Part shown: positions 1 through 64,000 of the stretch, in pieces
How the letters are laid out: each line of letters begins with the position of its first letter
Numbering within the stretch: position 1 is the stretch's first letter
Made by a program: the position numbers and the translations under genes
DNA from: Polaribacter sp.
GTDB taxonomy: Bacteria > Bacteroidota > Bacteroidia > Flavobacteriales > Flavobacteriaceae
Length of the DNA: 64,000 nt
Assembly (NCBI GenBank): GCA_028343155.1
Contig: JAOLXX010000001.1
Coordinates: 62,001 to 126,000, forward strand
Reading direction: 5' to 3'
Notes under the pieces: generated by a model
What the model saw: only the letters and a program-made list of their open reading frames with translations
Database searches by the model: none
What the model was told of the DNA's origin: nothing

Positions 1-22
1 ATAAATCAGATAAAGAATAATT

Positions 23-547
23 ATGGAATCATCAAAAGTTATTCACGCGTTTTATAACGATGACGAAGTGCTAATGGACGCAGTGAAATCTGTGAAAGCG
101 GCACATCATCACATCGAAGAAGTATTTTGTCCTTTTCCAGTACATGGATTAGACAAAGCAATGGGATTGGCACCAACAAAACTCGCAATTACTGCATTTT
201 TTTACGGAATTACAGGGTTAGCATTTGCTATTTGGATGACAAATTATATGATGATTCAAGATTGGCCACAAGACATTGGAGGAAAGCCTAATTTTTCTTG
301 GTTTTCAAACATGCCAGCATTTGTGCCAATTATGTTTGAATTGACCGTCTTTTTTGCAGCCCATTTAATGGTAATTACTTTTTATATGAGAAGTAGAATA
401 TGGCCATTCAAAGAAGCAGAAAATCCAGACCCAAGAACAACAGACGATCATTTCTTAATGGAAATACCTGTGCATAATAATGAAGCTGAAATTAAGGCTT
501 TACTAGCAACAACAGGTGCGGTAGAAATTAATGTAGTCGAAAAGTAA
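23..547 (+). CDS. actD: Alternative complex III subunit ActD (DUF3341)
   Basis: Membrane subunit of the alternative complex III quinol:cytochrome c/oxidase electron-transfer complex. The 174-residue protein has a soluble N-terminus and two hydrophobic segments (about residues 54-78 and 99-122), matching the two-helix DUF3341/ActD layout. It is followed at short spacing by actE, actF, coxB and coxA on the same strand, the usual Bacteroidota order, so it belongs to a respiratory operon whose first genes (actA-C) lie before the window. Family assignment rests on topology, conserved gene order and familiar sequence; no cofactor motif is expected in this subunit. Confidence 0.9.
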   Translation: MESSKVIHAFYNDDEVLMDAVKSVKAAHHHIEEVFCPFPVHGLDKAMGLAPTKLAITAFFYGITGLAFAIWMTNYMMIQDWPQDIGGKPNFSWFSNMPAFVPIMFELTVFFAAHLMVITFYMRSRIWPFKEAENPDPRTTDDHFLMEIPVHNNEAEIKALLATTGAVEINVVEK

Positions 548-593
548 AAAAAGTACTTAAAGTTTAAAATCTGACTTTAAAAAAGTATAAAGA

Positions 594-1190
594 ATGAAAA
601 AATTAAAAATAAATAACTCACAACAAAAAAACAGAAGTCAAAAGCTGATTGTCTATAGCTTGTTGTTTACTGCGTATTGTATACTGCTTACTGCATGTAA
701 TGATAAACGTACGCCACAATTACAATACATGCCAGACATGTATGAGTCTGTGCCATACAATACTGATGGAGAAATTGGGTTAAAGGGAAATCCGGTAAAC
801 AGCAAACCAGTTGCAGGTACTATTCCAAGAGGAGGACATGCTGCTTACGACATAGCAGATACTAACGAAGGGTACGAAAAAGCAAAATCAGGACTTAAAA
901 ACCCATTTGATGTAACTGAAAAGAATTTAGAAGTTGGAAAAAAGATGTATACTATCTATTGTATCTCTTGTCATGGGAAAAAAGGTGATGGAAACGGCTA
1001 TTTATCTCAAGCAGATAAATTTGCAGGAATCCCCAACTATAAAGATAGAGACATTACAGAAGGTAGTATTTATCATGTTTTAATACATGGTAAAAACTTA
1101 ATGGGTTCTCATTCTTCTCAATTAACATATAAAGAACGCTGGCAAGTCGTTCAGTATGTAGAAGTTTTACGTGCTGATTTATTAAAATAA
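594..1190 (+). CDS. actE: Alternative complex III subunit ActE, mono-heme cytochrome c lipoprotein
   Basis: Periplasm-facing cytochrome c subunit of alternative complex III that carries electrons towards the oxidase. One heme-binding motif CISCH is at residues 123-127, with a plausible distal Met near 170 (NLMGSH). The N-terminus is a lipoprotein signal with lipobox LLTAC, Cys35 being the predicted lipidated residue. The signal peptide is unusually long, and its hydrophobic core is written by an imperfect 7-bp repeat in the DNA (see findings). It sits between actD and actF with gaps of 46 and 27 bases, so it is cotranscribed. Confidence 0.9.
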   Translation: MKKLKINNSQQKNRSQKLIVYSLLFTAYCILLTACNDKRTPQLQYMPDMYESVPYNTDGEIGLKGNPVNSKPVAGTIPRGGHAAYDIADTNEGYEKAKSGLKNPFDVTEKNLEVGKKMYTIYCISCHGKKGDGNGYLSQADKFAGIPNYKDRDITEGSIYHVLIHGKNLMGSHSSQLTYKERWQVVQYVEVLRADLLK

Positions 1191-1217
1191 TTACAAAAAG
1201 AAAGAATACGAAAAGAT

Positions 1218-2690
1218 ATGTATCAATTCTCAGGTAAATTAAAAAAAGTATCCATTGCATTCATCATTATAGGTGTAATAGGAATTACAATAGGTTTCTT
1301 AAATGCTCCTTCAACAATTGAAGAAGCAAAAGAAATTATTGCAAATCAAGCTGCTCATGGAGCTCATGATACTACTCATGAAGAAGTTCAAAAAGAGACC
1401 CATCACAATGAAGTAAAAGGGACCTCTCATTTGCATGATGAAAATCATGATACAAAAGAAGGACACTACAATGCAAAACAAGAAGCACATGCTTCAGCAG
1501 CAGCTCATGGGAAAAATCACAAAAACGAACATGCAGCACACGTTTTTCATCAATTACAAAATAAACCTTGGTCAGCACTCTATGTATCGTTATTCTTTTT
1601 TTTAGGAATCTCTTTATTAGTATTGGCTTTTTATGCAATTCAAAGAGTTGCACAAGCAGGTTGGTCTGTGGTGCTCTTTAGAGTGATGGAAGCAATAACA
1701 GCTAATTTAGTGCCAACTTCAATCATCATGGTGTTTGTCGTATTTGCTGCTGTCATGCATTGGAATCATATGTTTCCGTGGATGGGAGAAGGAATCTTTG
1801 ACCCTACAAGCCCCAATTATGATCCAATCATAGCAGGTAAATCTTGGTGGATGAATGTTCCAGGTTGGGCAATAAGAAGTATTGCATATTTAGCGATATG
1901 GAATGCCTACAGATGGTTCATCCGTAAAAATTCTATAAAAGAAGATACCGCAAATGACGGTGGTAAAACATACAAACTAAACTACAATGTTTCCGTAGGA
2001 TTTCTTTTCTTATTTATGATATCAGAATCAATGATGTCTTGGGATTGGATTATGGGATTAGATCCTCACTGGTTTTCTACATTGTTTGGATGGTACGTAT
2101 TAGCAAGTTTGCTAGTAAGTGCTTTAACAGTAATTGCTTTTGTAACAATTTTCTTACGTTCTAAAGGTGCTTTACCAGCAGTAAATGATAGTCATATTCA
2201 CGATTTAGCAAAGTTTATGTTCGGTTTCTCTGTATTTTGGACCTATTTATGGTTCTCTCAATTTATGCTAATCTGGTATGCAGATATTCCAGAAGAAACA
2301 ACCTACTTTGTAGCCCGATTTAACGAATATAAATTGCCCTTTTTAGCAATGGTCGTAATGAACTTTGTTTTTCCGATATTGTTATTGCTAAATAGTGATT
2401 TTAAAAGCGTTCCTTGGTTTGTACTTCTTGGAGGGGTCGTTATTCTTGCAGGACATTACATAGATGTCTTTATAATGGTGATGCCAGCAACTGTAGGAGC
2501 TCAATGGTCATTTGGAATCTCTGAAATCAGTTCATTATTATTTTTCTTAGGAATTTTTATATACGCGACATTTAGTGCATTTGCAAAAGCAAATCCAATA
2601 CCAAAAGCAAATCCATTTTTAGAAGAAAGTAAACATTTCCATTATTATAATATTGAACACAGAGGAGAGGGATCATCAGATCACCACTAA
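1218..2690 (+). CDS. actF: Alternative complex III subunit ActF (quinol:cytochrome c oxidoreductase membrane subunit)
   Basis: Large integral membrane subunit of alternative complex III, related to ActC/NrfD-type proteins that bind quinol. After a first transmembrane helix (about residues 11-28) there is a strongly His/Ala/Glu-rich hydrophilic stretch (about 45-113), then roughly ten hydrophobic helices through to residue 470. The His-rich insert is variable in the family and could bind metal, which is inference. The gene is in the actD-actE-actF-coxB-coxA operon, 33 bases ahead of coxB, linking quinol oxidation directly to the terminal oxidase. Confidence 0.9.
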   Translation: MYQFSGKLKKVSIAFIIIGVIGITIGFLNAPSTIEEAKEIIANQAAHGAHDTTHEEVQKETHHNEVKGTSHLHDENHDTKEGHYNAKQEAHASAAAHGKNHKNEHAAHVFHQLQNKPWSALYVSLFFFLGISLLVLAFYAIQRVAQAGWSVVLFRVMEAITANLVPTSIIMVFVVFAAVMHWNHMFPWMGEGIFDPTSPNYDPIIAGKSWWMNVPGWAIRSIAYLAIWNAYRWFIRKNSIKEDTANDGGKTYKLNYNVSVGFLFLFMISESMMSWDWIMGLDPHWFSTLFGWYVLASLLVSALTVIAFVTIFLRSKGALPAVNDSHIHDLAKFMFGFSVFWTYLWFSQFMLIWYADIPEETTYFVARFNEYKLPFLAMVVMNFVFPILLLLNSDFKSVPWFVLLGGVVILAGHYIDVFIMVMPATVGAQWSFGISEISSLLFFLGIFIYATFSAFAKANPIPKANPFLEESKHFHYYNIEHRGEGSSDHH

Positions 2691-2723
2691 TAAATAAGTT
2701 AAAATAATTAAGACGAAATAACT

Positions 2724-3731
2724 ATGCTAGCGCTATTTTATATTTTTATAATTGTTGCAATCGGAGTAAGTTTCTGGCAAATAACCAGAATAATGAACTT
2801 TAGAAGCGTAATTGCTTCTGATCAAGACAATGCTAAACAAGGAAAATATTCCATATATTTTTTAGTTTTTTTATATGCAATGATGATTTATTGTTTGATC
2901 TTCATGAATGTAATTATGTTGCCTGAATCTGCTTCTTTTGAAGGAGAACATGATGACAACCTTTTTAATATTAGCTTTTGGCTAATTGGTATTGTACAGT
3001 TTTTAATACAGTTTCTTATTTTCTTCTTCACTTTCAAATACAGAGGAAATAAAGATAGAAAAGCAAAGTTTTATGCAGATAGTCATAAATTAGAAGCAAT
3101 TTGGACCATTACACCCGCTATAGTTTTGGTTGTTCTAATTGGTTATGGATTATGGCAATGGAACAATGTTATGGATTTATCCAATGTAAAAGATCCTGTT
3201 ATTATAGAAGTATATTCTCAGCAATTTAGATGGGAAGCTCGTTATGCAGGGGAAGACAATATACTAGGTCTTGGAAATGTAAACTACATAAAAGGGATTA
3301 ACACGATGGGGGTCAATATGAGTGATCAAAACTCCCAAGACGACAAACAAGTGACAGAATTGTACTTGCCAAAGGGTAGAAAAATTCATTTTAAATTCCG
3401 ATCCCAAGACGTATTGCATTCCGCTTATATGCCTCACTTTAGAGCGCAAATGAATTGCGTTCCAGGAATGGTTACAGAGTTTGGTTTTACGCCAAAGTAT
3501 ACTACGGAAGAAATGAGATTGAAGCCTGAAGTAATTGAAAAAACAAATGGAATCAATAAAATAAGAATGGCGAAAGGTGAAGACCCTTACGAGTTCAATT
3601 TCTTATTATTATGTAATAAAATTTGTGGAGCTTCTCATTACAACATGCAAATGAAAATTACGGTTGTAGAGCAAGACGAATATGACAGATGGATTGCAGA
3701 GCAACCAACTTTAGCATCAGTTATTAAATAA
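2724..3731 (+). CDS. coxB: Cytochrome c oxidase subunit II (CuA subunit)
   Basis: Subunit II of the aa3-type heme-copper oxidase. It accepts electrons from cytochrome c or ActE at the binuclear CuA centre. The C-terminal cupredoxin domain holds the CuA ligand motif CNKICGASHYNM (C297, C301, H305, M308), with the upstream ligand His in the DVLHSAYMPH segment. Three hydrophobic segments precede it: an N-terminal one, then two at about residues 88-113 and 130-150. At 335 residues the length is usual for Bacteroidota. It lies between actF and coxA in one operon. Confidence 0.95.
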   Translation: MLALFYIFIIVAIGVSFWQITRIMNFRSVIASDQDNAKQGKYSIYFLVFLYAMMIYCLIFMNVIMLPESASFEGEHDDNLFNISFWLIGIVQFLIQFLIFFFTFKYRGNKDRKAKFYADSHKLEAIWTITPAIVLVVLIGYGLWQWNNVMDLSNVKDPVIIEVYSQQFRWEARYAGEDNILGLGNVNYIKGINTMGVNMSDQNSQDDKQVTELYLPKGRKIHFKFRSQDVLHSAYMPHFRAQMNCVPGMVTEFGFTPKYTTEEMRLKPEVIEKTNGINKIRMAKGEDPYEFNFLLLCNKICGASHYNMQMKITVVEQDEYDRWIAEQPTLASVIK

Positions 3732-3765
3732 TTATAATTAAAATACACTACAAATTTAAAAGATT

Positions 3766-5547
3766 ATGTCAGAACATCATCATAAAGAAACATTTGTAAC
3801 AAAATATATTTTTACACAAGATCATAAAATGATCTCTAAACAGTTCCTAGTAACAGGGATGTTTATGGGGATTATCGCTGTATTTATATCGATGCTTTTT
3901 CGTATGCAAATCGCATGGCCAGAAAAATCATTTACAATTTTTGAAGCATTTTTAGGACCACATCAAACAGACGGCGTAATGAATCCAGACATCTACCTTG
4001 CTTTGGTTACAATTCACGGTACGATCATGGTGTTCTTTGTACTAACAGCAGGTTTGAGTGGTACTTTTTCAAACCTATTAATTCCATTGCAAATCGGTGC
4101 GCGAGATATGGCTTCTGGGTTTATGAACATGATATCCTATTGGTTGTTTTTCTTATCAAGTGTCATCATGGTGATTTCTTTATTTGTTGAAGCAGGACCC
4201 GCATCTGCAGGATGGACGATTTATCCACCACTTTCTGCATTGCCACAAGCAATTCCAGGTTCAGGAATGGGAATGACCTTATGGCTTGTTTCAATGGCTA
4301 TATTTATTGCGTCTTCATTAATAGGTGCTTTGAATTATATTGTAACGATATTAAATTTGCGAACAAAAGGAATGACAATGACAAGATTGCCATTAACAAT
4401 GTGGGCATTTTTTGTAACGGCAATTATTGGAGTAGTTTCTTTCCCAGTTTTGTTGTCCGCAGCTTTATTATTAGTTTTTGACAGAAGTTTTGGTACTTCT
4501 TTTTATCTCTCAGATATTTTTATTTCTGGTGAAGTATTACACTATCAAGGAGGTTCGCCTGTATTATATGAACATTTATTTTGGTTTTTAGGACACCCTG
4601 AAGTCTATATTGTATTACTACCTGCTCTTGGGATTACATCAGAAATTATATCAACAAACTCTAGAAAACCAATTTTTGGTTACAGAGCAATGATTGGCTC
4701 TATTCTTGCGATTGCTTTTTTATCCACAATTGTTTGGGGTCACCATATGTTTATTTCAGGAATGAATCCTTTTTTAGGGTCCGTATTTACATTTACAACA
4801 CTGTTAATTGCAATTCCATCAGCTGTAAAAGCCTTTAATTATATTACGACTTTATGGAAAGGTAATTTACAATTAAACCCTGCCATGTTATTTTCCATTG
4901 GTTTGGTATCTACCTTTGTTACAGGAGGTTTAACAGGATTAGTTTTAGGAGATTCTGCTTTAGATATTAATATCCATGACACCTATTTTGTAGTAGCACA
5001 TTTTCACTTGGTAATGGGAGTTTCTGCAATCTTTGGGATGTATGCGGGTATTTATCACTGGTTCCCTAAGATGTATGGTAGAATGATGAACAAGACCTTA
5101 GGGTATTGGCATTTTTGGATTACTATAATTTGTGCTTATGGTGTCTTTTGGCCAATGCATTTTGTTGGTTTAGCAGGTTTACCTAGAAGATATTATTCAA
5201 ACACGAACTTCCCAATGTTTGATGATTTATTACAGATTAATGTTGTGATTACAATTTTCGCCCTTGTTGGTGGTATTGGACAAATAATCTTTCTTGCAAA
5301 CTTTTTTATCTCTATGTATAGAGGTCAAAAAGCAACCCAGAACCCATGGAGGTCTAATACACTAGAATGGACAACACCTGTTGAACACATTCATGGAAAC
5401 TGGCCAGGAAAGATTCCAGAAGTTCATAGATGGGCATACGATTATAGTAAACGTGTAGATCCTAAAGATGATGATAGTGATTACTTACATGGAGAAGATT
5501 TTGTTTTACAGACAACACCTCTATTAGAAGGTGAAGAGCCTTCTTAG
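3766..5547 (+). CDS. coxA: Cytochrome c oxidase subunit I (catalytic subunit)
   Basis: Catalytic subunit of the heme-copper oxidase that reduces O2 to water and pumps protons. Recognisable landmarks are HGTIMVFF (heme a ligand region), GHPEVYI (CuB His and the cross-linked Tyr), WGHHMFISG (the CuB His pair) and HDTYFVVAHFHLVMG (heme a3/a ligand histidines). About twelve transmembrane helices are apparent over 593 residues. It is the last gene of the act-cox operon in this window and is followed by a strong terminator hairpin. Subunit III/IV genes are not directly downstream and must lie elsewhere. Confidence 0.97.
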   Translation: MSEHHHKETFVTKYIFTQDHKMISKQFLVTGMFMGIIAVFISMLFRMQIAWPEKSFTIFEAFLGPHQTDGVMNPDIYLALVTIHGTIMVFFVLTAGLSGTFSNLLIPLQIGARDMASGFMNMISYWLFFLSSVIMVISLFVEAGPASAGWTIYPPLSALPQAIPGSGMGMTLWLVSMAIFIASSLIGALNYIVTILNLRTKGMTMTRLPLTMWAFFVTAIIGVVSFPVLLSAALLLVFDRSFGTSFYLSDIFISGEVLHYQGGSPVLYEHLFWFLGHPEVYIVLLPALGITSEIISTNSRKPIFGYRAMIGSILAIAFLSTIVWGHHMFISGMNPFLGSVFTFTTLLIAIPSAVKAFNYITTLWKGNLQLNPAMLFSIGLVSTFVTGGLTGLVLGDSALDINIHDTYFVVAHFHLVMGVSAIFGMYAGIYHWFPKMYGRMMNKTLGYWHFWITIICAYGVFWPMHFVGLAGLPRRYYSNTNFPMFDDLLQINVVITIFALVGGIGQIIFLANFFISMYRGQKATQNPWRSNTLEWTTPVEHIHGNWPGKIPEVHRWAYDYSKRVDPKDDDSDYLHGEDFVLQTTPLLEGEEPS

Positions 5548-5598
5548 TAAGGTCAAAGTAAATAGCAATTAAGATTGCGAATATTTAAAGTTTAAATG

Positions 5599-5632
5599 AA
5601 GCCAGCGAATATAGTTATTCACTGGCTTTTTT
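5599..5632. terminator. Terminator between coxA and the LysE-family gene
   Basis: Inverted repeat AAGCCAGcGAATA / TATTCaCTGGCTT with a short loop, followed by a T run on the plus strand. It ends the act-cox operon. Near-symmetry and A-rich flanking suggest it also serves the convergent minus-strand gene, whose stop codon overlaps its edge. Confidence 0.85.
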
Positions 5633-6296
5633 AATGAATAAAAGCACCTATTTCCTTGTTGGGGATAAACCCTTTTAGTATTAAAAAGACACCAAAAATT
5701 ATTAAAAGGATGCCCATTATTCTTTTTAAACGATAAATTACCAGCGGAGTCATTTTATTTTTTAGTTGTTTTGCTAAGCGTATTTTTCCAAGATCTGTAA
5801 TAGCATACCCCAAAATAACCGTCGCAAAATACCAAAAAATACTTCTAGGATTCATATTTAGAGCGGGACCTACCACCAGGACAATCCCTAACCAACCAGA
5901 CAAAACACCTACGTTTATAAAATTTAAGAAATAGCCTTTTAAAAACAACTTTATATAATTGTTTTTTATCCTAATTTCAATGTTTTTAGTGGCTTCTAAA
6001 GCTTCTTTTTTGTTTTGCTTATTGAAGTAGGTAATGAGTCCATAAATAATAAGAACTAAACCTCCTATAAAAAAAAGTCTCGGGTCGTCTTTTATCTTTT
6101 CTAAAAGTGATCTGCTTCCATAATAAGCAATTAGAATAAAAGAAACATCCCCTAGAAGAACCCCAATATCAAAAGCAATTGCAGCTCTAGCTCCTTTTAA
6201 AATACTGGTTTGTATCAACATAAAAAAAACAGGCCCAATCATGAAAGCCATGAAAAAACCAATTAAGAAAGCATTCTTAAAGTCGTAAATGTCCAT
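5631..6296 (-). CDS. LysE/RhtB-family amino-acid exporter-like membrane protein
   Basis: Predicted inner-membrane transporter of the LysE superfamily, whose characterised members export amino acids. The 221-residue protein has about six hydrophobic helices and the family-like N-terminal pattern GFFMAFMIGPVFFML. A lysine-rich cytoplasmic loop follows the third helix. It lies 12 bases after the XRE regulator gene on the same strand, so the two are probably cotranscribed. The substrate cannot be read from the sequence. Confidence 0.8.
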   Translation of the reverse strand: MDIYDFKNAFLIGFFMAFMIGPVFFMLIQTSILKGARAAIAFDIGVLLGDVSFILIAYYGSRSLLEKIKDDPRLFFIGGLVLIIYGLITYFNKQNKKEALEATKNIEIRIKNNYIKLFLKGYFLNFINVGVLSGWLGIVLVVGPALNMNPRSIFWYFATVILGYAITDLGKIRLAKQLKNKMTPLVIYRLKRIMGILLIIFGVFLILKGFIPNKEIGAFIH

Positions 6297-6308
6297 TGTT
6301 TAAAAATA

Positions 6309-6656
6309 CTATTTTGTTGATAATTTTTTTTCAAGTTGTTCAATATAGTTTTCCTTTTCTTTTAGTCGAATTTCAAATTGCTCAATTAGTTTTTTTGAAA
6401 GTTGGTTTATTTTAATATAACTTCCACCACCTTTTTGATTGTGATTAATTATTGGGTCTTTTTTTACTAATTCTTCAGGAGAGATACTATACAAGTCACA
6501 AATAGCATCTATATGTGCCGCCCAACTGGTGCTTTCTCCATTTTCTATTCTACAATATGCAGATTGAGATATATGCAATCGATGAGCTACTTCTTCTTGG
6601 GACAAGTTTTTTTCTTTACGTAAGATTTTCAATTTATTAGCAATAAGAGTGTTCAT
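6309..6656 (-). CDS. XRE-family helix-turn-helix transcriptional regulator
   Basis: Small DNA-binding regulator of 115 residues. An N-terminal Cro/CI-type HTH covers about residues 5-60 (LSQEEVAHRLHISQSAYCRIENGES), and the charged C-terminus (LKEKENYIEQLEKK) looks like a short coiled coil for dimerisation. It is upstream of and nearly touching the LysE-like gene on the minus strand. The upstream region carries a perfect 11-bp tandem repeat that could be its operator. Target genes are unknown. Confidence 0.85.
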   Translation of the reverse strand: MNTLIANKLKILRKEKNLSQEEVAHRLHISQSAYCRIENGESTSWAAHIDAICDLYSISPEELVKKDPIINHNQKGGGSYIKINQLSKKLIEQFEIRLKEKENYIEQLEKKLSTK

Positions 6657-6721
6657 TTTTTTTTAATTTTAAAGATAAAAAAAATAACCCACCTAAAAAA
6701 CCCATAATGTTATGCGTTTTT

Positions 6722-6743
6722 AGGGTTGTAAGAGGGTTGTAAG
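6722..6743. repeat. Perfect 11-bp tandem repeat upstream of the XRE gene
   Basis: AGGGTTGTAAG occurs twice with no spacer, about 65 bases upstream of the XRE start codon. This is a plausible operator for the regulator it precedes; the function is inference. Confidence 0.5.
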
Positions 6744-6803
6744 AATACTATTATTGTAATTGAAAACTGTCTTATATTCTTTTAAGGGAGTTAATAAAAA
6801 AAA

Positions 6804-6815
6804 TGTTGCGCAACA
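6804..6815. promoter_or_regulatory. 12-bp perfect palindrome TGTTGCGCAACA
   Basis: A GC-richer perfect palindrome in otherwise AT-rich intergenic DNA between the divergent XRE gene and the ORF at 6912. It could be a protein-binding site; no partner is identifiable. Confidence 0.3.
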
Positions 6816-6911
6816 AATAGGCAGAAACCGAAAAGCCTTTATCAAATAGAGTAGGTGATCACTTTAAAAAACAATAGGTAAGGGATTCTCTTACTTTTCT
6901 ATAATTTTCAT

Positions 6912-7232
6912 TTGATTAAAATAATTAACAAAGAAGAGTTATATAATATTGATATTAATAAAAGTGTAACTGTTGAATGGGATACAGATCCTGTAAACGA
7001 TTTACCAATTTCAATTGTTTTAATTAGTAGGCAATTAGATTCAAATAAAGACACGCAACTTAAAAAGGTAGTTAAAGATGTAGGTACATTTACAATTAAC
7101 TCTTCTGAATTATCTGTTTTTACTAAAGGAAGTAAGATTGATGTCCTTTTAACTAGAGGAAATTCAGAAACTTTTGGAGACACTGTTGTAAATTTATATA
7201 ATATTGACTTAATTTCATCTGAAGCCAAATAG
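6912..7232 (+). CDS. Hypothetical protein, possibly the truncated remainder of a longer gene
   Basis: I do not recognise this family. The open frame runs from just after a stop at 6879 and has no ATG start; the only candidate is TTG at 6912, giving 106 residues. The sequence is hydrophilic and beta-rich in character (VTVEWDTDPVND, TFTINSSELSVF), like a small Ig-like or C-terminal domain, with no signal peptide. Lack of a normal start, no visible ribosome binding site and the odd palindrome upstream suggest a truncated gene. A weak hairpin follows the stop. Confidence 0.4.
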   Translation: MIKIINKEELYNIDINKSVTVEWDTDPVNDLPISIVLISRQLDSNKDTQLKKVVKDVGTFTINSSELSVFTKGSKIDVLLTRGNSETFGDTVVNLYNIDLISSEAK

Positions 7233-7262
7233 TAAATTATTTCAAAAAAATATTGGTCAGAA

Positions 7263-7295
7263 CTACTAAGTTTGTATAACATATTAGTAGTTTTG
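7263..7295 (+). terminator. Weak hairpin after the 6912 ORF
   Basis: CTACTAA / TTAGTAG stem with a 14-base loop followed by TTTTGACTTTT. It is terminator-like but the loop is large. Confidence 0.4.
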
Positions 7296-7317
7296 ACTTT
7301 TATAAGTTTCTATTCTA

Positions 7318-8199
7318 ATGAAAATAAATTTTTTATTTCTTCTTTTTTTGTTTCTAGTTTTATTTGGGACTCATCAAATAAAAGCACAAAATAATGATTC
7401 CCAAGCAGTAATCTATAATATAGGTTTAGGTGGATTTTTTGGAGGATTGGGTGCAGTAATAAATAAAAAACCGAATGAAAAACTTGGAAAAGTTTTTATT
7501 AAAAGACTTTGGCAGGGAAGTTTGGGAGGGTTGGTAATATATAAAAGTAAAAAGCTAGTTTATAATTTTTCTAATTCAGGAGATTTTAAAGATGCTTGGG
7601 GTTCTAAAATATTAAATTCAATTGGTAATTCTATAGTACATAATGCTGCTTCAAATACAAATTTTTGGGAAAAAATGTATTTGAATTTTGGTTTTAATAG
7701 ATTAGAATTTTCATTAAAAAACAAATTTAAAGTTCAATATCAAATAATGCCATTATCCCTACTCGCAACTGTTGTTTCTTCAACACAAGGATCCTTCGAT
7801 TTTAAAAATTCCATAAAAACAGGACATTTTATTTTTAAGACAAGTTATATAGATTTTAATGGTTCTGAACAATCTGGAAGTGGTAGTGCATCTTTAAATA
7901 ATATTAACCTTTTAAATAATCTTTCTCAAAAAATTGAAAGAAAGGTAATTGCTCATAAAATTATACATGTGTATCAGTACAATGATTTTTCTAATATAAA
8001 CCCTGTTTTTAACAAACCTAAAAAATTGTTTTTAAACAATGATAATAAAGTAGTTCAATTTTATAGAAAATGGTTTTATTCAGATTTTAATGGACTTTTA
8101 AAAGTTGCTCTAAATGAGTTAGAAAACCAAAATAGACAAGATTATTATGATAATTATTTTGAAAAAGAAGCAGATTATTATTCTTTTAAATATAGATAA
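7318..8199 (+). CDS. Hypothetical secreted protein with degenerate HExxH-like motif
   Basis: A 293-residue exported protein with a clear signal peptide (hydrophobic core FLFLLFLFLVLF, cleavage near IKAQ). A Gly-rich segment (GLGGFFGGLGAV) follows it. Near residue 219 is HKIIHVYQY, and near the C-terminus FEKEADYYSF. Together these mimic the HExxH...ExxxD arrangement of gluzincin-type metallopeptidases, but the catalytic Glu is Lys here. That would make it an inactive homologue, or the resemblance is chance. It has no close partner gene, and the function is unknown. Confidence 0.6.
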   Translation: MKINFLFLLFLFLVLFGTHQIKAQNNDSQAVIYNIGLGGFFGGLGAVINKKPNEKLGKVFIKRLWQGSLGGLVIYKSKKLVYNFSNSGDFKDAWGSKILNSIGNSIVHNAASNTNFWEKMYLNFGFNRLEFSLKNKFKVQYQIMPLSLLATVVSSTQGSFDFKNSIKTGHFIFKTSYIDFNGSEQSGSGSASLNNINLLNNLSQKIERKVIAHKIIHVYQYNDFSNINPVFNKPKKLFLNNDNKVVQFYRKWFYSDFNGLLKVALNELENQNRQDYYDNYFEKEADYYSFKYR

Positions 8200-8294
8200 A
8201 TAGAATTATTTTGGTTAAAAGATATAAAGGAAAATCCGATAAAACGACAAAAAATATAGAATCTGTTAAATCATTTCAACAATTACACATCTCT

Positions 8295-9338
8295 CTATAC
8301 ATCATCAAAATCAATTTTTATTTTAGAAGTTGTAGGATAAGCCTGACAAGCTAAAACCAAACCTTCTTCAATTTCACTATCCGTTAAAATAGAATTTTTA
8401 ACCATTACTGCTTTTCCTTCTGTAACTTTACACATACAAGAACTACAAACTCCACCTTGGCAAGAATACGGTGCATCTAAATCGTTGCGTAAACTTGCAG
8501 CTAAAATATCATCAGTTTGTTGCATGGTAAAAGTAGTCTCTTCATCATCTAACAAAACGGTTACTTCTGTAGTACCTTCCTTAATTTCGGAAACTGCATC
8601 TTCATCAACAGAAACGGTAAATAATTCAAAATGAATATTTTCATCAGTAAAACCACGTTCAGATAAAGTTGCAGAAACTTCATTAATCATTGCTTCTGGT
8701 CCGCATAAATAAGCCGAATCAAAAGTGGTATCTTTATAATTATTGATATAAAAATTAGTGTGTGCTTTATCGATTCTACCAAATAATGAATCTTCAAGTT
8801 GTTCTCTACTACAAATATAATGCAGATTAAAACGATCTGAATTTGCTACTTTTAAAGCATCTAATTCCTCTTTAAAAATAATATCACGAACTGTTTTATT
8901 ACCATAAATTAAAGTGAAAGTAGATTGTTTTTCGTTTTCTATAACATCTTTAATCATTGAAAGTATTGGAGTAATTCCAGATCCTGCAGCAAAAGCAATA
9001 TAATTTTTATTAGGTTTTGGTTCTAATATAAATTTCCCTGCAGGTTCAGAAATTTCTATAAAATTTCCTTCTTTTAATTCCGAAGTTGCATAAGTAGAAA
9101 AAGTACCATTTTCTACCGCTTTAACCGCTACTTTTAAATAGGTATCGCTTGGAGAAGAGCAAATAGAATACGCTCTTCTAACTTCTTTACCATTAATTGT
9201 TTTTTTAAGTGTTAGGTATTGCCCAGAATGAAATGCAAATTTAGATTTTAAATTTCCGGGTATTTTAAATACAAGAGAAACCGCATCTGCGGTTTCTCTA
9301 ATCACTTTATGTATGTTTACTTTGTGAAATGTTGCCAT
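8295..9338 (-). CDS. Ferredoxin-NADP reductase family protein with C-terminal 2Fe-2S ferredoxin domain (PaaE-like)
   Basis: Three-domain flavoprotein electron-transfer enzyme: an FAD-binding barrel (RAYSICSSP near residue 55), an NAD(P)-binding domain (AAGSGITPILSMI near 120) and a plant-type ferredoxin domain at the C-terminus with CQGGVCSSC (C293, C298, C301) plus C331. This architecture is shared with PaaE, the reductase of phenylacetyl-CoA epoxidase, and with related oxygenase reductases. No paaABCD genes are nearby, so the partner is uncertain. It starts 15 bases after asd ends on the same strand, which suggests cotranscription. Confidence 0.88.
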   Translation of the reverse strand: MATFHKVNIHKVIRETADAVSLVFKIPGNLKSKFAFHSGQYLTLKKTINGKEVRRAYSICSSPSDTYLKVAVKAVENGTFSTYATSELKEGNFIEISEPAGKFILEPKPNKNYIAFAAGSGITPILSMIKDVIENEKQSTFTLIYGNKTVRDIIFKEELDALKVANSDRFNLHYICSREQLEDSLFGRIDKAHTNFYINNYKDTTFDSAYLCGPEAMINEVSATLSERGFTDENIHFELFTVSVDEDAVSEIKEGTTEVTVLLDDEETTFTMQQTDDILAASLRNDLDAPYSCQGGVCSSCMCKVTEGKAVMVKNSILTDSEIEEGLVLACQAYPTTSKIKIDFDDV

Positions 9339-9353
9339 TAAAAATGTATATTT

Positions 9354-10343
9354 TTATACCAAATTATTTGCTACCAAATATTCGGCAATTTGAACTGTGT
9401 TTGTAGCAGCACCTTTACGTAAGTTATCTGCAACGATCCACAAATTTAATGTATTTTCTTGAGACTCATCTCTTCTAATTCTACCAACAAAAACTTCATC
9501 TCTATTATGAGCATTTATTGGCATAGGATACACATTGTTTGCTAAATCGTCTTGTACAACAACTCCTGGGAAATCAGATAAAAGTTGACGAACTTCTGTT
9601 AAATCAAAATCATTTTCAAACTGAACGTTTACGGCTTCAGAATGCCCACCAGCAGTAGGAATTCTAACTGCAGTTGCAGTTACAGAAAAAGAATCGTCTC
9701 GTAAAATTTTCTTAGGTTCTTTAACTAATTTCATTTCCTCTTTCGTGTATCCGTTTTCCATGAAAATGTCACAATGAGGTAAGGCATTTCTACCAATTTT
9801 ATGAGGATACGCCATTTCACCATCAACACCAGCTTCTTCATTATCTAATTGTTGAACCGCTTTTACACCAGTTCCAGAAACAGATTGATAAGTAGAAACA
9901 ACCAAACGCTTCATCTTATATTTATCATGTAAAGGAGATAACGCCATTACTAACTGAATTGTAGAACAGTTAGGGTTTGCAATAATTTTATCATCTGCAG
10001 ATAAAACATCCCCATTAATTTCTGGTACTACTAATTTTTTTGTAGGATCCATTCTCCAAGCAGAAGAATTATCGATGACTGTTGTTCCAATTTTAGCAAA
10101 TTTTGGTGCCCATTCTAAAGAAGTATCACCTCCTGCAGAAAACAATGCAATATCAGGTTTCATTTTTACAGCATCTTCTAAGGTTACAACAGTATAATCT
10201 TTTCCTTTATAAGATAGTTTTTTACCAGCAGATCTTGCAGATGCTACAGGAATTAACTCCGTTATTGGCAAATTACGTTCTTCTAATACTTCTAACATTA
10301 CAGTTCCAACCATTCCAGTTGCTCCAACTACAGCTATTTTCAT
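9354..10343 (-). CDS. asd: Aspartate-semialdehyde dehydrogenase
   Basis: NADPH-dependent reduction of aspartyl phosphate to aspartate semialdehyde, the branch point to lysine/diaminopimelate, threonine and methionine. The N-terminal nucleotide motif is VGATGMVG, the catalytic Cys is C126 in NPNCSTIQ, and the substrate-binding/His region includes GGHSEAVNV. At 329 residues it matches the family. The gene is on the minus strand just upstream of the ferredoxin-reductase gene. A structured RNA candidate lies about 135 bases upstream on the same strand. Confidence 0.95.
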   Translation of the reverse strand: MKIAVVGATGMVGTVMLEVLEERNLPITELIPVASARSAGKKLSYKGKDYTVVTLEDAVKMKPDIALFSAGGDTSLEWAPKFAKIGTTVIDNSSAWRMDPTKKLVVPEINGDVLSADDKIIANPNCSTIQLVMALSPLHDKYKMKRLVVSTYQSVSGTGVKAVQQLDNEEAGVDGEMAYPHKIGRNALPHCDIFMENGYTKEEMKLVKEPKKILRDDSFSVTATAVRIPTAGGHSEAVNVQFENDFDLTEVRQLLSDFPGVVVQDDLANNVYPMPINAHNRDEVFVGRIRRDESQENTLNLWIVADNLRKGAATNTVQIAEYLVANNLV

Positions 10344-10477
10344 TTTATTGCTTTTTGATACTGCAAAGATGATAAAAAAATAGATAAAATAAATCAGTTA
10401 AAACCTCATAAGTAAAACAAAGTTTAAAAACAAATCAAATAAATTTTTGGTGTTTAAATTTAAACAAGTTGAAGTGA

Positions 10478-10558
10478 TTTTTTTTTGAAGCTTTTTCCAG
10501 CTTTCCACTATATCTTTTTGTGAAAAACAAAAAGGATGCCGTTTCAATCTGGGCTAAA
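10478..10558 (-). ncRNA. Candidate flavo-1-type structured RNA
   Basis: On the minus strand this intergenic stretch reads TTTAGCCCAGATTGAAACGG, then a CTTTTTGT...ACAAAAAG hairpin, then GATATAGTGGAAAGCTGGA and a run of A residues. The pattern AGCCC-GAT...GG-ATCC / hairpin / GATATAG-GGAAAGC-GGA is one I associate with a short intergenic RNA of Flavobacteriia (flavo-1 in Rfam). It lies in the 325-base gap between asd and trhO. Assignment is from memory of the consensus, so it needs a covariance-model check. Confidence 0.5.
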
Positions 10559-10625
10559 CTTGTTTGTGAGCTTTTTGTTTTTAGCAATTATCAGTGAAAA
10601 TAGGTGAGATCTATGTCAAAAATTG

Positions 10626-10633
10626 TAATTTTG
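10626..10633 (+). promoter_or_regulatory. Bacteroidota -7 box TAATTTTG before trhO
   Basis: Matches TAnnTTTG. A transcript starting just after it would exclude the longer ORF start at 10594 and supports initiation at ATG 10669. Confidence 0.5.
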
Positions 10634-10668
10634 CCATCAATAAAATTGTTAAATCTAATTCGTATAGC

Positions 10669-11700
10669 ATGCAACTGTACAATAAGTTAAGCGCCATAGA
10701 ACGCGCTGCATTAATTGATGAAGCTGGCAAAGACCGCCTCACAATATCATTCTATCAATACCATAAGATAGAAAACCCACAACTATTTAGAGATAAGTTA
10801 TTCTTAGAATGGAATGTTTTAGATGTTCTTGGAAGAATTTATGTTTCTTACGAAGGCATCAACGCACAATTGTCTGTTCCTTCAGAAAACTTCTTTACTT
10901 TAAAAGACCAAATAGATAGTATTTCTTTTTTGAAAGACATTCGATTAAATGTCGCTATCGAACACGATAATAAGTCGTTTCTAAAGTTAAAAATAAAAGT
11001 ACGTGATAAAATTGTTGCAGACGGTCTGCAAGACGCGAGTTTTGATGTCACTGATAAAGGAGTTCATTTAAACGCCAAAGAATTCAATGAAATGTTGCAA
11101 AATCCAGCAACTGTTTGTGTAGATATGCGCAACCATTATGAGAGTGAAATAGGTCATTTTGATGGCGCCGTAACTCCTGATGTAGACACCTTTAGAGATT
11201 CTTTGGAGATTATAGAAGAAGACCTAAAAGACAACAAAGAAGATAAAAACTTGTTGATGTATTGTACAGGTGGAATTCGTTGCGAAAAAGCATCGGCTTA
11301 CTATAAACACAAGGGATTTAAAAACGTGTTTCAATTAGAAGGAGGAATCATAGAATATACACGTCAAGTAAAAGAAGCAGGTTTAGAAAATAAATTTATA
11401 GGCAAAAATTTTGTGTTTGATCATAGACGATCAGAACGAATTTCTGACGATGTTATTTCCAATTGTCATCAATGTGGAGCTCCTTGTGACACGCATACCA
11501 ATTGTGCAAACGAAGGTTGCCATTTATTGTTTATTCAATGTGATGCTTGTTCAGAAAAAATGGAAAACACCTGTTCCTCAGCTTGTCAAGAAATTATTCA
11601 ATTGCCTTTTGAAGTCCAAAAAGAATTGAGAAAAGGCAAAGGAAATAGCAATAAAATTTTCAAAAAAGGACGCAGTGAAATGTTAAAATTTAAAATTTAA
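10669..11700 (+). CDS. trhO: tRNA uridine(34) hydroxylase TrhO (rhodanese-related, YceA family)
   Basis: O2-dependent enzyme that hydroxylates wobble uridine in some tRNAs. An N-terminal acylphosphatase-like fold precedes a rhodanese domain with active-site loop CTGGIRC (about residues 199-205 from the chosen start) and a C-terminal Cys-rich tail (CHQCGAPCDTH, CANEGCH, CDACSEKM) that looks zinc-binding. The ORF track begins at 10594, but the preferred start is ATG 10669 (MQLYNKLSAIE), because a promoter-like box lies between the two and family homology begins there. Confidence 0.9.
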   Translation: MQLYNKLSAIERAALIDEAGKDRLTISFYQYHKIENPQLFRDKLFLEWNVLDVLGRIYVSYEGINAQLSVPSENFFTLKDQIDSISFLKDIRLNVAIEHDNKSFLKLKIKVRDKIVADGLQDASFDVTDKGVHLNAKEFNEMLQNPATVCVDMRNHYESEIGHFDGAVTPDVDTFRDSLEIIEEDLKDNKEDKNLLMYCTGGIRCEKASAYYKHKGFKNVFQLEGGIIEYTRQVKEAGLENKFIGKNFVFDHRRSERISDDVISNCHQCGAPCDTHTNCANEGCHLLFIQCDACSEKMENTCSSACQEIIQLPFEVQKELRKGKGNSNKIFKKGRSEMLKFKI

Positions 11701-11933
11701 CATTGTAGAGGACTCCATTTTGATGCTTTTATTTTGTGAAATAAATCCCTTTTATGAGTCCTTTAGATTTCGTATATTTACTGATTAAACTTTGTTAATT
11801 TGTCTTTTCATAGCAACTTGACAATCAATTTATGAACCCAAAGTAGGAATTCGTTTTTACATGTTGATTTTTCGTATTAGATTACAAATAACCAGCAACA
11901 AAAACCAATAACTATAAAATATATATACTTACG

Positions 11934-13298
11934 ATGGCATGTGGAAGTTGTGGTACAACAGAGAATGGAGTACCAAAAGGTTGTAAAAGTAATGGTAATT
12001 GTGGGTCAGGAACCTGTGGAAGTGGTAGTAATAAACTAGCCGTTTTTGATTGGTTATCTAACATGACCTTACCAAGTGGGCAAGAAAGATTCAATATTTT
12101 TGAAGTACGTTTTAAAAACGGAAGAAAACATTTTTATACCAATCCTGATAATTTATCCATAGTCATGGGAGATATTGTGGCAGTGGAAGGTAGCCCAGGT
12201 CATGATATTGGAACCGTTTCTTTGGCAGGTGAATTGGTAAAAGTGCAAATGAAAAAGCGAAAAATTACTGCAGATCACGAAGATGTAAAGAAAATTTATA
12301 GAAAAGCAAGTCAAAGAGATATTGATATTTGGCAAAAATCGAGAGGCAAAGAAGAAGAAACCCAAAGAAGAGGGAGAGAAATTTTGGGGCGTTTAGGTTT
12401 GCAAATGAAATTGTCTGATGTAGAATATCAAGGAGATGGTAATAAAGCCACTTTTTATTATACCGCAGAGACGCGAGTAGATTTTAGGCAATTAATTAGA
12501 GATTTGGCAAGTGCTTTTTCCATTCGTATCGAAATGAAACAAGTGGGTGCAAGACAGGAAGCGGCTCGTTTAGGAGGTGTCGGTTCTTGTGGTAGAGAAT
12601 TATGTTGCTCTACTTGGTTAACAGACTTTAGAAAAGTTACCACATCAGCAGCACGTTACCAACAATTATCTTTGAATCCGTTAAAGTTAGCAGGACAGTG
12701 TGGTAAATTAAAATGTTGTTTAAATTTTGAATTAGACACCTATTTGGATGCTTTAAAAACGTTTCCAAAACAAGATTTAGTACTTAAAACTGAAAAAGGA
12801 GAAGCTGTTTTTGTAAAGATGGATATCTTTAAAAATCATCTTTGGTATACTTATAAAGAAGAACGTTTTAAATGGTTCCGACTCACTTTGGAGCAAGTTT
12901 TAGAAATAGTTCAACTCAATAGAAATAAAGAAAAATCTATTTCGTTAGAAGAGTACGAAGCTGAAATTGTGATTCCTGTAAAAGTTGATTTTGAAGATGC
13001 TGTTGGCCAAGATAGTTTAACGCGTTTTGATGCGCCAAAAACCAGCAAACGTAAGAGAAATAGCCGAAATAGAAATAAGAAAAAAGCGGTTGTGAATACA
13101 AATAATAGGAATAATCCAAATCAAAAAAGAAAGCCACAAGCTAAGAGGCAGCCAAACCAGCATGCAAAACCGAAACCTCAAAGCAATGAAAATCAACCAA
13201 AAGGTGAAGTAAAAAAGGGAAATAACCCAAGAAGAAACAACAATAGGAATCGAAAAAATAACAACCAAAAAAATGAGAACAATTCTGAAAATAAATAA
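11934..13298 (+). CDS. ricT: RicT/YaaT-like PSP1 domain protein
   Basis: PSP1-domain protein homologous to Bacillus RicT (YaaT), which acts in an Fe-S-containing complex affecting RNA processing and development; in Bacteroidota the role is not established. The N-terminus is Cys-rich (CGSCG, CKSNGNC). The PSP1 core carries the family signature Cys clusters GSCGRELCCSTWL and CGKLKCCLNFE (roughly residues 217-265). The last about 100 residues are an Asn/Lys/Arg-rich low-complexity tail, probably disordered and nucleic-acid binding. The 3' end overlaps gldH by 26 bases, indicating translational coupling. Confidence 0.88.
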   Translation: MACGSCGTTENGVPKGCKSNGNCGSGTCGSGSNKLAVFDWLSNMTLPSGQERFNIFEVRFKNGRKHFYTNPDNLSIVMGDIVAVEGSPGHDIGTVSLAGELVKVQMKKRKITADHEDVKKIYRKASQRDIDIWQKSRGKEEETQRRGREILGRLGLQMKLSDVEYQGDGNKATFYYTAETRVDFRQLIRDLASAFSIRIEMKQVGARQEAARLGGVGSCGRELCCSTWLTDFRKVTTSAARYQQLSLNPLKLAGQCGKLKCCLNFELDTYLDALKTFPKQDLVLKTEKGEAVFVKMDIFKNHLWYTYKEERFKWFRLTLEQVLEIVQLNRNKEKSISLEEYEAEIVIPVKVDFEDAVGQDSLTRFDAPKTSKRKRNSRNRNKKKAVVNTNNRNNPNQKRKPQAKRQPNQHAKPKPQSNENQPKGEVKKGNNPRRNNNRNRKNNNQKNENNSENK

Positions 13299-13767
13299 TT
13301 TTTCAATTGTTTTAGGAACTCTTTTTTTATTGTTTTCTTGCACTAATAAAACGGATTTCAATACCTATAAATCATTAGGGTCTGAAGGTTGGAAAGCAAA
13401 TGAAAAAGTGGTATTTGAGTTTGATGTAAAAGACACCATTTCTCCAAAAAATTTATTTATCAATATTAGAAATAATAATGAATATGCCTATAGTAATTTA
13501 TATATTATTACAGCGCTCATTTTTCCAAACGAAACGACAATTATTGATACGTTACAATATGAAATGGCAGATGAAACGGGAAAATTTTTAGGAAATGGGT
13601 TTACAGAGATTAAAGAAAATAAATTATTTTATAAAGAAAAAAAGGCATTTCCAGTTTCAGGAAAGTACCTCTTTAGTGTGCGACATGCAATGCGAAAAAA
13701 TGGGGATGTAAATCCAATTGCTTTTTTAAAAGGAATTCAAGAAGTTGGTTTGAGTATCGAAAATTAG
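13273..13767 (+). CDS. gldH: Gliding motility lipoprotein GldH
   Basis: Lipoprotein required for Bacteroidota gliding motility in Flavobacterium genetics. The 164-residue protein has a signal peptide with lipobox LLFSC (Cys23). The body contains GldH-typical motifs (FEFDVKD, NLYIITALIFPN, GKYLFSVRHAMR). The start codon lies inside the 3' end of ricT. The ricT-gldH-PBP1A order is common in this family. GldH has no known catalytic activity and probably supports the gliding/T9SS apparatus in the outer membrane, consistent with the T9SS adhesin in this window. Confidence 0.92.
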   Translation: MRTILKINNFSIVLGTLFLLFSCTNKTDFNTYKSLGSEGWKANEKVVFEFDVKDTISPKNLFINIRNNNEYAYSNLYIITALIFPNETTIIDTLQYEMADETGKFLGNGFTEIKENKLFYKEKKAFPVSGKYLFSVRHAMRKNGDVNPIAFLKGIQEVGLSIEN

Positions 13768-13838
13768 ATCAAATTTCCATTGCTACAGGAAAGACAAGTT
13801 AATGAAATATCACCACTGTTGAGAATCAGTATTTTAGT

Positions 13839-16136
13839 ATGGCGAAAAAGAAAAAAACAAATTTTAAAAAACAGATTAAATGGTTTTGGCTGCTTATTCT
13901 TAGTGGATTTGTATCGATACTATTATTGTTTTTTATTGCCTCTTGGGGAGGTTTAGGCAAGTTGCCAACGTTTGAAGAATTAGAAAACCCTGAAAACAAT
14001 TTAGCCACTGAAGTTATTTCTTCTGATGGTAAAACTTTAGGGAAGTATGCTGCGGAAAACAGAACCCCTATTCATTTTAAAGATTTACCAGAGAACATCA
14101 TAAAAGCTTTAGTTGCGACAGAAGACGAACGTTTTTATGAGCATTCGGGCATCGATTTTAGAGGTACTGCAAGAGCTGTTTTAAAACCAGGAAGTGGCGG
14201 TGCAAGTACGATTACACAACAGCTTGCAAAAATGTTGTTTACTGGACAAAGATCCCCCAATAAAATTAAAAGAGTTTTTCAAAAAGTAAAAGAATGGGTT
14301 GTTGCTACCAAATTGGAGCGGCAATATACTAAAAATGAGATCCTAACCATGTACTTAAATAAGTACGACTTTTTGAACCAAGCAGTAGGTATTCGTTCTG
14401 CAGCACGGATTTATTTTGGTAAAGAACCTAGAGAATTATCTATTCAGGAATCTGCAATGCTAGTCGGGATGCTAAAAAACTCCTCTTATTTTAATCCTTT
14501 AAGAAGAGCTAAATTAGTTAAACAGCGAAGAAATGTTGTGTTAAAACAAATGAATCGAAATGCGTTTATTTCATTAAAAGAAAAAGATTCTTTACAACAA
14601 TTAGACTTAGGTTTGAACATAAATAAAGAAGGACATAGTGATGGGTCAGCAACTTATTTTAGGTCTCATTTGCAAAAAGTTCTTAGGAAATGGGTACAAA
14701 CGAATCCGAAACCAAATGGAGAAGAATATAATATTTATAGAGATGGTTTAAAAATTTATGTATCCCTAGATTCTCGAATGCAGCAATATGCAGAAGAAGC
14801 TGTAAAAGAACATGTATCTAATTTGCAATCGTATTTTTTTAAAGAACAAAAGGAAAATGAAACAGCCCCTTTTTATGATTTAGAAAAGGAAGAAATAAAA
14901 GCAATTATTGAAAGAGGAAAGAAAAATTCTACGAGATATAAAAGGTTAAAAATTGCAGGAAAATCCAAAAAAGAAATAGATAAAATTTTCAATACTAAAA
15001 CAACAATGAGTGTTTTTTCTTGGAAAGGAAATCGAGATACAATTCTATCTCCCAACGATTCTATAAGATATTACAAGTATTTTTTACGTTCTGGACTGTT
15101 GTCTATTGAACCCCAATCTGGTCTTATAAAAGCTTGGGTGGGAGGTATTGACAACAAACATTTCAAATATGATGCTGTTGCGCAACAAAAAAGACAGGTA
15201 GGATCTACCTTCAAACCTTTTGTATATGCTACCGCAATTAATCAATTAAAAATGTCTCCATGTGAAGAGTTTCCAAACGTACTCTATACCATTCCGAAAG
15301 GAAGATATGGAATTCCAGAAGAATGGACTCCAAAAAACTCTGGTTTAAAGTATGGAGGAATGCTGACCTTAAAAGACGGTTTGGCAGGTTCTGTAAATAC
15401 AATGTCTGCGAGATTGATCGATATGGTCTCTCCAAATAATGTGGTTCGTTTAGCAAAATCAGCAGGTATTGAAAGTAAAATTCTAGCCAACCCATCCATT
15501 GCATTGGGAGCGGTAGATTTATCATTATTAGAGATAGTTAGTGCTTATGCTACTTTTGCAAACAAAGGGCTGCGAGTTTCACCCATGATTTTAACAAGAA
15601 TTGAAGATAAAAACGGAACTATTTTACAAGAATTCACCCCAGAAACCAAAGAGGTTTTAAGTGAAGAATCCGCTTATGTGGTATTGGATTTATTAAAAGG
15701 AGTTACTGAATCTGGCTCCGGAGTTCGTTTGCGTTTGCCTTGGGAAAAACCAAAATATGTAACCGGTTATCCGTATGAATTTACAAATCCTATTGCTGGT
15801 AAAACGGGTACAACTCAAAATCAATCTGATGGCTGGTTTATAGGTATTGTTCCAAATTTAGCGACAGGAGTTTGGACTGGCGGAGAAGACAGAGCAACCC
15901 ATTTTGAAGGAATTTCCAAAGGTCAAGGAGCAACAATGTCTTTACCCTCTTGGGCATTGTATATGAAAAAATGTTATGCTGATGAAACATTAAATATCAG
16001 TCAAGAGGACTTTGAAAAACCAGAAAATCTATCCATAAATATTGACTGCGGTAATGAAAAGGATACAGTGGATGAAGAGGGTGTAGAGGATCAAGAGAAG
16101 AAAGTCTTACTCCCTGAAGAAGATACCGATTTTTAA
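13839..16136 (+). CDS. Penicillin-binding protein 1A (bifunctional glycosyltransferase/transpeptidase)
   Basis: Class A PBP that polymerises and cross-links peptidoglycan. A cytoplasmic basic N-terminus precedes one transmembrane anchor (about residues 17-38). The GT51 domain shows EDERFYEHSGID (near 95) and the STITQQLAKM segment. The transpeptidase domain shows SxxK as STFK (near 455), then SVN and KTGTT (near 654). The length of 765 residues is normal. It follows gldH by about 70 bases on the same strand, so it may be read from the same transcript. Confidence 0.95.
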   Translation: MAKKKKTNFKKQIKWFWLLILSGFVSILLLFFIASWGGLGKLPTFEELENPENNLATEVISSDGKTLGKYAAENRTPIHFKDLPENIIKALVATEDERFYEHSGIDFRGTARAVLKPGSGGASTITQQLAKMLFTGQRSPNKIKRVFQKVKEWVVATKLERQYTKNEILTMYLNKYDFLNQAVGIRSAARIYFGKEPRELSIQESAMLVGMLKNSSYFNPLRRAKLVKQRRNVVLKQMNRNAFISLKEKDSLQQLDLGLNINKEGHSDGSATYFRSHLQKVLRKWVQTNPKPNGEEYNIYRDGLKIYVSLDSRMQQYAEEAVKEHVSNLQSYFFKEQKENETAPFYDLEKEEIKAIIERGKKNSTRYKRLKIAGKSKKEIDKIFNTKTTMSVFSWKGNRDTILSPNDSIRYYKYFLRSGLLSIEPQSGLIKAWVGGIDNKHFKYDAVAQQKRQVGSTFKPFVYATAINQLKMSPCEEFPNVLYTIPKGRYGIPEEWTPKNSGLKYGGMLTLKDGLAGSVNTMSARLIDMVSPNNVVRLAKSAGIESKILANPSIALGAVDLSLLEIVSAYATFANKGLRVSPMILTRIEDKNGTILQEFTPETKEVLSEESAYVVLDLLKGVTESGSGVRLRLPWEKPKYVTGYPYEFTNPIAGKTGTTQNQSDGWFIGIVPNLATGVWTGGEDRATHFEGISKGQGATMSLPSWALYMKKCYADETLNISQEDFEKPENLSINIDCGNEKDTVDEEGVEDQEKKVLLPEEDTDF

Positions 16137-16221
16137 TCGAAAAAAATTCCTATGGACGTAGCCTCGGGGTTTCTGTTGAAATTGTTTCAGCACTTTTTAA
16201 TTCTAAATCTGGAAAAACAGT

Positions 16222-16917
16222 ATGATAAATAAAAAAGTAAAAAATGTAGAAGAAGCGCTTCAAGGGGTTCAAAGCAATATGACTTTCATGCTTGGTGGTT
16301 TTGGATTGTGTGGTATTCCAGAAAACACAATTACAGAACTCGTAAAACGAGACGTTAGAGATGTTACTTGTATTTCTAACAACGCAGGCGTAGATGATTT
16401 TGGCTTAGGTTTATTACTTCAAAATAAACAGATTAAAAAAATGATTTCTTCTTATGTTGGAGAAAATGATGAGTTTGAACGACAAATGTTGTCTGGCGAG
16501 TTAGAAGTAGAATTAACTCCACAAGGAACATTAGCAGAAAAATGTAGGGCAGCACAAGCAGGTTTTCCAGCATTTTATACACCTGCTGGTTATGGAACGG
16601 AAGTAGCTGAAGGAAAAGAAACTAGAGAGTTTGATGGGAAAATGTATGTTTTAGAAACTGCATTCAAAGCAGATTTTGCGTTTGTAAAAGCGTGGAAAGG
16701 AGATGCAGCAGGAAATTTAGTTTTTAAAGGAACTGCAAGAAATTTCAATCCAAACATGTGTGGTGCAGCAAAAATTACTATAGCAGAAGTTGAAGAGTTG
16801 GTTCCTGTAGGAACTTTAGACCCTAATGATGTTCACATTCCAGGAATATTTGTGCAACGTATTTTTCAAGCAGAAAATTATGAAAAGAGAATTGAGCAAA
16901 GGACAGTAAGAAAATAA
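16222..16917 (+). CDS. scoA: 3-oxoacid (succinyl-) CoA-transferase subunit A
   Basis: Alpha subunit of a class I CoA transferase that moves CoA between succinyl-CoA and acetoacetate or related acids. The signature [10 protein letters not shown] lies near residue 26 in the standard N-terminal position, and the body has family motifs such as [12 protein letters not shown] and FYTPAGYGT. At 231 residues it is typical. The partner subunit begins 10 bases downstream, forming the usual scoA-scoB pair. Confidence 0.92.
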
Positions 16918-16927
16918 TAATAATGTC

Positions 16928-17587
16928 ATGGCTTTAAATAAAAATGGAATCGCACAGCGAATTGCACAAGAAGTTCAAGATGGGTCTTACGTTAACCTAG
17001 GTATTGGAATTCCTACAATGGTGGCCAACTATGTTCGAACAGATATTGAAGTTGAGTTTCAGAGTGAAAACGGTGTTTTAGGAATGGGTCCTTTTCCTTT
17101 TGAAGGAGAAGAAGACGCTGATATTATAAACGCAGGAAAGCAAACAATTACGACACTGCCTGGAGCAAGTTTTTTTGATTCTTCTTTGAGCTTTGCTATG
17201 ATTCGGGGCAAACATGTTGACCTTACAATTTTAGGAGCCATGGAAGTTGCCGAAAATGGGGATATTGCGAATTGGAAAATTCCAGGAAAAATGGTCAAAG
17301 GAATGGGAGGTGCTATGGATTTAGTAGCGTCCGCAGAGAATATTATCGTAGCAATGATGCACACTAACAAACTTGGTGAACCTAAGCTTTTAAAACAATG
17401 TTCTCTGCCATTAACAGGTGTTGGATGCGTTAAGAAAGTTGTGACTAACTTAGCCGTCCTAGAAGTCAAAAATAATCAATTTCATTTATTAGAAAGAGCT
17501 CCTGGAGTCTCTGTCGAAGAGATTCAAAAGGTGACAGCGGGAACTTTAATCGTAAATGGAGAAATCCCCGAAATGATCCTATCCTAG
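16928..17587 (+). CDS. scoB: 3-oxoacid (succinyl-) CoA-transferase subunit B
   Basis: Beta subunit of the CoA transferase. It carries the catalytic Glu in the conserved SENG motif (E47 in QSENGVLGMGP), which forms the glutamyl-CoA thioester intermediate. LGIGIPT near residue 24 and the GGAMDLV segment support the family. The pair probably serves ketone-body or short-chain acyl use; the exact acid substrate cannot be read from sequence. Confidence 0.93.
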   Translation: MALNKNGIAQRIAQEVQDGSYVNLGIGIPTMVANYVRTDIEVEFQSENGVLGMGPFPFEGEEDADIINAGKQTITTLPGASFFDSSLSFAMIRGKHVDLTILGAMEVAENGDIANWKIPGKMVKGMGGAMDLVASAENIIVAMMHTNKLGEPKLLKQCSLPLTGVGCVKKVVTNLAVLEVKNNQFHLLERAPGVSVEEIQKVTAGTLIVNGEIPEMILS

Positions 17588-17688
17588 ATCGTTACTAGAG
17601 GAAAGAATTTTTTGTGATTAAGGTTCAAACGAAAATATATTTAAGAATGAGTTTTCTTCCCTTTTGGAAGAAGTAAAGATCGGTTTTT

Positions 17689-18450
17689 ATGAAAATAATA
17701 TCATACAATGTAAACGGGATTAGAGCTGCTTTAAAAAAAGGTTTCATCGATTGGTTGCAAGCGGCAGCTCCCGATGTCATTTGCCTTCAAGAGACCAAAG
17801 CACACAAAGAACAATTGGACTTAACTGTGTTTGAAAACGCCGGTTATCCATATCATTATTGGTTTTCTGCACAGAAGAAGGGCTATTCCTCAGTGGCAAT
17901 TTTCTGTAAAGAAAAACCCAATCATATTGCCTATGGAACAGGCATTGAATCCATGGATTTTGAAGGAAGAAATTTGCGTGTAGATTTTGATGAAGTTTCC
18001 GTATTGAGTTTGTATTTACCTTCAGGAACCAACGCAGAAAGACTCCATTTTAAGTTCAATTATATGGATGAATTTCAAGAATACATCAATAATTTAAAAC
18101 AAGAAATCCCGAATTTAGTCATTTGTGGTGACTATAATATTTGTCATGAAGCAATAGATATTCACAATCCAAAAATGAAAGGAGTTTCTGGGTTTTTACC
18201 CGAAGAAAGAACTTGGATGGGGGCGTTTATAAATAGTGGATTTATTGATAGTTTCCGTTTTCTAAATCAAGAGAAACAAGCATACTCTTGGTGGAGTTAC
18301 AGAGCAAATTCTAGAGCAAATAATAAAGGGTGGCGTTTGGATTATGCCATGGTTTCTGAACCTTTAAAAGATAAAATAACCAGCGCCTATATTTTGCCAG
18401 AAGCCAAGCATTCAGATCATTGTCCTATTGTTGTTGCCCTTGATGTTTAA
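17689..18450 (+). CDS. xth: Exodeoxyribonuclease III / AP endonuclease
   Basis: DNA-repair nuclease that cleaves abasic sites and trims 3' ends. Exonuclease-endonuclease-phosphatase fold motifs are visible: N-terminal SYNVNGIRAA, QET with catalytic Glu35, GDYNICH (Asp/Asn pair), RLDYAMVS and the C-terminal SDHCPI with the catalytic Asp-His. The 253-residue length is normal. The gene directly precedes the lytic transglycosylase gene with an 8-base gap. Confidence 0.94.
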   Translation: MKIISYNVNGIRAALKKGFIDWLQAAAPDVICLQETKAHKEQLDLTVFENAGYPYHYWFSAQKKGYSSVAIFCKEKPNHIAYGTGIESMDFEGRNLRVDFDEVSVLSLYLPSGTNAERLHFKFNYMDEFQEYINNLKQEIPNLVICGDYNICHEAIDIHNPKMKGVSGFLPEERTWMGAFINSGFIDSFRFLNQEKQAYSWWSYRANSRANNKGWRLDYAMVSEPLKDKITSAYILPEAKHSDHCPIVVALDV

Positions 18451-18458
18451 AATTTAAG

Positions 18459-19790
18459 ATGAAGAAATTAATTATATTCCTGCTCCTAACAAATGTTTTT
18501 TTTTCACAAGAAAAAAACAATACTGTCTTAAAAACAAAAAGAGACACTTTATTTATTAAAGAGAAAATAGACACACTATTTATTGCTAAAGATTCTTTAA
18601 TAAAACCGATTAAACCCATATTTTATTCTGATAATGATTTAAAAGTTATTGACAGTCTCCTTATAGAAAAACAATTTAACTCAGCATTAATAGATACACT
18701 TGACTATGTGATTAATGATAGGGATATTACCGGAGACACAACAACGGTATTAACATCCGAATTATTAAAAGTTCGCCTTTCAGCCTTAAATGATAGGACT
18801 CCTTTTAATTTGGCCTATAATCCCTCTTTAGAAAAAGTAATCAATAGTTATTTACGATATCGTAAAAGATATTATCCCGCTTTAATGGCAAAGGCAAAAT
18901 ACTATTTCCCAATGTTTGAGCAGTATCTAGATCAATATCATATTCCTTTAGAAATGAAGTATTTGGCAATTGTGGAATCTGCTTTAAGGCCAAAAATAAA
19001 ATCTAGAGTTGGCGCAACAGGTTTGTGGCAATTTATGTATGGAACAGGAAAACAATTCGATTTAAAAGTAAGTTCTTATGTAGATGAACGTCAAGACCCT
19101 GTAAAAGCAACGATTGCTGCTTGTAAATATTTACGTCAATTACATACTATTTTTGGTGATTGGGATTTAGCCTTAGCAGCCTATAATTCTGGACCAGGAA
19201 ATGTAAGAAAAGCGATAAAGCGTTCAGGAGGTAATAAAAACTATTGGAATATAAGACCTTATTTACCAAGAGAAACAGCAGGTTATGTTCCTGCTTTTTA
19301 TGCAACCATGTATCTTTTTGAATATGCCAATATGCATAAAGTTTATTCAGAAGTCCCTGAGTTTTTTAATTTTCAAACCGATACAATTCAAATAAAAAGA
19401 ACGATTACTTTCGAACAAATTTCGGAAAAAATCAACGTTCATAAAGATGTATTGACGGACTTAAATCCCGCTTATAAATTAGCAATTATTCCCTTTATAA
19501 AAGACAGAAATTATGCACTAAGATTACCGAGCAATAAAATTGTTGAGTTTTTAGATAAAGAAGAAGAAATTTATGCTTTAGCAGATTTAGCTGATGCTCA
19601 AAGAGAAAATCCGTTGCCTAAATACTTTGAAATGGAAAAACGGATTCGTTATAAAGTTCGAAATGGTGACTTTTTAGGCAAAATAGCCCAAAAGTTTGGC
19701 GTTTATATAACTGATATTGAACGTTGGAATAGCTTAAAAAGTACCCATTTAAAAATTGGGCAAAGGCTGTATATTTATCCTAAAAAGTAA
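18459..19790 (+). CDS. MltD-like lytic transglycosylase with C-terminal LysM domain
   Basis: Peptidoglycan lytic transglycosylase exported to the periplasm. The N-terminal signal is KKLIIFLLLTNVFFSQ. An SLT (goose-lysozyme-like) domain has the catalytic Glu in IVESALRPK and the supporting motifs GATGLWQFM and LALAAYNSGPGNVRKA. A LysM repeat at about residues 395-440 (YKVRNGDFLGKIAQKFGV) would bind glycan strands. At 443 residues it resembles E. coli MltD but has a single LysM. It starts 8 bases after xth. Confidence 0.92.
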   Translation: MKKLIIFLLLTNVFFSQEKNNTVLKTKRDTLFIKEKIDTLFIAKDSLIKPIKPIFYSDNDLKVIDSLLIEKQFNSALIDTLDYVINDRDITGDTTTVLTSELLKVRLSALNDRTPFNLAYNPSLEKVINSYLRYRKRYYPALMAKAKYYFPMFEQYLDQYHIPLEMKYLAIVESALRPKIKSRVGATGLWQFMYGTGKQFDLKVSSYVDERQDPVKATIAACKYLRQLHTIFGDWDLALAAYNSGPGNVRKAIKRSGGNKNYWNIRPYLPRETAGYVPAFYATMYLFEYANMHKVYSEVPEFFNFQTDTIQIKRTITFEQISEKINVHKDVLTDLNPAYKLAIIPFIKDRNYALRLPSNKIVEFLDKEEEIYALADLADAQRENPLPKYFEMEKRIRYKVRNGDFLGKIAQKFGVYITDIERWNSLKSTHLKIGQRLYIYPKK

Positions 19791-19950
19791 TGTTATTCGG
19801 CAAAAAAATGCAAATAAAAAGAAAAAAGGGATGTTACCAATAAAAAGAATGCGATTTGAAACTTTTCAATAGAATTTGAAAAAAGGTGTTTCAATTAAGT
19901 TTAAAAATGGAACAATTTTTGGTATACTATTTGGAGTTAAATTTAAAAAT

Positions 19951-20934
19951 ATGAAAAAATTATATACGTTATTTTCCATCACAATTATACTAACAGCTTG
20001 TGTTGGGAATGATAAATTTGTGTTACGAACTTCAATTGGAAAAATAAGTAAAGTTATGGTCGTTGCCAATGCAAGTGATTGGACAGGTGATATTGGTAAA
20101 GAAATAAGAAGTTCTTTTGGCGAACTAATGGTTGGTTTACCACAGCCTGAAACTATTTTATCGGTATCTCAAGTAGCTCCAAACGGATTTGGAAATATGA
20201 TGAAAGTAGCTAGAAATATCCTAGTGATTGGTGTTGCAGATGAAGAAAAATTCTTTGTTAGAAACAATGTTTACGCCCAACCTCAAACCATTATCTATGT
20301 GTATGCAAAAGACGATGATGGGGTTTTAAAACTGTTCAAAAAACACGAAAAAGAAATTATAAAGACGTTTGTAGCATCAGACATTCGCATGACTCAAAAT
20401 TTGTTTAAAAAGAACCAATTAGATGTTTCTCAATTTAAAACTCTCCGGAACCTAGGGGTCTCATTAACCATCCACGATAAATTTAACAAGGTAGATGATA
20501 CCGGAGAATTCTTGTGGTTGCGCCATCATCTAACGAGTGGGATCGCAAAAACGGGGAGCAATAACATCTTACTATATTCAATCCCCTTAGCGGAGGAAAC
20601 CCGTGTTTCAGATAGTATTGTTGCAGTTAGAAATAGCATTGGTAAAAAATACATTCCAGGTTCCGATCCAGAAACAATGTATATGACTACAGAAAAGGCC
20701 TACACTCCTTTTACGATTGATGCAGTTATTGACAGTAAAAAAGCCTATGAGACACGAGGAAAATGGGAGGTAAAAAATGATTTTATGGCAGGACCATTTT
20801 TAAACTACACGGTCGTTGATAAAAAGAACCATAGACTGATTGTTTTTGAAGGATTTACATATGCACCTTCTGTAAATAAAAGAGCTTTTTTGTTTGAATT
20901 AGAAGCGATTGCAAAATCGATGAAAATACAGTAA
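19951..20934 (+). CDS. DUF4837 family lipoprotein
   Basis: Bacteroidota-specific lipoprotein of unknown function. The ORF track opens at 19876, but ATG 19951 starts a clean lipoprotein signal (MKKLYTLFSITIILTAC) with Cys17 as the lipidation site, so that start is preferred. The 327-residue body contains family-like segments (VMVVANASDWTGDIG, LLYSIPL, YETRGKWEV). It has no catalytic motif. It follows the MltD-like gene by 160 bases on the same strand; an envelope role is inferred only from location. Confidence 0.85.
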   Translation: MKKLYTLFSITIILTACVGNDKFVLRTSIGKISKVMVVANASDWTGDIGKEIRSSFGELMVGLPQPETILSVSQVAPNGFGNMMKVARNILVIGVADEEKFFVRNNVYAQPQTIIYVYAKDDDGVLKLFKKHEKEIIKTFVASDIRMTQNLFKKNQLDVSQFKTLRNLGVSLTIHDKFNKVDDTGEFLWLRHHLTSGIAKTGSNNILLYSIPLAEETRVSDSIVAVRNSIGKKYIPGSDPETMYMTTEKAYTPFTIDAVIDSKKAYETRGKWEVKNDFMAGPFLNYTVVDKKNHRLIVFEGFTYAPSVNKRAFLFELEAIAKSMKIQ

Positions 20935-20961
20935 AATAAGCACATATTATTTTAAATAGGA

Positions 20962-20992
20962 ATCGAAAGTAGTCGCTTTCGATTTTTTTTTT
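20962..20992 (+). terminator. Rho-independent terminator after DUF4837 gene
   Basis: Stem ATCGAAAG / CTTTCGAT with a 6-base loop followed by about ten T residues. Confidence 0.85.
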
Positions 20993-21014
20993 GTACATTT
21001 AATGAAAAAAAATT

Positions 21015-21512
21015 ATGGAAATGAATTATTTAGTGCTGTTTTTAGCAGCTTTAGTGCCAATCCTTATTGGCTTTTTCTGGTATGGCTCTTTATTTGGAAA
21101 TGTCTGGATGAAAGAAATGAATTTTACCAAAGCGTCTTTAGCAGGTAAAAACATGGTATTTACATTAATCCTTAGCTATGTATTTAGCTTTTTACTTGCC
21201 TTCTTTTTACTTTTTTTAGTGATTCATCAAATGGGAGTAATGCAAGTTTTACAAGGAGAACCTGGGTTTGAAGATCAAACAGGCGAAGCATTTTCTTTTT
21301 TCCAAAACTTTTTAGGTACTTATGGAGACCGTTTTAGAACTTTTAAACACGGCGCTTTACACGGAACAATGTCTGGAATCTTTTTTGTGCTTCCAATACT
21401 TTCTATTGTTGCTATGTTTGAAAGAAAAAGTGTAAAATATATTGCTATAAATGCAGGTTATTGGATCGTAACCTTAGCAATTATGGGAGGAATTATTTGC
21501 CATTGGGTTTAA
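21015..21512 (+). CDS. DUF1761 family membrane protein
   Basis: Small integral membrane protein of 165 residues with about four hydrophobic helices. The N-terminal pattern LVPILIGFFWYGSLFGNVWMKEMN is characteristic of DUF1761, a family of unknown function. It sits alone between two terminators, so it is probably monocistronic. Confidence 0.8.
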   Translation: MEMNYLVLFLAALVPILIGFFWYGSLFGNVWMKEMNFTKASLAGKNMVFTLILSYVFSFLLAFFLLFLVIHQMGVMQVLQGEPGFEDQTGEAFSFFQNFLGTYGDRFRTFKHGALHGTMSGIFFVLPILSIVAMFERKSVKYIAINAGYWIVTLAIMGGIICHWV

Positions 21513-21545
21513 ATAAAATGGATACCATTTTCAATAAAAGGTTCA

Positions 21546-21590
21546 ACAAATAAAAAGGTAGTAAATTTAATTTACTACCTTTTTATTTGT
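21546..21590. terminator. Perfect 20-bp bidirectional terminator
   Basis: ACAAATAAAAAGGTAGTAAA and its exact reverse complement flank a 5-base loop, with A/T runs on both sides. It separates the convergent DUF1761 and lpdA genes and abuts the lpdA stop codon. Confidence 0.9.
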
Positions 21591-22991
21591 TTATGCGTTC
21601 AAAGGTTTTCCATCCCAAGCCGCTTTTGCAGCTTCTTTTACCGCTTCAGAATAGGTTGGATGACCATGACAAATTCTTGCTAAATCTTCAGCAGATGCTC
21701 TGAATTCCATTGCAATGGCAGCTTCCATAATTAAATCGGCAACACGTGCACCAACCATATGAACCCCTAAAATTTCATCCGTATTCTTATCGGCTAAAAC
21801 TTTTACAAAACCATCTATATCTCCACTTGCACGAGACCTACCTAAAGCTCTCATAGAAAATTTCCCAGCTTTATAAGCAACTTTGGTCTCTTTTAGTTCG
21901 TCTTCTGTCTTACCAACTGAAGCCGCCTCTGGCCAAGTATAAACGATTCCAGGAATTAAATTATAATTAATATGTGGTTTTTCACCAGCTAAATATTCAG
22001 CAACGACTACACCTTCTTCTTCTGCCTTGTGCGCTAACATTGCACCTTTAACCACATCACCAATTGCGTAAATAGTAGCAATGTTTGTTTGCAAATGATT
22101 GTTTACAGCAATTTGCCCGCGTTCATTTACCTCAACGCCAATTTTTTCTAAACCTAAACCTTCTGTATATGCCTGCCTTCCAACAGAAACCAAACAATAA
22201 TCACCAGAAAACGTTATTTCTCGCTCTTTTTTATCAGTAGCTTTTACCACAACAGTATTACCATCTCTTTCGACAGACTTTACTTTATGACTCGTTGCAA
22301 ACTTAATTCCCTGTTTTTTGAATACTTTTTGTAATTCTTTTGAAACATCTGTATCCATTCCAGGAACAATTTTGTCCTGATATTCTACAACAGTAACATC
22401 TGCACCCAAACGCTTGTATACAGAACCTAACTCCAAACCAATAACACCACCACCAATTACAATTAAGTGTTTTGGTACTTCAGGGAGTTTTAATGCTTCT
22501 GTTGAAGTGATTACACGTTCTTTATCAAGTGTAATAAAAGGTAAAGTGGCAGGTTTTGAACCTGTTGCTATGATGATATTCGCACCTTCAATAACTTCTG
22601 AAGTACCATCATTTTTTGCAATATTTACATGTGTTTTATCAACAAAAGAGCCCAAACCTTCATGCACATCAATATTGTTTTTGTCCATCAAATATTTAAT
22701 TCCACTTGTGGTAGTTTCAACAACTTTTGCTTTTCTATCTATCATTTTACCAAAATCGAAAGAGGGTTTCTTAACAGAAATTCCATGCTCCTCAAAGTGA
22801 TGTACCGCATCATAAAAATGATGAGAAGAATCTAATAACGCTTTTGAAGGGATGCAACCAACGTTTAAGCAGGTGCCACCTAAAGTTGCATATTTTTCTA
22901 TAATTGCTACCTTTTTACCTAATTGAGAAGCTCTAACTGCAGAAATGTATCCTCCAGGACCAGATCCAATTACAATAATATCGTATTTCAT
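21591..22991 (-). CDS. lpdA: Dihydrolipoyl dehydrogenase (E3)
   Basis: FAD-dependent E3 component of 2-oxoacid dehydrogenase complexes, reoxidising dihydrolipoamide with NAD+. From ATG 22991 (MKYDIIVIGSGPGG) it has the FAD motif GSGPGG, the redox disulfide GGTCLNVGC (C41, C46), the NAD motif GGGVIGLELG and the C-terminal catalytic HGHPTYSE. The ORF track begins 16 residues upstream at 23039; those residues (KIKPKGSLIRK...) are not family-like. A TAnnTTTG box on the minus strand at 23050-23057 also fits the shorter start. Confidence 0.95.
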   Translation of the reverse strand: MKYDIIVIGSGPGGYISAVRASQLGKKVAIIEKYATLGGTCLNVGCIPSKALLDSSHHFYDAVHHFEEHGISVKKPSFDFGKMIDRKAKVVETTTSGIKYLMDKNNIDVHEGLGSFVDKTHVNIAKNDGTSEVIEGANIIIATGSKPATLPFITLDKERVITSTEALKLPEVPKHLIVIGGGVIGLELGSVYKRLGADVTVVEYQDKIVPGMDTDVSKELQKVFKKQGIKFATSHKVKSVERDGNTVVVKATDKKEREITFSGDYCLVSVGRQAYTEGLGLEKIGVEVNERGQIAVNNHLQTNIATIYAIGDVVKGAMLAHKAEEEGVVVAEYLAGEKPHINYNLIPGIVYTWPEAASVGKTEDELKETKVAYKAGKFSMRALGRSRASGDIDGFVKVLADKNTDEILGVHMVGARVADLIMEAAIAMEFRASAEDLARICHGHPTYSEAVKEAAKAAWDGKPLNA

Positions 22992-23049
22992 GAGTGCGTT
23001 TAATTTGCGTATAAGAGAACCTTTCGGTTTAATTTTCAATAATAAGTAA

Positions 23050-23057
23050 CAAAAATA
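23050..23057 (-). promoter_or_regulatory. Bacteroidota -7 box TATTTTTG before lpdA
   Basis: TAnnTTTG match on the minus strand, about 60 bases upstream of the preferred lpdA start. Confidence 0.45.
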
Positions 23058-23131
23058 CGGATATTTTCATAAAATAAACTGAGAATTTACTAGTTTTACC
23101 TCATAAAAATTATAGTATTCGTTTTATTTTT

Positions 23132-24400
23132 ATGCTGTTATCAATTCAAAAGAAATTGAAAAAACCACAAGTTTTAATCATTGGTGCCGTTTGGGTAGCA
23201 CCCAACGCTTCTGCTGCTGGAAGTAGAATGTTGCAACTTATGGTACAATTTTTACAAGAAGATTGGAACATAACTTTTGCTTCACCTGCTGAAAAAAACG
23301 ACAACGGAGAAGATCTAAGTTCTTTAGGAATTGATATTGTCTCCATAGCATTAAATAATGCTTCTTTTGATAATTTTATAAAAGATTTACAACCAACGAT
23401 TGTACTCTTTGATCGTTTTATAATGGAAGAACAATTTGGTTGGCGAGTTATAGAAAATTGTCCAAATGCAATTCGAATTTTAGACACAGAGGATTTACAT
23501 TTTTTAAGAAAAACGCGGCATCAACAATTAAAAAAAGAAGAAGCGTTTTCATTAGAAGCGCTCTTGAAGTCGGATGATACAAAAAGAGAAATTGCCTCAA
23601 TTTTGAGATGTGATATAAGTTTAATTATTTCAACTTATGAAATGGATTTACTTAAAAATATTTTTAAAATTGATGAAAAAATACTGTATTACTTACCTTT
23701 TTTATTAGATAAAATTGATGATAATCAAATTAAAAAATGGAAATCTTTTGAAGAAAGAGCCCACTTTATTTTTATTGGTAATTTTTTTCACAAACCCAAT
23801 GTTGATGCCGTTTTAACCTTGAAAAATGAAATTTGGAACCAAATTAGAGCCTCTCTTCCAAAGGCTGAAATGCATGTTTATGGTGCGTATGCAAATCAAC
23901 AAATAAATCAATTACATAATAAAAAAGAAGGGTTTCTTGTTAAAGGATATGTAGATTCCGCAAAAGAAGTTGTAGGAAACGCGAGATTAGTTATCGCTCC
24001 CTTGCGCTTTGGTGCAGGTATTAAAGGAAAACTGACAGAAGCTATGATTTGCGGGACACCAAGTGTAACCACAGAAATAGGAGCAGAGGGAATGTGTGAT
24101 AGGTTTGCTTGGAATGGTTTTATAGAAAATAATTTTTCTGATTTTGCACTCATTTCAATAGCATTGTATCAAAATAAAAGTATGTGGAAAAACTGTCAAT
24201 CAAAAGGAATTGATATCATCAATCATGTATATGATAAAGAGAGGTTAGGCTTGCTTTTGATCAAAAAAATCAAAGAAATTCAAGAGAATTTAGAACAACA
24301 TAGGACACAAAATTTTTTAGGTAATTTGTTACAACATCAAACTTTGCAGGCCACAAAATATATGAGTAAATGGATTGAAGTTAAAAATAGTTTGCAGTAA
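23132..24400 (+). CDS. Glycosyltransferase family 4-like (GT-B fold)
   Basis: Probable cytoplasmic glycosyltransferase. The N-terminal Rossmann-like half contains GAVWVAPNASAAGSRMLQL. The C-terminal half carries the GT-B family 4 features FIGNFFHKPNVDAV, VKGYVDSAKEVV and the donor-binding segment APLRFGAGIKGKLTEAM followed by GTPSVTTEIGAEGM. The 422-residue protein stands alone, divergent from lpdA, with no polysaccharide cluster around it, so donor and acceptor are unknown. Confidence 0.8.
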   Translation: MLLSIQKKLKKPQVLIIGAVWVAPNASAAGSRMLQLMVQFLQEDWNITFASPAEKNDNGEDLSSLGIDIVSIALNNASFDNFIKDLQPTIVLFDRFIMEEQFGWRVIENCPNAIRILDTEDLHFLRKTRHQQLKKEEAFSLEALLKSDDTKREIASILRCDISLIISTYEMDLLKNIFKIDEKILYYLPFLLDKIDDNQIKKWKSFEERAHFIFIGNFFHKPNVDAVLTLKNEIWNQIRASLPKAEMHVYGAYANQQINQLHNKKEGFLVKGYVDSAKEVVGNARLVIAPLRFGAGIKGKLTEAMICGTPSVTTEIGAEGMCDRFAWNGFIENNFSDFALISIALYQNKSMWKNCQSKGIDIINHVYDKERLGLLLIKKIKEIQENLEQHRTQNFLGNLLQHQTLQATKYMSKWIEVKNSLQ

Positions 24401-24424
24401 AACAGTCTTCAGTTTGCAGTAAAA
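24389..24424. repeat. Direct repeat AGTTTGCAGTAAAA x2
   Basis: Two exact 14-bp copies 22 bases apart. The first overlaps the stop codon of the glycosyltransferase gene. The composition resembles the imperfect 7-bp repeats seen in actE. Confidence 0.6.
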
Positions 24425-24453
24425 AAAGCTAACTGAACGGAATACTTGAAAAC

Positions 24454-26472
24454 TTATAACAGTCCAGCCCGTCTTAAAAGAGCTTCTGGTTTTGGTGCTG
24501 CTCCTCTAAAGCGTTTGTATAATGTCATTGGTTTTTCTGTTCCTCCTTTAGATAATATATTCTCTCTAAACTTTGTTGCCACTTCTTTGTTGAAAATTCC
24601 TTTTTCTAAAAAGTATTCAAAAGCATCGGCATCTAAAACTTCTGCCCATTTATAAGAATAATATCCCGCAGAATATCCTCCTTGAAAAATATGAGAAAAA
24701 GCAGTACTCATTGCATTTTCTGCAACATCAGGGTATAATTTTGTTTCAGCAAAAGCATTGTTTTCAAATTCTTTTACAGAGGAAATTGTCTGTGGTGACT
24801 CGCTACCATGCCATTGCATGTCTAACAATCCAAAACTTAACTGTCTTAACGTTTGCATGCCTTCATGAAAACTTGCAGATTCTTTAATTTTCTCTACATA
24901 TTTCATTGGGATGATTTCACCTGTTTCATAATGTTTTGCAAACAATTCTAAGGCTTCTTTTTCAAAACACCAATTTTCTAAAATCTGACTTGGTAATTCA
25001 ACAAAATCCCAAGAAACAGAAGTTCCAGACAGGCTGTTGTAGTTCGTATTTGCTAACATTCCATGAAGCGCATGTCCAAACTCGTGAAACAAGGTAGTAA
25101 CTTCATTAAAAGTTAATAATGACGGTTTTGTTGCTGTCGGTTTTGTAAAGTTACAAACGATAGAAACGTGTGGTCTGTCGTTAATTCCGTTTTTAATTTG
25201 TTGTGATTTATAGGAAGTCATCCATGCACCATTTCTTTTCCCTTTCCTGGGATGAAAATCTGCGTAAAAAACCGAAACAAAATTTCCATTAGTGTCTGTC
25301 ACATTATATGTTTTAATATCTTCATGATACTTATCGATATTAGCAACTTCTTCAAATTTAATGTCAAATAATTTTCTTGCAATTTCAAAAACACCCTCAA
25401 TTACATTTTCTAATTTAAAATAAGGTTTTAATAATTCTTGGTCCAAATCAAACAATTCCTTCTTTAATTTCTCTGAATAATAAGCACCATCCCACTTTTG
25501 AAGTTGGTCTATTCCGTCTAATTTTTTAGCGTAGTCCTCTAATTTTTTATATTCTTTTCGTGCTGCCGGTTTTGCTTTTTCTAATAAATTGTTAGAAAAT
25601 TTAATCACTTTTTCAGGAGTTTCTGCCATTCTTTCTTCTAGAACAAAATGTGCATGTGTCTTATAGCCTAATAAATTGGCTCTTTGATGCCGAAGATTTA
25701 CAATTTCTAAAACATTCTTTTCATTGTTAAATACATTCTTTTGAAATGCTTTTTTTCCAGCAGCGATTGCCATTTTCTTGCGCAATGCTCGATTGTCTGC
25801 GTAGGTCAAAAAAGGGATATAACTAGGGTGATCTAGAGTGAAAACCCAACCTTGTTTGTTTTTAGATTTTGCAACTTCTTTCGCTGCCTCTTTTACGCTT
25901 TCAGGCAAACCTGCTAACTCGTTTTCACTTGTTAAGTGCATTTCAAAGGCATTCGTTTCTGCCAATAAATTTTCTCCAAATTTTAAAGATAATTTAGAAA
26001 GTTTTGCGTCAATTTCCCGAAGTCTACTTTTATCAACCTCGTTTAAATTAGCCCCATTTCTTGCAAAGCTTTTATACTGCTTGTCTAAAAGTGTTTTTTG
26101 TTCAGGAGTTAGATCTAACGTTTTTCTTAGTTCAAAAACAGTTTTCACCCTTTTAAATAAGACTTCATTTAAAGTAATATCATTTCTAAACTCACTTAAC
26201 CAAGGAGAAATTTCTTGTGCAATTTTCTGAATTTCATCATTTGTTTCTGCGGAATTTAAGTTAAAAAAAACACTCGTAATTCTATTTAGTTTTTCACCTA
26301 TAAAGTCTAAAGTAACGGTTGTATTCTCGAAACTTGGTTTTTCTAGATTATTTATGATTGCATCAATTTCTGATTTTGCAATTTCAATGCCTTTTTTAAT
26401 TGCTGGCTTGAAATCGTTATTGGAAATTTTAGAGAAAGGAGCCGTATTAAAATCGTCTAAAAGTGGATTCAT
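24454..26472 (-). CDS. M3 family metallopeptidase (oligopeptidase A / Dcp type)
   Basis: Zinc metallopeptidase that degrades small peptides, probably in the cytoplasm because no signal peptide is visible. The catalytic motif HEFGHALHGML is near residue 463, with the downstream third zinc ligand expected in the WDFVELPSQ segment. C-terminal family motifs include FSHIFQGGYSAGYYSYKWAEVLDAD and the terminal KRFRGAAPKPEALLRRAGL. The length of 672 residues is typical. It stands alone on the minus strand. Confidence 0.94.
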   Translation of the reverse strand: MNPLLDDFNTAPFSKISNNDFKPAIKKGIEIAKSEIDAIINNLEKPSFENTTVTLDFIGEKLNRITSVFFNLNSAETNDEIQKIAQEISPWLSEFRNDITLNEVLFKRVKTVFELRKTLDLTPEQKTLLDKQYKSFARNGANLNEVDKSRLREIDAKLSKLSLKFGENLLAETNAFEMHLTSENELAGLPESVKEAAKEVAKSKNKQGWVFTLDHPSYIPFLTYADNRALRKKMAIAAGKKAFQKNVFNNEKNVLEIVNLRHQRANLLGYKTHAHFVLEERMAETPEKVIKFSNNLLEKAKPAARKEYKKLEDYAKKLDGIDQLQKWDGAYYSEKLKKELFDLDQELLKPYFKLENVIEGVFEIARKLFDIKFEEVANIDKYHEDIKTYNVTDTNGNFVSVFYADFHPRKGKRNGAWMTSYKSQQIKNGINDRPHVSIVCNFTKPTATKPSLLTFNEVTTLFHEFGHALHGMLANTNYNSLSGTSVSWDFVELPSQILENWCFEKEALELFAKHYETGEIIPMKYVEKIKESASFHEGMQTLRQLSFGLLDMQWHGSESPQTISSVKEFENNAFAETKLYPDVAENAMSTAFSHIFQGGYSAGYYSYKWAEVLDADAFEYFLEKGIFNKEVATKFRENILSKGGTEKPMTLYKRFRGAAPKPEALLRRAGLL

Positions 26473-26511
26473 TTTTAAATAAATATATAATAGTTTTTTT
26501 TAAAAGTTGTC

Positions 26512-26532
26512 ATTCCGAATTTGTTTCGGAAT
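26512..26532. repeat. REP-like palindrome ATTCCGAA-N5-TTCGGAAT
   Basis: A perfect 8-bp inverted repeat within a GTCATTCCGAA... context, of the kind scattered between genes in many Flavobacteriia. It lies in the 110-base gap between purE and the M3 peptidase gene. Confidence 0.6.
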
Positions 26533-26582
26533 CTCATTAAAAAATGGTTTAAAAAGCAGAAATAAGTTTCGCCAGACAGGAG

Positions 26583-27062
26583 TTATTTTCTTAACTGTTC
26601 AGAAGCTTTTTCGACCTTTAATTTTAAGTTTTTTTTGTATTCAATTATTTTATTTAAAACAATTTCGTCTGAAGCACCTATAATTTGAGCAGCTAAAATT
26701 CCTGCATTTTTTGCACCATTTAAAGCGACAGTTGCAACTGGAACCCCTCCGGGCATTTGTAGAATAGATAAAATAGAATCCCAACCATCAATAGAATTGC
26801 TACTTTTTACAGGAACCCCAATTACGGGTAGCGGACTCATAGATGCCACCATGCCAGGCAAATGAGCAGCGCCTCCAGCGCCAGCAATAATTACTTTTAC
26901 ACCTCTTATGTGTGCGTTTTTAGAATAGTCAACTAATTTCTCTGGCGTTCTGTGCGCAGAGACAATGTCAACTTCTATTTGAATATTAAAATTTTCTAAA
27001 ATGTCTATTGCTTCTTGCATTATTGGAAGATCTGAATCACTTCCCATTATTATTCCTACCAT
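26583..27062 (-). CDS. purE: N5-carboxyaminoimidazole ribonucleotide mutase
   Basis: Class I PurE that moves the carboxyl group from N5-CAIR to CAIR in purine synthesis. Signature motifs are GSDSDLPIM near the N-terminus, SAHRTPEKL and AGAGGAAHLPGMVAS. The 159-residue length is standard. It starts 2 bases after purK on the minus strand, forming the purK-purE pair. Confidence 0.97.
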   Translation of the reverse strand: MVGIIMGSDSDLPIMQEAIDILENFNIQIEVDIVSAHRTPEKLVDYSKNAHIRGVKVIIAGAGGAAHLPGMVASMSPLPVIGVPVKSSNSIDGWDSILSILQMPGGVPVATVALNGAKNAGILAAQIIGASDEIVLNKIIEYKKNLKLKVEKASEQLRK

Positions 27063-27064
27063 AA

Positions 27065-28222
27065 TTATTTGCTTATCACTCTAATTGTTTCCTTCACTTT
27101 TTGTGCTATTGTTCTTGCTTTATTTATATCAGAGTTTACAATAGTAACATGACCCATTTTACGAAAAGGACGTGTTTCTTTCTTTCCATAAATATGAGGA
27201 GTAACTCCATCAATTTTTAAAATATCTTCAATGTTTTTATAAATTACATTACCAGAAAAACCTTCTTCACCGACTAAATTTACCATAATTCCTGCAACTT
27301 TACTTTCGGTATTCCCCAAAGGAAGGTTTAAAATACTTCGTAAATGCTGTTCAAACTGATTTGTATAACTCGCTTCAATTGAATAATGTCCAGAATTATG
27401 TGGTCGTGGGGCAACTTCGTTTACGAAGATCTTATCGTCTACTGTTTGAAACATTTCTACTGCCAATAATCCAACAAAATCTAAATCACTCACTACTTTT
27501 AAAGCAATTTCTCTCGCATTTTCTGCAACTTTAGTTGTTATTCTTGCTGGACAAATAACATACTCTACCTGGTTTGCCTCGGGATGAAATTCCATCTCCA
27601 CAACAGGATATGTTTTCGTTTCTCCAGCTGAATTTCTAGCAACAATGACTGCCAATTCATTTTTAAAAGGAATTAGTTGCTCAGTAATACATTCAACATT
27701 TGGTAAACTTTCTAAGTCTTCAAGACTTCTCACAATTTTCACGCCATTTCCATCGTAACCAAAACGAGCTGCTTTCCATACAAATGGGAATTCAATAATA
27801 CTGTTTTCAAAAGAGTGTTTTAATTCCTCTAAATAGGCATAATGAGAAAACGCCGCTGTAGGAATCTGATGGTCTATATAAAAGCTTTTTTGATGTGCTT
27901 TGTTTTGAATAATTCGTAAATCTTTTGGTTTTGGAAAGATGATTAAACCCTCTTTTTCTAAGGCATCTAAAGCATCAAGATTTACGTTTTCTATTTCAAT
28001 TGTAAGAAGGTCTACTGTTTTTCCGAAGCTATAAACAGCGTTAAAATCTAATAAATCTCCTACTACAAAACGATTGCATATTTCTGCAGATGGAGCTTTT
28101 TTATTACTTTCTAAAATAGCGGTATGAATGTCGAATTTTTGAGTTTCGGCTAAAAGCATTCTACCTAATTGTCCTCCACCAAGGATGCCTAGCTTAAAAT
28201 CTGAAGAATAGTAGTTTTTCAC
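27065..28222 (-). CDS. purK: N5-carboxyaminoimidazole ribonucleotide synthase
   Basis: ATP-grasp enzyme converting AIR, bicarbonate and ATP to N5-CAIR, the substrate for PurE. The N-terminal motif is LGILGGGQLGRML. ATP-grasp core features are FVWKAARFGYDGNGV and the metal-binding region VNEVAPRPHNSGHYSIE. It is 385 residues and precedes purE with a 2-base gap, so translation is probably coupled. Confidence 0.97.
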   Translation of the reverse strand: MKNYYSSDFKLGILGGGQLGRMLLAETQKFDIHTAILESNKKAPSAEICNRFVVGDLLDFNAVYSFGKTVDLLTIEIENVNLDALDALEKEGLIIFPKPKDLRIIQNKAHQKSFYIDHQIPTAAFSHYAYLEELKHSFENSIIEFPFVWKAARFGYDGNGVKIVRSLEDLESLPNVECITEQLIPFKNELAVIVARNSAGETKTYPVVEMEFHPEANQVEYVICPARITTKVAENAREIALKVVSDLDFVGLLAVEMFQTVDDKIFVNEVAPRPHNSGHYSIEASYTNQFEQHLRSILNLPLGNTESKVAGIMVNLVGEEGFSGNVIYKNIEDILKIDGVTPHIYGKKETRPFRKMGHVTIVNSDINKARTIAQKVKETIRVISK

Positions 28223-28275
28223 TGAATATAAAATTGTGTTTACGCAAAAGTAAGTAACTTAAATTTTGTATGCTA

Positions 28276-28701
28276 TTAAAAATTTGTGATTCGAAGTGCT
28301 GTTCCATTTTTGAGAACCCTGTATTCTATTGCAGGACATACAAAACCTTCCGTTTGCGGAACACCACCAATGCCTTTTCCAATACCATATTCACTGTTAT
28401 CACAAGCACATTTTAAAACAATACCTCTTTCAAAAGTCATAGGATCTTCACAGTCTCCTACGGGACAAATTTTATCATAGGCAATAAATTCACTCCCATT
28501 TACATTCCCTAAAAGGATTCCTTTAGAACCTCCTGTAAGCTCAACAAAACCACCTGGTACTAAAACATTTATTAATGCTGGATTATTTAAATCTGTGAGA
28601 TAATTTAAAGGTAATGCTTGTCTACAATTGTTTAAATCTTCATTCTTAGAACAATTTAAAAAGGCAAAGAAGGAAAAGAAAAAAAGTACTTTTTTAATCA
28701 T
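28276..28701 (-). CDS. Rieske-like lipoprotein lacking the histidine ligands
   Basis: A 141-residue predicted lipoprotein (lipobox FLNC, Cys17). The body resembles the small Rieske ferredoxin fold (FVELTGGSKGILLG, FIAYDKICPVGDC, GIVLKCACDNSEYGIGKG). However, the usual CxH...CxxH cluster ligands are not present: the motifs read CPVGDC and CACDNS, with no His. It either binds a different metal centre or none. Function unknown. It sits between purK and divergent greA. Confidence 0.65.
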   Translation of the reverse strand: MIKKVLFFFSFFAFLNCSKNEDLNNCRQALPLNYLTDLNNPALINVLVPGGFVELTGGSKGILLGNVNGSEFIAYDKICPVGDCEDPMTFERGIVLKCACDNSEYGIGKGIGGVPQTEGFVCPAIEYRVLKNGTALRITNF

Positions 28702-28875
28702 GATTATCTTTCGTTACTAAAAGAACGACTGCAATTTACAAATATTTTGTACATTTGTAAGACAATCTCATTCCTTTATAGGTAATGGGATTTTTGGATT
28801 TAACCCAAAGACGTGTTTTTAGGGTAAATTAGTCAAATTTGCCAGATGAAATAGACAATTTTAAATAAAAATAAA

Positions 28876-29349
28876 ATGAGCGACATATCTTATTATTCAG
28901 TAGAAGGATTAAAAAAATTGAAGGATGAATTAGTTCAATTAGAACAAATTGAGCGCCCTAGAGTAACTCAAGAAATTGCGGATGCACGTGATAAAGGGGA
29001 TTTAAGTGAGAATGCCGAATACCATGCTGCCAAAGAAGAACAATCCCATTTGGAGTTTAAAATTGCCAAGTTGAAAAATGTAATTTCTAGTGCTAGAATT
29101 ATAGATGAATCTCAATTAGATACTTCTAAAATATTAATTCACTCTATCGTGAAAATCAAGAACACATCTAATGGAATGGAATTTTCTTACACTTTAGTAG
29201 CAGATTCTGAAACAGATGTTAGAAATGGAAAATTGTCTGTAAACTCCCCAATTGGTAAAGGTTTATTAGGGAAAGAGGTTGGAGATATTGCAGAAATTCA
29301 AGTTCCAAACGGAATTATGAAGTTCGAAGTTGTGGCTATTTCTCGATAA
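28876..29349 (+). CDS. greA: Transcription elongation factor GreA
   Basis: Rescues backtracked RNA polymerase by stimulating transcript cleavage. The N-terminal coiled coil carries the tip motif DARDKGDLSENAEYHAAKEEQ, and the C-terminal FKBP-like domain ends in FEVVAIS. The 157-residue length is standard. It is divergent from the Rieske-like gene, with a 174-base intergenic region containing a TACATTTG box at 28750. Confidence 0.96.
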   Translation: MSDISYYSVEGLKKLKDELVQLEQIERPRVTQEIADARDKGDLSENAEYHAAKEEQSHLEFKIAKLKNVISSARIIDESQLDTSKILIHSIVKIKNTSNGMEFSYTLVADSETDVRNGKLSVNSPIGKGLLGKEVGDIAEIQVPNGIMKFEVVAISR

Positions 29350-29422
29350 CAAATCTGTCTTTCATACATCAGGAGGATTCTAGAGCTCCTATTTTTATTT
29401 ACTAAGAACAAACAACTTTTTT

Positions 29423-29812
29423 ATGAGCGTATTTACAAAAATAATTGAAGGAGAAATCTCCTGTTACAAAGTTGCAGAAGATGAAAATTTTATTGCCTTT
29501 TTAGACATCAATCCAAATGCTCCTGGACATACGTTGGTTGTTCCAAAAAAAGAAGAAAATAAGCTTTTCGATTTATCACAAGACGCATATACAAACCTTA
29601 TGAATTTTTCTTATCGTGTTGCAAAAGCTTTAGAAAGAACAGTTCCTTGTAATAGAGTTGGTATGAGTGTTATTGGTTTAGAAGTGCCACATATACATGT
29701 ACATTTAATTCCTTTAAATGCAATGGCGGATATTCAATTTAAGCAAAAAGTAAAGTTGTCTAAGGATGCCTTTGTTACTTTAGCTGAAAGTATTGCTGTT
29801 AATTTTGAATAA
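29423..29812 (+). CDS. HIT family nucleotide-binding protein
   Basis: Histidine-triad hydrolase-like protein of 129 residues, with the active-site motif HIHVHLIP near residue 95 and the conserved IIEGEISCYKV start. Family members hydrolyse nucleotide phosphoramidates or dinucleotides; the substrate here is not known. It follows greA by 73 bases on the same strand. Confidence 0.92.
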   Translation: MSVFTKIIEGEISCYKVAEDENFIAFLDINPNAPGHTLVVPKKEENKLFDLSQDAYTNLMNFSYRVAKALERTVPCNRVGMSVIGLEVPHIHVHLIPLNAMADIQFKQKVKLSKDAFVTLAESIAVNFE

Positions 29813-29845
29813 TCATTTTATTTCCTTTATCATCAGAAAAAACCA

Positions 29846-31009
29846 TTAAGAAGAAAGCAAAGCCTTTTCTAGCAAAATTTCAAAAGTAGTTCCTTTTCCA
29901 ATTTCCGATTTTTGCACAAATATTTTCCCTTTGTGGTAGTCAGAAACAATACGTTTTGAGAGTGATAAACCCAATCCCCAACCTCGTTTTTTGGTTGTAA
30001 ATCCAGGTTTAAATATTTGTTTAAAAAGCTTTTTTGACATTCCTTTTCCGTTATCAGTAATGGTAATTTTTACTTTTTTAGGGGTGTTTTCTACCGTTAG
30101 TGTTAGTACTCCTTTTCCCATCATAGCATCAATAGCATTTTTGATGAGGTTCTCTATAACCCAACCAAATAATTCTTTATTTAAAAGGGAATAAATTTCA
30201 AGATCTGTAGCGGTAAAAGAGAAGGAAATTTGTTTGGAACTTCGAGATTTTAAGTAGTCAAAAGCCACTTTAGTAATCGTAACAATGTTTTCTTTTTTCA
30301 ATTTTGGAGCAGAACCAATTTTAGAAAAACGATTCGCAATAGTGTTTAATCGATTTACATCTTTTTCTATTTCTTCAACATATTTTTTATTTACTTTTTC
30401 TATTTTTAAAATTGCAATCCACCCTAATAAAGAAGACAAAGGTGTACCAATTTGATGCGCAGTTTCCTTTGCCATTCCTGTCCAAAGCTTATTGGTTTCC
30501 GCAACTTTATTTGAGTTGTAAAACATATAAATTACACTTAAGAAAAGCAATAGAATTAGTATTAAAGCAATAGGATAGTAGGTTAGTTTGTTTAATAAAT
30601 CGGAATTTCGGTAATAGATAAATTGCCTATTTTTTCCTTTATAACTCAATTCTATAGGCTTATTTTCAGCCTTCATTTTTGCCAATTGCTTTTCTAAATA
30701 TTTTTTATTTAATGATTTTATAGAATCAAGATTTTGAAAATAAACTATTTCTCCATTTTCATTCACCAAAATTATAGGGATATTTCGGTTATTTTCAATG
30801 ACTTTTAAAGGCAGATCAACATTTGCATTTAAATCTAAATTTGAGCCAAGCTCTTTTTGTGCGGTTGCTAAAATTTCCATCTTAACACGTTCTTCTTGTT
30901 TGAATTTTTGAAAGAAAATGTAAGTGTTCCATAATATTAATGAAACAATGACTAAAGAAGCTAAGGCAGCAAAGCGTTTAATTATAATGTTATTTATTAA
31001 ATAATTCAT
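29846..31009 (-). CDS. Orphan membrane sensor histidine kinase
   Basis: Inner-membrane HK with two transmembrane helices bracketing a small periplasmic domain (about residues 40-130), then a HisKA-like domain with TAHQIGTPLSSLLGW (phospho-His) and a HATPase domain with NLIKNAIDAM (N box), DNGKGM (G1) and GWGLGLSLSKRI (G2). No response regulator is adjacent. The ORF track uses a GTG start at 31033; ATG 31009 (MNYLINNII) gives a normal N-terminus and is preferred, though the GTG start cannot be excluded. Confidence 0.88.
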   Translation of the reverse strand: MNYLINNIIIKRFAALASLVIVSLILWNTYIFFQKFKQEERVKMEILATAQKELGSNLDLNANVDLPLKVIENNRNIPIILVNENGEIVYFQNLDSIKSLNKKYLEKQLAKMKAENKPIELSYKGKNRQFIYYRNSDLLNKLTYYPIALILILLLFLSVIYMFYNSNKVAETNKLWTGMAKETAHQIGTPLSSLLGWIAILKIEKVNKKYVEEIEKDVNRLNTIANRFSKIGSAPKLKKENIVTITKVAFDYLKSRSSKQISFSFTATDLEIYSLLNKELFGWVIENLIKNAIDAMMGKGVLTLTVENTPKKVKITITDNGKGMSKKLFKQIFKPGFTTKKRGWGLGLSLSKRIVSDYHKGKIFVQKSEIGKGTTFEILLEKALLSS

Positions 31010-31169
31010 TAAAACAAATATAAAGGTTTTCACATTAAGGGTTCACACTGATTTAATTTCTTTGAGAATTATAAATCGTACGGTTTTGTCTAGAATAATT
31101 TTAAGAATCTATATCCACCTTTTGCTAAGATAACTGTTAATAACTTTGGGAAAGAAGACCCGCAATTTA

Positions 31170-31202
31170 TTGGGTTAAAACCTGCAAAAAAACATACATT
31201 TG
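31170..31202 (+). promoter_or_regulatory. Promoter TTG-N22-TACATTTG for the DUF3127 gene
   Basis: A -33-like TTG at 31170 and a TAnnTTTG box at 31195-31202 lie about 65 bases ahead of the DUF3127 start codon. A further TAACTTTG is at 31141. Confidence 0.5.
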
Positions 31203-31267
31203 TTTAAGAGTATTTAAAAAAATGATCTATAAAGTGCTGTTAAAGTACTTTTATTAAAATAGAAATT

Positions 31268-31639
31268 ATGGAAGTTATTGGTAAAGTAAAATTAATTGGA
31301 GACGTTCAGACTTTTGGAGCTAACGGTTTTCAAAAAAGAGAATTGGTCGTTACAACAGATGATCAATATCCGCAAATGATCATGATTGAATTTGTACAAG
31401 ACAAATGTGATTTATTAAATAATTATGCTGTTGGACAAGATGTAAAAGTGGCCATCAATTTAAGAGGAAGAGAGTGGATTAACCCACAGGGAGAAGCTAA
31501 ATATTTTAACTCTATCCAAGGATGGAGAATAGAAAAATTATCTCAAGCTACTGGAACAGCTGACACTTTACCTCCAGTAGATCAATTTCAGCCAGCACCA
31601 AATGTTTCTGATACAGAGCCAGATGATTTACCATTCTAG
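31268..31639 (+). CDS. DUF3127 protein with SSB-like C-terminal tip
   Basis: A small Bacteroidota-specific protein of 123 residues. A beta-rich N-terminal domain (IGKVKLIGDVQTFGANGF... VAINLRGREW) is followed by a flexible Pro/Ala tail ending in DTEPDDLPF. This ending closely matches the DDDIPF tip by which single-stranded DNA-binding proteins recruit partners. The overall organisation (OB-like domain, linker, acidic tip) therefore suggests a DNA-binding role, which is inference. It has its own promoter and terminator. Confidence 0.82.
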   Translation: MEVIGKVKLIGDVQTFGANGFQKRELVVTTDDQYPQMIMIEFVQDKCDLLNNYAVGQDVKVAINLRGREWINPQGEAKYFNSIQGWRIEKLSQATGTADTLPPVDQFQPAPNVSDTEPDDLPF

Positions 31640-31685
31640 AAAATAAAGATACCTAGATTACTAAAAAGTAAGATTTTTAGATGAC

Positions 31686-31728
31686 ACAAAAAAAAAAGGG
31701 AATTTTCAATTGAATTCTCTTTTTTTTA
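31686..31728. terminator. Bidirectional terminator after DUF3127
   Basis: An A-run / GGGAATT...AATTCTC / T-run hairpin between convergent genes. Confidence 0.75.
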
Positions 31729-31971
31729 TTTCTTTTCTCCTTTTTTAGGCATGGGTCCCCGGAGGTGAATAACCAATCCGTTTAAGAAATTTCTTAAAAT
31801 CTGATCTCCACATTCTACATATTTATCATGTGCTTCGTTTCTAAATAAAGCGCCTAGCTCTCCTTTACTTACTTTAAAATCTACCAAAGCACAAATTGCT
31901 ATAATATCTGTATCGCGTAATTTATGAGCTACACGTAGTTTTTTTAAAATGTCGTTGTTTGTTAGTCCCAT
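31726..31971 (-). CDS. DUF1456 family protein (partial-length, YehS-like)
   Basis: An 81-residue protein with one DUF1456 repeat (NNDILKKLRVAHKLRDTDI, KGELGALFRNEAHDKYVECGDQILRNFLNGL). Gammaproteobacterial YehS carries two such repeats, so this is a single-repeat form. The molecular function is unknown. It lies 20 bases downstream of the VTT-domain membrane protein on the same strand, probably in one transcript. Confidence 0.82.
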   Translation of the reverse strand: MGLTNNDILKKLRVAHKLRDTDIIAICALVDFKVSKGELGALFRNEAHDKYVECGDQILRNFLNGLVIHLRGPMPKKGEKK

Positions 31972-31991
31972 AAAGCAAATGTAATTGTTTT

Positions 31992-32621
31992 TTAGTCTAC
32001 AACTTTAAAAATTGCCCAAGCATAAATAGCAAATCTTGCAAAACGAAACAATCCGAAAAAAATAACATTTCTAAAGGAGTATTTAATCATTCCTGCAGCC
32101 AAACAAGCAATAGAAAAGGGTAGAGGTAGCAAAGCGCCAACTAAAATTAAAAAACCACCCCATTTGCGAGTGTTTTTTAAATTATCGATCATTTTTACTT
32201 CTAAATATTCTTTGAGAACTTTAATTCTTAATGCTGTCTTTCCCAGAAAATAGGAGACCAAACCTCCGATATAGGATAAAGTTGCTAAGAATACTAGATT
32301 TAAAATTGGTTCAGGAGTTTTTTTAGTCCAAGCAATAAATATTTCTGGAGGAATTATTCCTAACAATGTTTCGGAGACAAAAAAAGTAGTTAACACACCA
32401 ATTCTAGAAAACGTTGCTGTAATTGTTTCTAGACCTTCATTGATGTTAAATACATATTTATTGAAAAGAAACAATAAAATAACTACGGCAACAATTGGTA
32501 AAAATGCTTTTTTTACACTTTCCCATACAAATAGGTAAAAACCGGTTCTACCATAATAATTGTAGAGCCTTTTTCCTATAAATGCTGTTTTTTTATTTCT
32601 TTTTTTACGTTTTTTTTCCAA
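31992..32621 (-). CDS. VTT-domain (DedA/YqaA-like) membrane protein
   Basis: A 209-residue membrane protein. After a basic cytoplasmic N-terminus (KKRKKRNKK) there are about five hydrophobic segments. The central part (VSETLLGIIPPEIFIAW, YIGGLVSYFLGK, GALLPLPFSIACLAAGM) fits the VTT/SNARE-associated domain seen in DedA and YqaA, families linked to lipid scrambling. No more specific function can be assigned. It probably forms a unit with the following DUF1456 gene. Confidence 0.78.
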   Translation of the reverse strand: MEKKRKKRNKKTAFIGKRLYNYYGRTGFYLFVWESVKKAFLPIVAVVILLFLFNKYVFNINEGLETITATFSRIGVLTTFFVSETLLGIIPPEIFIAWTKKTPEPILNLVFLATLSYIGGLVSYFLGKTALRIKVLKEYLEVKMIDNLKNTRKWGGFLILVGALLPLPFSIACLAAGMIKYSFRNVIFFGLFRFARFAIYAWAIFKVVD

Positions 32622-32737
32622 AAAAATAGTAATTTAATAAGGTTACAAAATTAAGCACAAATTTTAAATAAATAAGTATGTAATTTTAGATTAATACTTT
32701 TTTAGGAATTTCTTAATTTAGCCCTAAAGAAAATGAA

Positions 32738-33364
32738 ATGATTTGGCTTACAGAAAATTTAGAATTTCCACCCTATGAACTCACAACAGATGATGGAGTT
32801 ATTGCTTTGGGTGGAGATTTATCTGAAGAACGATTGATAAGTGCATACAAAAATGGAATTTTCCCATGGTTTTCTGAAGGAGATCCTATTGTGTGGTATT
32901 GCCCTCAAGAAAGAATGGTATTGTTTCCTGATGAAATTAAAGTTTCAAAATCGATGCAAAAAATTATCTATAAAAACGAATTTACGATTACAGAAAACAA
33001 GGCTTTTAAAGAGGTAATTTATCGTTGTAAAAATATCGAAAGGAGTGATGGTTTTGGTACTTGGATTACCGATGATATGGAGCAGGCATATCTAAATTTA
33101 CATGAAAAAGGGGTTGCAAAATCGATCGAAGTTTGGCTGAATGATCAACTAGTTGGCGGATTGTATGGATTAGAAATAAACACTATTTTCTGTGGAGAAA
33201 GTATGTTTAGTAAAGTTTCAAATGCGTCTAAATTGGCTTTTATTCATTTATCCAAAAATAAAGAATACACTTTAATAGATTGTCAAATTTACAATGATCA
33301 TCTGGCAAGTTTAGGAGCTAAAGAAATTGAAAGAGCGGATTTTTTACAAATTTTGAAGGCCTAA
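32738..33364 (+). CDS. aat: Leucyl/phenylalanyl-tRNA-protein transferase
   Basis: Transfers Leu or Phe from aminoacyl-tRNA to N-terminal Lys/Arg of proteins, marking them for ClpS/ClpAP degradation (N-end rule). Conserved segments are FPWFSEGDPIVWYCPQERMVL, GFGTWITDDMEQAYLNLHEKGVAKSIE and the GESMFSKVSNASKLA core. At 208 residues it is a little shorter than the E. coli enzyme, which is common in Bacteroidota. Confidence 0.95.
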   Translation: MIWLTENLEFPPYELTTDDGVIALGGDLSEERLISAYKNGIFPWFSEGDPIVWYCPQERMVLFPDEIKVSKSMQKIIYKNEFTITENKAFKEVIYRCKNIERSDGFGTWITDDMEQAYLNLHEKGVAKSIEVWLNDQLVGGLYGLEINTIFCGESMFSKVSNASKLAFIHLSKNKEYTLIDCQIYNDHLASLGAKEIERADFLQILKA

Positions 33365-33466
33365 TTTTTATTACCCCATTAGAAATGGAATAATAAACCC
33401 CAAGTTTCAGTATCCCCTAAAACGACAAGCTGGTAGGTATTTCTATTGGAATTGGTTTTCGTTTTT

Positions 33467-35146
33467 TTAAAAATCAGCAGCAACCGTAAAACGCATTATT
33501 TCTTTTGTTGTTGGATGTGAGAACTCAATAAATTCGGCATGTAGATGCAGCCTATTTTCTTTTTTACCATACAAATCATCACCAACAATAGGGGTGTTTA
33601 AGCCGTCTTTGTGTGCAGCATGAACTCGTAATTGATGTGTTCTCCCTGTAATTGGGTAAAAATGAACTTTCGTTTTCCCTTTTCTTTTTTTAATTATTTC
33701 CCAATCTGTTATAGCTTTTTTGCCATATTCAAAATCGACTAATTGCCTTGGTCTGTCATCTAAATCTACGCGTAATGGGAGCTGTATTTTTCCGCTATTT
33801 TCAGAGATTTCTCCATCTAACAAAGCAACATAACGTTTTTTAATCGTTCTTTTTATAAACTGACTTTGTAAAATTTTATGGGTTTCTTTCGTTTTGGTCA
33901 ATATTAAAATTCCTGACGTAGACATATCTAATCGATGTACGATTAAGGGACCAGAAGCATTTGGATATTGCGCTTTAATTCTTGTGTAAACGGAGTCTGT
34001 AATGTCTTTTCCTGGAACAGATAAAAACTCAGCAGGTTTGTTTACCACAAGTAAAACAGCATCTTCATAAACAATTTCTAAAGGTTGCTTTTCTGCTAAA
34101 TTTTCTAGCAATAAGTTCGCGTCCATTTTAACACCTTTTAGCATGTGGTTTAAAATGGGTTTGCATCTACCTTGACATGCAGGGTAGAAATTCTTATGCT
34201 TTCTAATGGCTGAATTTGGCGAAATTCCCCACCAAAATTCTGCCATACAAATGGGTGTTAAATCATTTAAAAAAGCATATTGCAATAATTTTGGAGCAGT
34301 ACATTCACCAGAACCAGCAGGTGGTTTTAGGGCAGGATTATCAAAAATGTCTAATAAATTTTTTTGCTCTTTTTCTTTATTTAAGAAAGCATATTTACTA
34401 AAAAGTGTTTGCTGTAAATCATTAGATTTCTCTTTTCTTTGTTTTTTTAAGGATGCAATTTTATTTTCAAAATCCGAAAAGCCTTCCTTTATTTTTGCAA
34501 TTTTAGCTTCATAATATTCTTGAAGCTCTTTATAGAAAAATTGATCATTGAAACTTTCTTGTACTAATTTTGTTATTAGCCCATTATAATCGAGCTCATT
34601 TAAAGTTGACTGCCCTTTTTTCTTTCTTGCTTTTCTTTCTTTCTTATGAAGCTTCAATTTTTCTCTCTCAAGCGCCAGATCGGTGTCAATTTTTTTCAAT
34701 GTTTCTTGAAAGGATTTTTTTCGGGATATATAATCTTCAACCTTCTTCAAAATTGACAATTGTTTGTTTATTTCGTCGATTTCGGCTTCTCCTTTTAGAT
34801 AAAAACTGCCCTCAGTTCTCATATTAAAAACGGGTGGCACAAATTTATTTGGCAAACTTTTATCCGCTAACTTGCCAGAGAATGCAGCTAAATAGCCAAT
34901 TTTATTTTGCCTGTTTTTTACAACCAAAACCCCAAACATTTTACCAATTGGTAACGAAGTTTCTTTTTTAGAAAGTCCAAAATTATGTGTAAAATCAGTT
35001 TGATTTTCTAAATATTCTTGGAGTTCATTTGTGGCAATTTTCGCTAAAGGATGTGGTTCGTAATAAAAAGGGAATGTAAATTTTTCAGGAAGGACTATTT
35101 TGGAAACAGCAGCTTTAAAATTTTGGAAATAATTCAAAGGTATCAA
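33467..35146 (-). CDS. RluA-family pseudouridine synthase with long N-terminal extension
   Basis: The C-terminal third (about residues 350-559) is an RluA-type pseudouridine synthase with the catalytic HRLDMSTSGILILTK motif and a family ending with TGRTHQLRVHAA. About 340 extra N-terminal residues include a highly charged coiled coil (roughly 130-245) and a Cys-bearing segment (CTAPKLLQYAF, YPACQGRCKPIL). This extended form is common in Bacteroidota; the extension presumably selects the RNA target, which is unknown. It starts 11 bases after the Sua5 gene, so the two are cotranscribed. Confidence 0.9.
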   Translation of the reverse strand: MIPLNYFQNFKAAVSKIVLPEKFTFPFYYEPHPLAKIATNELQEYLENQTDFTHNFGLSKKETSLPIGKMFGVLVVKNRQNKIGYLAAFSGKLADKSLPNKFVPPVFNMRTEGSFYLKGEAEIDEINKQLSILKKVEDYISRKKSFQETLKKIDTDLALEREKLKLHKKERKARKKKGQSTLNELDYNGLITKLVQESFNDQFFYKELQEYYEAKIAKIKEGFSDFENKIASLKKQRKEKSNDLQQTLFSKYAFLNKEKEQKNLLDIFDNPALKPPAGSGECTAPKLLQYAFLNDLTPICMAEFWWGISPNSAIRKHKNFYPACQGRCKPILNHMLKGVKMDANLLLENLAEKQPLEIVYEDAVLLVVNKPAEFLSVPGKDITDSVYTRIKAQYPNASGPLIVHRLDMSTSGILILTKTKETHKILQSQFIKRTIKKRYVALLDGEISENSGKIQLPLRVDLDDRPRQLVDFEYGKKAITDWEIIKKRKGKTKVHFYPITGRTHQLRVHAAHKDGLNTPIVGDDLYGKKENRLHLHAEFIEFSHPTTKEIMRFTVAADF

Positions 35147-35157
35147 AAATTATAAAG

Positions 35158-36120
35158 TTAAAGACTGAAAGTTGCGCGTTGCAATCGATCATTAATAGAT
35201 TTTCCTAAACCACTATCTGGAAACCTTTCCGTAATAATTACATCTAACTTTTGATCATCCAATTCGTGTAAAGAATCATATAGTTTTGACGCGGCTTCTT
35301 GCAACGATCCTTTTTTAGATAAAACAATCTCAGTGAAAGAGGTATTGTTTAAAGAATCTTTAAAAACTAAAATTCCAATTTTTTTACCAGCATGTTTTTT
35401 AATTTCCTCTGCAACGGCATCTACCAATAAAGTTTGAGTTGAAGGCGCATAATGCCTTGCTAACATCCCAGGAGCATCTGGGCTTTGCTCTTTTTTGTTT
35501 TTTACAGACACTTTACCAACAACGGCTTCAATAGCTTCTATGGACAAAGCACCTAATCGGTATAGTACGGGTTCGTTATTTTCAAAACCAACAATGGTCG
35601 ATTCAATTCCGTTTTTACAAGAACCCCCATCTAAAACTTGTTTGATATCGTTTTTAAAATAACGTTCCACATGGGATGGTTTTGTCGGACTGATGCTACC
35701 AAAAGGATTCGCACTTGGTGCTGCCAAGGGGAAAGGCAATTGTCTTAATAATTCTAAAGTCACAGGATGATTTGGAACACGAACAGCAACAGTGTCTTTT
35801 CCTGCAGTAATTATATCGGGAATCTTGTTGTTCTTTTTTAAGACCATGGTTAACGGTCCTGGCCAAAAAGTAGCCGCTAATAATGTTGCTTTGTCAGGAA
35901 CATGGGCTACAATATTTTCTAGGGCTTCAACGCCAGAAAGATGTACAATTAAAGGATTAAAAAAGGGTCTTTTCTTGGTTGAAAAAATATGTTTAATCGC
36001 TTTTTCACTAAAAACATTACCTGCTAAACCATAGACAGTTTCGGTAGGTATTGCAACCAATTCGTCGTCTGTTAATAATCGTATTGCTTTTTGTATGTCT
36101 TTAGAAATGATGCTCATCAT
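35158..36120 (-). CDS. L-threonylcarbamoyladenylate synthase (Sua5 type)
   Basis: Makes threonylcarbamoyl-AMP for the t6A37 tRNA modification. The YrdC domain covers about residues 1-205 (PTETVYGLAGNVF, KKRPFFNPLIVHL, SANPFGSISPTKPSHV). A C-terminal Sua5 domain follows a linker containing SPDAPGMLARHYAP. At 320 residues it is the long Sua5 form rather than TsaC. Two successive ATG codons start the ORF; either could be used. It is followed by the RluA-type gene, so two tRNA/rRNA-modification genes form one unit. Confidence 0.93.
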   Translation of the reverse strand: MMSIISKDIQKAIRLLTDDELVAIPTETVYGLAGNVFSEKAIKHIFSTKKRPFFNPLIVHLSGVEALENIVAHVPDKATLLAATFWPGPLTMVLKKNNKIPDIITAGKDTVAVRVPNHPVTLELLRQLPFPLAAPSANPFGSISPTKPSHVERYFKNDIKQVLDGGSCKNGIESTIVGFENNEPVLYRLGALSIEAIEAVVGKVSVKNKKEQSPDAPGMLARHYAPSTQTLLVDAVAEEIKKHAGKKIGILVFKDSLNNTSFTEIVLSKKGSLQEAASKLYDSLHELDDQKLDVIITERFPDSGLGKSINDRLQRATFSL

Positions 36121-36183
36121 GAATTTACAAAATTACATATAAAATAGCCGTTTTTAATTTATTAGCCCCTCATTTTTTTTAAC

Positions 36184-36213
36184 AAAAAACCCAAGTATTA
36201 ACTTGGGTTTTAA
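36184..36213 (-). terminator. Terminator after the TonB-dependent receptor gene
   Basis: Stem AAACCCAAGT / ACTTGGGTTT with a 4-base loop; on the minus strand it is followed by TTTTTT. Confidence 0.85.
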
Positions 36214-36235
36214 AATCTGAATACAAAAAGGCTTT

Positions 36236-38584
36236 CTAAAATTTTAAAGTAGCCCCTATTAAAAAGTTTCTCGTTGCTTGTGGGTAAAAGCCTTGCACTT
36301 CAAAAGAAGTCGGTCCAGTCCAAGTATTTAAATAAGTATAACCTCTGTCTACATATCTTTTATTGAATATGTTATTTACAACTCCAGAAATTGTGATCGA
36401 TTTAAAAATAGCTGCTGTTTTTATTTCATAAACAAAATTTAAATCACTGATAAAATAGTTTTCTAATTTTGATGCCTTCGTATTTGTATTACTTAAATAT
36501 TGATCTCCAACAAATTTAGATAAAAATGAGAGTTGAAAATAATCGGTTGGTTTATAAACAATAGCATTCCCAGCAATAATGTCTGGAGAAAAGGCAATGT
36601 TTGTTGTGCCAATATTTGTTACAGTTCCTTCTCTATTTAGGATAAAATCTTTAATTTTATTACTACTTAAAGTTAGATTTTGATTGACACTAAATTGGCT
36701 TGATAGTTTAATATTAGCATCAATTTCTAATCCAAAACGATAACTATCTTTTACATTTTCTCGCAAATATTCTCCAACATCATTTAAACCACCTGTTTGT
36801 ATTAATTGATTATTGTATGCCATATAATACAAATTGGTATTTAATTCTACTGTGTTGTTTTTTAAACGCCATCCAAATTCATAATCATCTAAAGATTCAA
36901 GTTTTACCTCTTTTCCATTTTTATAATCATCTCTATTGGGTTCTTTGTTTGCTTTCGCATAAGATATATATAAACTGTTTTTTTTATTTATACTATATGT
37001 GAAACCTAATTTAGGGTTAAAGAAGCTGAATTTCTCTTCAATATTTAATGGGTTTCTATCAGCAGTTAATCCATTTGTTTTGTAATTCACAAAACGCCCT
37101 TGTAGGTCAACAAAGGTTTTAAGCTTTTCAGAAATTTTAAAAGTAGCTTTAGAAAAAACACTAAAGTCTTTTTTGGAGGCGTCACTGAAGTAATATTGAT
37201 CTCTAATATTTGCAGTTGGAGCAAATTGTTTTGCCCAAATTACTTCTCCAAAATGATCTCCTTTGTAATTACTGTAAGAAAACCCGGATACAATTTCTAA
37301 GTTCTCTTTTTTGTAAGTAGTATTTCCGTTAAAAACATAAAAGTGATTGTCTAACCAACGACGAACAATTGCATCTGTGACTGGGGTTCCCCAACTATCT
37401 ACTCCAGTTTGTTCAACAATTTCATTGTATTTTGAGATACCACTATCCGCTTTAAATTGTTCAAAATACCCTTTTCCTCGGGTATAATTTATACCGATAT
37501 TGGTAGACCAATTTTCATTCAATTTTTCATCCCAATGCAATTGATAATGATCTTGTTTGTAATTATCAGTTTCATTATCATACGTGTATGGATTTTGTTT
37601 TCTGTCTTGTTCTAATTGAGTAGCATCCAAACCATACCAAGCTTGATAGGTTTTTTCTGTTCCACCAAAGGTAATAGCTTTTATTAATGTGTTATCATCC
37701 GTATAACTTCCTTGAAAGAAGTACGATTTTAAATCTGTAGAAGCCCTGTCTACATATCCATCAGAATAAATGTTTGACAAGCGTCCAGCAAACTCAAAAT
37801 GCTTATTTACTTTTCCAGTGGTAAATTTTACGGTATGTTTTCTAGTTCCGTAAGAACCAAAAGAATTCGCAATCTCTCCACCTGCTTTTTCAGAAATAGC
37901 ATCTGTTAAGATATTTAAACTTGCACCAAAAGCACCGGAGCCATTTGTAGAGGTTCCCACACCACGTTGTAATTGTAAACTTTGAGTTGAAGAAGCAAAA
38001 TCGCCTAAATTTACCCAAAAAGCTCCTTGACTTTCAGCGTCGTTATAAGGAATACCGTTGATAGTAACATTTACACGAGAAGCATCTGAACCCCGGACAC
38101 GAATGTAAGTATAACCGACACCAGCACCAGCATCTGAAGAAGAAATGACAGAAGGTAAATAATTTAATAGCACAGGAATATCCTGACCTAAATTCCGTTT
38201 AGCAATTTCCTTTTTGGTTAAGTTAGAATGTGCTATTGGAGCATCTGACTGAACACGAACTGCCGCAACCAACACTTCTTCTAAAACTGTTGCATTTGTG
38301 AATAATACAAATTCGATTGCATCGTTTTTGGTTAAAGAAATTTCTTTAGAAACCGTTTTGTAACCAACAAAAGAAACTTGAATTGTGGAGGTTCCTTTTG
38401 GGAGGTTTACACGGAACTTTCCATCAAAATCGGTGGAAGTTCCTTTGTTGCTTTCTTTAACCAAAACAGTTGCTCCTGCTAAAGATTCATTGTTTTCATT
38501 CACTACTTTTCCGTTAAGGGTAAATGTTTGGGCGTTTGCAAGTATACTTGCAAACAAGAATAAAAAAAAGGTAATTTTTTTCAT
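36236..38584 (-). CDS. TonB-dependent outer membrane receptor, probable thiamine uptake
   Basis: Outer-membrane active transporter. It has a signal peptide (FFLFLFASILANAQ), an N-terminal carboxypeptidase-regulatory-like beta domain (about residues 22-100), a plug domain (DIPVLLNYLPSV, YIRVRGSDASRVNVTINGIPYND) and a large barrel ending in Phe (LIGATLKF). Length is 782. A TPP riboswitch lies in the 5' leader, so the substrate is most likely thiamine or a precursor; the role is inferred from that regulation. A PnuC/PnuT-type transporter gene lies two genes upstream on the same strand. Confidence 0.9.
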   Translation of the reverse strand: MKKITFFLFLFASILANAQTFTLNGKVVNENNESLAGATVLVKESNKGTSTDFDGKFRVNLPKGTSTIQVSFVGYKTVSKEISLTKNDAIEFVLFTNATVLEEVLVAAVRVQSDAPIAHSNLTKKEIAKRNLGQDIPVLLNYLPSVISSSDAGAGVGYTYIRVRGSDASRVNVTINGIPYNDAESQGAFWVNLGDFASSTQSLQLQRGVGTSTNGSGAFGASLNILTDAISEKAGGEIANSFGSYGTRKHTVKFTTGKVNKHFEFAGRLSNIYSDGYVDRASTDLKSYFFQGSYTDDNTLIKAITFGGTEKTYQAWYGLDATQLEQDRKQNPYTYDNETDNYKQDHYQLHWDEKLNENWSTNIGINYTRGKGYFEQFKADSGISKYNEIVEQTGVDSWGTPVTDAIVRRWLDNHFYVFNGNTTYKKENLEIVSGFSYSNYKGDHFGEVIWAKQFAPTANIRDQYYFSDASKKDFSVFSKATFKISEKLKTFVDLQGRFVNYKTNGLTADRNPLNIEEKFSFFNPKLGFTYSINKKNSLYISYAKANKEPNRDDYKNGKEVKLESLDDYEFGWRLKNNTVELNTNLYYMAYNNQLIQTGGLNDVGEYLRENVKDSYRFGLEIDANIKLSSQFSVNQNLTLSSNKIKDFILNREGTVTNIGTTNIAFSPDIIAGNAIVYKPTDYFQLSFLSKFVGDQYLSNTNTKASKLENYFISDLNFVYEIKTAAIFKSITISGVVNNIFNKRYVDRGYTYLNTWTGPTSFEVQGFYPQATRNFLIGATLKF

Positions 38585-38650
38585 TTTAAAAATTTTTAAA
38601 ACGAATAAAAAGAGGTAATTATTCTTGTGATTATTATTGAATAATTAATT

Positions 38651-38727
38651 TGTCATTACAAAGAGTTTACAACATAGTAACCTCATTTAATTAAAGATTT
38701 TTTCAGGAACAAATCTTCGCAATGACA
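38651..38727. repeat. Inverted repeat TGTCATTACAAAG / CTTCGCAATGACA
   Basis: Near-complementary 13-base arms (11 of 13) about 50 bases apart, in the leader between the riboswitch and the receptor gene. This is a REP-like element of the GTCATTGCGAAG type common in Flavobacteriia, and it would fold in the leader RNA. Confidence 0.55.
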
Positions 38728-38732
38728 TTCGA

Positions 38733-38881
38733 TATCCCTAAACAGCATTACCTGTTCTAGGTTCATTGGGTATGATCTCAGCCTTTTAAAAGTTGAAAGT
38801 TTAAAAAGTTAAAATAGTTATGAAGTCTACTGAGACCAAAAACCATTAACTAAAAAAGACCAACTAAAATTAGCACCCCTT
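38733..38881 (-). ncRNA. TPP riboswitch (THI element)
   Basis: On the minus strand the element begins with GGGGTGCTAA, has the hallmark GGCTGAGATCATACCC, then TGAACCTAGAACAGGTAATGC and closes with TTAGGGATA. These match the conserved P2/J2-4/P4-P5 core of thiamine-pyrophosphate riboswitches. The P3 arm is expanded by about 80 bases compared with compact forms, and it includes TCTCAG, complementary to the conserved CTGAGA. It precedes the TonB-dependent receptor gene by about 150 bases and probably represses it when TPP is plentiful. Confidence 0.92.
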
Positions 38882-38941
38882 TATGAGAACGCTGCAAAAT
38901 TAAGTAGGAAATAGTTCATACGAAATAAAAAAATGATTTAT

Positions 38942-39346
38942 TTAATCAAGTGTTGGTTTTTTACGAAGGGCTTTTTTTAACCCAATTTTCTTTTTGTCTT
39001 CTCTATTCTTTCTAATGGAAGATTTACTTGGTTTTGTAGGTCTTCTTTTTTTAGGGCGAATTAAGTTTGTTTTCAATAGTTCTAGAAAACGTTTGATGGC
39101 TGTTTCTTTATTTCTGTTTTGGGAACGCGTTGTGTCACAAAATAAAACAAGTTTATTTTGATTGGTTAATTTTGATGAAAGTTTCGACTTTAATAGTTTT
39201 TTTTCTGGGTCAGATAAAGAAGAAGAATTTTCTAAATCAAAGATCAATTCTATTTTAGAGGAAACTTTATTAACGTGTTGTCCTCCAGCACCAGAACTTC
39301 TAATGGCTTTGAAATGGAGTTCTTTTAAGATACTTTCTTTGTTCAT
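38942..39346 (-). CDS. arfB: Alternative ribosome-rescue factor ArfB (peptidyl-tRNA hydrolase)
   Basis: Rescues ribosomes stalled on non-stop mRNA by hydrolysing peptidyl-tRNA. The GGQ motif is in SSGAGGQHVNKVSSK (about residue 21). The C-terminal tail is rich in Lys/Arg (RPKKRRPTKPSKSS), as needed to enter the empty mRNA channel. The 134-residue length is typical. It sits between the pnuC-like gene and the TPP riboswitch on the minus strand. Confidence 0.94.
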   Translation of the reverse strand: MNKESILKELHFKAIRSSGAGGQHVNKVSSKIELIFDLENSSSLSDPEKKLLKSKLSSKLTNQNKLVLFCDTTRSQNRNKETAIKRFLELLKTNLIRPKKRRPTKPSKSSIRKNREDKKKIGLKKALRKKPTLD

Positions 39347-39395
39347 TGAATACGAATCTCATTTTTTTTAAAAACTTGCATATTTCTGTGAGATT

Positions 39396-40019
39396 TTATT
39401 GATTTTTATACAAGATTTTTTTCCAGGCGATATAACCAAATAGCGCGATAATTGTAAACCCTAAGTATTGAAAACTAGTGAATGTAAATCCTTTGTAAAA
39501 ATATAAAGGTACAGAAAAGCTGTTTCCTACAATCCAAAACAACCAATTTTCTATTTTCCGTTTTGCCATCAACCACATACCAACAAAGAAAATTGCGGTT
39601 GTAATTGTATCTACATAAGCAACCCAACTGGTCCATTTGTTAAAATAGTGATAAACGATAAAAACAAAGAGTAAGGTTGCAATAAAGAGAATAATAGCCC
39701 CCTTTTTTTCTTTTAAAGTGGTTGTAGAAATTCCGGTGACATTGGTTTGATCAACTTTACGAGTCCAAATATACCAACCATAAATACTCATAATAAAATA
39801 GTATCCGTTGATCATCATGTCACCCAAGAGTTCCCATTTCAAAAGTAAATACACAAAAATAGCGGTGCTAATCATTCCTGTTGGAAATACCCAAATTTTA
39901 TTTTGTTTCGAAAACCAGACGGATAAAAAGCCAAAAATTACAGCAATAATTTCTAAAGTAGTGTCTGTGAGTGAATAGGTTTTGTATTGTCCAAAAAGGA
40001 AGTCAATAATTTCAGTCAT
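39396..40019 (-). CDS. PnuC-family transporter, probably PnuT (thiamine)
   Basis: Inner-membrane facilitator of the PnuC family, which takes up nicotinamide riboside (PnuC) or thiamine (PnuT). Seven or so hydrophobic helices span 207 residues, with the family WxxW-type motif in ENWLFWIVGNSFSVPLYFYKGF and YVDTITTAIFFVGMWLMAKR. Because a TPP-riboswitch-controlled receptor lies close by on the same strand, thiamine is the likelier substrate. This gene has no riboswitch of its own and follows the PPTase gene by 44 bases. Confidence 0.85.
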   Translation of the reverse strand: MTEIIDFLFGQYKTYSLTDTTLEIIAVIFGFLSVWFSKQNKIWVFPTGMISTAIFVYLLLKWELLGDMMINGYYFIMSIYGWYIWTRKVDQTNVTGISTTTLKEKKGAIILFIATLLFVFIVYHYFNKWTSWVAYVDTITTAIFFVGMWLMAKRKIENWLFWIVGNSFSVPLYFYKGFTFTSFQYLGFTIIALFGYIAWKKILYKNQ

Positions 40020-40063
40020 GTTTTTTTGAGAAAGTTTTGAAAGTCAAAAGTAAATCCATTATT

Positions 40064-40690
40064 TTAAAAAGCATAGACACAAGTAAAACTCTCAAATTCT
40101 AAAAATTCGACATCATAAGAAGCTTCTATCTCTTTGTAAAGAATTTCACCCGTTGTTTTTTCTTCCTCAAGTTTAAAATTCTCAATATGAATATGGTGTA
40201 GAAAGGACAATTTTTTCTTTCCATAAACTTTATACAAACTTTCTTTTGCGCCCCAAACAATCGTTAATTTACGAATTAAAGCAGCCACATTGGCAATGGT
40301 TTTGTACTCTTGAATGGCGGTAAATTTATGCGCAATTTTTAGAATTTTTTCACGCTGCTTTTCAATGTCAATCCCAACAGGAGTTTCATAAGAAAAAATA
40401 ATAGCAGTAAATCCAAAAGAATGTGTGATAGAAATATACCTTCCTTTAGTTAAATGCGGTTTCCCATATTCATCGTATCTCAAATCAGCATCTGTCAGGT
40501 TTATTTCCTTTAACAACTGTCGGATGCTCAAAAACCCCTTTTGGTGTATTTCAGATTTCATCGCATCAAATCTTTCCTGATTGCTACTTGTTAAAGAGAT
40601 TCCTTGTTTTAATTGATCAATAGCTTCTTCAATTTTCCAGATGAAAACCTTCGTTGTTGTATTGACTGTTATTGTTTTGTAAAGAGCCAT
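40064..40690 (-). CDS. 4'-phosphopantetheinyl transferase superfamily protein
   Basis: Transfers phosphopantetheine from CoA to carrier-protein serines. Key motifs are [10 protein letters not shown] (Mg-binding Asp/Glu) and [14 protein letters not shown] (the WxxKESxxK signature). From ATG 40690 it is 209 residues; the ORF-track start at 40750 overlaps the ahcY promoter region and is not favoured. It is divergent from ahcY with 63 bases between the start codons. Confidence 0.9.
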
Positions 40691-40709
40691 AATTTTAAAA
40701 TGGATATCG

Positions 40710-40717
40710 TAACTTTG
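40710..40717 (+). promoter_or_regulatory. Bacteroidota -7 box TAACTTTG before ahcY
   Basis: An exact TAnnTTTG match 36 bases ahead of the preferred ahcY start. It lies inside the longer ORF-track version of ahcY, arguing for the shorter start. Confidence 0.6.
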
Positions 40718-40753
40718 CGGTTCGCAATTTATTTGAATATAAAGATACACATT

Positions 40754-42067
40754 ATGAGCACAAAAAACGCTTACGTACCATTTAAAGTTAAAGATATTTC
40801 TTTAGCTGATTGGGGAAGAAAAGAAATTGATTTGGCAGAAGCTGAAATGCCTGGACTTATGAGTCTGAGAAAAGAGTATGGAGATGCACAACCATTAAAA
40901 GGAGCAAGAATTGCAGGCTGTTTGCACATGACCATTCAAACTGCAGTTTTAATTGAAACTTTACAAGCTTTGGGAGCAGAAGTAACCTGGAGTTCTTGTA
41001 ATATTTTTTCTACACAAGATCAAGCTGCTGCTGCTATTGCTGCAACAGGAACGCCTGTGTATGCTTGGAAAGACATGACAGAGGAAGAGTTTGACTGGTG
41101 TATTGAGCAAACTTTATTTTTCGGAGAAGATAAAAAGCCCTTAAACTTAATTTTAGATGATGGTGGAGATTTAACAAACATGGTTTTAGACCGCTATCCA
41201 GAACTAGCATCAGGAATCAATGGTTTGTCAGAAGAGACGACCACTGGAGTTCATCGTTTATACGATCGTGTAAAAGCAGGAACTTTGCCAATGCCAGCCA
41301 TTAATATAAACGATTCTGTTACAAAATCGAAGTTTGATAATAAATATGGTTGTAAAGAATCTGCTGTGGATGCAATTCGCAGAGCAACCGATATTATGTT
41401 AGCAGGAAAACGTGTAACTGTTTGTGGTTATGGAGACGTAGGTAAAGGAACAGCAGCTTCATTTAAAGGTGCAGGCTCTATTGTAACAGTTACAGAAATC
41501 GACCCAATTTGTGCTTTACAAGCTGCAATGGATGGTTTTGAAGTGAAGCGTTTAGAAACGGTTATTGCAAATTCTGATATCATTATTACGACTACAGGGA
41601 ACAAAGATATTATTCAAGGGCGTCATTTTGAAGCAATGAAAGATAAAGTGATTGTTTGTAATATTGGACATTTTGATAACGAAATTGATATGGCTTGGTT
41701 AAATGAGAACCACGGAAATACAAAAGACACAATTAAGCCACAGGTTGATAAATACAATATCAATGGAAACGATATTATTCTTTTGGCAGAAGGTCGTCTG
41801 GTAAATTTAGGATGTGCAACTGGGCATCCAAGTTTTGTAATGTCGAACTCATTTACAAACCAAACTTTAGCACAAATTGAACTTTGGACAAACAAAGAAG
41901 CTTATGGGAACGATGTGTACATGTTACCAAAACATTTAGATGAAAAAGTAGCCTTTTTACACTTAGAAAAAATTGGCGTTGAGCTCACAGAATTGCGCTC
42001 TGACCAAGCTTCTTATATTGGTGTAACTGTTGAAGGTCCTTTCAAACCAGCACATTATAGATACTAG
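40754..42067 (+). CDS. ahcY: Adenosylhomocysteinase
   Basis: NAD-dependent hydrolysis of S-adenosylhomocysteine to adenosine and homocysteine, which keeps methylation running. The start is ATG 40754 ([14 protein letters not shown]), since the 47 extra N-terminal residues of the ORF track are not family-like and contain the promoter. Landmarks are [33 protein letters not shown], the NAD motif [10 protein letters not shown] and the C-terminal [10 protein letters not shown]. It is 437 residues. A strong terminator follows. Confidence 0.97.
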
Positions 42068-42154
42068 TATTTTTTTGGGTTCGTTGGTTTTTGTGACCAA
42101 AAACGAAAACAATGTGATCTTACCCACTCAGTACAAATGAGGATAAAAAAACAT

Positions 42155-42202
42155 AACGCTTGTAAAACTTGAATTCATTTTAGGTTTCACAAGCGTTTTT
42201 TT
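42155..42202 (+). terminator. Rho-independent terminator after ahcY
   Basis: AACGCTTGT / ACAAGCGTT stem followed by TTTTTTT. Confidence 0.85.
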
Positions 42203-42274
42203 AAGTGTTTGTATTTCTAAAATTCAATCTTAAAAATGGGCTGTTTTTGGTTATTTATGCTGTAAAAAATAAAA

Positions 42275-42304
42275 TTTACACTCCATAAAAAAAGTGTAAA
42301 TTTG
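42275..42304 (+). promoter_or_regulatory. Inverted repeat TTTACACT-N10-AGTGTAAA overlapping the rbfA -7 box
   Basis: A perfect 8-bp inverted repeat; its right arm overlaps the TAAATTTG box (42297-42304). The rbfA ATG is only 5 bases past this box, so the transcript would have almost no leader. This is a possible operator or simply a promoter hairpin. Confidence 0.5.
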
Positions 42305-42308
42305 CGCT

Positions 42309-42707
42309 ATGGAAGAAACAAACAGACAGCGTAAAATTGCAGGAGTATTACAAAAAGATTTGGTAGATGTTTTGCAAAAAGCAGCTCAAGATGGAATGAA
42401 AGGTGTCATTATTTCTGTTTCTAAAGTGCATGTAACTTCAGATTTAGGAGTTGCAAAAGTATATTTAAGCATTTTCCCATCTAGCAAAAGAGACGAAATT
42501 ATTGAAGGAGTTCAATCGAATACTGTTTTAATACGTCATGAAATGGCGTCAAGAACTAAAAAACAATTGCGTAGAATGCCAGAATTATTATTTTTTGGTG
42601 ATGATACGTTGGATTATATTGAAAAGATTGATAAATCTTTAAAAGGAGCGGATGAAAATCCTATTAAAAATCCTGAAGTTTTACCCAAACGTAGAAAGAA
42701 TTACTAA
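42309..42707 (+). CDS. rbfA: Ribosome-binding factor A
   Basis: 30S maturation factor that binds near 16S rRNA helix 44/45. It has the KH-like RbfA fold with ETNRQRKIAGVLQKDLVDVLQKA at the N-terminus and IRHEMASRTKKQLRRMPELLFFGDDTLDY at the C-terminus. At 132 residues it is standard. The upstream TAAATTTG box places the transcription start at or near the start codon. The LolC/E-like permease gene follows after 15 bases. Confidence 0.95.
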   Translation: MEETNRQRKIAGVLQKDLVDVLQKAAQDGMKGVIISVSKVHVTSDLGVAKVYLSIFPSSKRDEIIEGVQSNTVLIRHEMASRTKKQLRRMPELLFFGDDTLDYIEKIDKSLKGADENPIKNPEVLPKRRKNY

Positions 42708-42722
42708 TGTTAACTTTTTTAT

Positions 42723-43925
42723 TTGAATTTTCCTTTATACATCGCAAAGAGGTATTTATTTTCAAAAACAGGAAATAATGCCATCAATATTATTACAATT
42801 ATTGCTTCTTTTGGCGTTATTGTTGGCGCTTTAGCGTTGTTTATAATCCTCTCAGGATTTTCAGGATTGCGAACGTTTAGTGATGGTTTGCTAGAAGTCT
42901 CAGACCCTGATATTAAAATCACATCCGTCAAAGGAAAAACCTTCTTATACACCAAAGAGATTCATCAAATTTTAGAGAAAGATAGTGCAACCTATGCGGT
43001 TTCTAAAGTTATTGAAGAACGTGTTTTTTTAGCCTACAATGACAAGAATGAAGTTGCTTATATCAAAGGTGTAGAAGATAATTATACGGCGGTTTCACCT
43101 ATCGATTCTGTTTTAAGTTTTGGCAGTTGGATAGCCAAAGACATGTCTAATACAGCTGTTGTTGGAAATGGTATTTCTAGAAAATTATCTTTGGGAGTTT
43201 TAAATTTTGGTACGCCCTTATCTATTTTAGTTCCTAAGCCAGGAGTTGGATTTATAAACCCTTCGAATGCCTTCTATAAAATGAATGTTCAAATTGTTGG
43301 AACTTATACTGGAACAGAAGATTTTGAAAATAAATACGTGTTTGTTTCTATCAACGATGCTCGGAAATTATTGAAATTTAAAGAGAATCAATTTACAGGA
43401 ATTGAAATAAAACTAAACAACACCTCAGATTCTGATGTATATTCCGCAAAATTACAAAAACAAATAGGGAGTCAATTTAAAGTGCAAACCAAAGCACAAT
43501 TAAATGAAGTATTTTATAAGGTAATAAACACAGAAAATCTGGTGTCTTATCTTATTTTCACATTGATTGTTATTATTGCTTTGTTCAATGTAATAGGCGC
43601 TATGATTATGATGATTATTGATAAAAAATCAAATTTAAAAACGCTTTTTAGCTTGGGAGCAACGGTTAAAGAAATTAAAAAAGTTTTTGTAATCCAAGGG
43701 TTTCTTTTGACCTTTTTAGGCATGTTTATTGGTTTAGTATTAGGGGTGCTATTGGTGCTTCTTCAAAAACATTTTGGACTATTTATGATCACCCAAAATT
43801 TGCCGTATCCGGTAGCGTTTCGGTTTTCTAATCTTTTTATTGTTATTGGGACCCTGAGCGTTTTAGGTTTTATTGCTTCTAAAATTGCGAGTAGTAGAAT
43901 TTCGAAAGCCTTTATTGAAAAATAA
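42723..43925 (+). CDS. ABC transporter permease, LolC/LolE-like (MacB/FtsX family)
   Basis: Inner-membrane permease of the lipoprotein-releasing type. It has an N-terminal transmembrane helix (IITIIASFGVIVGALALFIILSG), a large periplasmic MacB-like domain (about residues 45-270) and three C-terminal helices with an FtsX core (LFNVIGAMIMMIIDKKSNLKTLFSLGATVKEIKKVFVIQG). It begins with TTG (MNFPLYIAKRYLF), the residues expected for this family; no in-frame ATG exists upstream. It follows rbfA by 15 bases, so the two are cotranscribed. The ATPase partner is not adjacent. Confidence 0.9.
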   Translation: MNFPLYIAKRYLFSKTGNNAINIITIIASFGVIVGALALFIILSGFSGLRTFSDGLLEVSDPDIKITSVKGKTFLYTKEIHQILEKDSATYAVSKVIEERVFLAYNDKNEVAYIKGVEDNYTAVSPIDSVLSFGSWIAKDMSNTAVVGNGISRKLSLGVLNFGTPLSILVPKPGVGFINPSNAFYKMNVQIVGTYTGTEDFENKYVFVSINDARKLLKFKENQFTGIEIKLNNTSDSDVYSAKLQKQIGSQFKVQTKAQLNEVFYKVINTENLVSYLIFTLIVIIALFNVIGAMIMMIIDKKSNLKTLFSLGATVKEIKKVFVIQGFLLTFLGMFIGLVLGVLLVLLQKHFGLFMITQNLPYPVAFRFSNLFIVIGTLSVLGFIASKIASSRISKAFIEK

Positions 43926-43996
43926 ATAAGAGCGAAGCAGTGATTGCTTCTTTAGTGTGAGGCTATCATCGATCTTTTTTACTTACAAAACCTATT

Positions 43997-44222
43997 TTAA
44001 TAGTATTCGAAATCAGGTTCCTTCATCACAATTTTATAAGAACTATCAGGTTGCACAACGATTAGTGTAGTTAGTGCTTTTTTAATAGTTTACATAAAAT
44101 TAGCCTGAATAACAGTTTCTAATACGTTACTAAAACAATGTTTTGCAATTGTAAAATCAGGAGCTCCTGATGATCCAGTTTTTGCAACCGGTATTTTCAC
44201 TATTGGAAACCCGCTAAACAGG
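43997..44222 (-). pseudogene. Antisense coding remnant with internal stop
   Basis: On the minus strand one frame reads PIVKIPVAKTGSSGAPDF...TIAKHCFSNVLETVIQANFM, then a stop, then ALTTLIVVQPDSSYKIVMKE...EYY and a second stop. The residue composition is that of a real protein, but there is no start, the frame is interrupted and the fragment ends abruptly at about 44222 against the plus-strand HTH ORF. I do not recognise the family. It is probably debris at the left edge of the accessory region. Confidence 0.4.
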
Positions 44223-44405
44223 TTGACAATTTCTGACGAGGACACCGAATATTTAACCCGAAATGAAGTCTCTAAGGTTTTAAACGTAACAGTCCAAATA
44301 TTGAATAACAGGAGAAGAGAAGGTGTTTTAAATTTACTAAAAATAGGTGGCAGGGTGTTGTATCGAAAAGAGGATGTTTATAACAACTCACGACTGGTTG
44401 CGTGA
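44223..44405 (+). CDS. Excisionase/MerR-like helix-turn-helix fragment
   Basis: A 60-residue ORF starting at TTG with the wing-HTH pattern EYLTRNEVSKVLNVTVQILNNRRREG...KIGGRVLYRKEDV, as in the DNA-binding domain of excisionases and similar small regulators (HTH_17 type). It has no ATG, its open frame extends upstream into sequence that also reads as antisense coding debris, and it lacks the N-terminal part usually present. It is likely the C-terminal remainder of a regulator, perhaps from an integrated element. Confidence 0.5.
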   Translation: MTISDEDTEYLTRNEVSKVLNVTVQILNNRRREGVLNLLKIGGRVLYRKEDVYNNSRLVA

Positions 44406-44406
44406 G

Positions 44407-44436
44407 TTGTTAATTAAAGTTTTATAATTATATTTG
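44407..44436 (+). promoter_or_regulatory. Promoter TTG-N19-TATATTTG for the T9SS adhesin gene
   Basis: A near-ideal Bacteroidota promoter: TTG at 44407-44409 and TATATTTG at 44429-44436. Transcription would begin near 44443, which supports translation from ATG 44516 rather than the ATG at 44447. Confidence 0.65.
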
Positions 44437-44515
44437 TAACAAATAAATGAGCATATTTTATTTTTCAAACTCTTTAGTTTGTTTTTTTAAACCACTTTTT
44501 AAATCACTCATAAAT

Positions 44516-47500
44516 ATGTTTACCCAAAATTATAAAATTCTTTTTTTTTTACTAGCTTATACCGGGTTTGTAAATGCTCAACAGAGTATTGTTACAGAAA
44601 GTTTACAAGTGTATTTGGATGCAGGAAATGTTTCTTCATATTCCGGTACTGGTTCCACTTGGACAGATTTAACAGGAAACGGTCACAATGGAACACTAGT
44701 AAATAACCCTACCTATTCAAGTTTAAGAGCTGGATCTATCTATACAAATGGAACGAATAGTTATATTTATACAAATCAAATTCCGGGCACAGGAAATAGT
44801 TTACAGCCTTTAGTATTAGAAGTTTGGGTAAGTCCAAGTAATAGTAGTAATGGAAACATTGTTATGATGTCTAATACACAGCCTGAAGCTCATTGGAATA
44901 TGCCCCCAATTACTTCAGAAGGAGGTAGATTTAAGGCACTTATGTGGGGAGGGGAGAAATTATCCGACAATGCTGATTTTATTCCAGGGGAATGGTATCA
45001 TTTATTACTAGCCTGGAATCCCTCCACGCATACACAATCTTTTTATGTAAATGGTGTTTTAAAGGATTCACAAAGTTCTGTTAACTATTCTACAGACGGT
45101 GTTGACCACTACATGTATTTGGCTCAGGCAAATAGTGGCGCTAATAATCAAGGGTATTTTGAGGGGAAATACGGTAAGTTTAGAGTTTATACAAAAGCAC
45201 ATACTGCTTCAGAGGTTCTTCAGAATTATGAGGCTGAAGTTGCCTCTTTTTCTGGAAATATTACAATTGTAACTTCTGGCGGTGATTCTGAAAATGGTAC
45301 TTGGAAGTATGATAACAATGAAATTTTTACTACGTCTTCAAACGCAGAAATTAATGTTGCAGATATAGAAACACATCTTGCTGCAGGGCCGCTTACTATA
45401 ACTGCAAATGAAATTGTCTTTAATACTTCAGCAGCTATAGATGGTGTTGGAAATACGTTAAGTCTAAATTCAAAAACACACATATCAAATACACAGGCAA
45501 CAGTAATAAATACTAATGGGGGTAATCTTGTTTTTGCAGCAAACATTGATGATGCAACAGATTCAGAGAGTACTGTAAATGGCAATATTTCTTTTAGAAA
45601 TGGATTAACGGTATCTACGCAAGGTGGAGATATTACTTTTGGAGGAGGAAACACTCTAGGCACTGAGCATGCTATGGGAATTGCTACTGCCAATAGTTTA
45701 TATAATGAAGGAGTAAGAATAGATGTTACTTTAAACTTAAATTCATCAGGAGGGGATATAGTTATCAAAGGAAAATCTGCTAATACTAGTATTTCTTCTT
45801 CAGGGACTGGTGCATCTGGTGTTGGAGTATATGCTTTAAGTGCTCCTGCATTTATAGAAAGTGGTACAGGAACCATTTTCATAGAAGGTATTTGTCAAAA
45901 CATAGAAAAAACAGATTATACAGCTGGTGTGATTTTTGCATTAAACAACAACCACACAACTACTATAAAATCTTCAAATACCACTTCTAGTGCAATTCAG
46001 TTGAACGGGATTTCAATTCAAGATAAATATAATATTTATGGTATAGACGTTGCAGCTAACTCTCCTTTAACCCTTTTGGCAGATGCAGATGGAGGTGGAG
46101 TTTTATTAAAAACTGCTATTGGTTATGATTGGGCTGATTATACTACCTATCCAAGGTATGAAGCGATGTTTAGATCTGAGTTAAATGTCTTGGCAAAGAG
46201 TGGGCCTATATCTATATTGGGAGGTCAGTTTGAAGGTGAAAATAAAGGGCGTATTAAATTTGAAGTATCCCCTTACATTGGTTCTAAATCTGGTTCAGAG
46301 ATTACTACTAGTTCAAGTGATATTAATTTACAATATGATGAATTTAAATGGGGTAGTAATGATCCTCTTTTTGCAACTTCAGGTGTTGTTTCAATTAAAC
46401 CAACCACAGATTGGTCCCATTATCTTGGTTATGTCGCTACTTCTTGGTTTGGGTTTAATCAAAATAACCATATAATGTCTGGATTAGTTATAGGTAGTGC
46501 TGCAAATTTAAGTGATATTTATATTAATTCAACTCTACTGGGTAATGGTTCTATCTCTATATATGGTAGCGCAATTGATGTGACTTCAGACATAACAACT
46601 ACAAATGGAGATATTCTTTTAGATGCTGATAATGGTACTGCAATTTCTATGAATGATGACGGTGTATATGTTGGCCCGAATGTGACGCTAAAAACCCAGA
46701 CATCTGGGGATATCTATATTTATGGTCGAAGTGGAAATGCTAATTCGGGTGGTCAAGTAGGGATCTCAACCGCTGGAGCTGATGGGGCTATAAATATTAC
46801 TTCTGCTGGAAATATTACCATGCTAGGGATTTCTGAGTCGGCAAGTAGTAATGGAGCTAGGGGAACTTATTTTAATACAACCTCAATGTCAGCTGTTGGA
46901 GATGTCACAATTTTAGGGCAAGGTTTAAATGATGGTAATGATTATGATATTTCTTTTCAAAACTCCACTATAGATGCTGGTGGTAAGATAACCTTAGATG
47001 CCAAAAATGGAGGGCGAATTAATTTTTCAGCTACTAATACCCTAACTGCAGTTGGAGATCAAGAATATATTGCTGATAAGATTGGTATTAGTGCTGGATC
47101 AATAAACACGATCAATGGTTCAGGGGCTTTTTTATATATGCCAGATTCAGACAGTACTTCTTTTAGTGAAGATGTTAATTTAAGTTCAATTTCTTTTGGT
47201 AGTTCTCTTACAGGCTTTAGTATCGGTGATTCACAAAACACTACAAATGTCACAGTCGGAGCTCTTGATTTACAAGGGCCTATTTCTTTGTATGGGACGG
47301 ATATTGAGTTTAGTAGTACGGTAGTCAGTTCGGATTTAATCAATGCTAATGGAAATCTTAACATTACATCATCAGGATCACTAACATTAAATAGTAACGC
47401 TGCGATGACCGTAACCGGTAATCTTACCAACAATTCAGGAAGTCCTGTCACTATGAACAGTAGTTCTTCTATGATTGTTTCTGGGAGTTCTTCCGGCGAG

Positions 47501-48781
47501 ATTACATATAACAGAACCCTAGCTACAGATAATTGGTACCTCGTATCGAGTCCAGTAGCAGGCGAAACAATGGAAGACCTGATAACAAATAATACCTTTG
47601 CAACCGGATCAAGTTCTAATATTGGAGTGGCACCCTATGCAAATAACGGTACAGCTTGGAATTATCAAACCACAGCAGCTACAGGTAGCTTAGCCTCAGG
47701 AACCGGATACTCCGTAAAGTTAGCATCCCCAGGAGACATTGCCTTTACTGGCACCATACCAGTTACCGATGTCGGAATCGCAATTACGACAGATACCAAT
47801 GGATATAATCTGATCGGAAATCCGTACCCATCGTATCTCCCAGCAAATTTAAATGCAGATGGGACTCATAATATTCTAAAAGTAAACGATACAGACAATG
47901 ATTTCTTAACAGAAGCAACCCTTTGGCTTTGGAATGAGACGACCAGCACTTACGATGAAATCAATCATACATCGGATGCGCTTTTTCTTGCACCAGGACA
48001 AGGATTCTTCGTAAAATCGAACGGGTCCAATACCTTTAGCTTTACAGAAGCCATGCAATCTCACCAAACAACAGACCAATTTCAAAGACCCGTAGCACGT
48101 CCAGAAATTAATTTGATACTGACCCATGAAACCAATACGAGTGATACCGATATTTTCTACATCGATGGCACAACCGAAGGATGGGACAATGGTTATGACA
48201 GCACCCTCTTTGGAGGTACCGCCAATAACTTTGCCATCTATACCCATTTAGTTAGTGACAGCCAAGGACAGGATCTAGGGATTCAGTCGCTGCCAAATAC
48301 TAATTTTAAAAACAGGGTAATTCCCGTCGGAGTCAACGCTTCAGCAGGAACCACCATCACCATAGCAGCAGCAACCCAAAACTTACCCGAAGATGTAGAA
48401 GTATATCTAGAAGACAGAGAAGCAGGTTCCCTTACATTACTAGAAACAGACGAAAATTATACCATTACGCTTTCAGAAGCACTAAATGGCATTGGACGTT
48501 TTTACCTCTACACAAGTGCCCAAGTTCTCCTTATTGATGATGTAGCTATGGATGCAATTAGTATCTATACCTTCAATAATAATCACTTAAAAGTAGTAGG
48601 AGTTCATGATGGAGCCGCAAAAGTAACTGTTTACAACATACTAGGAAAACAAATTTATACTACCTCTTTTCAAGGAAACGGGGTCAATGAATTCTCTTTG
48701 GCAATGATTTCCTCTGGCGTGTATATTATCGAGTTAGATACAGCGATTGGTAGGTTGAATAAAAAAATAATTATCGAATAG
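44516..48781 (+). CDS. Large T9SS-secreted adhesin with LamG domain and type A sorting domain
   Basis: A surface or secreted protein of about 1,421 residues from ATG 44516, whose signal peptide is ILFFLLAYTGFVNAQ. An N-terminal LamG/concanavalin-like domain (about residues 20-235; VYLDAGNVSSYSGTGSTW, GNGHNGTL) is followed by a long Gly/Asn/Ser-rich stretch of GDI/GNIT-type beta repeats resembling filamentous-haemagglutinin helices (about 235-980). A conserved C-terminal module comes next (NWYLVSSPV, GYNLIGNPYPSY, APGQGFFVKSNG). The last 75 residues are the Por/T9SS type A sorting domain (KVTVYNILGKQIYTT, SGVYIIEL). The start at 44447 is possible but adds an unlikely N-terminus. Confidence 0.88.
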   Translation: MFTQNYKILFFLLAYTGFVNAQQSIVTESLQVYLDAGNVSSYSGTGSTWTDLTGNGHNGTLVNNPTYSSLRAGSIYTNGTNSYIYTNQIPGTGNSLQPLVLEVWVSPSNSSNGNIVMMSNTQPEAHWNMPPITSEGGRFKALMWGGEKLSDNADFIPGEWYHLLLAWNPSTHTQSFYVNGVLKDSQSSVNYSTDGVDHYMYLAQANSGANNQGYFEGKYGKFRVYTKAHTASEVLQNYEAEVASFSGNITIVTSGGDSENGTWKYDNNEIFTTSSNAEINVADIETHLAAGPLTITANEIVFNTSAAIDGVGNTLSLNSKTHISNTQATVINTNGGNLVFAANIDDATDSESTVNGNISFRNGLTVSTQGGDITFGGGNTLGTEHAMGIATANSLYNEGVRIDVTLNLNSSGGDIVIKGKSANTSISSSGTGASGVGVYALSAPAFIESGTGTIFIEGICQNIEKTDYTAGVIFALNNNHTTTIKSSNTTSSAIQLNGISIQDKYNIYGIDVAANSPLTLLADADGGGVLLKTAIGYDWADYTTYPRYEAMFRSELNVLAKSGPISILGGQFEGENKGRIKFEVSPYIGSKSGSEITTSSSDINLQYDEFKWGSNDPLFATSGVVSIKPTTDWSHYLGYVATSWFGFNQNNHIMSGLVIGSAANLSDIYINSTLLGNGSISIYGSAIDVTSDITTTNGDILLDADNGTAISMNDDGVYVGPNVTLKTQTSGDIYIYGRSGNANSGGQVGISTAGADGAINITSAGNITMLGISESASSNGARGTYFNTTSMSAVGDVTILGQGLNDGNDYDISFQNSTIDAGGKITLDAKNGGRINFSATNTLTAVGDQEYIADKIGISAGSINTINGSGAFLYMPDSDSTSFSEDVNLSSISFGSSLTGFSIGDSQNTTNVTVGALDLQGPISLYGTDIEFSSTVVSSDLINANGNLNITSSGSLTLNSNAAMTVTGNLTNNSGSPVTMNSSSSMIVSGSSSGEITYNRTLATDNWYLVSSPVAGETMEDLITNNTFATGSSSNIGVAPYANNGTAWNYQTTAATGSLASGTGYSVKLASPGDIAFTGTIPVTDVGIAITTDTNGYNLIGNPYPSYLPANLNADGTHNILKVNDTDNDFLTEATLWLWNETTSTYDEINHTSDALFLAPGQGFFVKSNGSNTFSFTEAMQSHQTTDQFQRPVARPEINLILTHETNTSDTDIFYIDGTTEGWDNGYDSTLFGGTANNFAIYTHLVSDSQGQDLGIQSLPNTNFKNRVIPVGVNASAGTTITIAAATQNLPEDVEVYLEDREAGSLTLLETDENYTITLSEALNGIGRFYLYTSAQVLLIDDVAMDAISIYTFNNNHLKVVGVHDGAAKVTVYNILGKQIYTTSFQGNGVNEFSLAMISSGVYIIELDTAIGRLNKKIIIE

Positions 48782-48799
48782 TAGAAAGCCCAAAAGAAT

Positions 48800-48971
48800 A
48801 TGAAAAACACTACTAAACATAGCGTACAAAATATTTCACGAAAAGAGGCCCCAAAAAAAGATGGGTTCATTTGGGAAATATGCAGCTCTTACAGCTATAG
48901 GTACCTATACCTTATTAAGCCCTCAAAAAGCACAGGCAGCAAGCCCGGAAGCTCCAGGAAGTGGGTTTTGA
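48800..48971 (+). pseudogene. Frameshifted small leader-like peptide gene
   Basis: ATG 48800 opens MKNTTKHSVQNISRKEAPKK. A change of frame inside the CCCCAAAAAAAG tract would continue MGSFGKYAALTAIGTYTL and end LSPQKAQAASPEAPGSGF. In the shifted frame the product is about 57 residues: charged N-terminus, hydrophobic core, AQA-type cleavage-like site and a short Gly/Pro tail. One more A (8 instead of 7) restores the frame. I associate RKEALKK...KYAALTA...KAQA small proteins with Flavobacteriia accessory loci (memory, not a search). The unshifted frame gives a 58-residue nonsense-like product. Confidence 0.55.
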
Positions 48972-49104
48972 ATTAAGAAGCACTTACAATTTAGACCAAA
49001 GATATTCTTCAGAGAAACCTCCTCAAAAGGAGTCCGATCTTAAAAGTATATGGGGTATTGGAAAAGTGAAATATGCTGAGGTTTTTGGCGTTTTTTATAA
49101 TTAA
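48952..49104 (+). pseudogene. Remnant resembling an HRDC-type domain
   Basis: An open stretch without a start reads LQEVGFELRSTYNLDQ, then KESDLKSIWGIGKVKYAEVFG. The last part resembles the HRDC domain of RecQ-like helicases (LKxIxGxGKxKxEKYG). It overlaps the end of the small peptide gene in another frame, so it is a fragment left by recombination rather than an intact gene. Confidence 0.35.
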
Positions 49105-49156
49105 AAAAAAATACCGGACATATACACTTATAAGTTAGTATTAGAAATTTTTGTAA

Positions 49157-49407
49157 GTACTAAAAATTGATATTCTAAAATTTATTGAACAGTATATTGC
49201 AAGTGTAAATGTTGATATTATATTAGACAGGTTCAGTATATCTTATCGAAAACTCAATAAAATATTAGGCAATAGTCCAGGAAAAGTGATAGCGTCAAAA
49301 AGAAAAGTTATAGCACAAAATTTAATAAAAAAAATAAATATTTAGAAGAAATAGCTTTATTTAGTGGGTATTCTATTTCTTATTTAAAAAAAACTATTAA
49401 AAATTAA
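49157..49407 (+). pseudogene. Decayed AraC-type HTH regulator fragment
   Basis: Frame 1 (to the stop at 49345) reads ILDRFSISYRKLNKILGNSP then KVIASKRKVIAQNLIKK. A shifted frame (49342-49407) continues LEEIALFSGYSISYLKKTIK. Together they are the two helix-turn-helix units of an AraC C-terminal domain, broken by a frameshift in an A-rich tract. There is no start codon and no effector domain. Between here and 49613 there is further low-complexity coding-like debris (FDLPQLLQGSFTDKNQF before a stop near 49600). Confidence 0.6.
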
Positions 49408-49613
49408 CTAGCTTTCCTTATATCTAACTAAAGATATTATTAAAATTAATACTTTAGATCTTATGTTAGAACAATCTTATGGTGCAACTAATATCAATCC
49501 TTTAAATTAGCGTTTAGTGTAATTAGTAAAGTCAAGCATCAAAAATTTGATCTCCCACAGTTACTTCAAGGTAGTTTCACAGATAAAAACCAGTTTTAAT
49601 GACTCAAATTCTT

Positions 49614-49621
49614 TAACTTTG
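49614..49621 (+). promoter_or_regulatory. Bacteroidota -7 box TAACTTTG
   Basis: An exact TAnnTTTG match 22 bases ahead of the PqqD/HprK-like gene. Confidence 0.5.
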
Positions 49622-49643
49622 TTAAAGATTTAATTAACCATAT

Positions 49644-50774
49644 ATGAGTAGTCCATTACTTACTAAAACTATCGAAGATAAAAGATATCTTTGGTTGGAG
49701 GGAACCAATCAATATGTGGTATTGGAACACGAAGCCTTTAGTGTTGTAGAGAAACTTATTAATGGGGTATTACCAAAGACGATTGCAACAGATCTTGAAA
49801 CAACATTATCGGTTCCATTTGAAGCGGCTCTAAAGTTTGTAAAAGAGTTAAAAGAACGGGTTTTAAATTCATCCATAACCGTTCAAGAGAAAAGTATCAT
49901 CGAATTATCAAAGGTTACAATTCCAAGTAACTTTGAGATTATAACTACCTATCGAGTAAACAGTACGCTTATAAAAGTTTCGTATAAAGGTGATTTAGAA
50001 GCTTCTTATATTCATCCTAAATTTGCACACTTAGAAACTGAAACAGCTAATAAAGAAACCGATTTTAAGATTTTTATAGCAAATGATAAAATCTATTTAG
50101 CAATTAACAATAAAGTAAAGTACGGATGGTCTAAGGAAGAAATTCATTATTTTCAAGGGAAGTTTTCTATGGAGTTTATACAAGCAATGTATCATAAAGA
50201 GGAATCTGAATGGATGGGTGTTTTTCACGCATCAGCAGTAAGCAACCAACAAAAGGCAGTACTTTTTTTAGGTGACTCGGGAAATGGTAAAAGTACTTCG
50301 TTGGCACTTCTTCAGAAACACGGATTTCAGTGTTTGGCTGATGATTTTGTGCCAGTTGCAGCTACAAATAAAGAAGTATATCACTTTCCTGCAGCCATTT
50401 CTGTTAAAAACAGTAGTTTACAAACATTAGCACCCTTGTATCCTTTATTAAATGATACAAAGGAATATCATTTAAAAAGATTGAATAAGAGAGTTCGTTA
50501 TTTACCGCCAAATTATACAGATACTCAAACCCACCTTGCTTGCAAGGATTTGGTATTTATAAAATACCAAAAAGACGTTGCATTATCATTTTCTAAAATA
50601 TCTAAACAAAAGGCTTTCGAGCAGTTGGTACCTGATTCTTGGTTATCTCCAAAAAAAGAGAACGCTGCTACTTTTTTAGAGTGGTTTGCTACATTAAACT
50701 GCTATCAAATCACCTATTCACAAACTAATGAAATGGTAGCATCAGTTTCTAAAATATTTAATGATGACGTATAA
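49644..50774 (+). CDS. PqqD-like (RRE) / HPr-kinase-like fusion protein
   Basis: A 376-residue soluble protein. Residues about 5-75 (YLWLEGTNQYVVLEHEAFSV, LPKTIATDLETTL, FVKELKERVL) look like a PqqD-type recognition element. The C-terminal half has a P-loop LGDSGNGKSTSLALL (about residue 211) followed by CLADDFVPV, the Walker A and DDF pattern of HPr Ser kinases and their relatives. Such kinase-like proteins occur in ribosomal-peptide clusters. It has its own promoter box. Neighbours are the T9SS adhesin and the small frameshifted peptide upstream; the substrate is unknown. Confidence 0.7.
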   Translation: MSSPLLTKTIEDKRYLWLEGTNQYVVLEHEAFSVVEKLINGVLPKTIATDLETTLSVPFEAALKFVKELKERVLNSSITVQEKSIIELSKVTIPSNFEIITTYRVNSTLIKVSYKGDLEASYIHPKFAHLETETANKETDFKIFIANDKIYLAINNKVKYGWSKEEIHYFQGKFSMEFIQAMYHKEESEWMGVFHASAVSNQQKAVLFLGDSGNGKSTSLALLQKHGFQCLADDFVPVAATNKEVYHFPAAISVKNSSLQTLAPLYPLLNDTKEYHLKRLNKRVRYLPPNYTDTQTHLACKDLVFIKYQKDVALSFSKISKQKAFEQLVPDSWLSPKKENAATFLEWFATLNCYQITYSQTNEMVASVSKIFNDDV

Positions 50775-50783
50775 AGAAACGTT

Positions 50784-50819
50784 TTACTTTGTGGCAAAAT
50801 GTTTTATTCTTTGTTTCAT
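50784..50819 (-). pseudogene. Truncated copy of the small zinc-ribbon gene start
   Basis: Minus-strand ATG AAA CAA AGA ATA AAA CAT encodes MKQRIKHFATK before a stop. The intact gene at 53510 begins MKQRIKHCAICK. This 36-base stub, next to a 112-bp repeat shared with the intact copy, is the decayed end of a duplicated segment. Confidence 0.6.
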
Positions 50820-50875
50820 AGGTTACTTAAGTCATTAATAACTTAATTTTTGGAGATTAATAAAACCAATTTCCA

Positions 50876-50987
50876 GTTATCTTTTTATATCTCCCGAGCA
50901 ACCTTTGGAGCAACTCTAAGAACCAAAAAACCCGTAAATCATTGTTTATAAATGAGTTACGGGATAATTTTGTGGTACCTCCAGGAA
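50876..50987. repeat. Left copy of 112-bp tRNA-Phe-adjacent direct repeat (att-like)
   Basis: Matches 53568-53679 without gaps and with about four mismatches; 50921-50987 is identical for 67 bp. It contains the tRNA-Phe terminator hairpin and the last 15 or so bases of tRNA-Phe (minus strand), i.e. a displaced tRNA 3' end as left by site-specific integration. Confidence 0.85.
50896..50915. promoter_or_regulatory. Paired GAGCAACC/GAGCAACT boxes (candidate integrase arm sites, left)
   Basis: Two near-identical 8-mers, 12 bp apart start to start, just outside the 67-bp identical core. Confidence 0.5.
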
Positions 50988-51111
50988 GTTTTAGGTTTTA
51001 CTTCATTTCATGTGTTTTCATATAAGTATATGAAAATCAATAGTATAATGACTAAATCATGATAAAAAAGTAAAGAGAAATCAAACCAAATAACAAGGAT
51101 TTAAACCTGCG

Positions 51112-51131
51112 GAGCAACCTCTCGAGCAACC
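51112..51131. promoter_or_regulatory. Paired GAGCAACC boxes upstream of the integrase gene
   Basis: Two exact GAGCAACC copies, again 12 bp apart, about 46 bases before the integrase start codon. They are candidate arm-type binding sites. The gap 50988-51177 holds nothing else recognisable. Confidence 0.5.
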
Positions 51132-51177
51132 GGTATTCTCGCCATATCTTAGCCTTAGTCATCAAAATTTAAGAAAT

Positions 51178-52059
51178 ATGTATAAGGTTCTAAAATCCTC
51201 AAAGGCAGCAATTCGATTTAGTCTAAAACATTCCAAGAAGCATTTGTCATCAAATTTGTATAAAGAAAGTTTAATTGTTTTATGGTTCTCCTTCGGAGGT
51301 GCAGACAAACGAGTAAGTTATTCAACTGGTTATACAGTTTCTTATGTAGACTGGGATTATCAAAAACAACGTGTTAAAACCAATAAATCAAGAGTTATTA
51401 ATTCTCATACCGTCAATAACTACTTAAATAGGTTGGAGACAGAATTAATGAATCAATACAGTCGATTTATAGATGAAGAAATACCAATCACAAAAGAATT
51501 AATAAAGGAAACTCTTGATATAATTTCAGGAAAAATAGTTCCAGTAGAAGAGCAAGAAACAGTTCCTGTTGATTTTTTTAAGTTCTCAGAAAATTATCTC
51601 CACCAAAAGAAAGATAGAATAGAGAAACCAACATTTACTTTGTACAAAGGAACCTTAACAAAATTGAAGAAATATGCACGAATAAGAAAAGTTACAGTTG
51701 ATTTTAGTTCGTTTAACAAAACCTTTTTAGATGATTTTAGACAGTTTTTAGAGAATCAAGAGAATCTTGCTTTAAATACAGTATCAAAACACTTTAAGAA
51801 TCTTAAAATGTTTGTGATTGAAGCCAAGAACCAAGGTCTTATATCCAATCCACCTTTAAAATATTTTAAAGTATCAACAGAGGAAACCACCAAAATTTAT
51901 TTAACAGATTCTGAAATTGAAAAAATGTTGAAACTGGATCTGTCTTATAACAAGAGATTGGATATAAGACCTTGGTTCTTGGTTTCATTTATTTCATCAA
52001 TAATTCTTACAACTTTCACTATCTCAGCATCATCACCAAAGACTTCATCAATTCCTTAA
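51178..52059 (+). pseudogene. Truncated tyrosine recombinase (integrase) lacking the catalytic domain
   Basis: The first about 265 residues follow Bacteroidota site-specific integrases: an arm-binding N-terminal domain (VLWFSFGGADKRVSYSTGY, VDWDYQKQRVK) and a SAM-like core-binding domain (about 120-230; FSENYLHQKKDRI, LDDFRQFLEN, NTVSKHFKNLKMFV). It continues to the linker KIYLTDSEIEKML and stops just before the first catalytic Arg box. The last about 24 residues are unrelated; the opposite strand there reads GIDEVFGDDAEIVKVVRII, a fragment of another gene. The R-H-R-Y residues are absent, so it cannot recombine DNA. Confidence 0.85.
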
Positions 52060-52191
52060 TCATTTAAGTCAGTGAAAGGTGATTCAAACAAAATTTAGTT
52101 ATATTTGAAATCGGTTAGTTAATTATAGTTATATTTAATTTTCAAAAAGCAGAAAAGAAGCAGCCACAAAATAATTCCTCAATTAAAAAAA

Positions 52192-53217
52192 ATGAAAAGA
52201 ATCTGTTTATTATCATTGTTATTTATACCCTTAATTTCTTTTGCACAAATCACCTTATCCCCAAAAGATGACTTAGGAAGAACCTTAGCTAAAAATAAAT
52301 ATGGAAAAATCATTGCTATTGGTGAAAAAGACTTTTTAGGTAATTTTGTTTGGAAAGACCCTGCTGGTAACATTATTAAAAAGGAAACTGTAGATTTTTT
52401 AGGAAGAACCTTATCAAGAGATGATAAAGGGAAAGTGATTTCAACAAAGGAGAGAAATTTTATGGGAGATGTTGAGGAAAAGGATCCTCAGGGAAATTTA
52501 ATAGCAAAATATCGAACTAATTTTATGGGTGAAGTAGAGAAATTAGACGCTTATGGAAGAATTATTGGAAAATATAGGTCATCTTTTTCTGGAGATATAG
52601 TGTATAGTGAAAATACTAATTATAGATCTGAGACTTCTGAAAACAAAAAAGGGAGCTATAGTAACCCTAAAGTAATTACTCCTGTTTATTCCAAACCTTA
52701 TCAGTTTAGTGAAGAATATTATGAGGCAATGGGTGCAATATTGGCAAAAACTCTAACGGGTTTTGGTTTATATGCAGGTTATAACGAAGGGTTTAATTTG
52801 GGGATTGACGTTTGGTTAGGGAAAAAAGCAAGTTATGGGATACATTATGGAACCACTGATATTCAAGATAGTGATGGTTATGGGATTAATACCCGAGAGG
52901 AGTTTGCTCTTAATTTAGGTTTTTATATAACTAAAAAGAAAAATTTAATTTTAAAAACAAGTTGGGGTTATACTAATTTAGACCTTAATTATGATGAATA
53001 TCCAGACTTAGGGCAACAAACTTTTGAACAATGGGAGGAAGGTTATAATAGATGGGCAGACAAAGCTTATACAAAATTTTACTATAAAGTTGGAATTCAA
53101 TTTGCATTGAGTAAGAAAAATAAGGGTAGCGGATTCTCACCTGAAATATATTATTCAACTAATGGTATTGGTTTTGGTTTAGGATATATTATTAATGTAA
53201 AAAACTCTAACTATTAA
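52192..53217 (+). CDS. Outer membrane protein with 22-23-residue N-terminal repeats
   Basis: An exported protein of 341 residues (signal LLSLLFIPLISFAQ). Residues about 25-140 hold five to six repeats with the pattern DFLGRTLxxDxxGKVI (DDLGRTLAKNKYGKII, KDFLGNFVWKDPAGNII, NFMGDVEEKDPQGNLI, NFMGEVEKLDAYGRII). The C-terminal half (about 190-341) is beta-barrel-like (GFGLYAGYNEGFNLGIDVWLG, GIGFGLGYII). Similar repeats are seen in small Bacteroidota surface proteins, but I cannot name a function. It is cargo between the att-like repeats. Confidence 0.65.
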   Translation: MKRICLLSLLFIPLISFAQITLSPKDDLGRTLAKNKYGKIIAIGEKDFLGNFVWKDPAGNIIKKETVDFLGRTLSRDDKGKVISTKERNFMGDVEEKDPQGNLIAKYRTNFMGEVEKLDAYGRIIGKYRSSFSGDIVYSENTNYRSETSENKKGSYSNPKVITPVYSKPYQFSEEYYEAMGAILAKTLTGFGLYAGYNEGFNLGIDVWLGKKASYGIHYGTTDIQDSDGYGINTREEFALNLGFYITKKKNLILKTSWGYTNLDLNYDEYPDLGQQTFEQWEEGYNRWADKAYTKFYYKVGIQFALSKKNKGSGFSPEIYYSTNGIGFGLGYIINVKNSNY

Positions 53218-53342
53218 AATTTAATAGTTAGCTCTGATGTGAAGTTCCAATTCAACTATTTTAATGTTTTTTTAAATTTATTAACCTAACTAAAGGTGTC
53301 CTTTTTTTTAGGGTGCAAGTAAATTACTTCGGTTAATAATGT

Positions 53343-53510
53343 TTAAGCTTTCCAAGTTCCTCCATATTTGTAGTCAGAATTGTCTTTTTTAACATTTATA
53401 AGACACTCTTTACAGACAAACACCCATTCTTTTGGGTTTTTATATTGCACTCGGTACATCGTAGAGAAATCGACTTTACAAATGGCACAATGTTTAATTC
53501 GTTGTTTCAT
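53343..53510 (-). CDS. Small CxxC/CxxC zinc-ribbon-like protein (55 aa)
   Basis: An ORF too short for the track: MKQRIKHCAICKVDFST at the start, then NPKEWVFVCKECLI and GGTWKA at the end. Two CxxC pairs spaced about 24 residues apart are a typical zinc ribbon. The protein type (YRVQYKNPKEW...C..CL...YGGTWK) is familiar from Flavobacteriia. It lies about 155 bases downstream of tRNA-Phe on the same strand. A truncated duplicate of its first codons is at 50784-50819. Confidence 0.75.
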   Translation of the reverse strand: MKQRIKHCAICKVDFSTMYRVQYKNPKEWVFVCKECLINVKKDNSDYKYGGTWKA

Positions 53511-53567
53511 AATTCACTTAAGTCATTAGTAACTTAACTTTTGTAATACAAATATAACCCCTTTCCC

Positions 53568-53679
53568 GTTATCTTTTTATACCTTTCGAGCAACCTTTGG
53601 AGCAACTCTAAAAACCAAAAAACCCGTAAATCATTGTTTATAAATGAGTTACGGGATAATTTTGTGGTACCTCCAGGAA
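53568..53679. repeat. Right copy of 112-bp direct repeat, overlapping tRNA-Phe (att-like)
   Basis: Partner of 50876-50987; 53613-53679 is the 67-bp identical block and enters the tRNA-Phe gene by about 15 bases. GAGCAACC (53588) and GAGCAACT (53600) again lie 12 bp apart at its outer edge. Confidence 0.85.
53611..53655 (-). terminator. Terminator of tRNA-Phe
   Basis: On the minus strand CCCGTAACTCAT / ATGATTTACGGG forms the stem and is followed by TTTTTTGG. The same hairpin is duplicated at 50919-50963. Confidence 0.75.
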
Positions 53680-53737
53680 TCGAACCAGGGACACAAGGAT
53701 TTTCAGTCCTTTGCTCTACCAACTGAGCTAAGGTACC
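53665..53737 (-). tRNA. tRNA-Phe (GAA)
   Basis: A 73-base cloverleaf on the minus strand: acceptor GGTACCT/AGGTACC, D-arm GCTCAGTTGGTAGAGC, anticodon arm AAGGA-CTGAAAA-TCCTT with anticodon GAA, T-arm with GGTTCGATTCC. CCA is not encoded. Its 3' end is the integration site of the neighbouring island. Confidence 0.97.
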
Positions 53738-53806
53738 ATTGCCTTAGCGGGTGCAAATATAAAATGTTTTTTTACATCTACTAAAGAAAATTAGAAAAAT
53801 GTGTTG

Positions 53807-53814
53807 TATTTTTG
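53807..53814 (+). promoter_or_regulatory. Bacteroidota -7 box TATTTTTG before coaX
   Basis: TAnnTTTG match. It includes the TTG used by the ORF track as the coaX start, so translation must begin downstream at ATG 53836. Confidence 0.55.
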
Positions 53815-53835
53815 AAATTATTTAAGGAAACAAAG

Positions 53836-54564
53836 ATGAATCTAATTATAGATGTTGGGAATACAAAAGTGAAAGCAGCTGTATTTGAGGGAGATACAAT
53901 AGTTAGTATTGCTGTCTTTGAGCACGAAATGATTTTGTCAGAAATAAAAAAAATTGTAAAGAAACAGCCTATTTCTAATGCAATTTTATCAAATGTTGCT
54001 TTAATTGCAGCCGATACCTTGAAGAAAATTCATGCAATTGTTGCGTTTAGTACTGTTTCTTCAAAAACTAAAGTACCTTTTGTAAATTTATATAAAACAC
54101 CAACGACCTTAGGAGTTGATCGAATTGCTTTAGTTGCAGGAGCTGTTTGTGAGTTTTCAGCTAAAAATGTGTTGGTAATTGATGCGGGTACTTGCATTAC
54201 TTACGATTTTGTAAGTGCTAAAAGGGACTATATAGGAGGTGCTATAGCACCAGGAATAGAGATGCGGTTTCATTCGCTACATCACTATACTGCCAACTTG
54301 CCTTTGTTCGAAAAAAAGGAAGTCGATAATTTCATTGGACATACGACAAAAGAAAGTATGAATTCTGGAGTTGTAAACGGCGTACTTCAAGAAATTGAGG
54401 GCGTTATTTATCAATACAAAATGAAATATTTGGATTTAACAGTTGTTTTAACAGGAGGAGATACAAAATTCTTGTCAAAACAATTAAAAAGTAGCATATT
54501 TGCCAATCAAAATTTACTCCTAATCGGATTAAATAAAATATTGATACATAACCTACACAAATGA
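53836..54564 (+). CDS. coaX: Type III pantothenate kinase
   Basis: First step of CoA synthesis, phosphorylating pantothenate. It has an ASKHA fold with the phosphate loop DVGNTKVKAA at the N-terminus, GVDRIALVAGA (pantothenate/Mg region) and DAGTCITYDFV. From ATG 53836 it is 242 residues. The track's TTG start at 53812 falls in the promoter box. It overlaps the next gene by 4 bases, and begins a conserved block coaX / OMP / TPR / lptC. Confidence 0.95.
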   Translation: MNLIIDVGNTKVKAAVFEGDTIVSIAVFEHEMILSEIKKIVKKQPISNAILSNVALIAADTLKKIHAIVAFSTVSSKTKVPFVNLYKTPTTLGVDRIALVAGAVCEFSAKNVLVIDAGTCITYDFVSAKRDYIGGAIAPGIEMRFHSLHHYTANLPLFEKKEVDNFIGHTTKESMNSGVVNGVLQEIEGVIYQYKMKYLDLTVVLTGGDTKFLSKQLKSSIFANQNLLLIGLNKILIHNLHK

Positions 54565-55850
54565 TTAGAAACCTTTTATTCGTTTTTTTACTTATAGCCT
54601 CTCTAGCTACAACAGCACAAAAAACAAACCAATCACCTTATTCTTTTTTTGGTATCGGAGAAGGGTCTAATCCTGTTACTGTAGAGCAAAGTGCTATGGG
54701 AGGTATTGGAGTTGCCTATAGTCATTATAAGTATTTAAATTTTACAAATCCTGCAGCCTATGCAGATTTAAAATACGCAACCTATTCTTTTGGAGTCTTA
54801 AACACTGAACTTACCATTGATGATGGTGTTAAAAATGAAACCTCAAATTCGACAAGTTTAAGCTATTTCACTTTAGCGCTCCCTTTGGGTTCTAAAGCAG
54901 GAGTGTCTTTAGGAATTCAACCTGTTTCATCTGTTGGATACTCTTTGACAAATTTGGTTTCAGATACTTCTGGAACGATTACTGAAGCTAATATTTTTAG
55001 TGGAGAAGGGGGCGTAAGTAGAGTGTATGGTAGTTTTGGAATCAAGTTATTTAAAGATATTTCAGTAGGAATTGAAGCGGATTTTAGTTTTGGAAGCATA
55101 GAAAAAAGCATTACAAATCAAATTCAAAATGTGTCTTTACATACAAAATATAAAGAAGACCTTTTGGTTAGAGGAGGTACTGTAACGCTTGGTGTTCAAT
55201 ATAAAAAAGCACTAAAAAACAAACTAGAATTGAGTGCTGGAGCCACCTTAAAAATGGGAAATAATTTTAAAGTAACAGGAGATGATTACCTCTATTCTTT
55301 TACTTTTATTAATGGCAATTCTGAGTTTCCAAGAGATACCATTTCTCAATCTCGTATTAACGGAAATTACAAACTGCCTTTAAAAGCAACGATAGGTGCC
55401 GGTCTGGGTCAATTCGATAAATGGTATGTAGGTTTAGAATTTGAAAGTCAAGATGCCATAGAAACTAAAGGTTTGTTAGATAGTTCGAATGCTGGTTTTC
55501 AATATGGAATATCAAATAGAATTTCTTTAGGAGGTTATTATTTGCCAAAAGTAAATTCAATATCAAGTTACTGGGAACGAATTACATACAGAGCGGGTGT
55601 CCGTTTTGAAAAGACTGGGTTGTTGGTAGATGGATCCGTTCCATATACCAATTTTACCTCTGTAGACGACTTTGGCATGTCTTTTGGATTAGGTTTGCCA
55701 TTAAAACAATTATCTTCAATGAATATGGGTTTTGAGTTTGGTAAAAGAGGATCCATTACGAATAATTTAATTCAAGAAAATTATTTTAATTTTAGATTAA
55801 GTCTATCTTTAACAGACACAAACTGGTTTAAAAAAAGAAAAATAGATTAA
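54561..55850 (+). CDS. Outer membrane beta-barrel protein
   Basis: A 429-residue exported protein (signal LLFVFLLIASLATTAQ), followed by YSFFGIGEGSNP and ANPAAYA-like NFTNPAAYADL segments typical of FadL-like or PorV-like outer membrane barrels in Bacteroidota. Alternating hydrophobic strands continue to the C-terminus (YFNFRLSLSLTD). The ATG overlaps the coaX stop, so translation is coupled. Specific cargo or ligand is unknown; a link to the lptC cluster suggests an envelope-assembly role, by inference. Confidence 0.8.
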   Translation: MIRNLLFVFLLIASLATTAQKTNQSPYSFFGIGEGSNPVTVEQSAMGGIGVAYSHYKYLNFTNPAAYADLKYATYSFGVLNTELTIDDGVKNETSNSTSLSYFTLALPLGSKAGVSLGIQPVSSVGYSLTNLVSDTSGTITEANIFSGEGGVSRVYGSFGIKLFKDISVGIEADFSFGSIEKSITNQIQNVSLHTKYKEDLLVRGGTVTLGVQYKKALKNKLELSAGATLKMGNNFKVTGDDYLYSFTFINGNSEFPRDTISQSRINGNYKLPLKATIGAGLGQFDKWYVGLEFESQDAIETKGLLDSSNAGFQYGISNRISLGGYYLPKVNSISSYWERITYRAGVRFEKTGLLVDGSVPYTNFTSVDDFGMSFGLGLPLKQLSSMNMGFEFGKRGSITNNLIQENYFNFRLSLSLTDTNWFKKRKID

Positions 55851-55868
55851 TAAAAAAAATACAATACA

Positions 55869-57206
55869 ATGAATAAAACTACGTTTTTATTAGCGGCACT
55901 GTTATTATTAGTTTCCGTAAAATCAAATGCACAAGAGGATTTAAAAAGAGAATGCACTATTAAGTACAATCTTTTTAAAGGAGATTACCAGTCTAAAAAG
56001 TATGAAGAAGCCTATATCAATTGGATGTACTTAATGGACAATTGTAAAGATTTATCTGTAAATATTTATAAGTTTGGTTCAAATTTAGTAGAAGATGTTC
56101 GAAAAGACCCTGCATTAGCAAAACGAGTTTATGAACAAAGATTGCAGTATTTTCCTACAAAGAATCCAGCAAAAGTACACAGTGATTATGCGACGTATTT
56201 AGCAAAAAACAAATTAGTTTCTGAAGATGAAATTTTTTTAATCTTAGAAAAAGGATACAATATAGACCCAACAAAAATGGGTGTAAAAAATTTATACATG
56301 TATTTCCAAGGAGTTACGGATAGAAATAAAGAAACCAATCCTCAAAAAGTATTTGATACTTACGATGATGTTTTAGAAAACGTAACGATAAAGTTAGAAG
56401 GATATGCAGCGAAACTTAAACAATTAACAGCAGATTCTACCAAGGTTCTAGGGAAAAGAGAGATATCTTTGGTAAGAGCCTATACGATTAATTCAAAAGC
56501 TTTAGGAACTGTAGAAAGTAATTTAGATGTTATTATTTCAGAACTTGCTACTTGTGAAAGATTGGTTCCTTTATATCAAAGAGATTTTGAAGCGAACAAA
56601 ACAAACGCAGTTTGGTTAAAAAGAGCTGTTTCTAGAATGTTTAATAAAGGTTGTCAATCGGATCCTTTATTTGAAATTCTTGTAAGAGCCTATGCAGAAG
56701 CCTCTCCATCTCCAGAATCATATGCTTTTTTAGCGAGTCTTTTAGAGGATAAAGGAGATGTAAATGGCGCAAGTCAAATGCGCCAAAAATCTTTTGAATT
56801 GGAAACAGATCCTCTGAAAAAAGCAAAAATAAAATTAAAATTTGCACAGGCTGCAAAAGGAAGAGGGCAGTTAAGCAAAGCAAGAAGTTTAGCGAGAGAG
56901 GCTTTAAAATTTAATCCTAATTATGGAAAGGCTTATTTGTTTATTGCGAGATTGTATCAATCTAGTGTCAATAAATGTGGTAAAAACGAATTTGAAAAAA
57001 GAATGGTATACGTAGCCGCTTTAAACAAAGCAAGAAAAGCAGCTGCTGTAGATCCTAGTATTTCTGGAATTGCAGCTAAATATATCAGAAGTTATAGCGG
57101 AAATGTACCGAGTAAAAAAGTTATTTTTACAGCAGGTGTAAATCCAGGAAGTAGTTATACAATCAAATGTTGGATTGGAGAAGCGGTTCGCGTACCCCAA
57201 AAATAA
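55869..57206 (+). CDS. TPR-containing exported protein
   Basis: A 445-residue protein with a signal peptide (FLLAALLLLVSVKSNAQ) and a helical body with tetratricopeptide-like repeats, clearest near the C-terminus (KAKIKLKFAQAAKGRGQLSKARSL, EALKFNPNYGKAYLFIARLYQ). An earlier segment (YFPTKNPAKVHSDYATYL, KGYNIDPTKMG) is also helical. It is between the OMP gene and lptC in a conserved order. It probably acts as a periplasmic scaffold; no catalytic motif is visible. Confidence 0.82.
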   Translation: MNKTTFLLAALLLLVSVKSNAQEDLKRECTIKYNLFKGDYQSKKYEEAYINWMYLMDNCKDLSVNIYKFGSNLVEDVRKDPALAKRVYEQRLQYFPTKNPAKVHSDYATYLAKNKLVSEDEIFLILEKGYNIDPTKMGVKNLYMYFQGVTDRNKETNPQKVFDTYDDVLENVTIKLEGYAAKLKQLTADSTKVLGKREISLVRAYTINSKALGTVESNLDVIISELATCERLVPLYQRDFEANKTNAVWLKRAVSRMFNKGCQSDPLFEILVRAYAEASPSPESYAFLASLLEDKGDVNGASQMRQKSFELETDPLKKAKIKLKFAQAAKGRGQLSKARSLAREALKFNPNYGKAYLFIARLYQSSVNKCGKNEFEKRMVYVAALNKARKAAAVDPSISGIAAKYIRSYSGNVPSKKVIFTAGVNPGSSYTIKCWIGEAVRVPQK

Positions 57207-57291
57207 TTTCTGTAAAACAGTAATTATTTTATCGTCAAATTGTTTTGAATAGCCAATGGTTGCCTTTTTTAATCTTTAAATTTTTTAATTT

Positions 57292-57855
57292 TTGAATGGT
57301 ATTCAACAAATATTACAAAAAAGCATTGCTGTAGTAACTCTTACAGTGGTGCTTTTTTCATGTTCTAATAATACCCAAGAGGTTAGAGATTTTCTGGTGT
57401 CTAAAAACTTGCCAATTGGGATTGCAAAAGATGCGTTTCACGTTTATAAAGATTCTGGTCGAATTACTTCAAAATTAATAACACCCTTATTACTCGATTT
57501 TAGTAATAGAAAACAACATCCTTACAATGAATTCCCAAAAGGAATAAAAATAATAAATTTTAAAGGAAAAGATTCCGTTACCATTACGGGTAATTATGCA
57601 TTGACGTATTCAAAAACGTCTGTTTCTGAGATTAAAGGAAATGTGGTCGTTTTAAACCATACAGAAAAGTCTCGATTAGAAACCGAACAATTATTTTGGG
57701 ACCAGAAGACCAAATATTTCTTTTCTGAAAAAGCATTTGTATTACATACTTTAAAAGATACTATTTATGGGATTGGATTTGAGTGCAAAGAAGATTTAAG
57801 CAAACACCTGGCTAAAAAAACAATAGGAAAATTAGAAACTTTAGAAGAAGAATAA
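57292..57855 (+). CDS. lptC: LPS export periplasmic protein LptC
   Basis: Bridge component of the lipopolysaccharide transport machine, anchored at the inner membrane. The 187-residue protein uses a TTG start (no in-frame ATG nearby). It carries an N-terminal lipoprotein-like signal ending LFSCSNN, and the LptC body has FRxxE-like beta repeats (DSGRITSKLITPLLLDF, GNYALTYSKT, EIKGNVVVLNHTEKSRLETEQLFWDQK, DTIYGIGFE). The small membrane-protein gene follows immediately. Confidence 0.85.
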   Translation: MNGIQQILQKSIAVVTLTVVLFSCSNNTQEVRDFLVSKNLPIGIAKDAFHVYKDSGRITSKLITPLLLDFSNRKQHPYNEFPKGIKIINFKGKDSVTITGNYALTYSKTSVSEIKGNVVVLNHTEKSRLETEQLFWDQKTKYFFSEKAFVLHTLKDTIYGIGFECKEDLSKHLAKKTIGKLETLEEE

Positions 57856-57856
57856 A

Positions 57857-58051
57857 ATGAATAAAATTTGGAAATTTTTTCAGTACGGCTATTTACTAGT
57901 AGCTTTAATATGTTTATTTGAAGGAATCTTACAATGGAATTCCAACAGAGAAAAAGCAGTTCTATTTCTTGGGGCTTCTATTTTTATTACCTTAGTGTTT
58001 TTCTTTAAAAGACATTTTAGGAAGAAAATTGAAAAGCGCAACCAGCAATAA
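57857..58051 (+). CDS. Small two-helix membrane protein
   Basis: A 64-residue protein with two hydrophobic segments (YGYLLVALICLFEGILQW and AVLFLGASIFITLVFFF) and a basic C-terminus (KRHFRKKIEKRNQQ). It starts 1 base after lptC and sits in a conserved position before the CorC/HlyC-type gene. Function unknown. Confidence 0.75.
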   Translation: MNKIWKFFQYGYLLVALICLFEGILQWNSNREKAVLFLGASIFITLVFFFKRHFRKKIEKRNQQ

Positions 58052-58110
58052 GTAACTACTTTCAAGGTTAAAAAACCAATAGCAAACCAATAGATTATTT
58101 AAATTTCTTA

Positions 58111-59373
58111 ATGGAAATTGAAGTCATAATTATCAGTATCTCAATAGTACTTTCCGCCTTTTTTTCGGGGATGGAAATCGCTTTTGTTTCTGCGAATAAA
58201 TTGCATCTTGAATTAGAGAAGAAACGCATAGGTTTTATTCCTAAAATTTTAAATATAATTACCCAAAAATCATCAAAATTTATCACCACCATGTTGGTTG
58301 GTAATAATATTTCTTTGGTAGTTTATAGTTATTACATGGGAAGTTTTTTAGTTAAAATTCTTCCGCTATCTGGCTTTAATGATTTCTCTATCCTTCTAAT
58401 ACAGACGATTATTTCGACTATTTTAATCTTAGTTACTGCTGAGTTTTTACCTAAAACTATTTTTAGAATTTATGCAAACGAGGTTTTAAAAATATTTGTC
58501 CTTCCTGCCTATATCTTCTATCTTTTATTTCACTTTTTTTCAGAATTTATTACGTTCATTTCCGATTTTTTTTTACGTGTTTTCTTCAAAACAAATGCAG
58601 ACCAGCAACAAACCGAATTTAGTAAAGAAGAACTAGGGAACTATATTTCAGAACAGATAGAAGAAACTAGGGAAGAAGAGCTTGATTCTGAAATTCATAT
58701 TTTTCAAAATGCATTAGATTTTCAGAAGGTAAAAGCAAGAGAGGTAATGGTTCCAAGAACCGAAATCGTTGCTGTAGAGCTCCACGAAAAAGTAGCCAAT
58801 CTAAAAAATACTTTTATTGCTACGGGTTTGTCAAAACTTTTGGTTTATAAATCTTCATTAGACGATGTAATTGGTTATGTAAACGCTTTCGAATTATTTA
58901 AGTCTCCAAAGACAATTAAAGCAATTTTATTGCCTGTTGAGATTGTACCAGAATCTATGATCATCAACGATGTTTTGAACTGTTTAATGAAAAAACGTAA
59001 AAGTGTGGCTATTGTGGTAGACGAATATGGAGGAACTTCTGGGATGATTACTGTAGAAGATATAGTCGAAGAACTCTTTGGTGAAATCGAAGATGAACAT
59101 GACAGCCAAGAGTTTTTGGAAAAGAAAACGGGTAAAAATGAATTTCATTTCTCTGCAAGATTAGAAGTAGATTATTTAAATGAAGAATACAGTATAAATA
59201 TACCAAAATCTGAAGCCTATGAAACTTTGGGTGGATTTATTATTGAGTATACAGAAAGTATTCCTAAAGAAAATGAGCTAGTAGATATTGAAGGTTTTGA
59301 AATCAAAATCTTAAAAATGAGTAGCGCCAAAATTGAAGAAGTATACCTGAAAGTAATTCATGAAGATGCTTAA
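58111..59373 (+). CDS. CNNM/HlyC-CorC family membrane protein with CBS domains
   Basis: Integral membrane protein likely involved in Mg2+ or other cation homeostasis. The N-terminal CNNM domain (about residues 1-180) has four hydrophobic segments. Two CBS domains (about 195-320; KAREVMVPRTEIVAVELHEK, KSVAIVVDEYGGTSGMITVEDIVEELFGEI) follow, then a CorC/HlyC C-terminal domain (YSINIPKSEAYETLGGFII). At 420 residues it is full length. The family is often labelled haemolysin, which is misleading. Confidence 0.92.
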   Translation: MEIEVIIISISIVLSAFFSGMEIAFVSANKLHLELEKKRIGFIPKILNIITQKSSKFITTMLVGNNISLVVYSYYMGSFLVKILPLSGFNDFSILLIQTIISTILILVTAEFLPKTIFRIYANEVLKIFVLPAYIFYLLFHFFSEFITFISDFFLRVFFKTNADQQQTEFSKEELGNYISEQIEETREEELDSEIHIFQNALDFQKVKAREVMVPRTEIVAVELHEKVANLKNTFIATGLSKLLVYKSSLDDVIGYVNAFELFKSPKTIKAILLPVEIVPESMIINDVLNCLMKKRKSVAIVVDEYGGTSGMITVEDIVEELFGEIEDEHDSQEFLEKKTGKNEFHFSARLEVDYLNEEYSINIPKSEAYETLGGFIIEYTESIPKENELVDIEGFEIKILKMSSAKIEEVYLKVIHEDA

Positions 59374-59495
59374 AGACAAACCATTTATAGTGAACAATTA
59401 GAACCCCTTTTGATCGGGTACTAATAAGTAAAAAATCGGTTGCAATATTAAAACCCAAATCGTATATTCGCCTACTGAAATTAAATAATCGACGT

Positions 59496-61586
59496 ATGGC
59501 AGTTTTATCAAAAATTAGAGAACGCTCAATGTTCTTAATCATTATAATTGGTTTAGCACTTTTTGCTTTTGTATTAGATCCTTCTACTTTAGGAGATTTT
59601 TTCAACTCAAGTAAGGTGAATGAAATCGGAGAAGTAAATGGAGAATCAATCTCAAGAGAAGAGTTTTCTGCAGCAATAGAAACTTACAAGCAACAAGCAG
59701 GAAATGGTGTTTCTGAAATGCAAGCAAGTAAAACTGTATGGGACAATATTGTTAGAAAAAAAATCTATCAAAATCAGTTAACAGAAGCAGGAGTTACTGT
59801 TGGTGAAACTGATATTTGGAACGAAGTTATAAATGCTTCATCAGTTAAAAATAATCCTCAATTTTTAAATGAAGCGGGGTTATTTGACGAAACAAAATTC
59901 AAACAATTCTTAGCAGACACTAAAGAGAATAACACACAAATGTGGAGTGCTTGGTCTAATTATATAAATCAAATTAGAGACAATACAGAAAAAAACACTT
60001 ACAATAATTTAGTAACTGCGGGTCTTGGAGCTTCTTTAAAAGAGGGAGAATTTAAACACTTTGTAGAAAATACAAAGCTAAATGCACAATTTGTGTTTGT
60101 TCCTTATACAACGATTGCTGATAGCTTAGTAGCCGTTTCTAAATCAGAAATAAAGGCTTATATCAATGAAAATGCAAAGAACTTTCAAGTTGATGCATCT
60201 AGAGATATCTCTTATGTTAAATTTAATATTAAGGCAACTGCAGCCGATGAGAACGCAATTAAAGATGAGGTTGCTGGTTTCATTGAAGATTTTAAAGGTA
60301 CTTCCGATGAGAAAGAATTTTTAAGCGAAAATGATGCCGATACAAATATTGATGAAAACTTTCAATTTGAAAGCGATGTCAATAAAACCATGGCTTCAAC
60401 TATTTTTAAAGGTACAAAAGGGGCTGTTTTTGGACCTTATAAAGACCAAGGGTATTTTAAAATCTCAAAAATTACGGCTGTTTCAAAAATGCCAGATTCT
60501 GCAAGAGCAAGTCATATTTTAATTCCTTTTGTTGGTGCACAAAGAGTTGCTCCAGACGTAACAAGAACAGAAGAAGAAGCTAAAAAATTAGCGGATAGTA
60601 TCTTGAAAGTTGTGAAAAGAAAGCGTAGAAAATTTGAAAAATTAGCGAAAGATCTTTCTTCGGATAAAGGCTCTGGCGCTAAAGGTGGAGACTTAGATTG
60701 GTTTACTTATACAAGAATGACTCCTAAATTTAGAGATTTTGCTTTTGAAGGTAAAAGAGGAGATATTGGGGTTGTTAAAACACCATTTGGATACCATATA
60801 ATTAAGATTGATGGACAAAAGAACAGACAAACAGTTTTGAAATTAGCTACTTTTGGAAGAAAAATAATTGCTTCCGAAGCGACAGAAAACACTGTTTTTC
60901 AAGAAGCAGGAAAATTTGCTTTGGCAGTATCTAAAGACAAAAAGTTTTTCGATATCGCGAAAGAAAATAAGTACGAAACCCAACCCGCAATTGGTTTAAA
61001 AGTTTTGGATGAAAATGTTCCTGGTTTAGGAAATCAAAGACAAATTATTTCTTGGGCTTTTGGTCGAGATACAAAAATTACCGATTTTAAAACCTTTGAT
61101 TTAGAAGGAAGTCACGTGGTGGCTTTTTTAACTGCCAAAACAGCAAAAGGACTATTGTCTGCAACAAAAGCAATCAATCGTGTTCGACCAACTTTGATCA
61201 ATGAAAAGAAAGCAACATTAATTGCGAATACATTTACTGGGAACACTTTAGAAGAGATATCTAAAGAAAACAACACTCTTGTTAGAAATGGAACAGGTGT
61301 TACTTTAAAAAGCCCAACATTATCTGGAGCAGGCTCTGAACCTAAAGTGGTAGGTGCAATGTTTCATGCAACAGCTAATAAAGTATATAAAAACATCGCA
61401 GGAAATAAAGGTGTCTATGCATTTAGGTTAATCAGTAAAGAAACCCCAACAGCTTTGCCAAACTATGAAGCTGTGAGAAATACAATTTCTAGAGGTAGAA
61501 AAACAAAAACAACTGTAATCTATGAAGCGATTAAGAAAGCTTCAGAAGTTGTAGATGCTAGAGCAAACTTATATGTTGGTAACTAA
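59496..61586 (+). CDS. PpiD-like periplasmic peptidyl-prolyl isomerase (SurA_N_3 / PPIC)
   Basis: A membrane-anchored periplasmic folding factor of 696 residues. The N-terminal anchor is SMFLIIIIGLALFAFVLD, followed by a SurA-like chaperone region (about 45-330). A parvulin (PPIC) domain covers about 340-450 (ARASHILIPFVG, FEKLAKDLSSDKGSGAKGGDLDWF, IGVVKTPFGYHIIKI). Its C-terminal half has a further degenerate domain. It probably helps outer membrane proteins fold. It is at the end of the coaX-lptC block, with its own short leader. Confidence 0.92.
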   Translation: MAVLSKIRERSMFLIIIIGLALFAFVLDPSTLGDFFNSSKVNEIGEVNGESISREEFSAAIETYKQQAGNGVSEMQASKTVWDNIVRKKIYQNQLTEAGVTVGETDIWNEVINASSVKNNPQFLNEAGLFDETKFKQFLADTKENNTQMWSAWSNYINQIRDNTEKNTYNNLVTAGLGASLKEGEFKHFVENTKLNAQFVFVPYTTIADSLVAVSKSEIKAYINENAKNFQVDASRDISYVKFNIKATAADENAIKDEVAGFIEDFKGTSDEKEFLSENDADTNIDENFQFESDVNKTMASTIFKGTKGAVFGPYKDQGYFKISKITAVSKMPDSARASHILIPFVGAQRVAPDVTRTEEEAKKLADSILKVVKRKRRKFEKLAKDLSSDKGSGAKGGDLDWFTYTRMTPKFRDFAFEGKRGDIGVVKTPFGYHIIKIDGQKNRQTVLKLATFGRKIIASEATENTVFQEAGKFALAVSKDKKFFDIAKENKYETQPAIGLKVLDENVPGLGNQRQIISWAFGRDTKITDFKTFDLEGSHVVAFLTAKTAKGLLSATKAINRVRPTLINEKKATLIANTFTGNTLEEISKENNTLVRNGTGVTLKSPTLSGAGSEPKVVGAMFHATANKVYKNIAGNKGVYAFRLISKETPTALPNYEAVRNTISRGRKTKTTVIYEAIKKASEVVDARANLYVGN

Positions 61587-61726
61587 CAGTTAAGATTTTA
61601 TACCAGTTTAATTTATTTAAACTAAGAGTAGTTTTTATAAATACAATGTCACTTTGAGTGAATCTTTTTTTGGTATTTTATACAGAAGTTTTTGATACGA
61701 CTATAATCCAACTTATTTTAAAATAA

Positions 61727-61748
61727 AATTCCGCCTTTAGGCGGAATT
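61727..61748 (-). terminator. Terminator of rho
   Basis: Perfect AATTCCGCC / GGCGGAATT stem with a 4-base loop; on the minus strand it is followed by TTATTTTA. It lies about 90 bases past the rho stop. The remaining gap (61587-61840) shows only AT-rich DNA. Confidence 0.7.
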
Positions 61749-61840
61749 AATCTAACTAATATCCTTAAATAGTAGCATTTATAAACACAATTTCACTCTA
61801 ACCGACATTGGGAAAGTTGTTTTACATCTAAATGTTATTT

Positions 61841-63571
61841 CTATCCATTCATTGAGATTAAAAACTCATCATTATTTTTAGAAAATTTAATTCTCTCGTT
61901 AATGAATTCCATTGCTTCTATAGGTTTCATGTCTGCAAGGTATTTACGTAAAACCCACATGCGTTGTACTGATTTAGCATCTAATAATAAATCATCTCTT
62001 CGAGTAGAAGATTTAATCAGATCAATAGCAGGATAAATTCTTCTGTTAGAAATATTTCTATCCAATTGCAATTCCATGTTCCCAGTTCCTTTAAATTCTT
62101 CAAAGATTACCTCATCCATTTTAGAACCCGTCTCTGTTAGCGCAGTTGCAATAATTGTCAATGAGCCTCCATTTTCAATATTTCTTGCAGCACCAAAGAA
62201 ACGTTTTGGTTTGTGTAATGCGTTGGCATCAATACCACCAGAAAGTATTTTTCCAGATGCAGGAGCAACGGTATTATAGGCTCTTGCCAAACGAGTAATT
62301 GAATCTAATAGAATTACCACATCATGACCACATTCAACCAAACGTTTTGCTTTTTCTAAAACAATATTTGCAACTCGTACGTGTTTGTCTGCTGGCTCAT
62401 CAAAAGTAGAAGCAACCACCTCACCACGCACATTACGCTTCATGTCTGTTACCTCTTCTGGACGTTCATCTATCAATAAAACAATTTGATATACCTCAGG
62501 ATGGTTTGCAGCGATCGCATTTGCCACATCCTTTAATAACATTGTTTTACCTGTTTTAGGCTGTGCTACAATCATACCACGCTGCCCTTTTCCTAAAGGA
62601 GAAAATAAATCGATAATTCTCGTCGATAAAGAACTTCCTTTTTCTGCTAAATTGAATTTTTCTTGGGGAAATAACGGCGTTAAATGCTCAAAAGAAACTC
62701 GATCTCTAACAATATTTGGGTTCAATCCATTAATTTTTGAAACTCTAATTAAAGGAAAATACTTTTCACCTTCTTTTGGTGGTCTCACATTTCCTTTGAC
62801 AGTATCTCCAGTTTTCAGACCAAATAATTTAATTTGAGATTGAGAAACATAAATATCATCAGGGGACGATAAATAATTATAGTCAGAAGAACGTAAGAAA
62901 CCATAACCATCGATCATCATTTCTAAAACGCCTTCGCTTTCTATAATGCCGTCAAACTCGAAATCTGGGTCTTTATATTTATTATTAGATTTATTACCAT
63001 TACTTTTACCAGAAGGACTCTTGTCTCTGTTTTGGTTATTGTTTTTGTGCGTCGCATTGTTTTTATTCGGATGCGGTTTGTTTTGTTTATTTACAGGTTT
63101 GTGTTCCCTCTTTTCTACCTTTGGTTTAGAAAGAACACTCTCGTTCTTTTCTATACTTTGAACCTCTTTATTTACAAGCGGTGTTTTTGGTGTTCTTGGA
63201 GTAGGTTTTGTGCGTTCAATAACAGCAGTATCTGCTGTCTTTTCTTTCTTTTGAACGTTTTTTAAAACGGGAACGTTCGTTACAATTTTATTTTTTTCAA
63301 CAATGGGTCTGTTTTCAATAGCCATCGGTTTTGCTATTGCTGGAGCTTTTTTAACAACACGTTTTCTTCGAGGCTTTTCTGTTTTCTCAATTTCCGTTTT
63401 TTTAGGAGTTGATGTCTCTCCTACTTTTGAAGGACTTGCAGCCTGCGTATCTAGAATTTGATAAACTAAATCTAATTTTTTTAATTGACTTGTTTTCTCA
63501 AGACCAATTGTTTTGGCAATACCTTGTAATTCTGAAAGGCTTTTTGCTTTTAGTTCTGATATTTCGAACAT
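61841..63571 (-). CDS. rho: Transcription termination factor Rho with long basic insert
   Basis: Hexameric RNA-dependent ATPase that ends transcription. A Rho_N domain (about residues 1-45) precedes a roughly 160-residue low-complexity Lys/Asn/Pro-rich insert ([22 protein letters not shown]), then the RNA-binding CSD ([23 protein letters not shown]) and the ATPase core with Walker [27 protein letters not shown] (Walker B region) and the R-loop [16 protein letters not shown]. It is 576 residues, longer than E. coli Rho because of the insert common in Bacteroidota. Confidence 0.97.
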
Positions 63572-63736
63572 TATAAAATTGTTAAGTTAAATATGAATCT
63601 TTATAAGATATGCGGTTTTTTTTTGAATTGTGCTATTAGAGTATAGTTCTACAAAATAGCTTTTGGTGTGGTAATTCAATAACAAATATATACAATTTTT
63701 TTTAGTTGAGGGTTTTCTTTTTAAAAAAGAATATCC

Positions 63737-63744
63737 TACTTTTG
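63737..63744 (+). promoter_or_regulatory. Bacteroidota -7 box TACTTTTG before the DUF4293 gene
   Basis: TAnnTTTG match 18 bases ahead of the start codon. Confidence 0.5.
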
Positions 63745-63762
63745 TGATACTATAAATTACAA

Positions 63763-64000
63763 ATGATTCAAAGAATACAAACAATATATTTATTATTGGC
63801 TTCTATTATTTCTGGAGTACTCATTTTTGTCTTTAATTTGTGGAAGTCTATTGAAAAAAATATTTTTGCTTTTGACTTATTATCTAGTGAATCCTATTTA
63901 TTAAAGGGAATTCCTATTTCATTTATAGTATCGGCGCTGTTAGCTTTTGTAGCAATTTTTATATTTAAAAATAGAAAGTTACAATTTGTGATCGGCCGAT
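63763..64000 (+). CDS. DUF4293 family membrane protein (5' part, cut by window end)
   Basis: Begins MIQRIQTIYLLLASIISGVL, the signature start of DUF4293, a Bacteroidota four-helix membrane family of unknown function commonly found beside rho. At least two hydrophobic helices are visible in the 79 residues available. The gene continues past the window. It is divergent from rho. Confidence 0.85.
   Translation, partial: MIQRIQTIYLLLASIISGVLIFVFNLWKSIEKNIFAFDLLSSESYLLKGIPISFIVSALLAFVAIFIFKNRKLQFVIGR

Follow-up and report, generated by a model that had tools for sequence, protein, structure and literature searches.

Gene content of the locus

The window, a stretch of 64,000 nucleotides from a Polaribacter genome, carries on one strand a gene for a large T9SS adhesin, a gene for a short peptide and a gene for a kinase with an RRE-like N-terminus. 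This order, proposed in a first-pass annotation, is borne out by the coordinates, the domain matches and the fold of the kinase N-terminus. The features are as follows.

44407–44436, plus strand: flavobacterial-type promoter TTG-N19-TAnnTTTG upstream of the adhesin (exact consensus match)
44447–48781, plus strand: T9SS adhesin, 1444 aa (open reading frame; Por_Secre_tail/TIGR04183)
44747–45217, plus strand: Laminin_G_3 (concanavalin A-like) domain of the adhesin (PF13385, 1.9e-17)
48578–48775, plus strand: T9SS C-terminal sorting domain of the adhesin, peptide-linked subtype without YPNP (TIGR04183, residues 1378–1443)
48800–48865, plus strand: part coding for the N-terminal half of the peptide (MKNTTKHSVQNISRKEAPKKDG), in a different frame from the remainder (comparison with intact relatives)
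48861–48971, plus strand: C-terminal part of the peptide, comprising the hydrophobic leader, the KAQA stretch and the core ASPEAPGSGF (relatives found in 32 of 59 genomes)
48942–48944, plus strand: invariant Ser codon, proposed modification site (Ser in 135/135 aligned peptides and 24/24 across genera)
49644–50774, plus strand: RRE-HprK fusion kinase, 376 aa (HprK_rel_A match; AF2 model; Foldseek)
49644–49892, plus strand: RRE-like domain of the kinase, beta-beta-beta-alpha-alpha-alpha (DSSP order; match to 5v1v TbiB1)
50271–50297, plus strand: Walker A motif GDSGNGKST of the kinase (invariant in 29 kinases)
50761–50838, plus strand: nucleotidyltransferase gene remnant (homology ends at 50804)
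50792–50987, no strand: direct repeat of about 200 bp, copy 1, at the junction that removes the nucleotidyltransferase
51178–52059, plus strand: remains of a tyrosine recombinase, part of a tRNA-Phe island (matches Phage_int_SAM_5 at 7e-15 but no catalytic domain)
53483–53679, no strand: direct repeat, copy 2, overlapping tRNA-Phe
53664–53737, minus strand: tRNA-Phe

The Laminin_G_3 match was obtained by scanning the N-terminal part of the adhesin alone, and its T9SS tail scores 31.1 bits with TIGR04183 (1.8e-7), above the cut-off of 23. Exact matches to TTG-N19-TAnnTTTG number six in the window against 2.4 expected, so the adhesin promoter is supported mainly by its position. The kinase had been credited with a promoter of its own; this was not confirmed, since upstream of it there is a lone TAnnTTTG at 49614 with no TTG at the correct distance, and the full promoter precedes the adhesin.

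The peptide gene (48800–48971, about 56 aa) starts 18 bp 3' of the adhesin stop and is frameshifted. Its start, MKNTTKHSVQNISRKEAPKK..., lies in a separate frame from 48800, and 48861–48971 translates as MGSFGKYAALTAIGTYTLLSPQKAQAASPEAPGSGF. Beside an A7 run the window has 13 nt where relatives have 12, which indicates either a true frameshift or an indel of the assembly. Two further peptide copies in this genome are intact. The kinase segment (49644–50804) is 98% identical to sister MAG L062; the identity begins at the kinase ATG and ends about 14 codons into the transferase, and compared with L062 the window lacks about 1.36 kb, in which the body of the transferase lies. Another sister, L033, retains an intact PF14907 nucleotidyltransferase gene, and none was found anywhere in this 81%-complete genome. 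With the peptide frameshifted and the transferase lost, the window copy is partly decayed, as the first-pass annotation had suspected.

The two direct repeats flank the integrase remnant at tRNA-Phe, which, with its ~200-bp repeats and integrase debris, is an integration hotspot. In sister MAGs L062 and L063 a kinase-transferase pair lies beside the same tRNA-Phe, and the kinase of the window looks like a tRNA-Phe-island copy set beside an adhesin-peptide pair. The region 44184–44406 contains an excisionase-like HTH reading frame, and in L003 a similar sequence is contiguous with the repeat at 50792–51140, which suggests a mobile element split around the adhesin-peptide pair. At the truncated end of the integrase reading frame, a 32-nt inverted repeat (51819–51850 and 51956–51987, 97% complementary) suggests a trace of inversion or duplication.

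The peptide family and its T9SS partners

Peptides of this family were found in 32 of 59 related genomes, in 1–17 copies each. We collected 147 of them, 143 distinct and typically 51–62 aa long, with a median gap of 23 bp from the upstream gene (n = 147). No Pfam or NCBIfam family matched the peptide. An apparent frame of 2260 codons around one peptide proved to be masked sequence and was discarded as a fusion.

The N-terminus of the peptides resembles a Tat signal with RK in place of RR. The motif xRKxA[LIMV], present in 144 of 147 peptides, departs from the Tat consensus S/T-R-R-x-F-L-K, and RR occurs within the first 35 residues of only 1 of 147. TatC is encoded by 295 of 301 Flavobacteriaceae genomes, this one included, and is so nearly universal that its co-occurrence is uninformative as a test of the Tat idea. 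The [Y/W]xxP motif, the RRE motif of lasso peptides and of linear polyphosphorylated peptides (LPPs), occurs in 0/139 peptides.

Towards the C-terminus, the AQA triplet is compatible with the -3/-1 rule for signal peptidase I. In Polaribacter and Tenacibaculum the Ser is conserved in every one of the 135 aligned peptides, and the L-x-P-x6-Ser spacing is constant in all 139 full-length ones. Across genera, nine positions never vary: R, K, A, K, A, T, L, P and, one residue beyond AQA, the Ser. This Ser adjoins the predicted signal-peptidase site, so its conservation could partly serve cleavage. Cys is absent from the aligned Polaribacter and Tenacibaculum peptides, 105/147 peptides end in GF and only 2/139 in Ser, and the core is almost the same among copies within one genome.

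Nearly every copy lies directly behind a gene with a T9SS domain, which agrees with the link to T9SS proteins drawn in the first-pass annotation. A distinct subtype of this domain was recognised in the upstream gene for 137 of 140 scored cases (five-fold cross-validation, threshold 55 bits). The threshold was also passed by 4 of 31 comparison domains; the comparison set comes mostly from one genome, and three of the four had been picked for late-starting matches. YPNP is found in none of the 140 peptide-linked domains and in 26 of the 31 comparison domains. Four genomes encode 27–79 T9SS domains each, so the peptide accompanies only a subset. The linked proteins are diverse (LamG, Lamin-tail/G8, fn3-like) and possibly include an alpha-amylase. 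They share with T9SS type A cargo the TIGR04183/PF18962 sorting domain, a signal peptide and the character of large repetitive surface proteins, but differ in lacking YPNP and in having a peptide gene directly behind. Three loci, L235, L236 and L237, encode the peptide-linked subtype with no recognisable peptide gene behind it.

An RRE-HprK fusion kinase and its partner transferase

Searching the kinase sequence against the PDB returned only weak HprK and ABC P-loop matches, and a fold search was required. The AF2 model (mean pLDDT 88.8) has three strands followed by three helices over residues ~1–83 by DSSP. Foldseek matched this N-terminus to 5v1v TbiB1, a lasso RRE solved with bound leader (probability 1.00, TM 0.68), and the remainder to HprK/P and PEPCK folds. 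The N-terminus thus has the PqqD/RRE fold by AF2 and Foldseek, with weak sequence matches (PF05402, 0.016). For the kinase domain, the best NCBIfam match is HprK-related kinase A (HprK_rel_A, TIGR04352; 6e-18), from which it differs in scoring 57–65 bits against a cut-off of 200; every HprK model that matches scores below its cut-off. His195, Lys216, Asp233 and Asp234 are conserved, and by our reading of the alignment they may be equivalent to the His-Lys-Asp-Asp reported as the catalytic set of lasso kinases (PMC9266682).

A scan of genome contigs gave 165 kinase loci, the best 80 of which are mostly from Polaribacter and Tenacibaculum. The kinase is usually single-copy in the 59 relatives (G023 has two). 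It is usually followed, as the fourth gene, by a PF14907 (NTP_transf_5) nucleotidyltransferase, adjacent in 82 of the 102 loci with enough downstream sequence and typically overlapping by about 10 bp (median -10 bp); in four relatives the transferase scores 105–129 bits, above the gathering cut-off of 31.2. In one genome the kinase and the transferase are fused into a single protein of 735 aa. An RRE, fused rather than discrete, an HprK kinase and an NTP transferase are thus encoded together. In other genera the operon order is adhesin, peptide, kinase and transferase, often followed by a protein of ~195 aa (e.g. L248:8123–8710 and L249:8240–8833), which has no Pfam match and is possibly an outer-membrane barrel.

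The first-pass annotation had described the trio correctly but incompletely: the PF14907 transferase, the T9SS-domain subtype and the invariant Ser had been missed.

Co-occurrence of kinase and peptide

The first-pass annotation had raised the question whether the trio recurs in other genomes, and the same arrangement was indeed found in many, far above chance. Upstream sequence was long enough at 101 kinase loci; at 67 of them the peptide lies within 1.5 kb, and at 65 of the 101 both peptide and T9SS gene lie within 2 kb. The other 34 have no close peptide; the kinase there follows various genes, often one that appears TrkH-like from its sequence.

Among 301 Flavobacteriaceae genomes the kinase was found in 29, the peptide in 33 and both in 28. 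The peptide is thus present in 28/29 genomes with the kinase and 5/272 without (Fisher p = 3e-33), and at genus level in 22/23 kinase genera (p = 9e-27); these p-values are inflated by phylogeny, and the pattern is patchy, some genera having members with neither gene. The sole genome that has the kinase alone is a fragmented MAG, in which this gene sits at the end of a contig. Among the peptide-only genomes, one has a marginal match and two (L272/G342 and L273/G354) have stop codons in their peptide copies, as expected if loss of the kinase lets the peptide decay. In the 59 relatives, with one fragmentary genome set aside, two have the kinase with no detected peptide and two the reverse. Outside the genus, neither gene was found among 375 genomes sampled across the class, few of them from this family.

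A proposed peptide modification system and its alternatives

These data probably reflect a RiPP-like peptide phosphorylation system, most plausibly one of phosphoglycosylation, that goes with one subclass of T9SS surface proteins. Behind each adhesin gene of the subtype would lie a gene for a precursor of ~55 aa, in which the segment [S/T]RKEA...KYAALTA.GT...L-x-P...KAQA would serve as recognition leader and Tat/Sec-like signal peptide, ending in an AxA signal-peptidase site, and in which a tail of ~10 residues would begin x-Ser-Pro. In the cytoplasm a single RRE-HprK fusion kinase per genome would bind all the leaders, of which a genome can have as many as 17, and phosphorylate the invariant Ser, and the PF14907 transferase would extend the phosphate by a sugar or nucleotide, as in pseudomycoidin. 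We infer these two enzymatic roles by analogy, since phosphorylated lasso peptides and LPPs are tailored by such a set of RRE, HprK kinase and nucleotidyltransferase. The leader would then take the modified peptide across the inner membrane and be removed after AQA, and at the cell surface the short product may work with the adhesin encoded beside it or act on that adhesin. Against this reading, the adjacency of kinase and peptide is partly lineage history and about a third of the kinase loci (34/101) have no peptide nearby; the leader, moreover, has RK rather than RR and no [Y/W]xxP.

The position of most peptide copies, beside T9SS genes and distant from the kinase, and their tie to one T9SS-domain subtype would also suit an unmodified peptide that helps T9SS secretion, acting in the periplasm to pilot or chaperone the special C-terminal domain, with the kinase directed at an adhesin domain, a regulator or another target. 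We consider this improbable: the kinase carries an RRE-like domain typical of leader binding, its presence tracks that of the peptide, the tail has an invariant Ser at fixed spacing, and members of the subtype without the peptide exist (L235–L237). Unlikely, too, is a secreted phosphopeptide natural product, a signal or a bacteriocin-like compound, that shares the modification chemistry and hitch-hikes on adhesin operons with no role in surface display. The enzyme set matches that of LPP and paeninodin-type RiPPs, but the link to the T9SS-domain subtype (137/140), the near identity of cores within a genome and the failure to recognise a dedicated exporter or immunity gene in the loci viewed speak against it.

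A metabolic or HPr-type kinase that is an accidental neighbour of the peptide is highly improbable. Its HprK/PEPCK fold, and the copy in sister genomes that adjoins the tRNA-Phe integration site with no peptide nearby, would fit such an enzyme, but the RRE-like N-terminus, the co-occurrence with the peptide and the HprK scores below cut-off do not, and an ordinary HPr kinase was dropped as a candidate. That decayed genes came to lie together by chance is hardly credible: the frameshifted peptide, the deleted transferase and the integrase debris of this genome would agree with it, but intact and conserved versions exist in many genomes, and kinase-peptide co-occurrence refutes it as a general account. 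A lasso peptide was likewise dropped.

Relation to known systems and significance

The closest precedent for the proposed modification system is the LPP family of Bacillota, described in 2026 (PMC13381572). Both combine an RRE, an HprK-like kinase and an NTP transferase with a short linear precursor, and the LPP kinase acts on a Ser near the core N-terminus (S3), as is proposed here, with signal-peptidase-type removal of the leader in both. LPP systems have a discrete RRE, a dedicated SpI peptidase, an MsbA-like exporter and the leader motif YxxPxVLxHQxIxFETxxS; their loci lie near capsule genes and are described as restricted to Bacillota (PMC13381572). In the Flavobacteriaceae system, by contrast, the RRE is fused to the kinase, the leader is Tat-like and lacks YxxP (YxxPxVL or [Y/W]xxP in none of 139 peptides), and the precursors are scattered, each behind a T9SS gene. 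Inspection of reading frames in operons of other genera recognised neither an archaeal-type SpI peptidase nor an MsbA-like exporter.

Phosphorylated lasso peptides share with it an HprK-family kinase with the His-Lys-Asp-Asp residues (PadeK of paeninodin, PsmK of pseudomycoidin) and, in pseudomycoidin, a nucleotidyltransferase, PsmN. PadeK and LppK kinases phosphorylate Ser, and PsmN adds hexoses to the phospho-Ser (PMC8498205, PMC9266682, PMC13381572). The modified Ser of these lasso peptides is C-terminal, whereas the invariant Ser of the present peptides is internal and close to the beginning of the tail. Neither an asparagine-synthetase-like lasso cyclase nor a B2 protease was recognised by eye in the loci viewed. 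A survey of Flavobacteriaceae biosynthetic gene clusters lists one RRE-containing cluster, in Aquimarina, with no mention of a kinase (PMC10734526), and open-licence papers on HprK_rel_A, PF14907 and RiPPs with T9SS yielded no description of the system. The system is real and apparently undescribed. It probably belongs with the phosphopeptide RiPPs, and no precedent for its T9SS link was found in open-licence papers.

For an RRE-kinase/PF14907 pair in Bacteroidota, the system provides a concrete, testable putative substrate, a tiny precursor with an invariant Ser. Phosphopeptide RiPPs would thereby extend past the Bacillota described for LPP, and their chemistry would be linked to type IX secretion, a connection of which we found no earlier report. 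The system also defines a subclass of T9SS cargo recognisable by its missing YPNP and its peptide partner. More tentatively, and with considerable doubt, the modified peptide could be an encoded phosphoglycosylated partner that anchors or matures this adhesin subclass, serving protein display rather than acting as a diffusible metabolite. The system may help to explain how surface proteins are decorated or anchored in abundant marine flavobacteria such as Polaribacter and Tenacibaculum.

Follow-up and report, generated by a model that had tools for sequence, protein, structure and literature searches.

Stacked integrative elements at the tRNA-Phe gene of Polaribacter

Two adjacent units beside tRNA-Phe

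The window (the whole stretch of 64,000 nucleotides analysed here) lies in a Polaribacter MAG (G000) of 1.92 Mb, 48 contigs, and 81% completeness, and carries a tRNA-Phe (GAA) gene on the minus strand at positions 53664–53737, as located by ARAGORN. An earlier note on this DNA had described 67-bp identical direct repeats at the locus, and positions 50921–50987 and 53613–53679 do agree at 67 of 67 bases and both terminate in the tRNA-Phe 3′ end, but the extent of the repeat had to be revised. The attachment core itself, GTGGTACCTCCAGGAA, measures only ~16 bp (~20 at most) and is found at 50972–50987 (plus strand), at the junction of an older and a newer unit, where it is identical to the tRNA-Phe 3′ end, and again at 53664–53679, within the tRNA gene. 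The remainder of the 67 bp consists of a conserved element right end and a terminator-like hairpin, which are the same in some units of other genomes, so that the 67/67 identity does not imply a recent event. The duplicated stretch is also longer than 67 bp, since an element right end of ~195 bp stands ahead of each core copy (50792–50987 and 53483–53679, 89% identical). The arm motif within the repeat had zero matches in shuffled sequence.

The newer unit (50988–53679, 2692 bp) consists, in order, of a left end, a truncated tyrosine integrase, an orphan cargo gene, a zinc-ribbon gene, and a right end. The left end (50988–51177, plus strand) is 90–94% identical to left ends in the relatives G014 and G023 and contains the arm pair GGAGCAACCTCTCGAGCAAC at 51111–51130, with the core 126 bp upstream in a fixed geometry. 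The integrase gene (51178–52059, plus strand), which belongs to the int1 subfamily, is truncated as the earlier note had claimed; it retains residues 1–270 of 433, 86% identical to the intact int1 of G023, with the arm-binding and SAM-like domains present (Phage_int_SAM_5, E 7e-15) and the catalytic domain, PF00589 in the intact relative, lost. Homology to the intact integrase ends at a 32-bp inverted repeat (51819–51850 and 51956–51987, spanning 51819–51987, 97% complementary), where the reading frame leaves that of its homologs and which could reflect a rearrangement or a misassembly. The cargo gene (52192–53217, plus strand) encodes, by translation, 341 aa with a signal-peptide-like N-terminus; its earlier designation as an OMP gene is not borne out, as it has no Pfam or PADLOC match and no homolog among 59 relatives. 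The zinc-ribbon-like gene (53343–53510, minus strand; 55 aa with two CxxC pairs in translation) shares 91–93% DNA identity with stretches in G014 and in two G023 units; in a subgroup of units it forms part of the conserved right end. The right end (53511–53663, plus strand) holds an arm pair at 53587–53606 and a hairpin, CCCGTAA...TTACGGG, at 53623–53655, which would act as the tRNA-Phe terminator.

The DNA left of the first core had been read as part of an older, related element, and this reading is upheld by a left end at 44184–44410 and a right end at 50792–50987. In the left-end remnant (44184–44410, plus strand), the end of the left arm is fused to an excisionase-like HTH_17 gene (44223–44405; E 1.4e-4, below the gathering score), and the integrase gene and left core are gone; the same stretch directly follows the core and left arm in G023 units, to which it is 88–89% identical. 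A search for a third core left of 44.5 kb, as proposed in the earlier note, gave only chance-level partial matches in the window. The full extent of the older unit (about 44184–50987) rests on homology because its left core is lost. Its cargo includes a gene (44447–48781, plus strand) for a 1444-aa secreted protein with a C-terminal type IX sorting tail (Por_Secre_tail, E 5.7e-5, just under the gathering score), the C-terminal part of which is 65% identical to a protein carried by a G023 unit, and an HprK-like kinase gene (49644–50774, plus strand; weak Hpr_kinase_C match), in a region with 97.4% DNA identity over 1161 bp to the G023 element E1, against 71–83% for aligned chromosome. The kinase gene runs into a deletion scar at 50792–50804, a 13-bp near-identity (TGGCAAAATGTTT/TGGCACAATGTTT) recognised from overlapping alignments with the junctions side by side, which fuses the start of a nucleotidyltransferase gene to the start of a zinc-ribbon gene. 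The genes between the scar points are intact in G023, including an NTP_transf_5 gene, and absent from the window. The leftward similarity noticed earlier does reach a zinc-ribbon ORF start, of which the left copy keeps the first codons only and the intact copy is that at 53343–53510. The right end and core of the older unit (50792–50987, plus strand) are 92–93% identical to right ends in G014 and G023, and the right arm repeat pair CGAGCAACCTTTGGAGCAAC (50895–50914, plus strand), none of which is expected in shuffles, lies 57 bp from the core. Deletions later shortened the older unit from either side. As a side observation, an HprK-like kinase beside an NTP_transf_5 nucleotidyltransferase forms a cargo pair (G023, L035:12657–14964; window, 49644–50774).

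Repeats of this kind could also arise by plain segmental duplication of the tRNA-Phe 3′ flank with no integration, the alternative raised in the earlier note, which is favoured by the 67 identical bases and by a similarity that exceeds any short att core. With the tRNA part set aside, the left copy of the right end shares 95% identity with two G023 right ends and only 89% with its neighbour in the window, so that the pair did not arise by duplication in place; the nearest relative of the right copy (93%) is a third copy, on contig C19 of the window genome. The two right ends therefore represent different lineages and, together with a relative bearing eight cores in the same orientation, bear out the claim of at least two stacked integrations. 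The right end on C19 (L004:3743–3898) stops at ..TTTTGTGG and is followed by GTGGAGCCAAAGGGAGTAAAATCGAAC rather than the tRNA-Phe core; its border resembles either what is left of a different tRNA's 3′ end or a secondary site of integration.

Empty and filled tRNA-Phe sites

The same ends were sought in 168 Polaribacter genomes with few candidates scored per genome, for which reason the counts are lower bounds: the right end occurs in at least 25 of the 168, the left end in at least 19, and full-length int1 in at least 5. The right end directly abuts tRNA-Phe in about 19 genomes, and every tRNA gene found at arm-pattern loci of Flavobacteriales (17/17) is tRNA-Phe. Downstream of tRNA-Phe, coaX and an omp gene are syntenic in nearly all relatives checked, and the opposite side is variable. 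Tandem tRNA-Phe genes, in two or three copies ~100–140 bp apart, were also seen beside coaX in G002, G003, G008, G017, G018, and G036 (L028, L030–L034).

Empty sites, which the earlier note had proposed to look for, are present in relatives, and their sequence parts from that of filled sites precisely where the core lies. The distance from rluB to tRNA-Phe is 50 bp in G001 and 39 bp in G010, as against about 83 kb in G023, 108 kb in G142, 67 kb in G085, 49 kb in G168, and 44 kb in G188. The order is rluB, terminator, core, and tRNA in G001 and G010, and rluB, terminator, core, and the left end of an int2 element in G014. Similarly, L097 has LysR, terminator, core, a 1.7-kb unit, and tRNA-Phe, where other relatives have LysR, terminator, and tRNA. 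Judged from sequence, the G014 and L097 junctions are attL sites, departing from the empty sites exactly at the core. The attL of G014 and the single, clean insertion seen in L097 suffice to refute segmental duplication; with the same ends surrounding different cargo in many genomes, it is to be regarded as extremely improbable. A terminator left of a unit on G014 contig C8 had been considered as displaced native flank, and this was dropped because rluB and the native terminator lie on another contig, directly before a different element.

Stacking is most extensive in G023, in which the ~83 kb that separate the rluB terminator from tRNA-Phe contain eight cores in one orientation, delimiting seven core-to-core units, each with different cargo; an eighth unit may lie between rluB and the first core. 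Intact integrases are present in two of these units (int1, 433 aa; int2, 429 aa, 49% identical to int1), and the remaining units have no integrase or only its start. The single-contig MAG (C1) starts and ends within one array core (L041 end, L037 start) with 8 bp missing; the array appears to continue across the contig end inside this core, and the missing 8 bp mean that it may hold more units.

Taken together, tRNA-Phe in Polaribacter is very probably an integration site for small integrative elements that are stacked by site-specific tandem accretion. Core repeats mark the unit boundaries, with eight in G023 and two in the window; an integrase is encoded by at least some members, and decayed members keep both att sites. 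A Bacteroidota-type tyrosine integrase would join an element in circular form to the terminal 16 bp of tRNA-Phe by recombination. Each insertion would rebuild the tRNA 3′ end, supply a terminator through the right end of the element, and shift the previous unit one step outward, and repeated rounds would produce a head-to-tail array of units composed of core, left end, cargo, and right end. The window would then represent two rounds, the older unit at ~44184–50987 followed by the newer 2692-bp unit with its broken integrase. Against this explanation, the window genome is an incomplete MAG (81%), its left flank is a lolE-like gene where relatives have rluB or LysR, which calls for a later rearrangement, and no excised circle or empty allele was seen within one strain.

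Integrases, putative arm repeats, and movement between hosts

The integrases carry SAM_5 and PF00589 (tyrosine recombinase) domains, with an additional Arm-DNA-bind_5 domain in int2. The putative arm-site repeats are GAGCAACC for int1 and GCACACC for int2; a third subfamily, int3, was observed in G009, G115, and G108 (L134–L137), 43–46% identical to int1, with the tRNA-Phe core and TTAGCACCC-type repeats. Element ends thus differ in their repeats (GCGCACACC/GAGCACACC with int2, TTAGCACCC-type with int3) around the same tRNA-Phe core. The SGAGCAACCTYTSGAGCAAC pair lies at a core-fixed distance in 42 of 48 flavobacterial occurrences, 23 of them 57±1 bp before the core (one at 44) and 19 of them 126–127 bp after it, and near the core in none of 13 occurrences in other taxa and none of five in viral contigs, the latter being chance-like matches that were rejected. 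The GAGCAAC repeats are putative arm sites of the matching integrase, and on sequence grounds the pairing of arm repeat with integrase subfamily is specific.

Units have been transferred horizontally between hosts. For example, the copper-efflux and methyltransferase element of G023 has passed almost unaltered into other Polaribacter: its counterpart in G184 matches it at 97.7% across 13.3 kb, where the chromosome is 72.1% identical. E1 has a counterpart in G169 with 96.6% identity across 12.4 kb and the further flank at 67%. Integrase has been lost from most units. The integrase-deletion junction between the left arm and the HTH gene is common to five units in four genomes including the window, with different cargo, and a 1.7-kb dead-integrase unit of G023 recurs in L097 (CAJIYW010000003.1) with 98.7% identity across the 1729 bp that run from one core to the next, against 71.3% for the flanks. 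This identity and the shared deletion junction indicate that an integrase-less vehicle spread after the integrase was lost. In L097 the unit stands alone between the native terminator and tRNA-Phe, and no intact int1 relative was found in that genome, its sole int1 relative being this broken gene start, which contains a stop codon. Integrase-less units would probably be moved in trans, with a related element supplying an integrase able to recognise the same ends, and would pass between cells by some carrier; alternatively, they could have moved in cis, alongside a neighbour that has since disappeared. Contig CALSPC010000003.1 (L089, L091), titled uncultured Rhodobacteraceae, has a GC content of 27–34% in the fetched stretches and an int2 100% identical to that of Polaribacter, so its organism label is probably wrong.

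Exchange of units might instead proceed mainly by homologous recombination between resident ~195-bp right ends or left ends and not by integrase. The ends are sufficiently similar for this (85–95%), an intact integrase is missing from most arrays, and the similarity between G169 and G023 continues ~1 kb beyond the tRNA. Unit-free sites were, however, entered exactly at the 16-bp core (L097, the attL of G014), and a core of this length is too short for efficient homologous recombination; moreover, this core also serves int2 and int3 elements, whose ends are unrelated. Such exchange as the main route is accordingly improbable, and site-specific integration is preferred.

A similarly low probability is assigned to the units being remnants of prophages or of phage satellites packaged in helper virions. 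An integrase at one end, an excisionase-like HTH gene, and a tRNA target are typical satellite traits, and Pfam scans covering most proteins of the two G023 units with an intact integrase recognised neither a relaxase nor a conjugation protein (362- and 495-aa proteins unassigned). Against this reading, the scanned units contained nothing recognised as a capsid, terminase, or phage-like gene, the arm pair is never near the core in viral contigs, and a search of 50,697 phage records gave no close match to the integrase, with <40% identity among the matches listed. The nearest integrases of Bacteroidota plasmids are at most ~37% identical among the matches listed. The units, at 1.7–28 kb, were not classed as ICEs, no type IV secretion gene having been recognised among the scanned proteins.

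Relation to known accretion systems

That ICE/IME and CIME accumulate in tandem at a gene 3′ end is established for ICESt1-related elements (PMC5704250), and several likenesses to the Polaribacter arrays emerge: stacked elements have att sites in common where a conserved gene terminates at its 3′ end, attL and attR persist in decayed members that have lost the integration and transfer genes, and newcomers enter at the att site beside the target gene (PMC5704250). The Polaribacter units differ in that those examined have no recognised relaxase or conjugation gene and many are small (1.7–5 kb), and one integrase-less unit stands alone at a clean site in another host. In Dehalococcoides, many tandem islands with strain-specific cargo occupy ~100 kb downstream of one RNA gene, ssrA (PMC3146451). 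These islands are likewise separated by short direct repeats of the RNA gene 3′ end, and many are without an integration module; they employ a CcrB-like serine recombinase at tmRNA (PMC3146451), in contrast to the PF00589 tyrosine integrases at tRNA-Phe in Polaribacter.

Tycheposons and similar plankton tRNA islands, which PMC10872708 cites and extends, resemble the present units in being cargo islands of marine streamlined bacteria with a tRNA border and a tyrosine recombinase. Of the traits that mark tycheposons in Prochlorococcus, namely a tyrosine recombinase, a tRNA target, and a replication module, the first two occur here, and kinship is offered as a lead only. Similarly, NBU1, which targets tRNA-Leu and encodes a MobP relaxase, and the Riemerella 10K island at tRNA-Arg combine a Bacteroidota tyrosine integrase at a tRNA gene with excisionase-type accessory genes, and stacking of either was not seen in the excerpts of the two sources (PMC5704250, PMC6764341).

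Integrons also form one-orientation arrays of mobile recombinase-less gene units beside a fixed site. They are characterised by an IntI-type integrase, attI, and folded attC, whereas the Polaribacter system has a SAM_5 and PF00589 integrase and recombination at a double-stranded tRNA core, and its multi-gene units have their own orientation and long ends in place of folded attC. A tentative extension, held with more doubt than confidence, is that Polaribacter and its relatives possess a tRNA-anchored, integron-like platform, in which short integrase-less cassettes with standard ends (~150-bp left and right arms) would circulate singly between species, enter the tRNA-Phe site in trans wherever the cell has a matching integrase, and build up into ordered arrays, with int1, int2, and int3 as compatibility groups set by the arm repeats.

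No published account of the Polaribacter tRNA-Phe islands was found in the literature consulted; the process is known from CIME/IME accretion and the Dehalococcoides ssrA islands, and the Polaribacter element family appears to be undescribed. It adds both a new family and a new site, in marine Bacteroidota, and the evidence that single small integrase-less units travel is unusually clear. Polaribacter is a major bloom-responding marine bacterium, and one site explains the cross-species movement of copper efflux and DNA methyltransferase genes, secreted type IX proteins, and sugar-use genes. The defined ends provide a simple sequence signature for locating unit boundaries in genomes, and since each integrase subfamily goes with its own arm repeat, trans-mobilisation can be put to a direct test. 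The cargo of the G023 int2 element (L036:3466–8062, L041:1659–9862) comprises CusA/CusB-like efflux, haem-binding, DUF3347, resolvase, and DNA methyltransferase genes.
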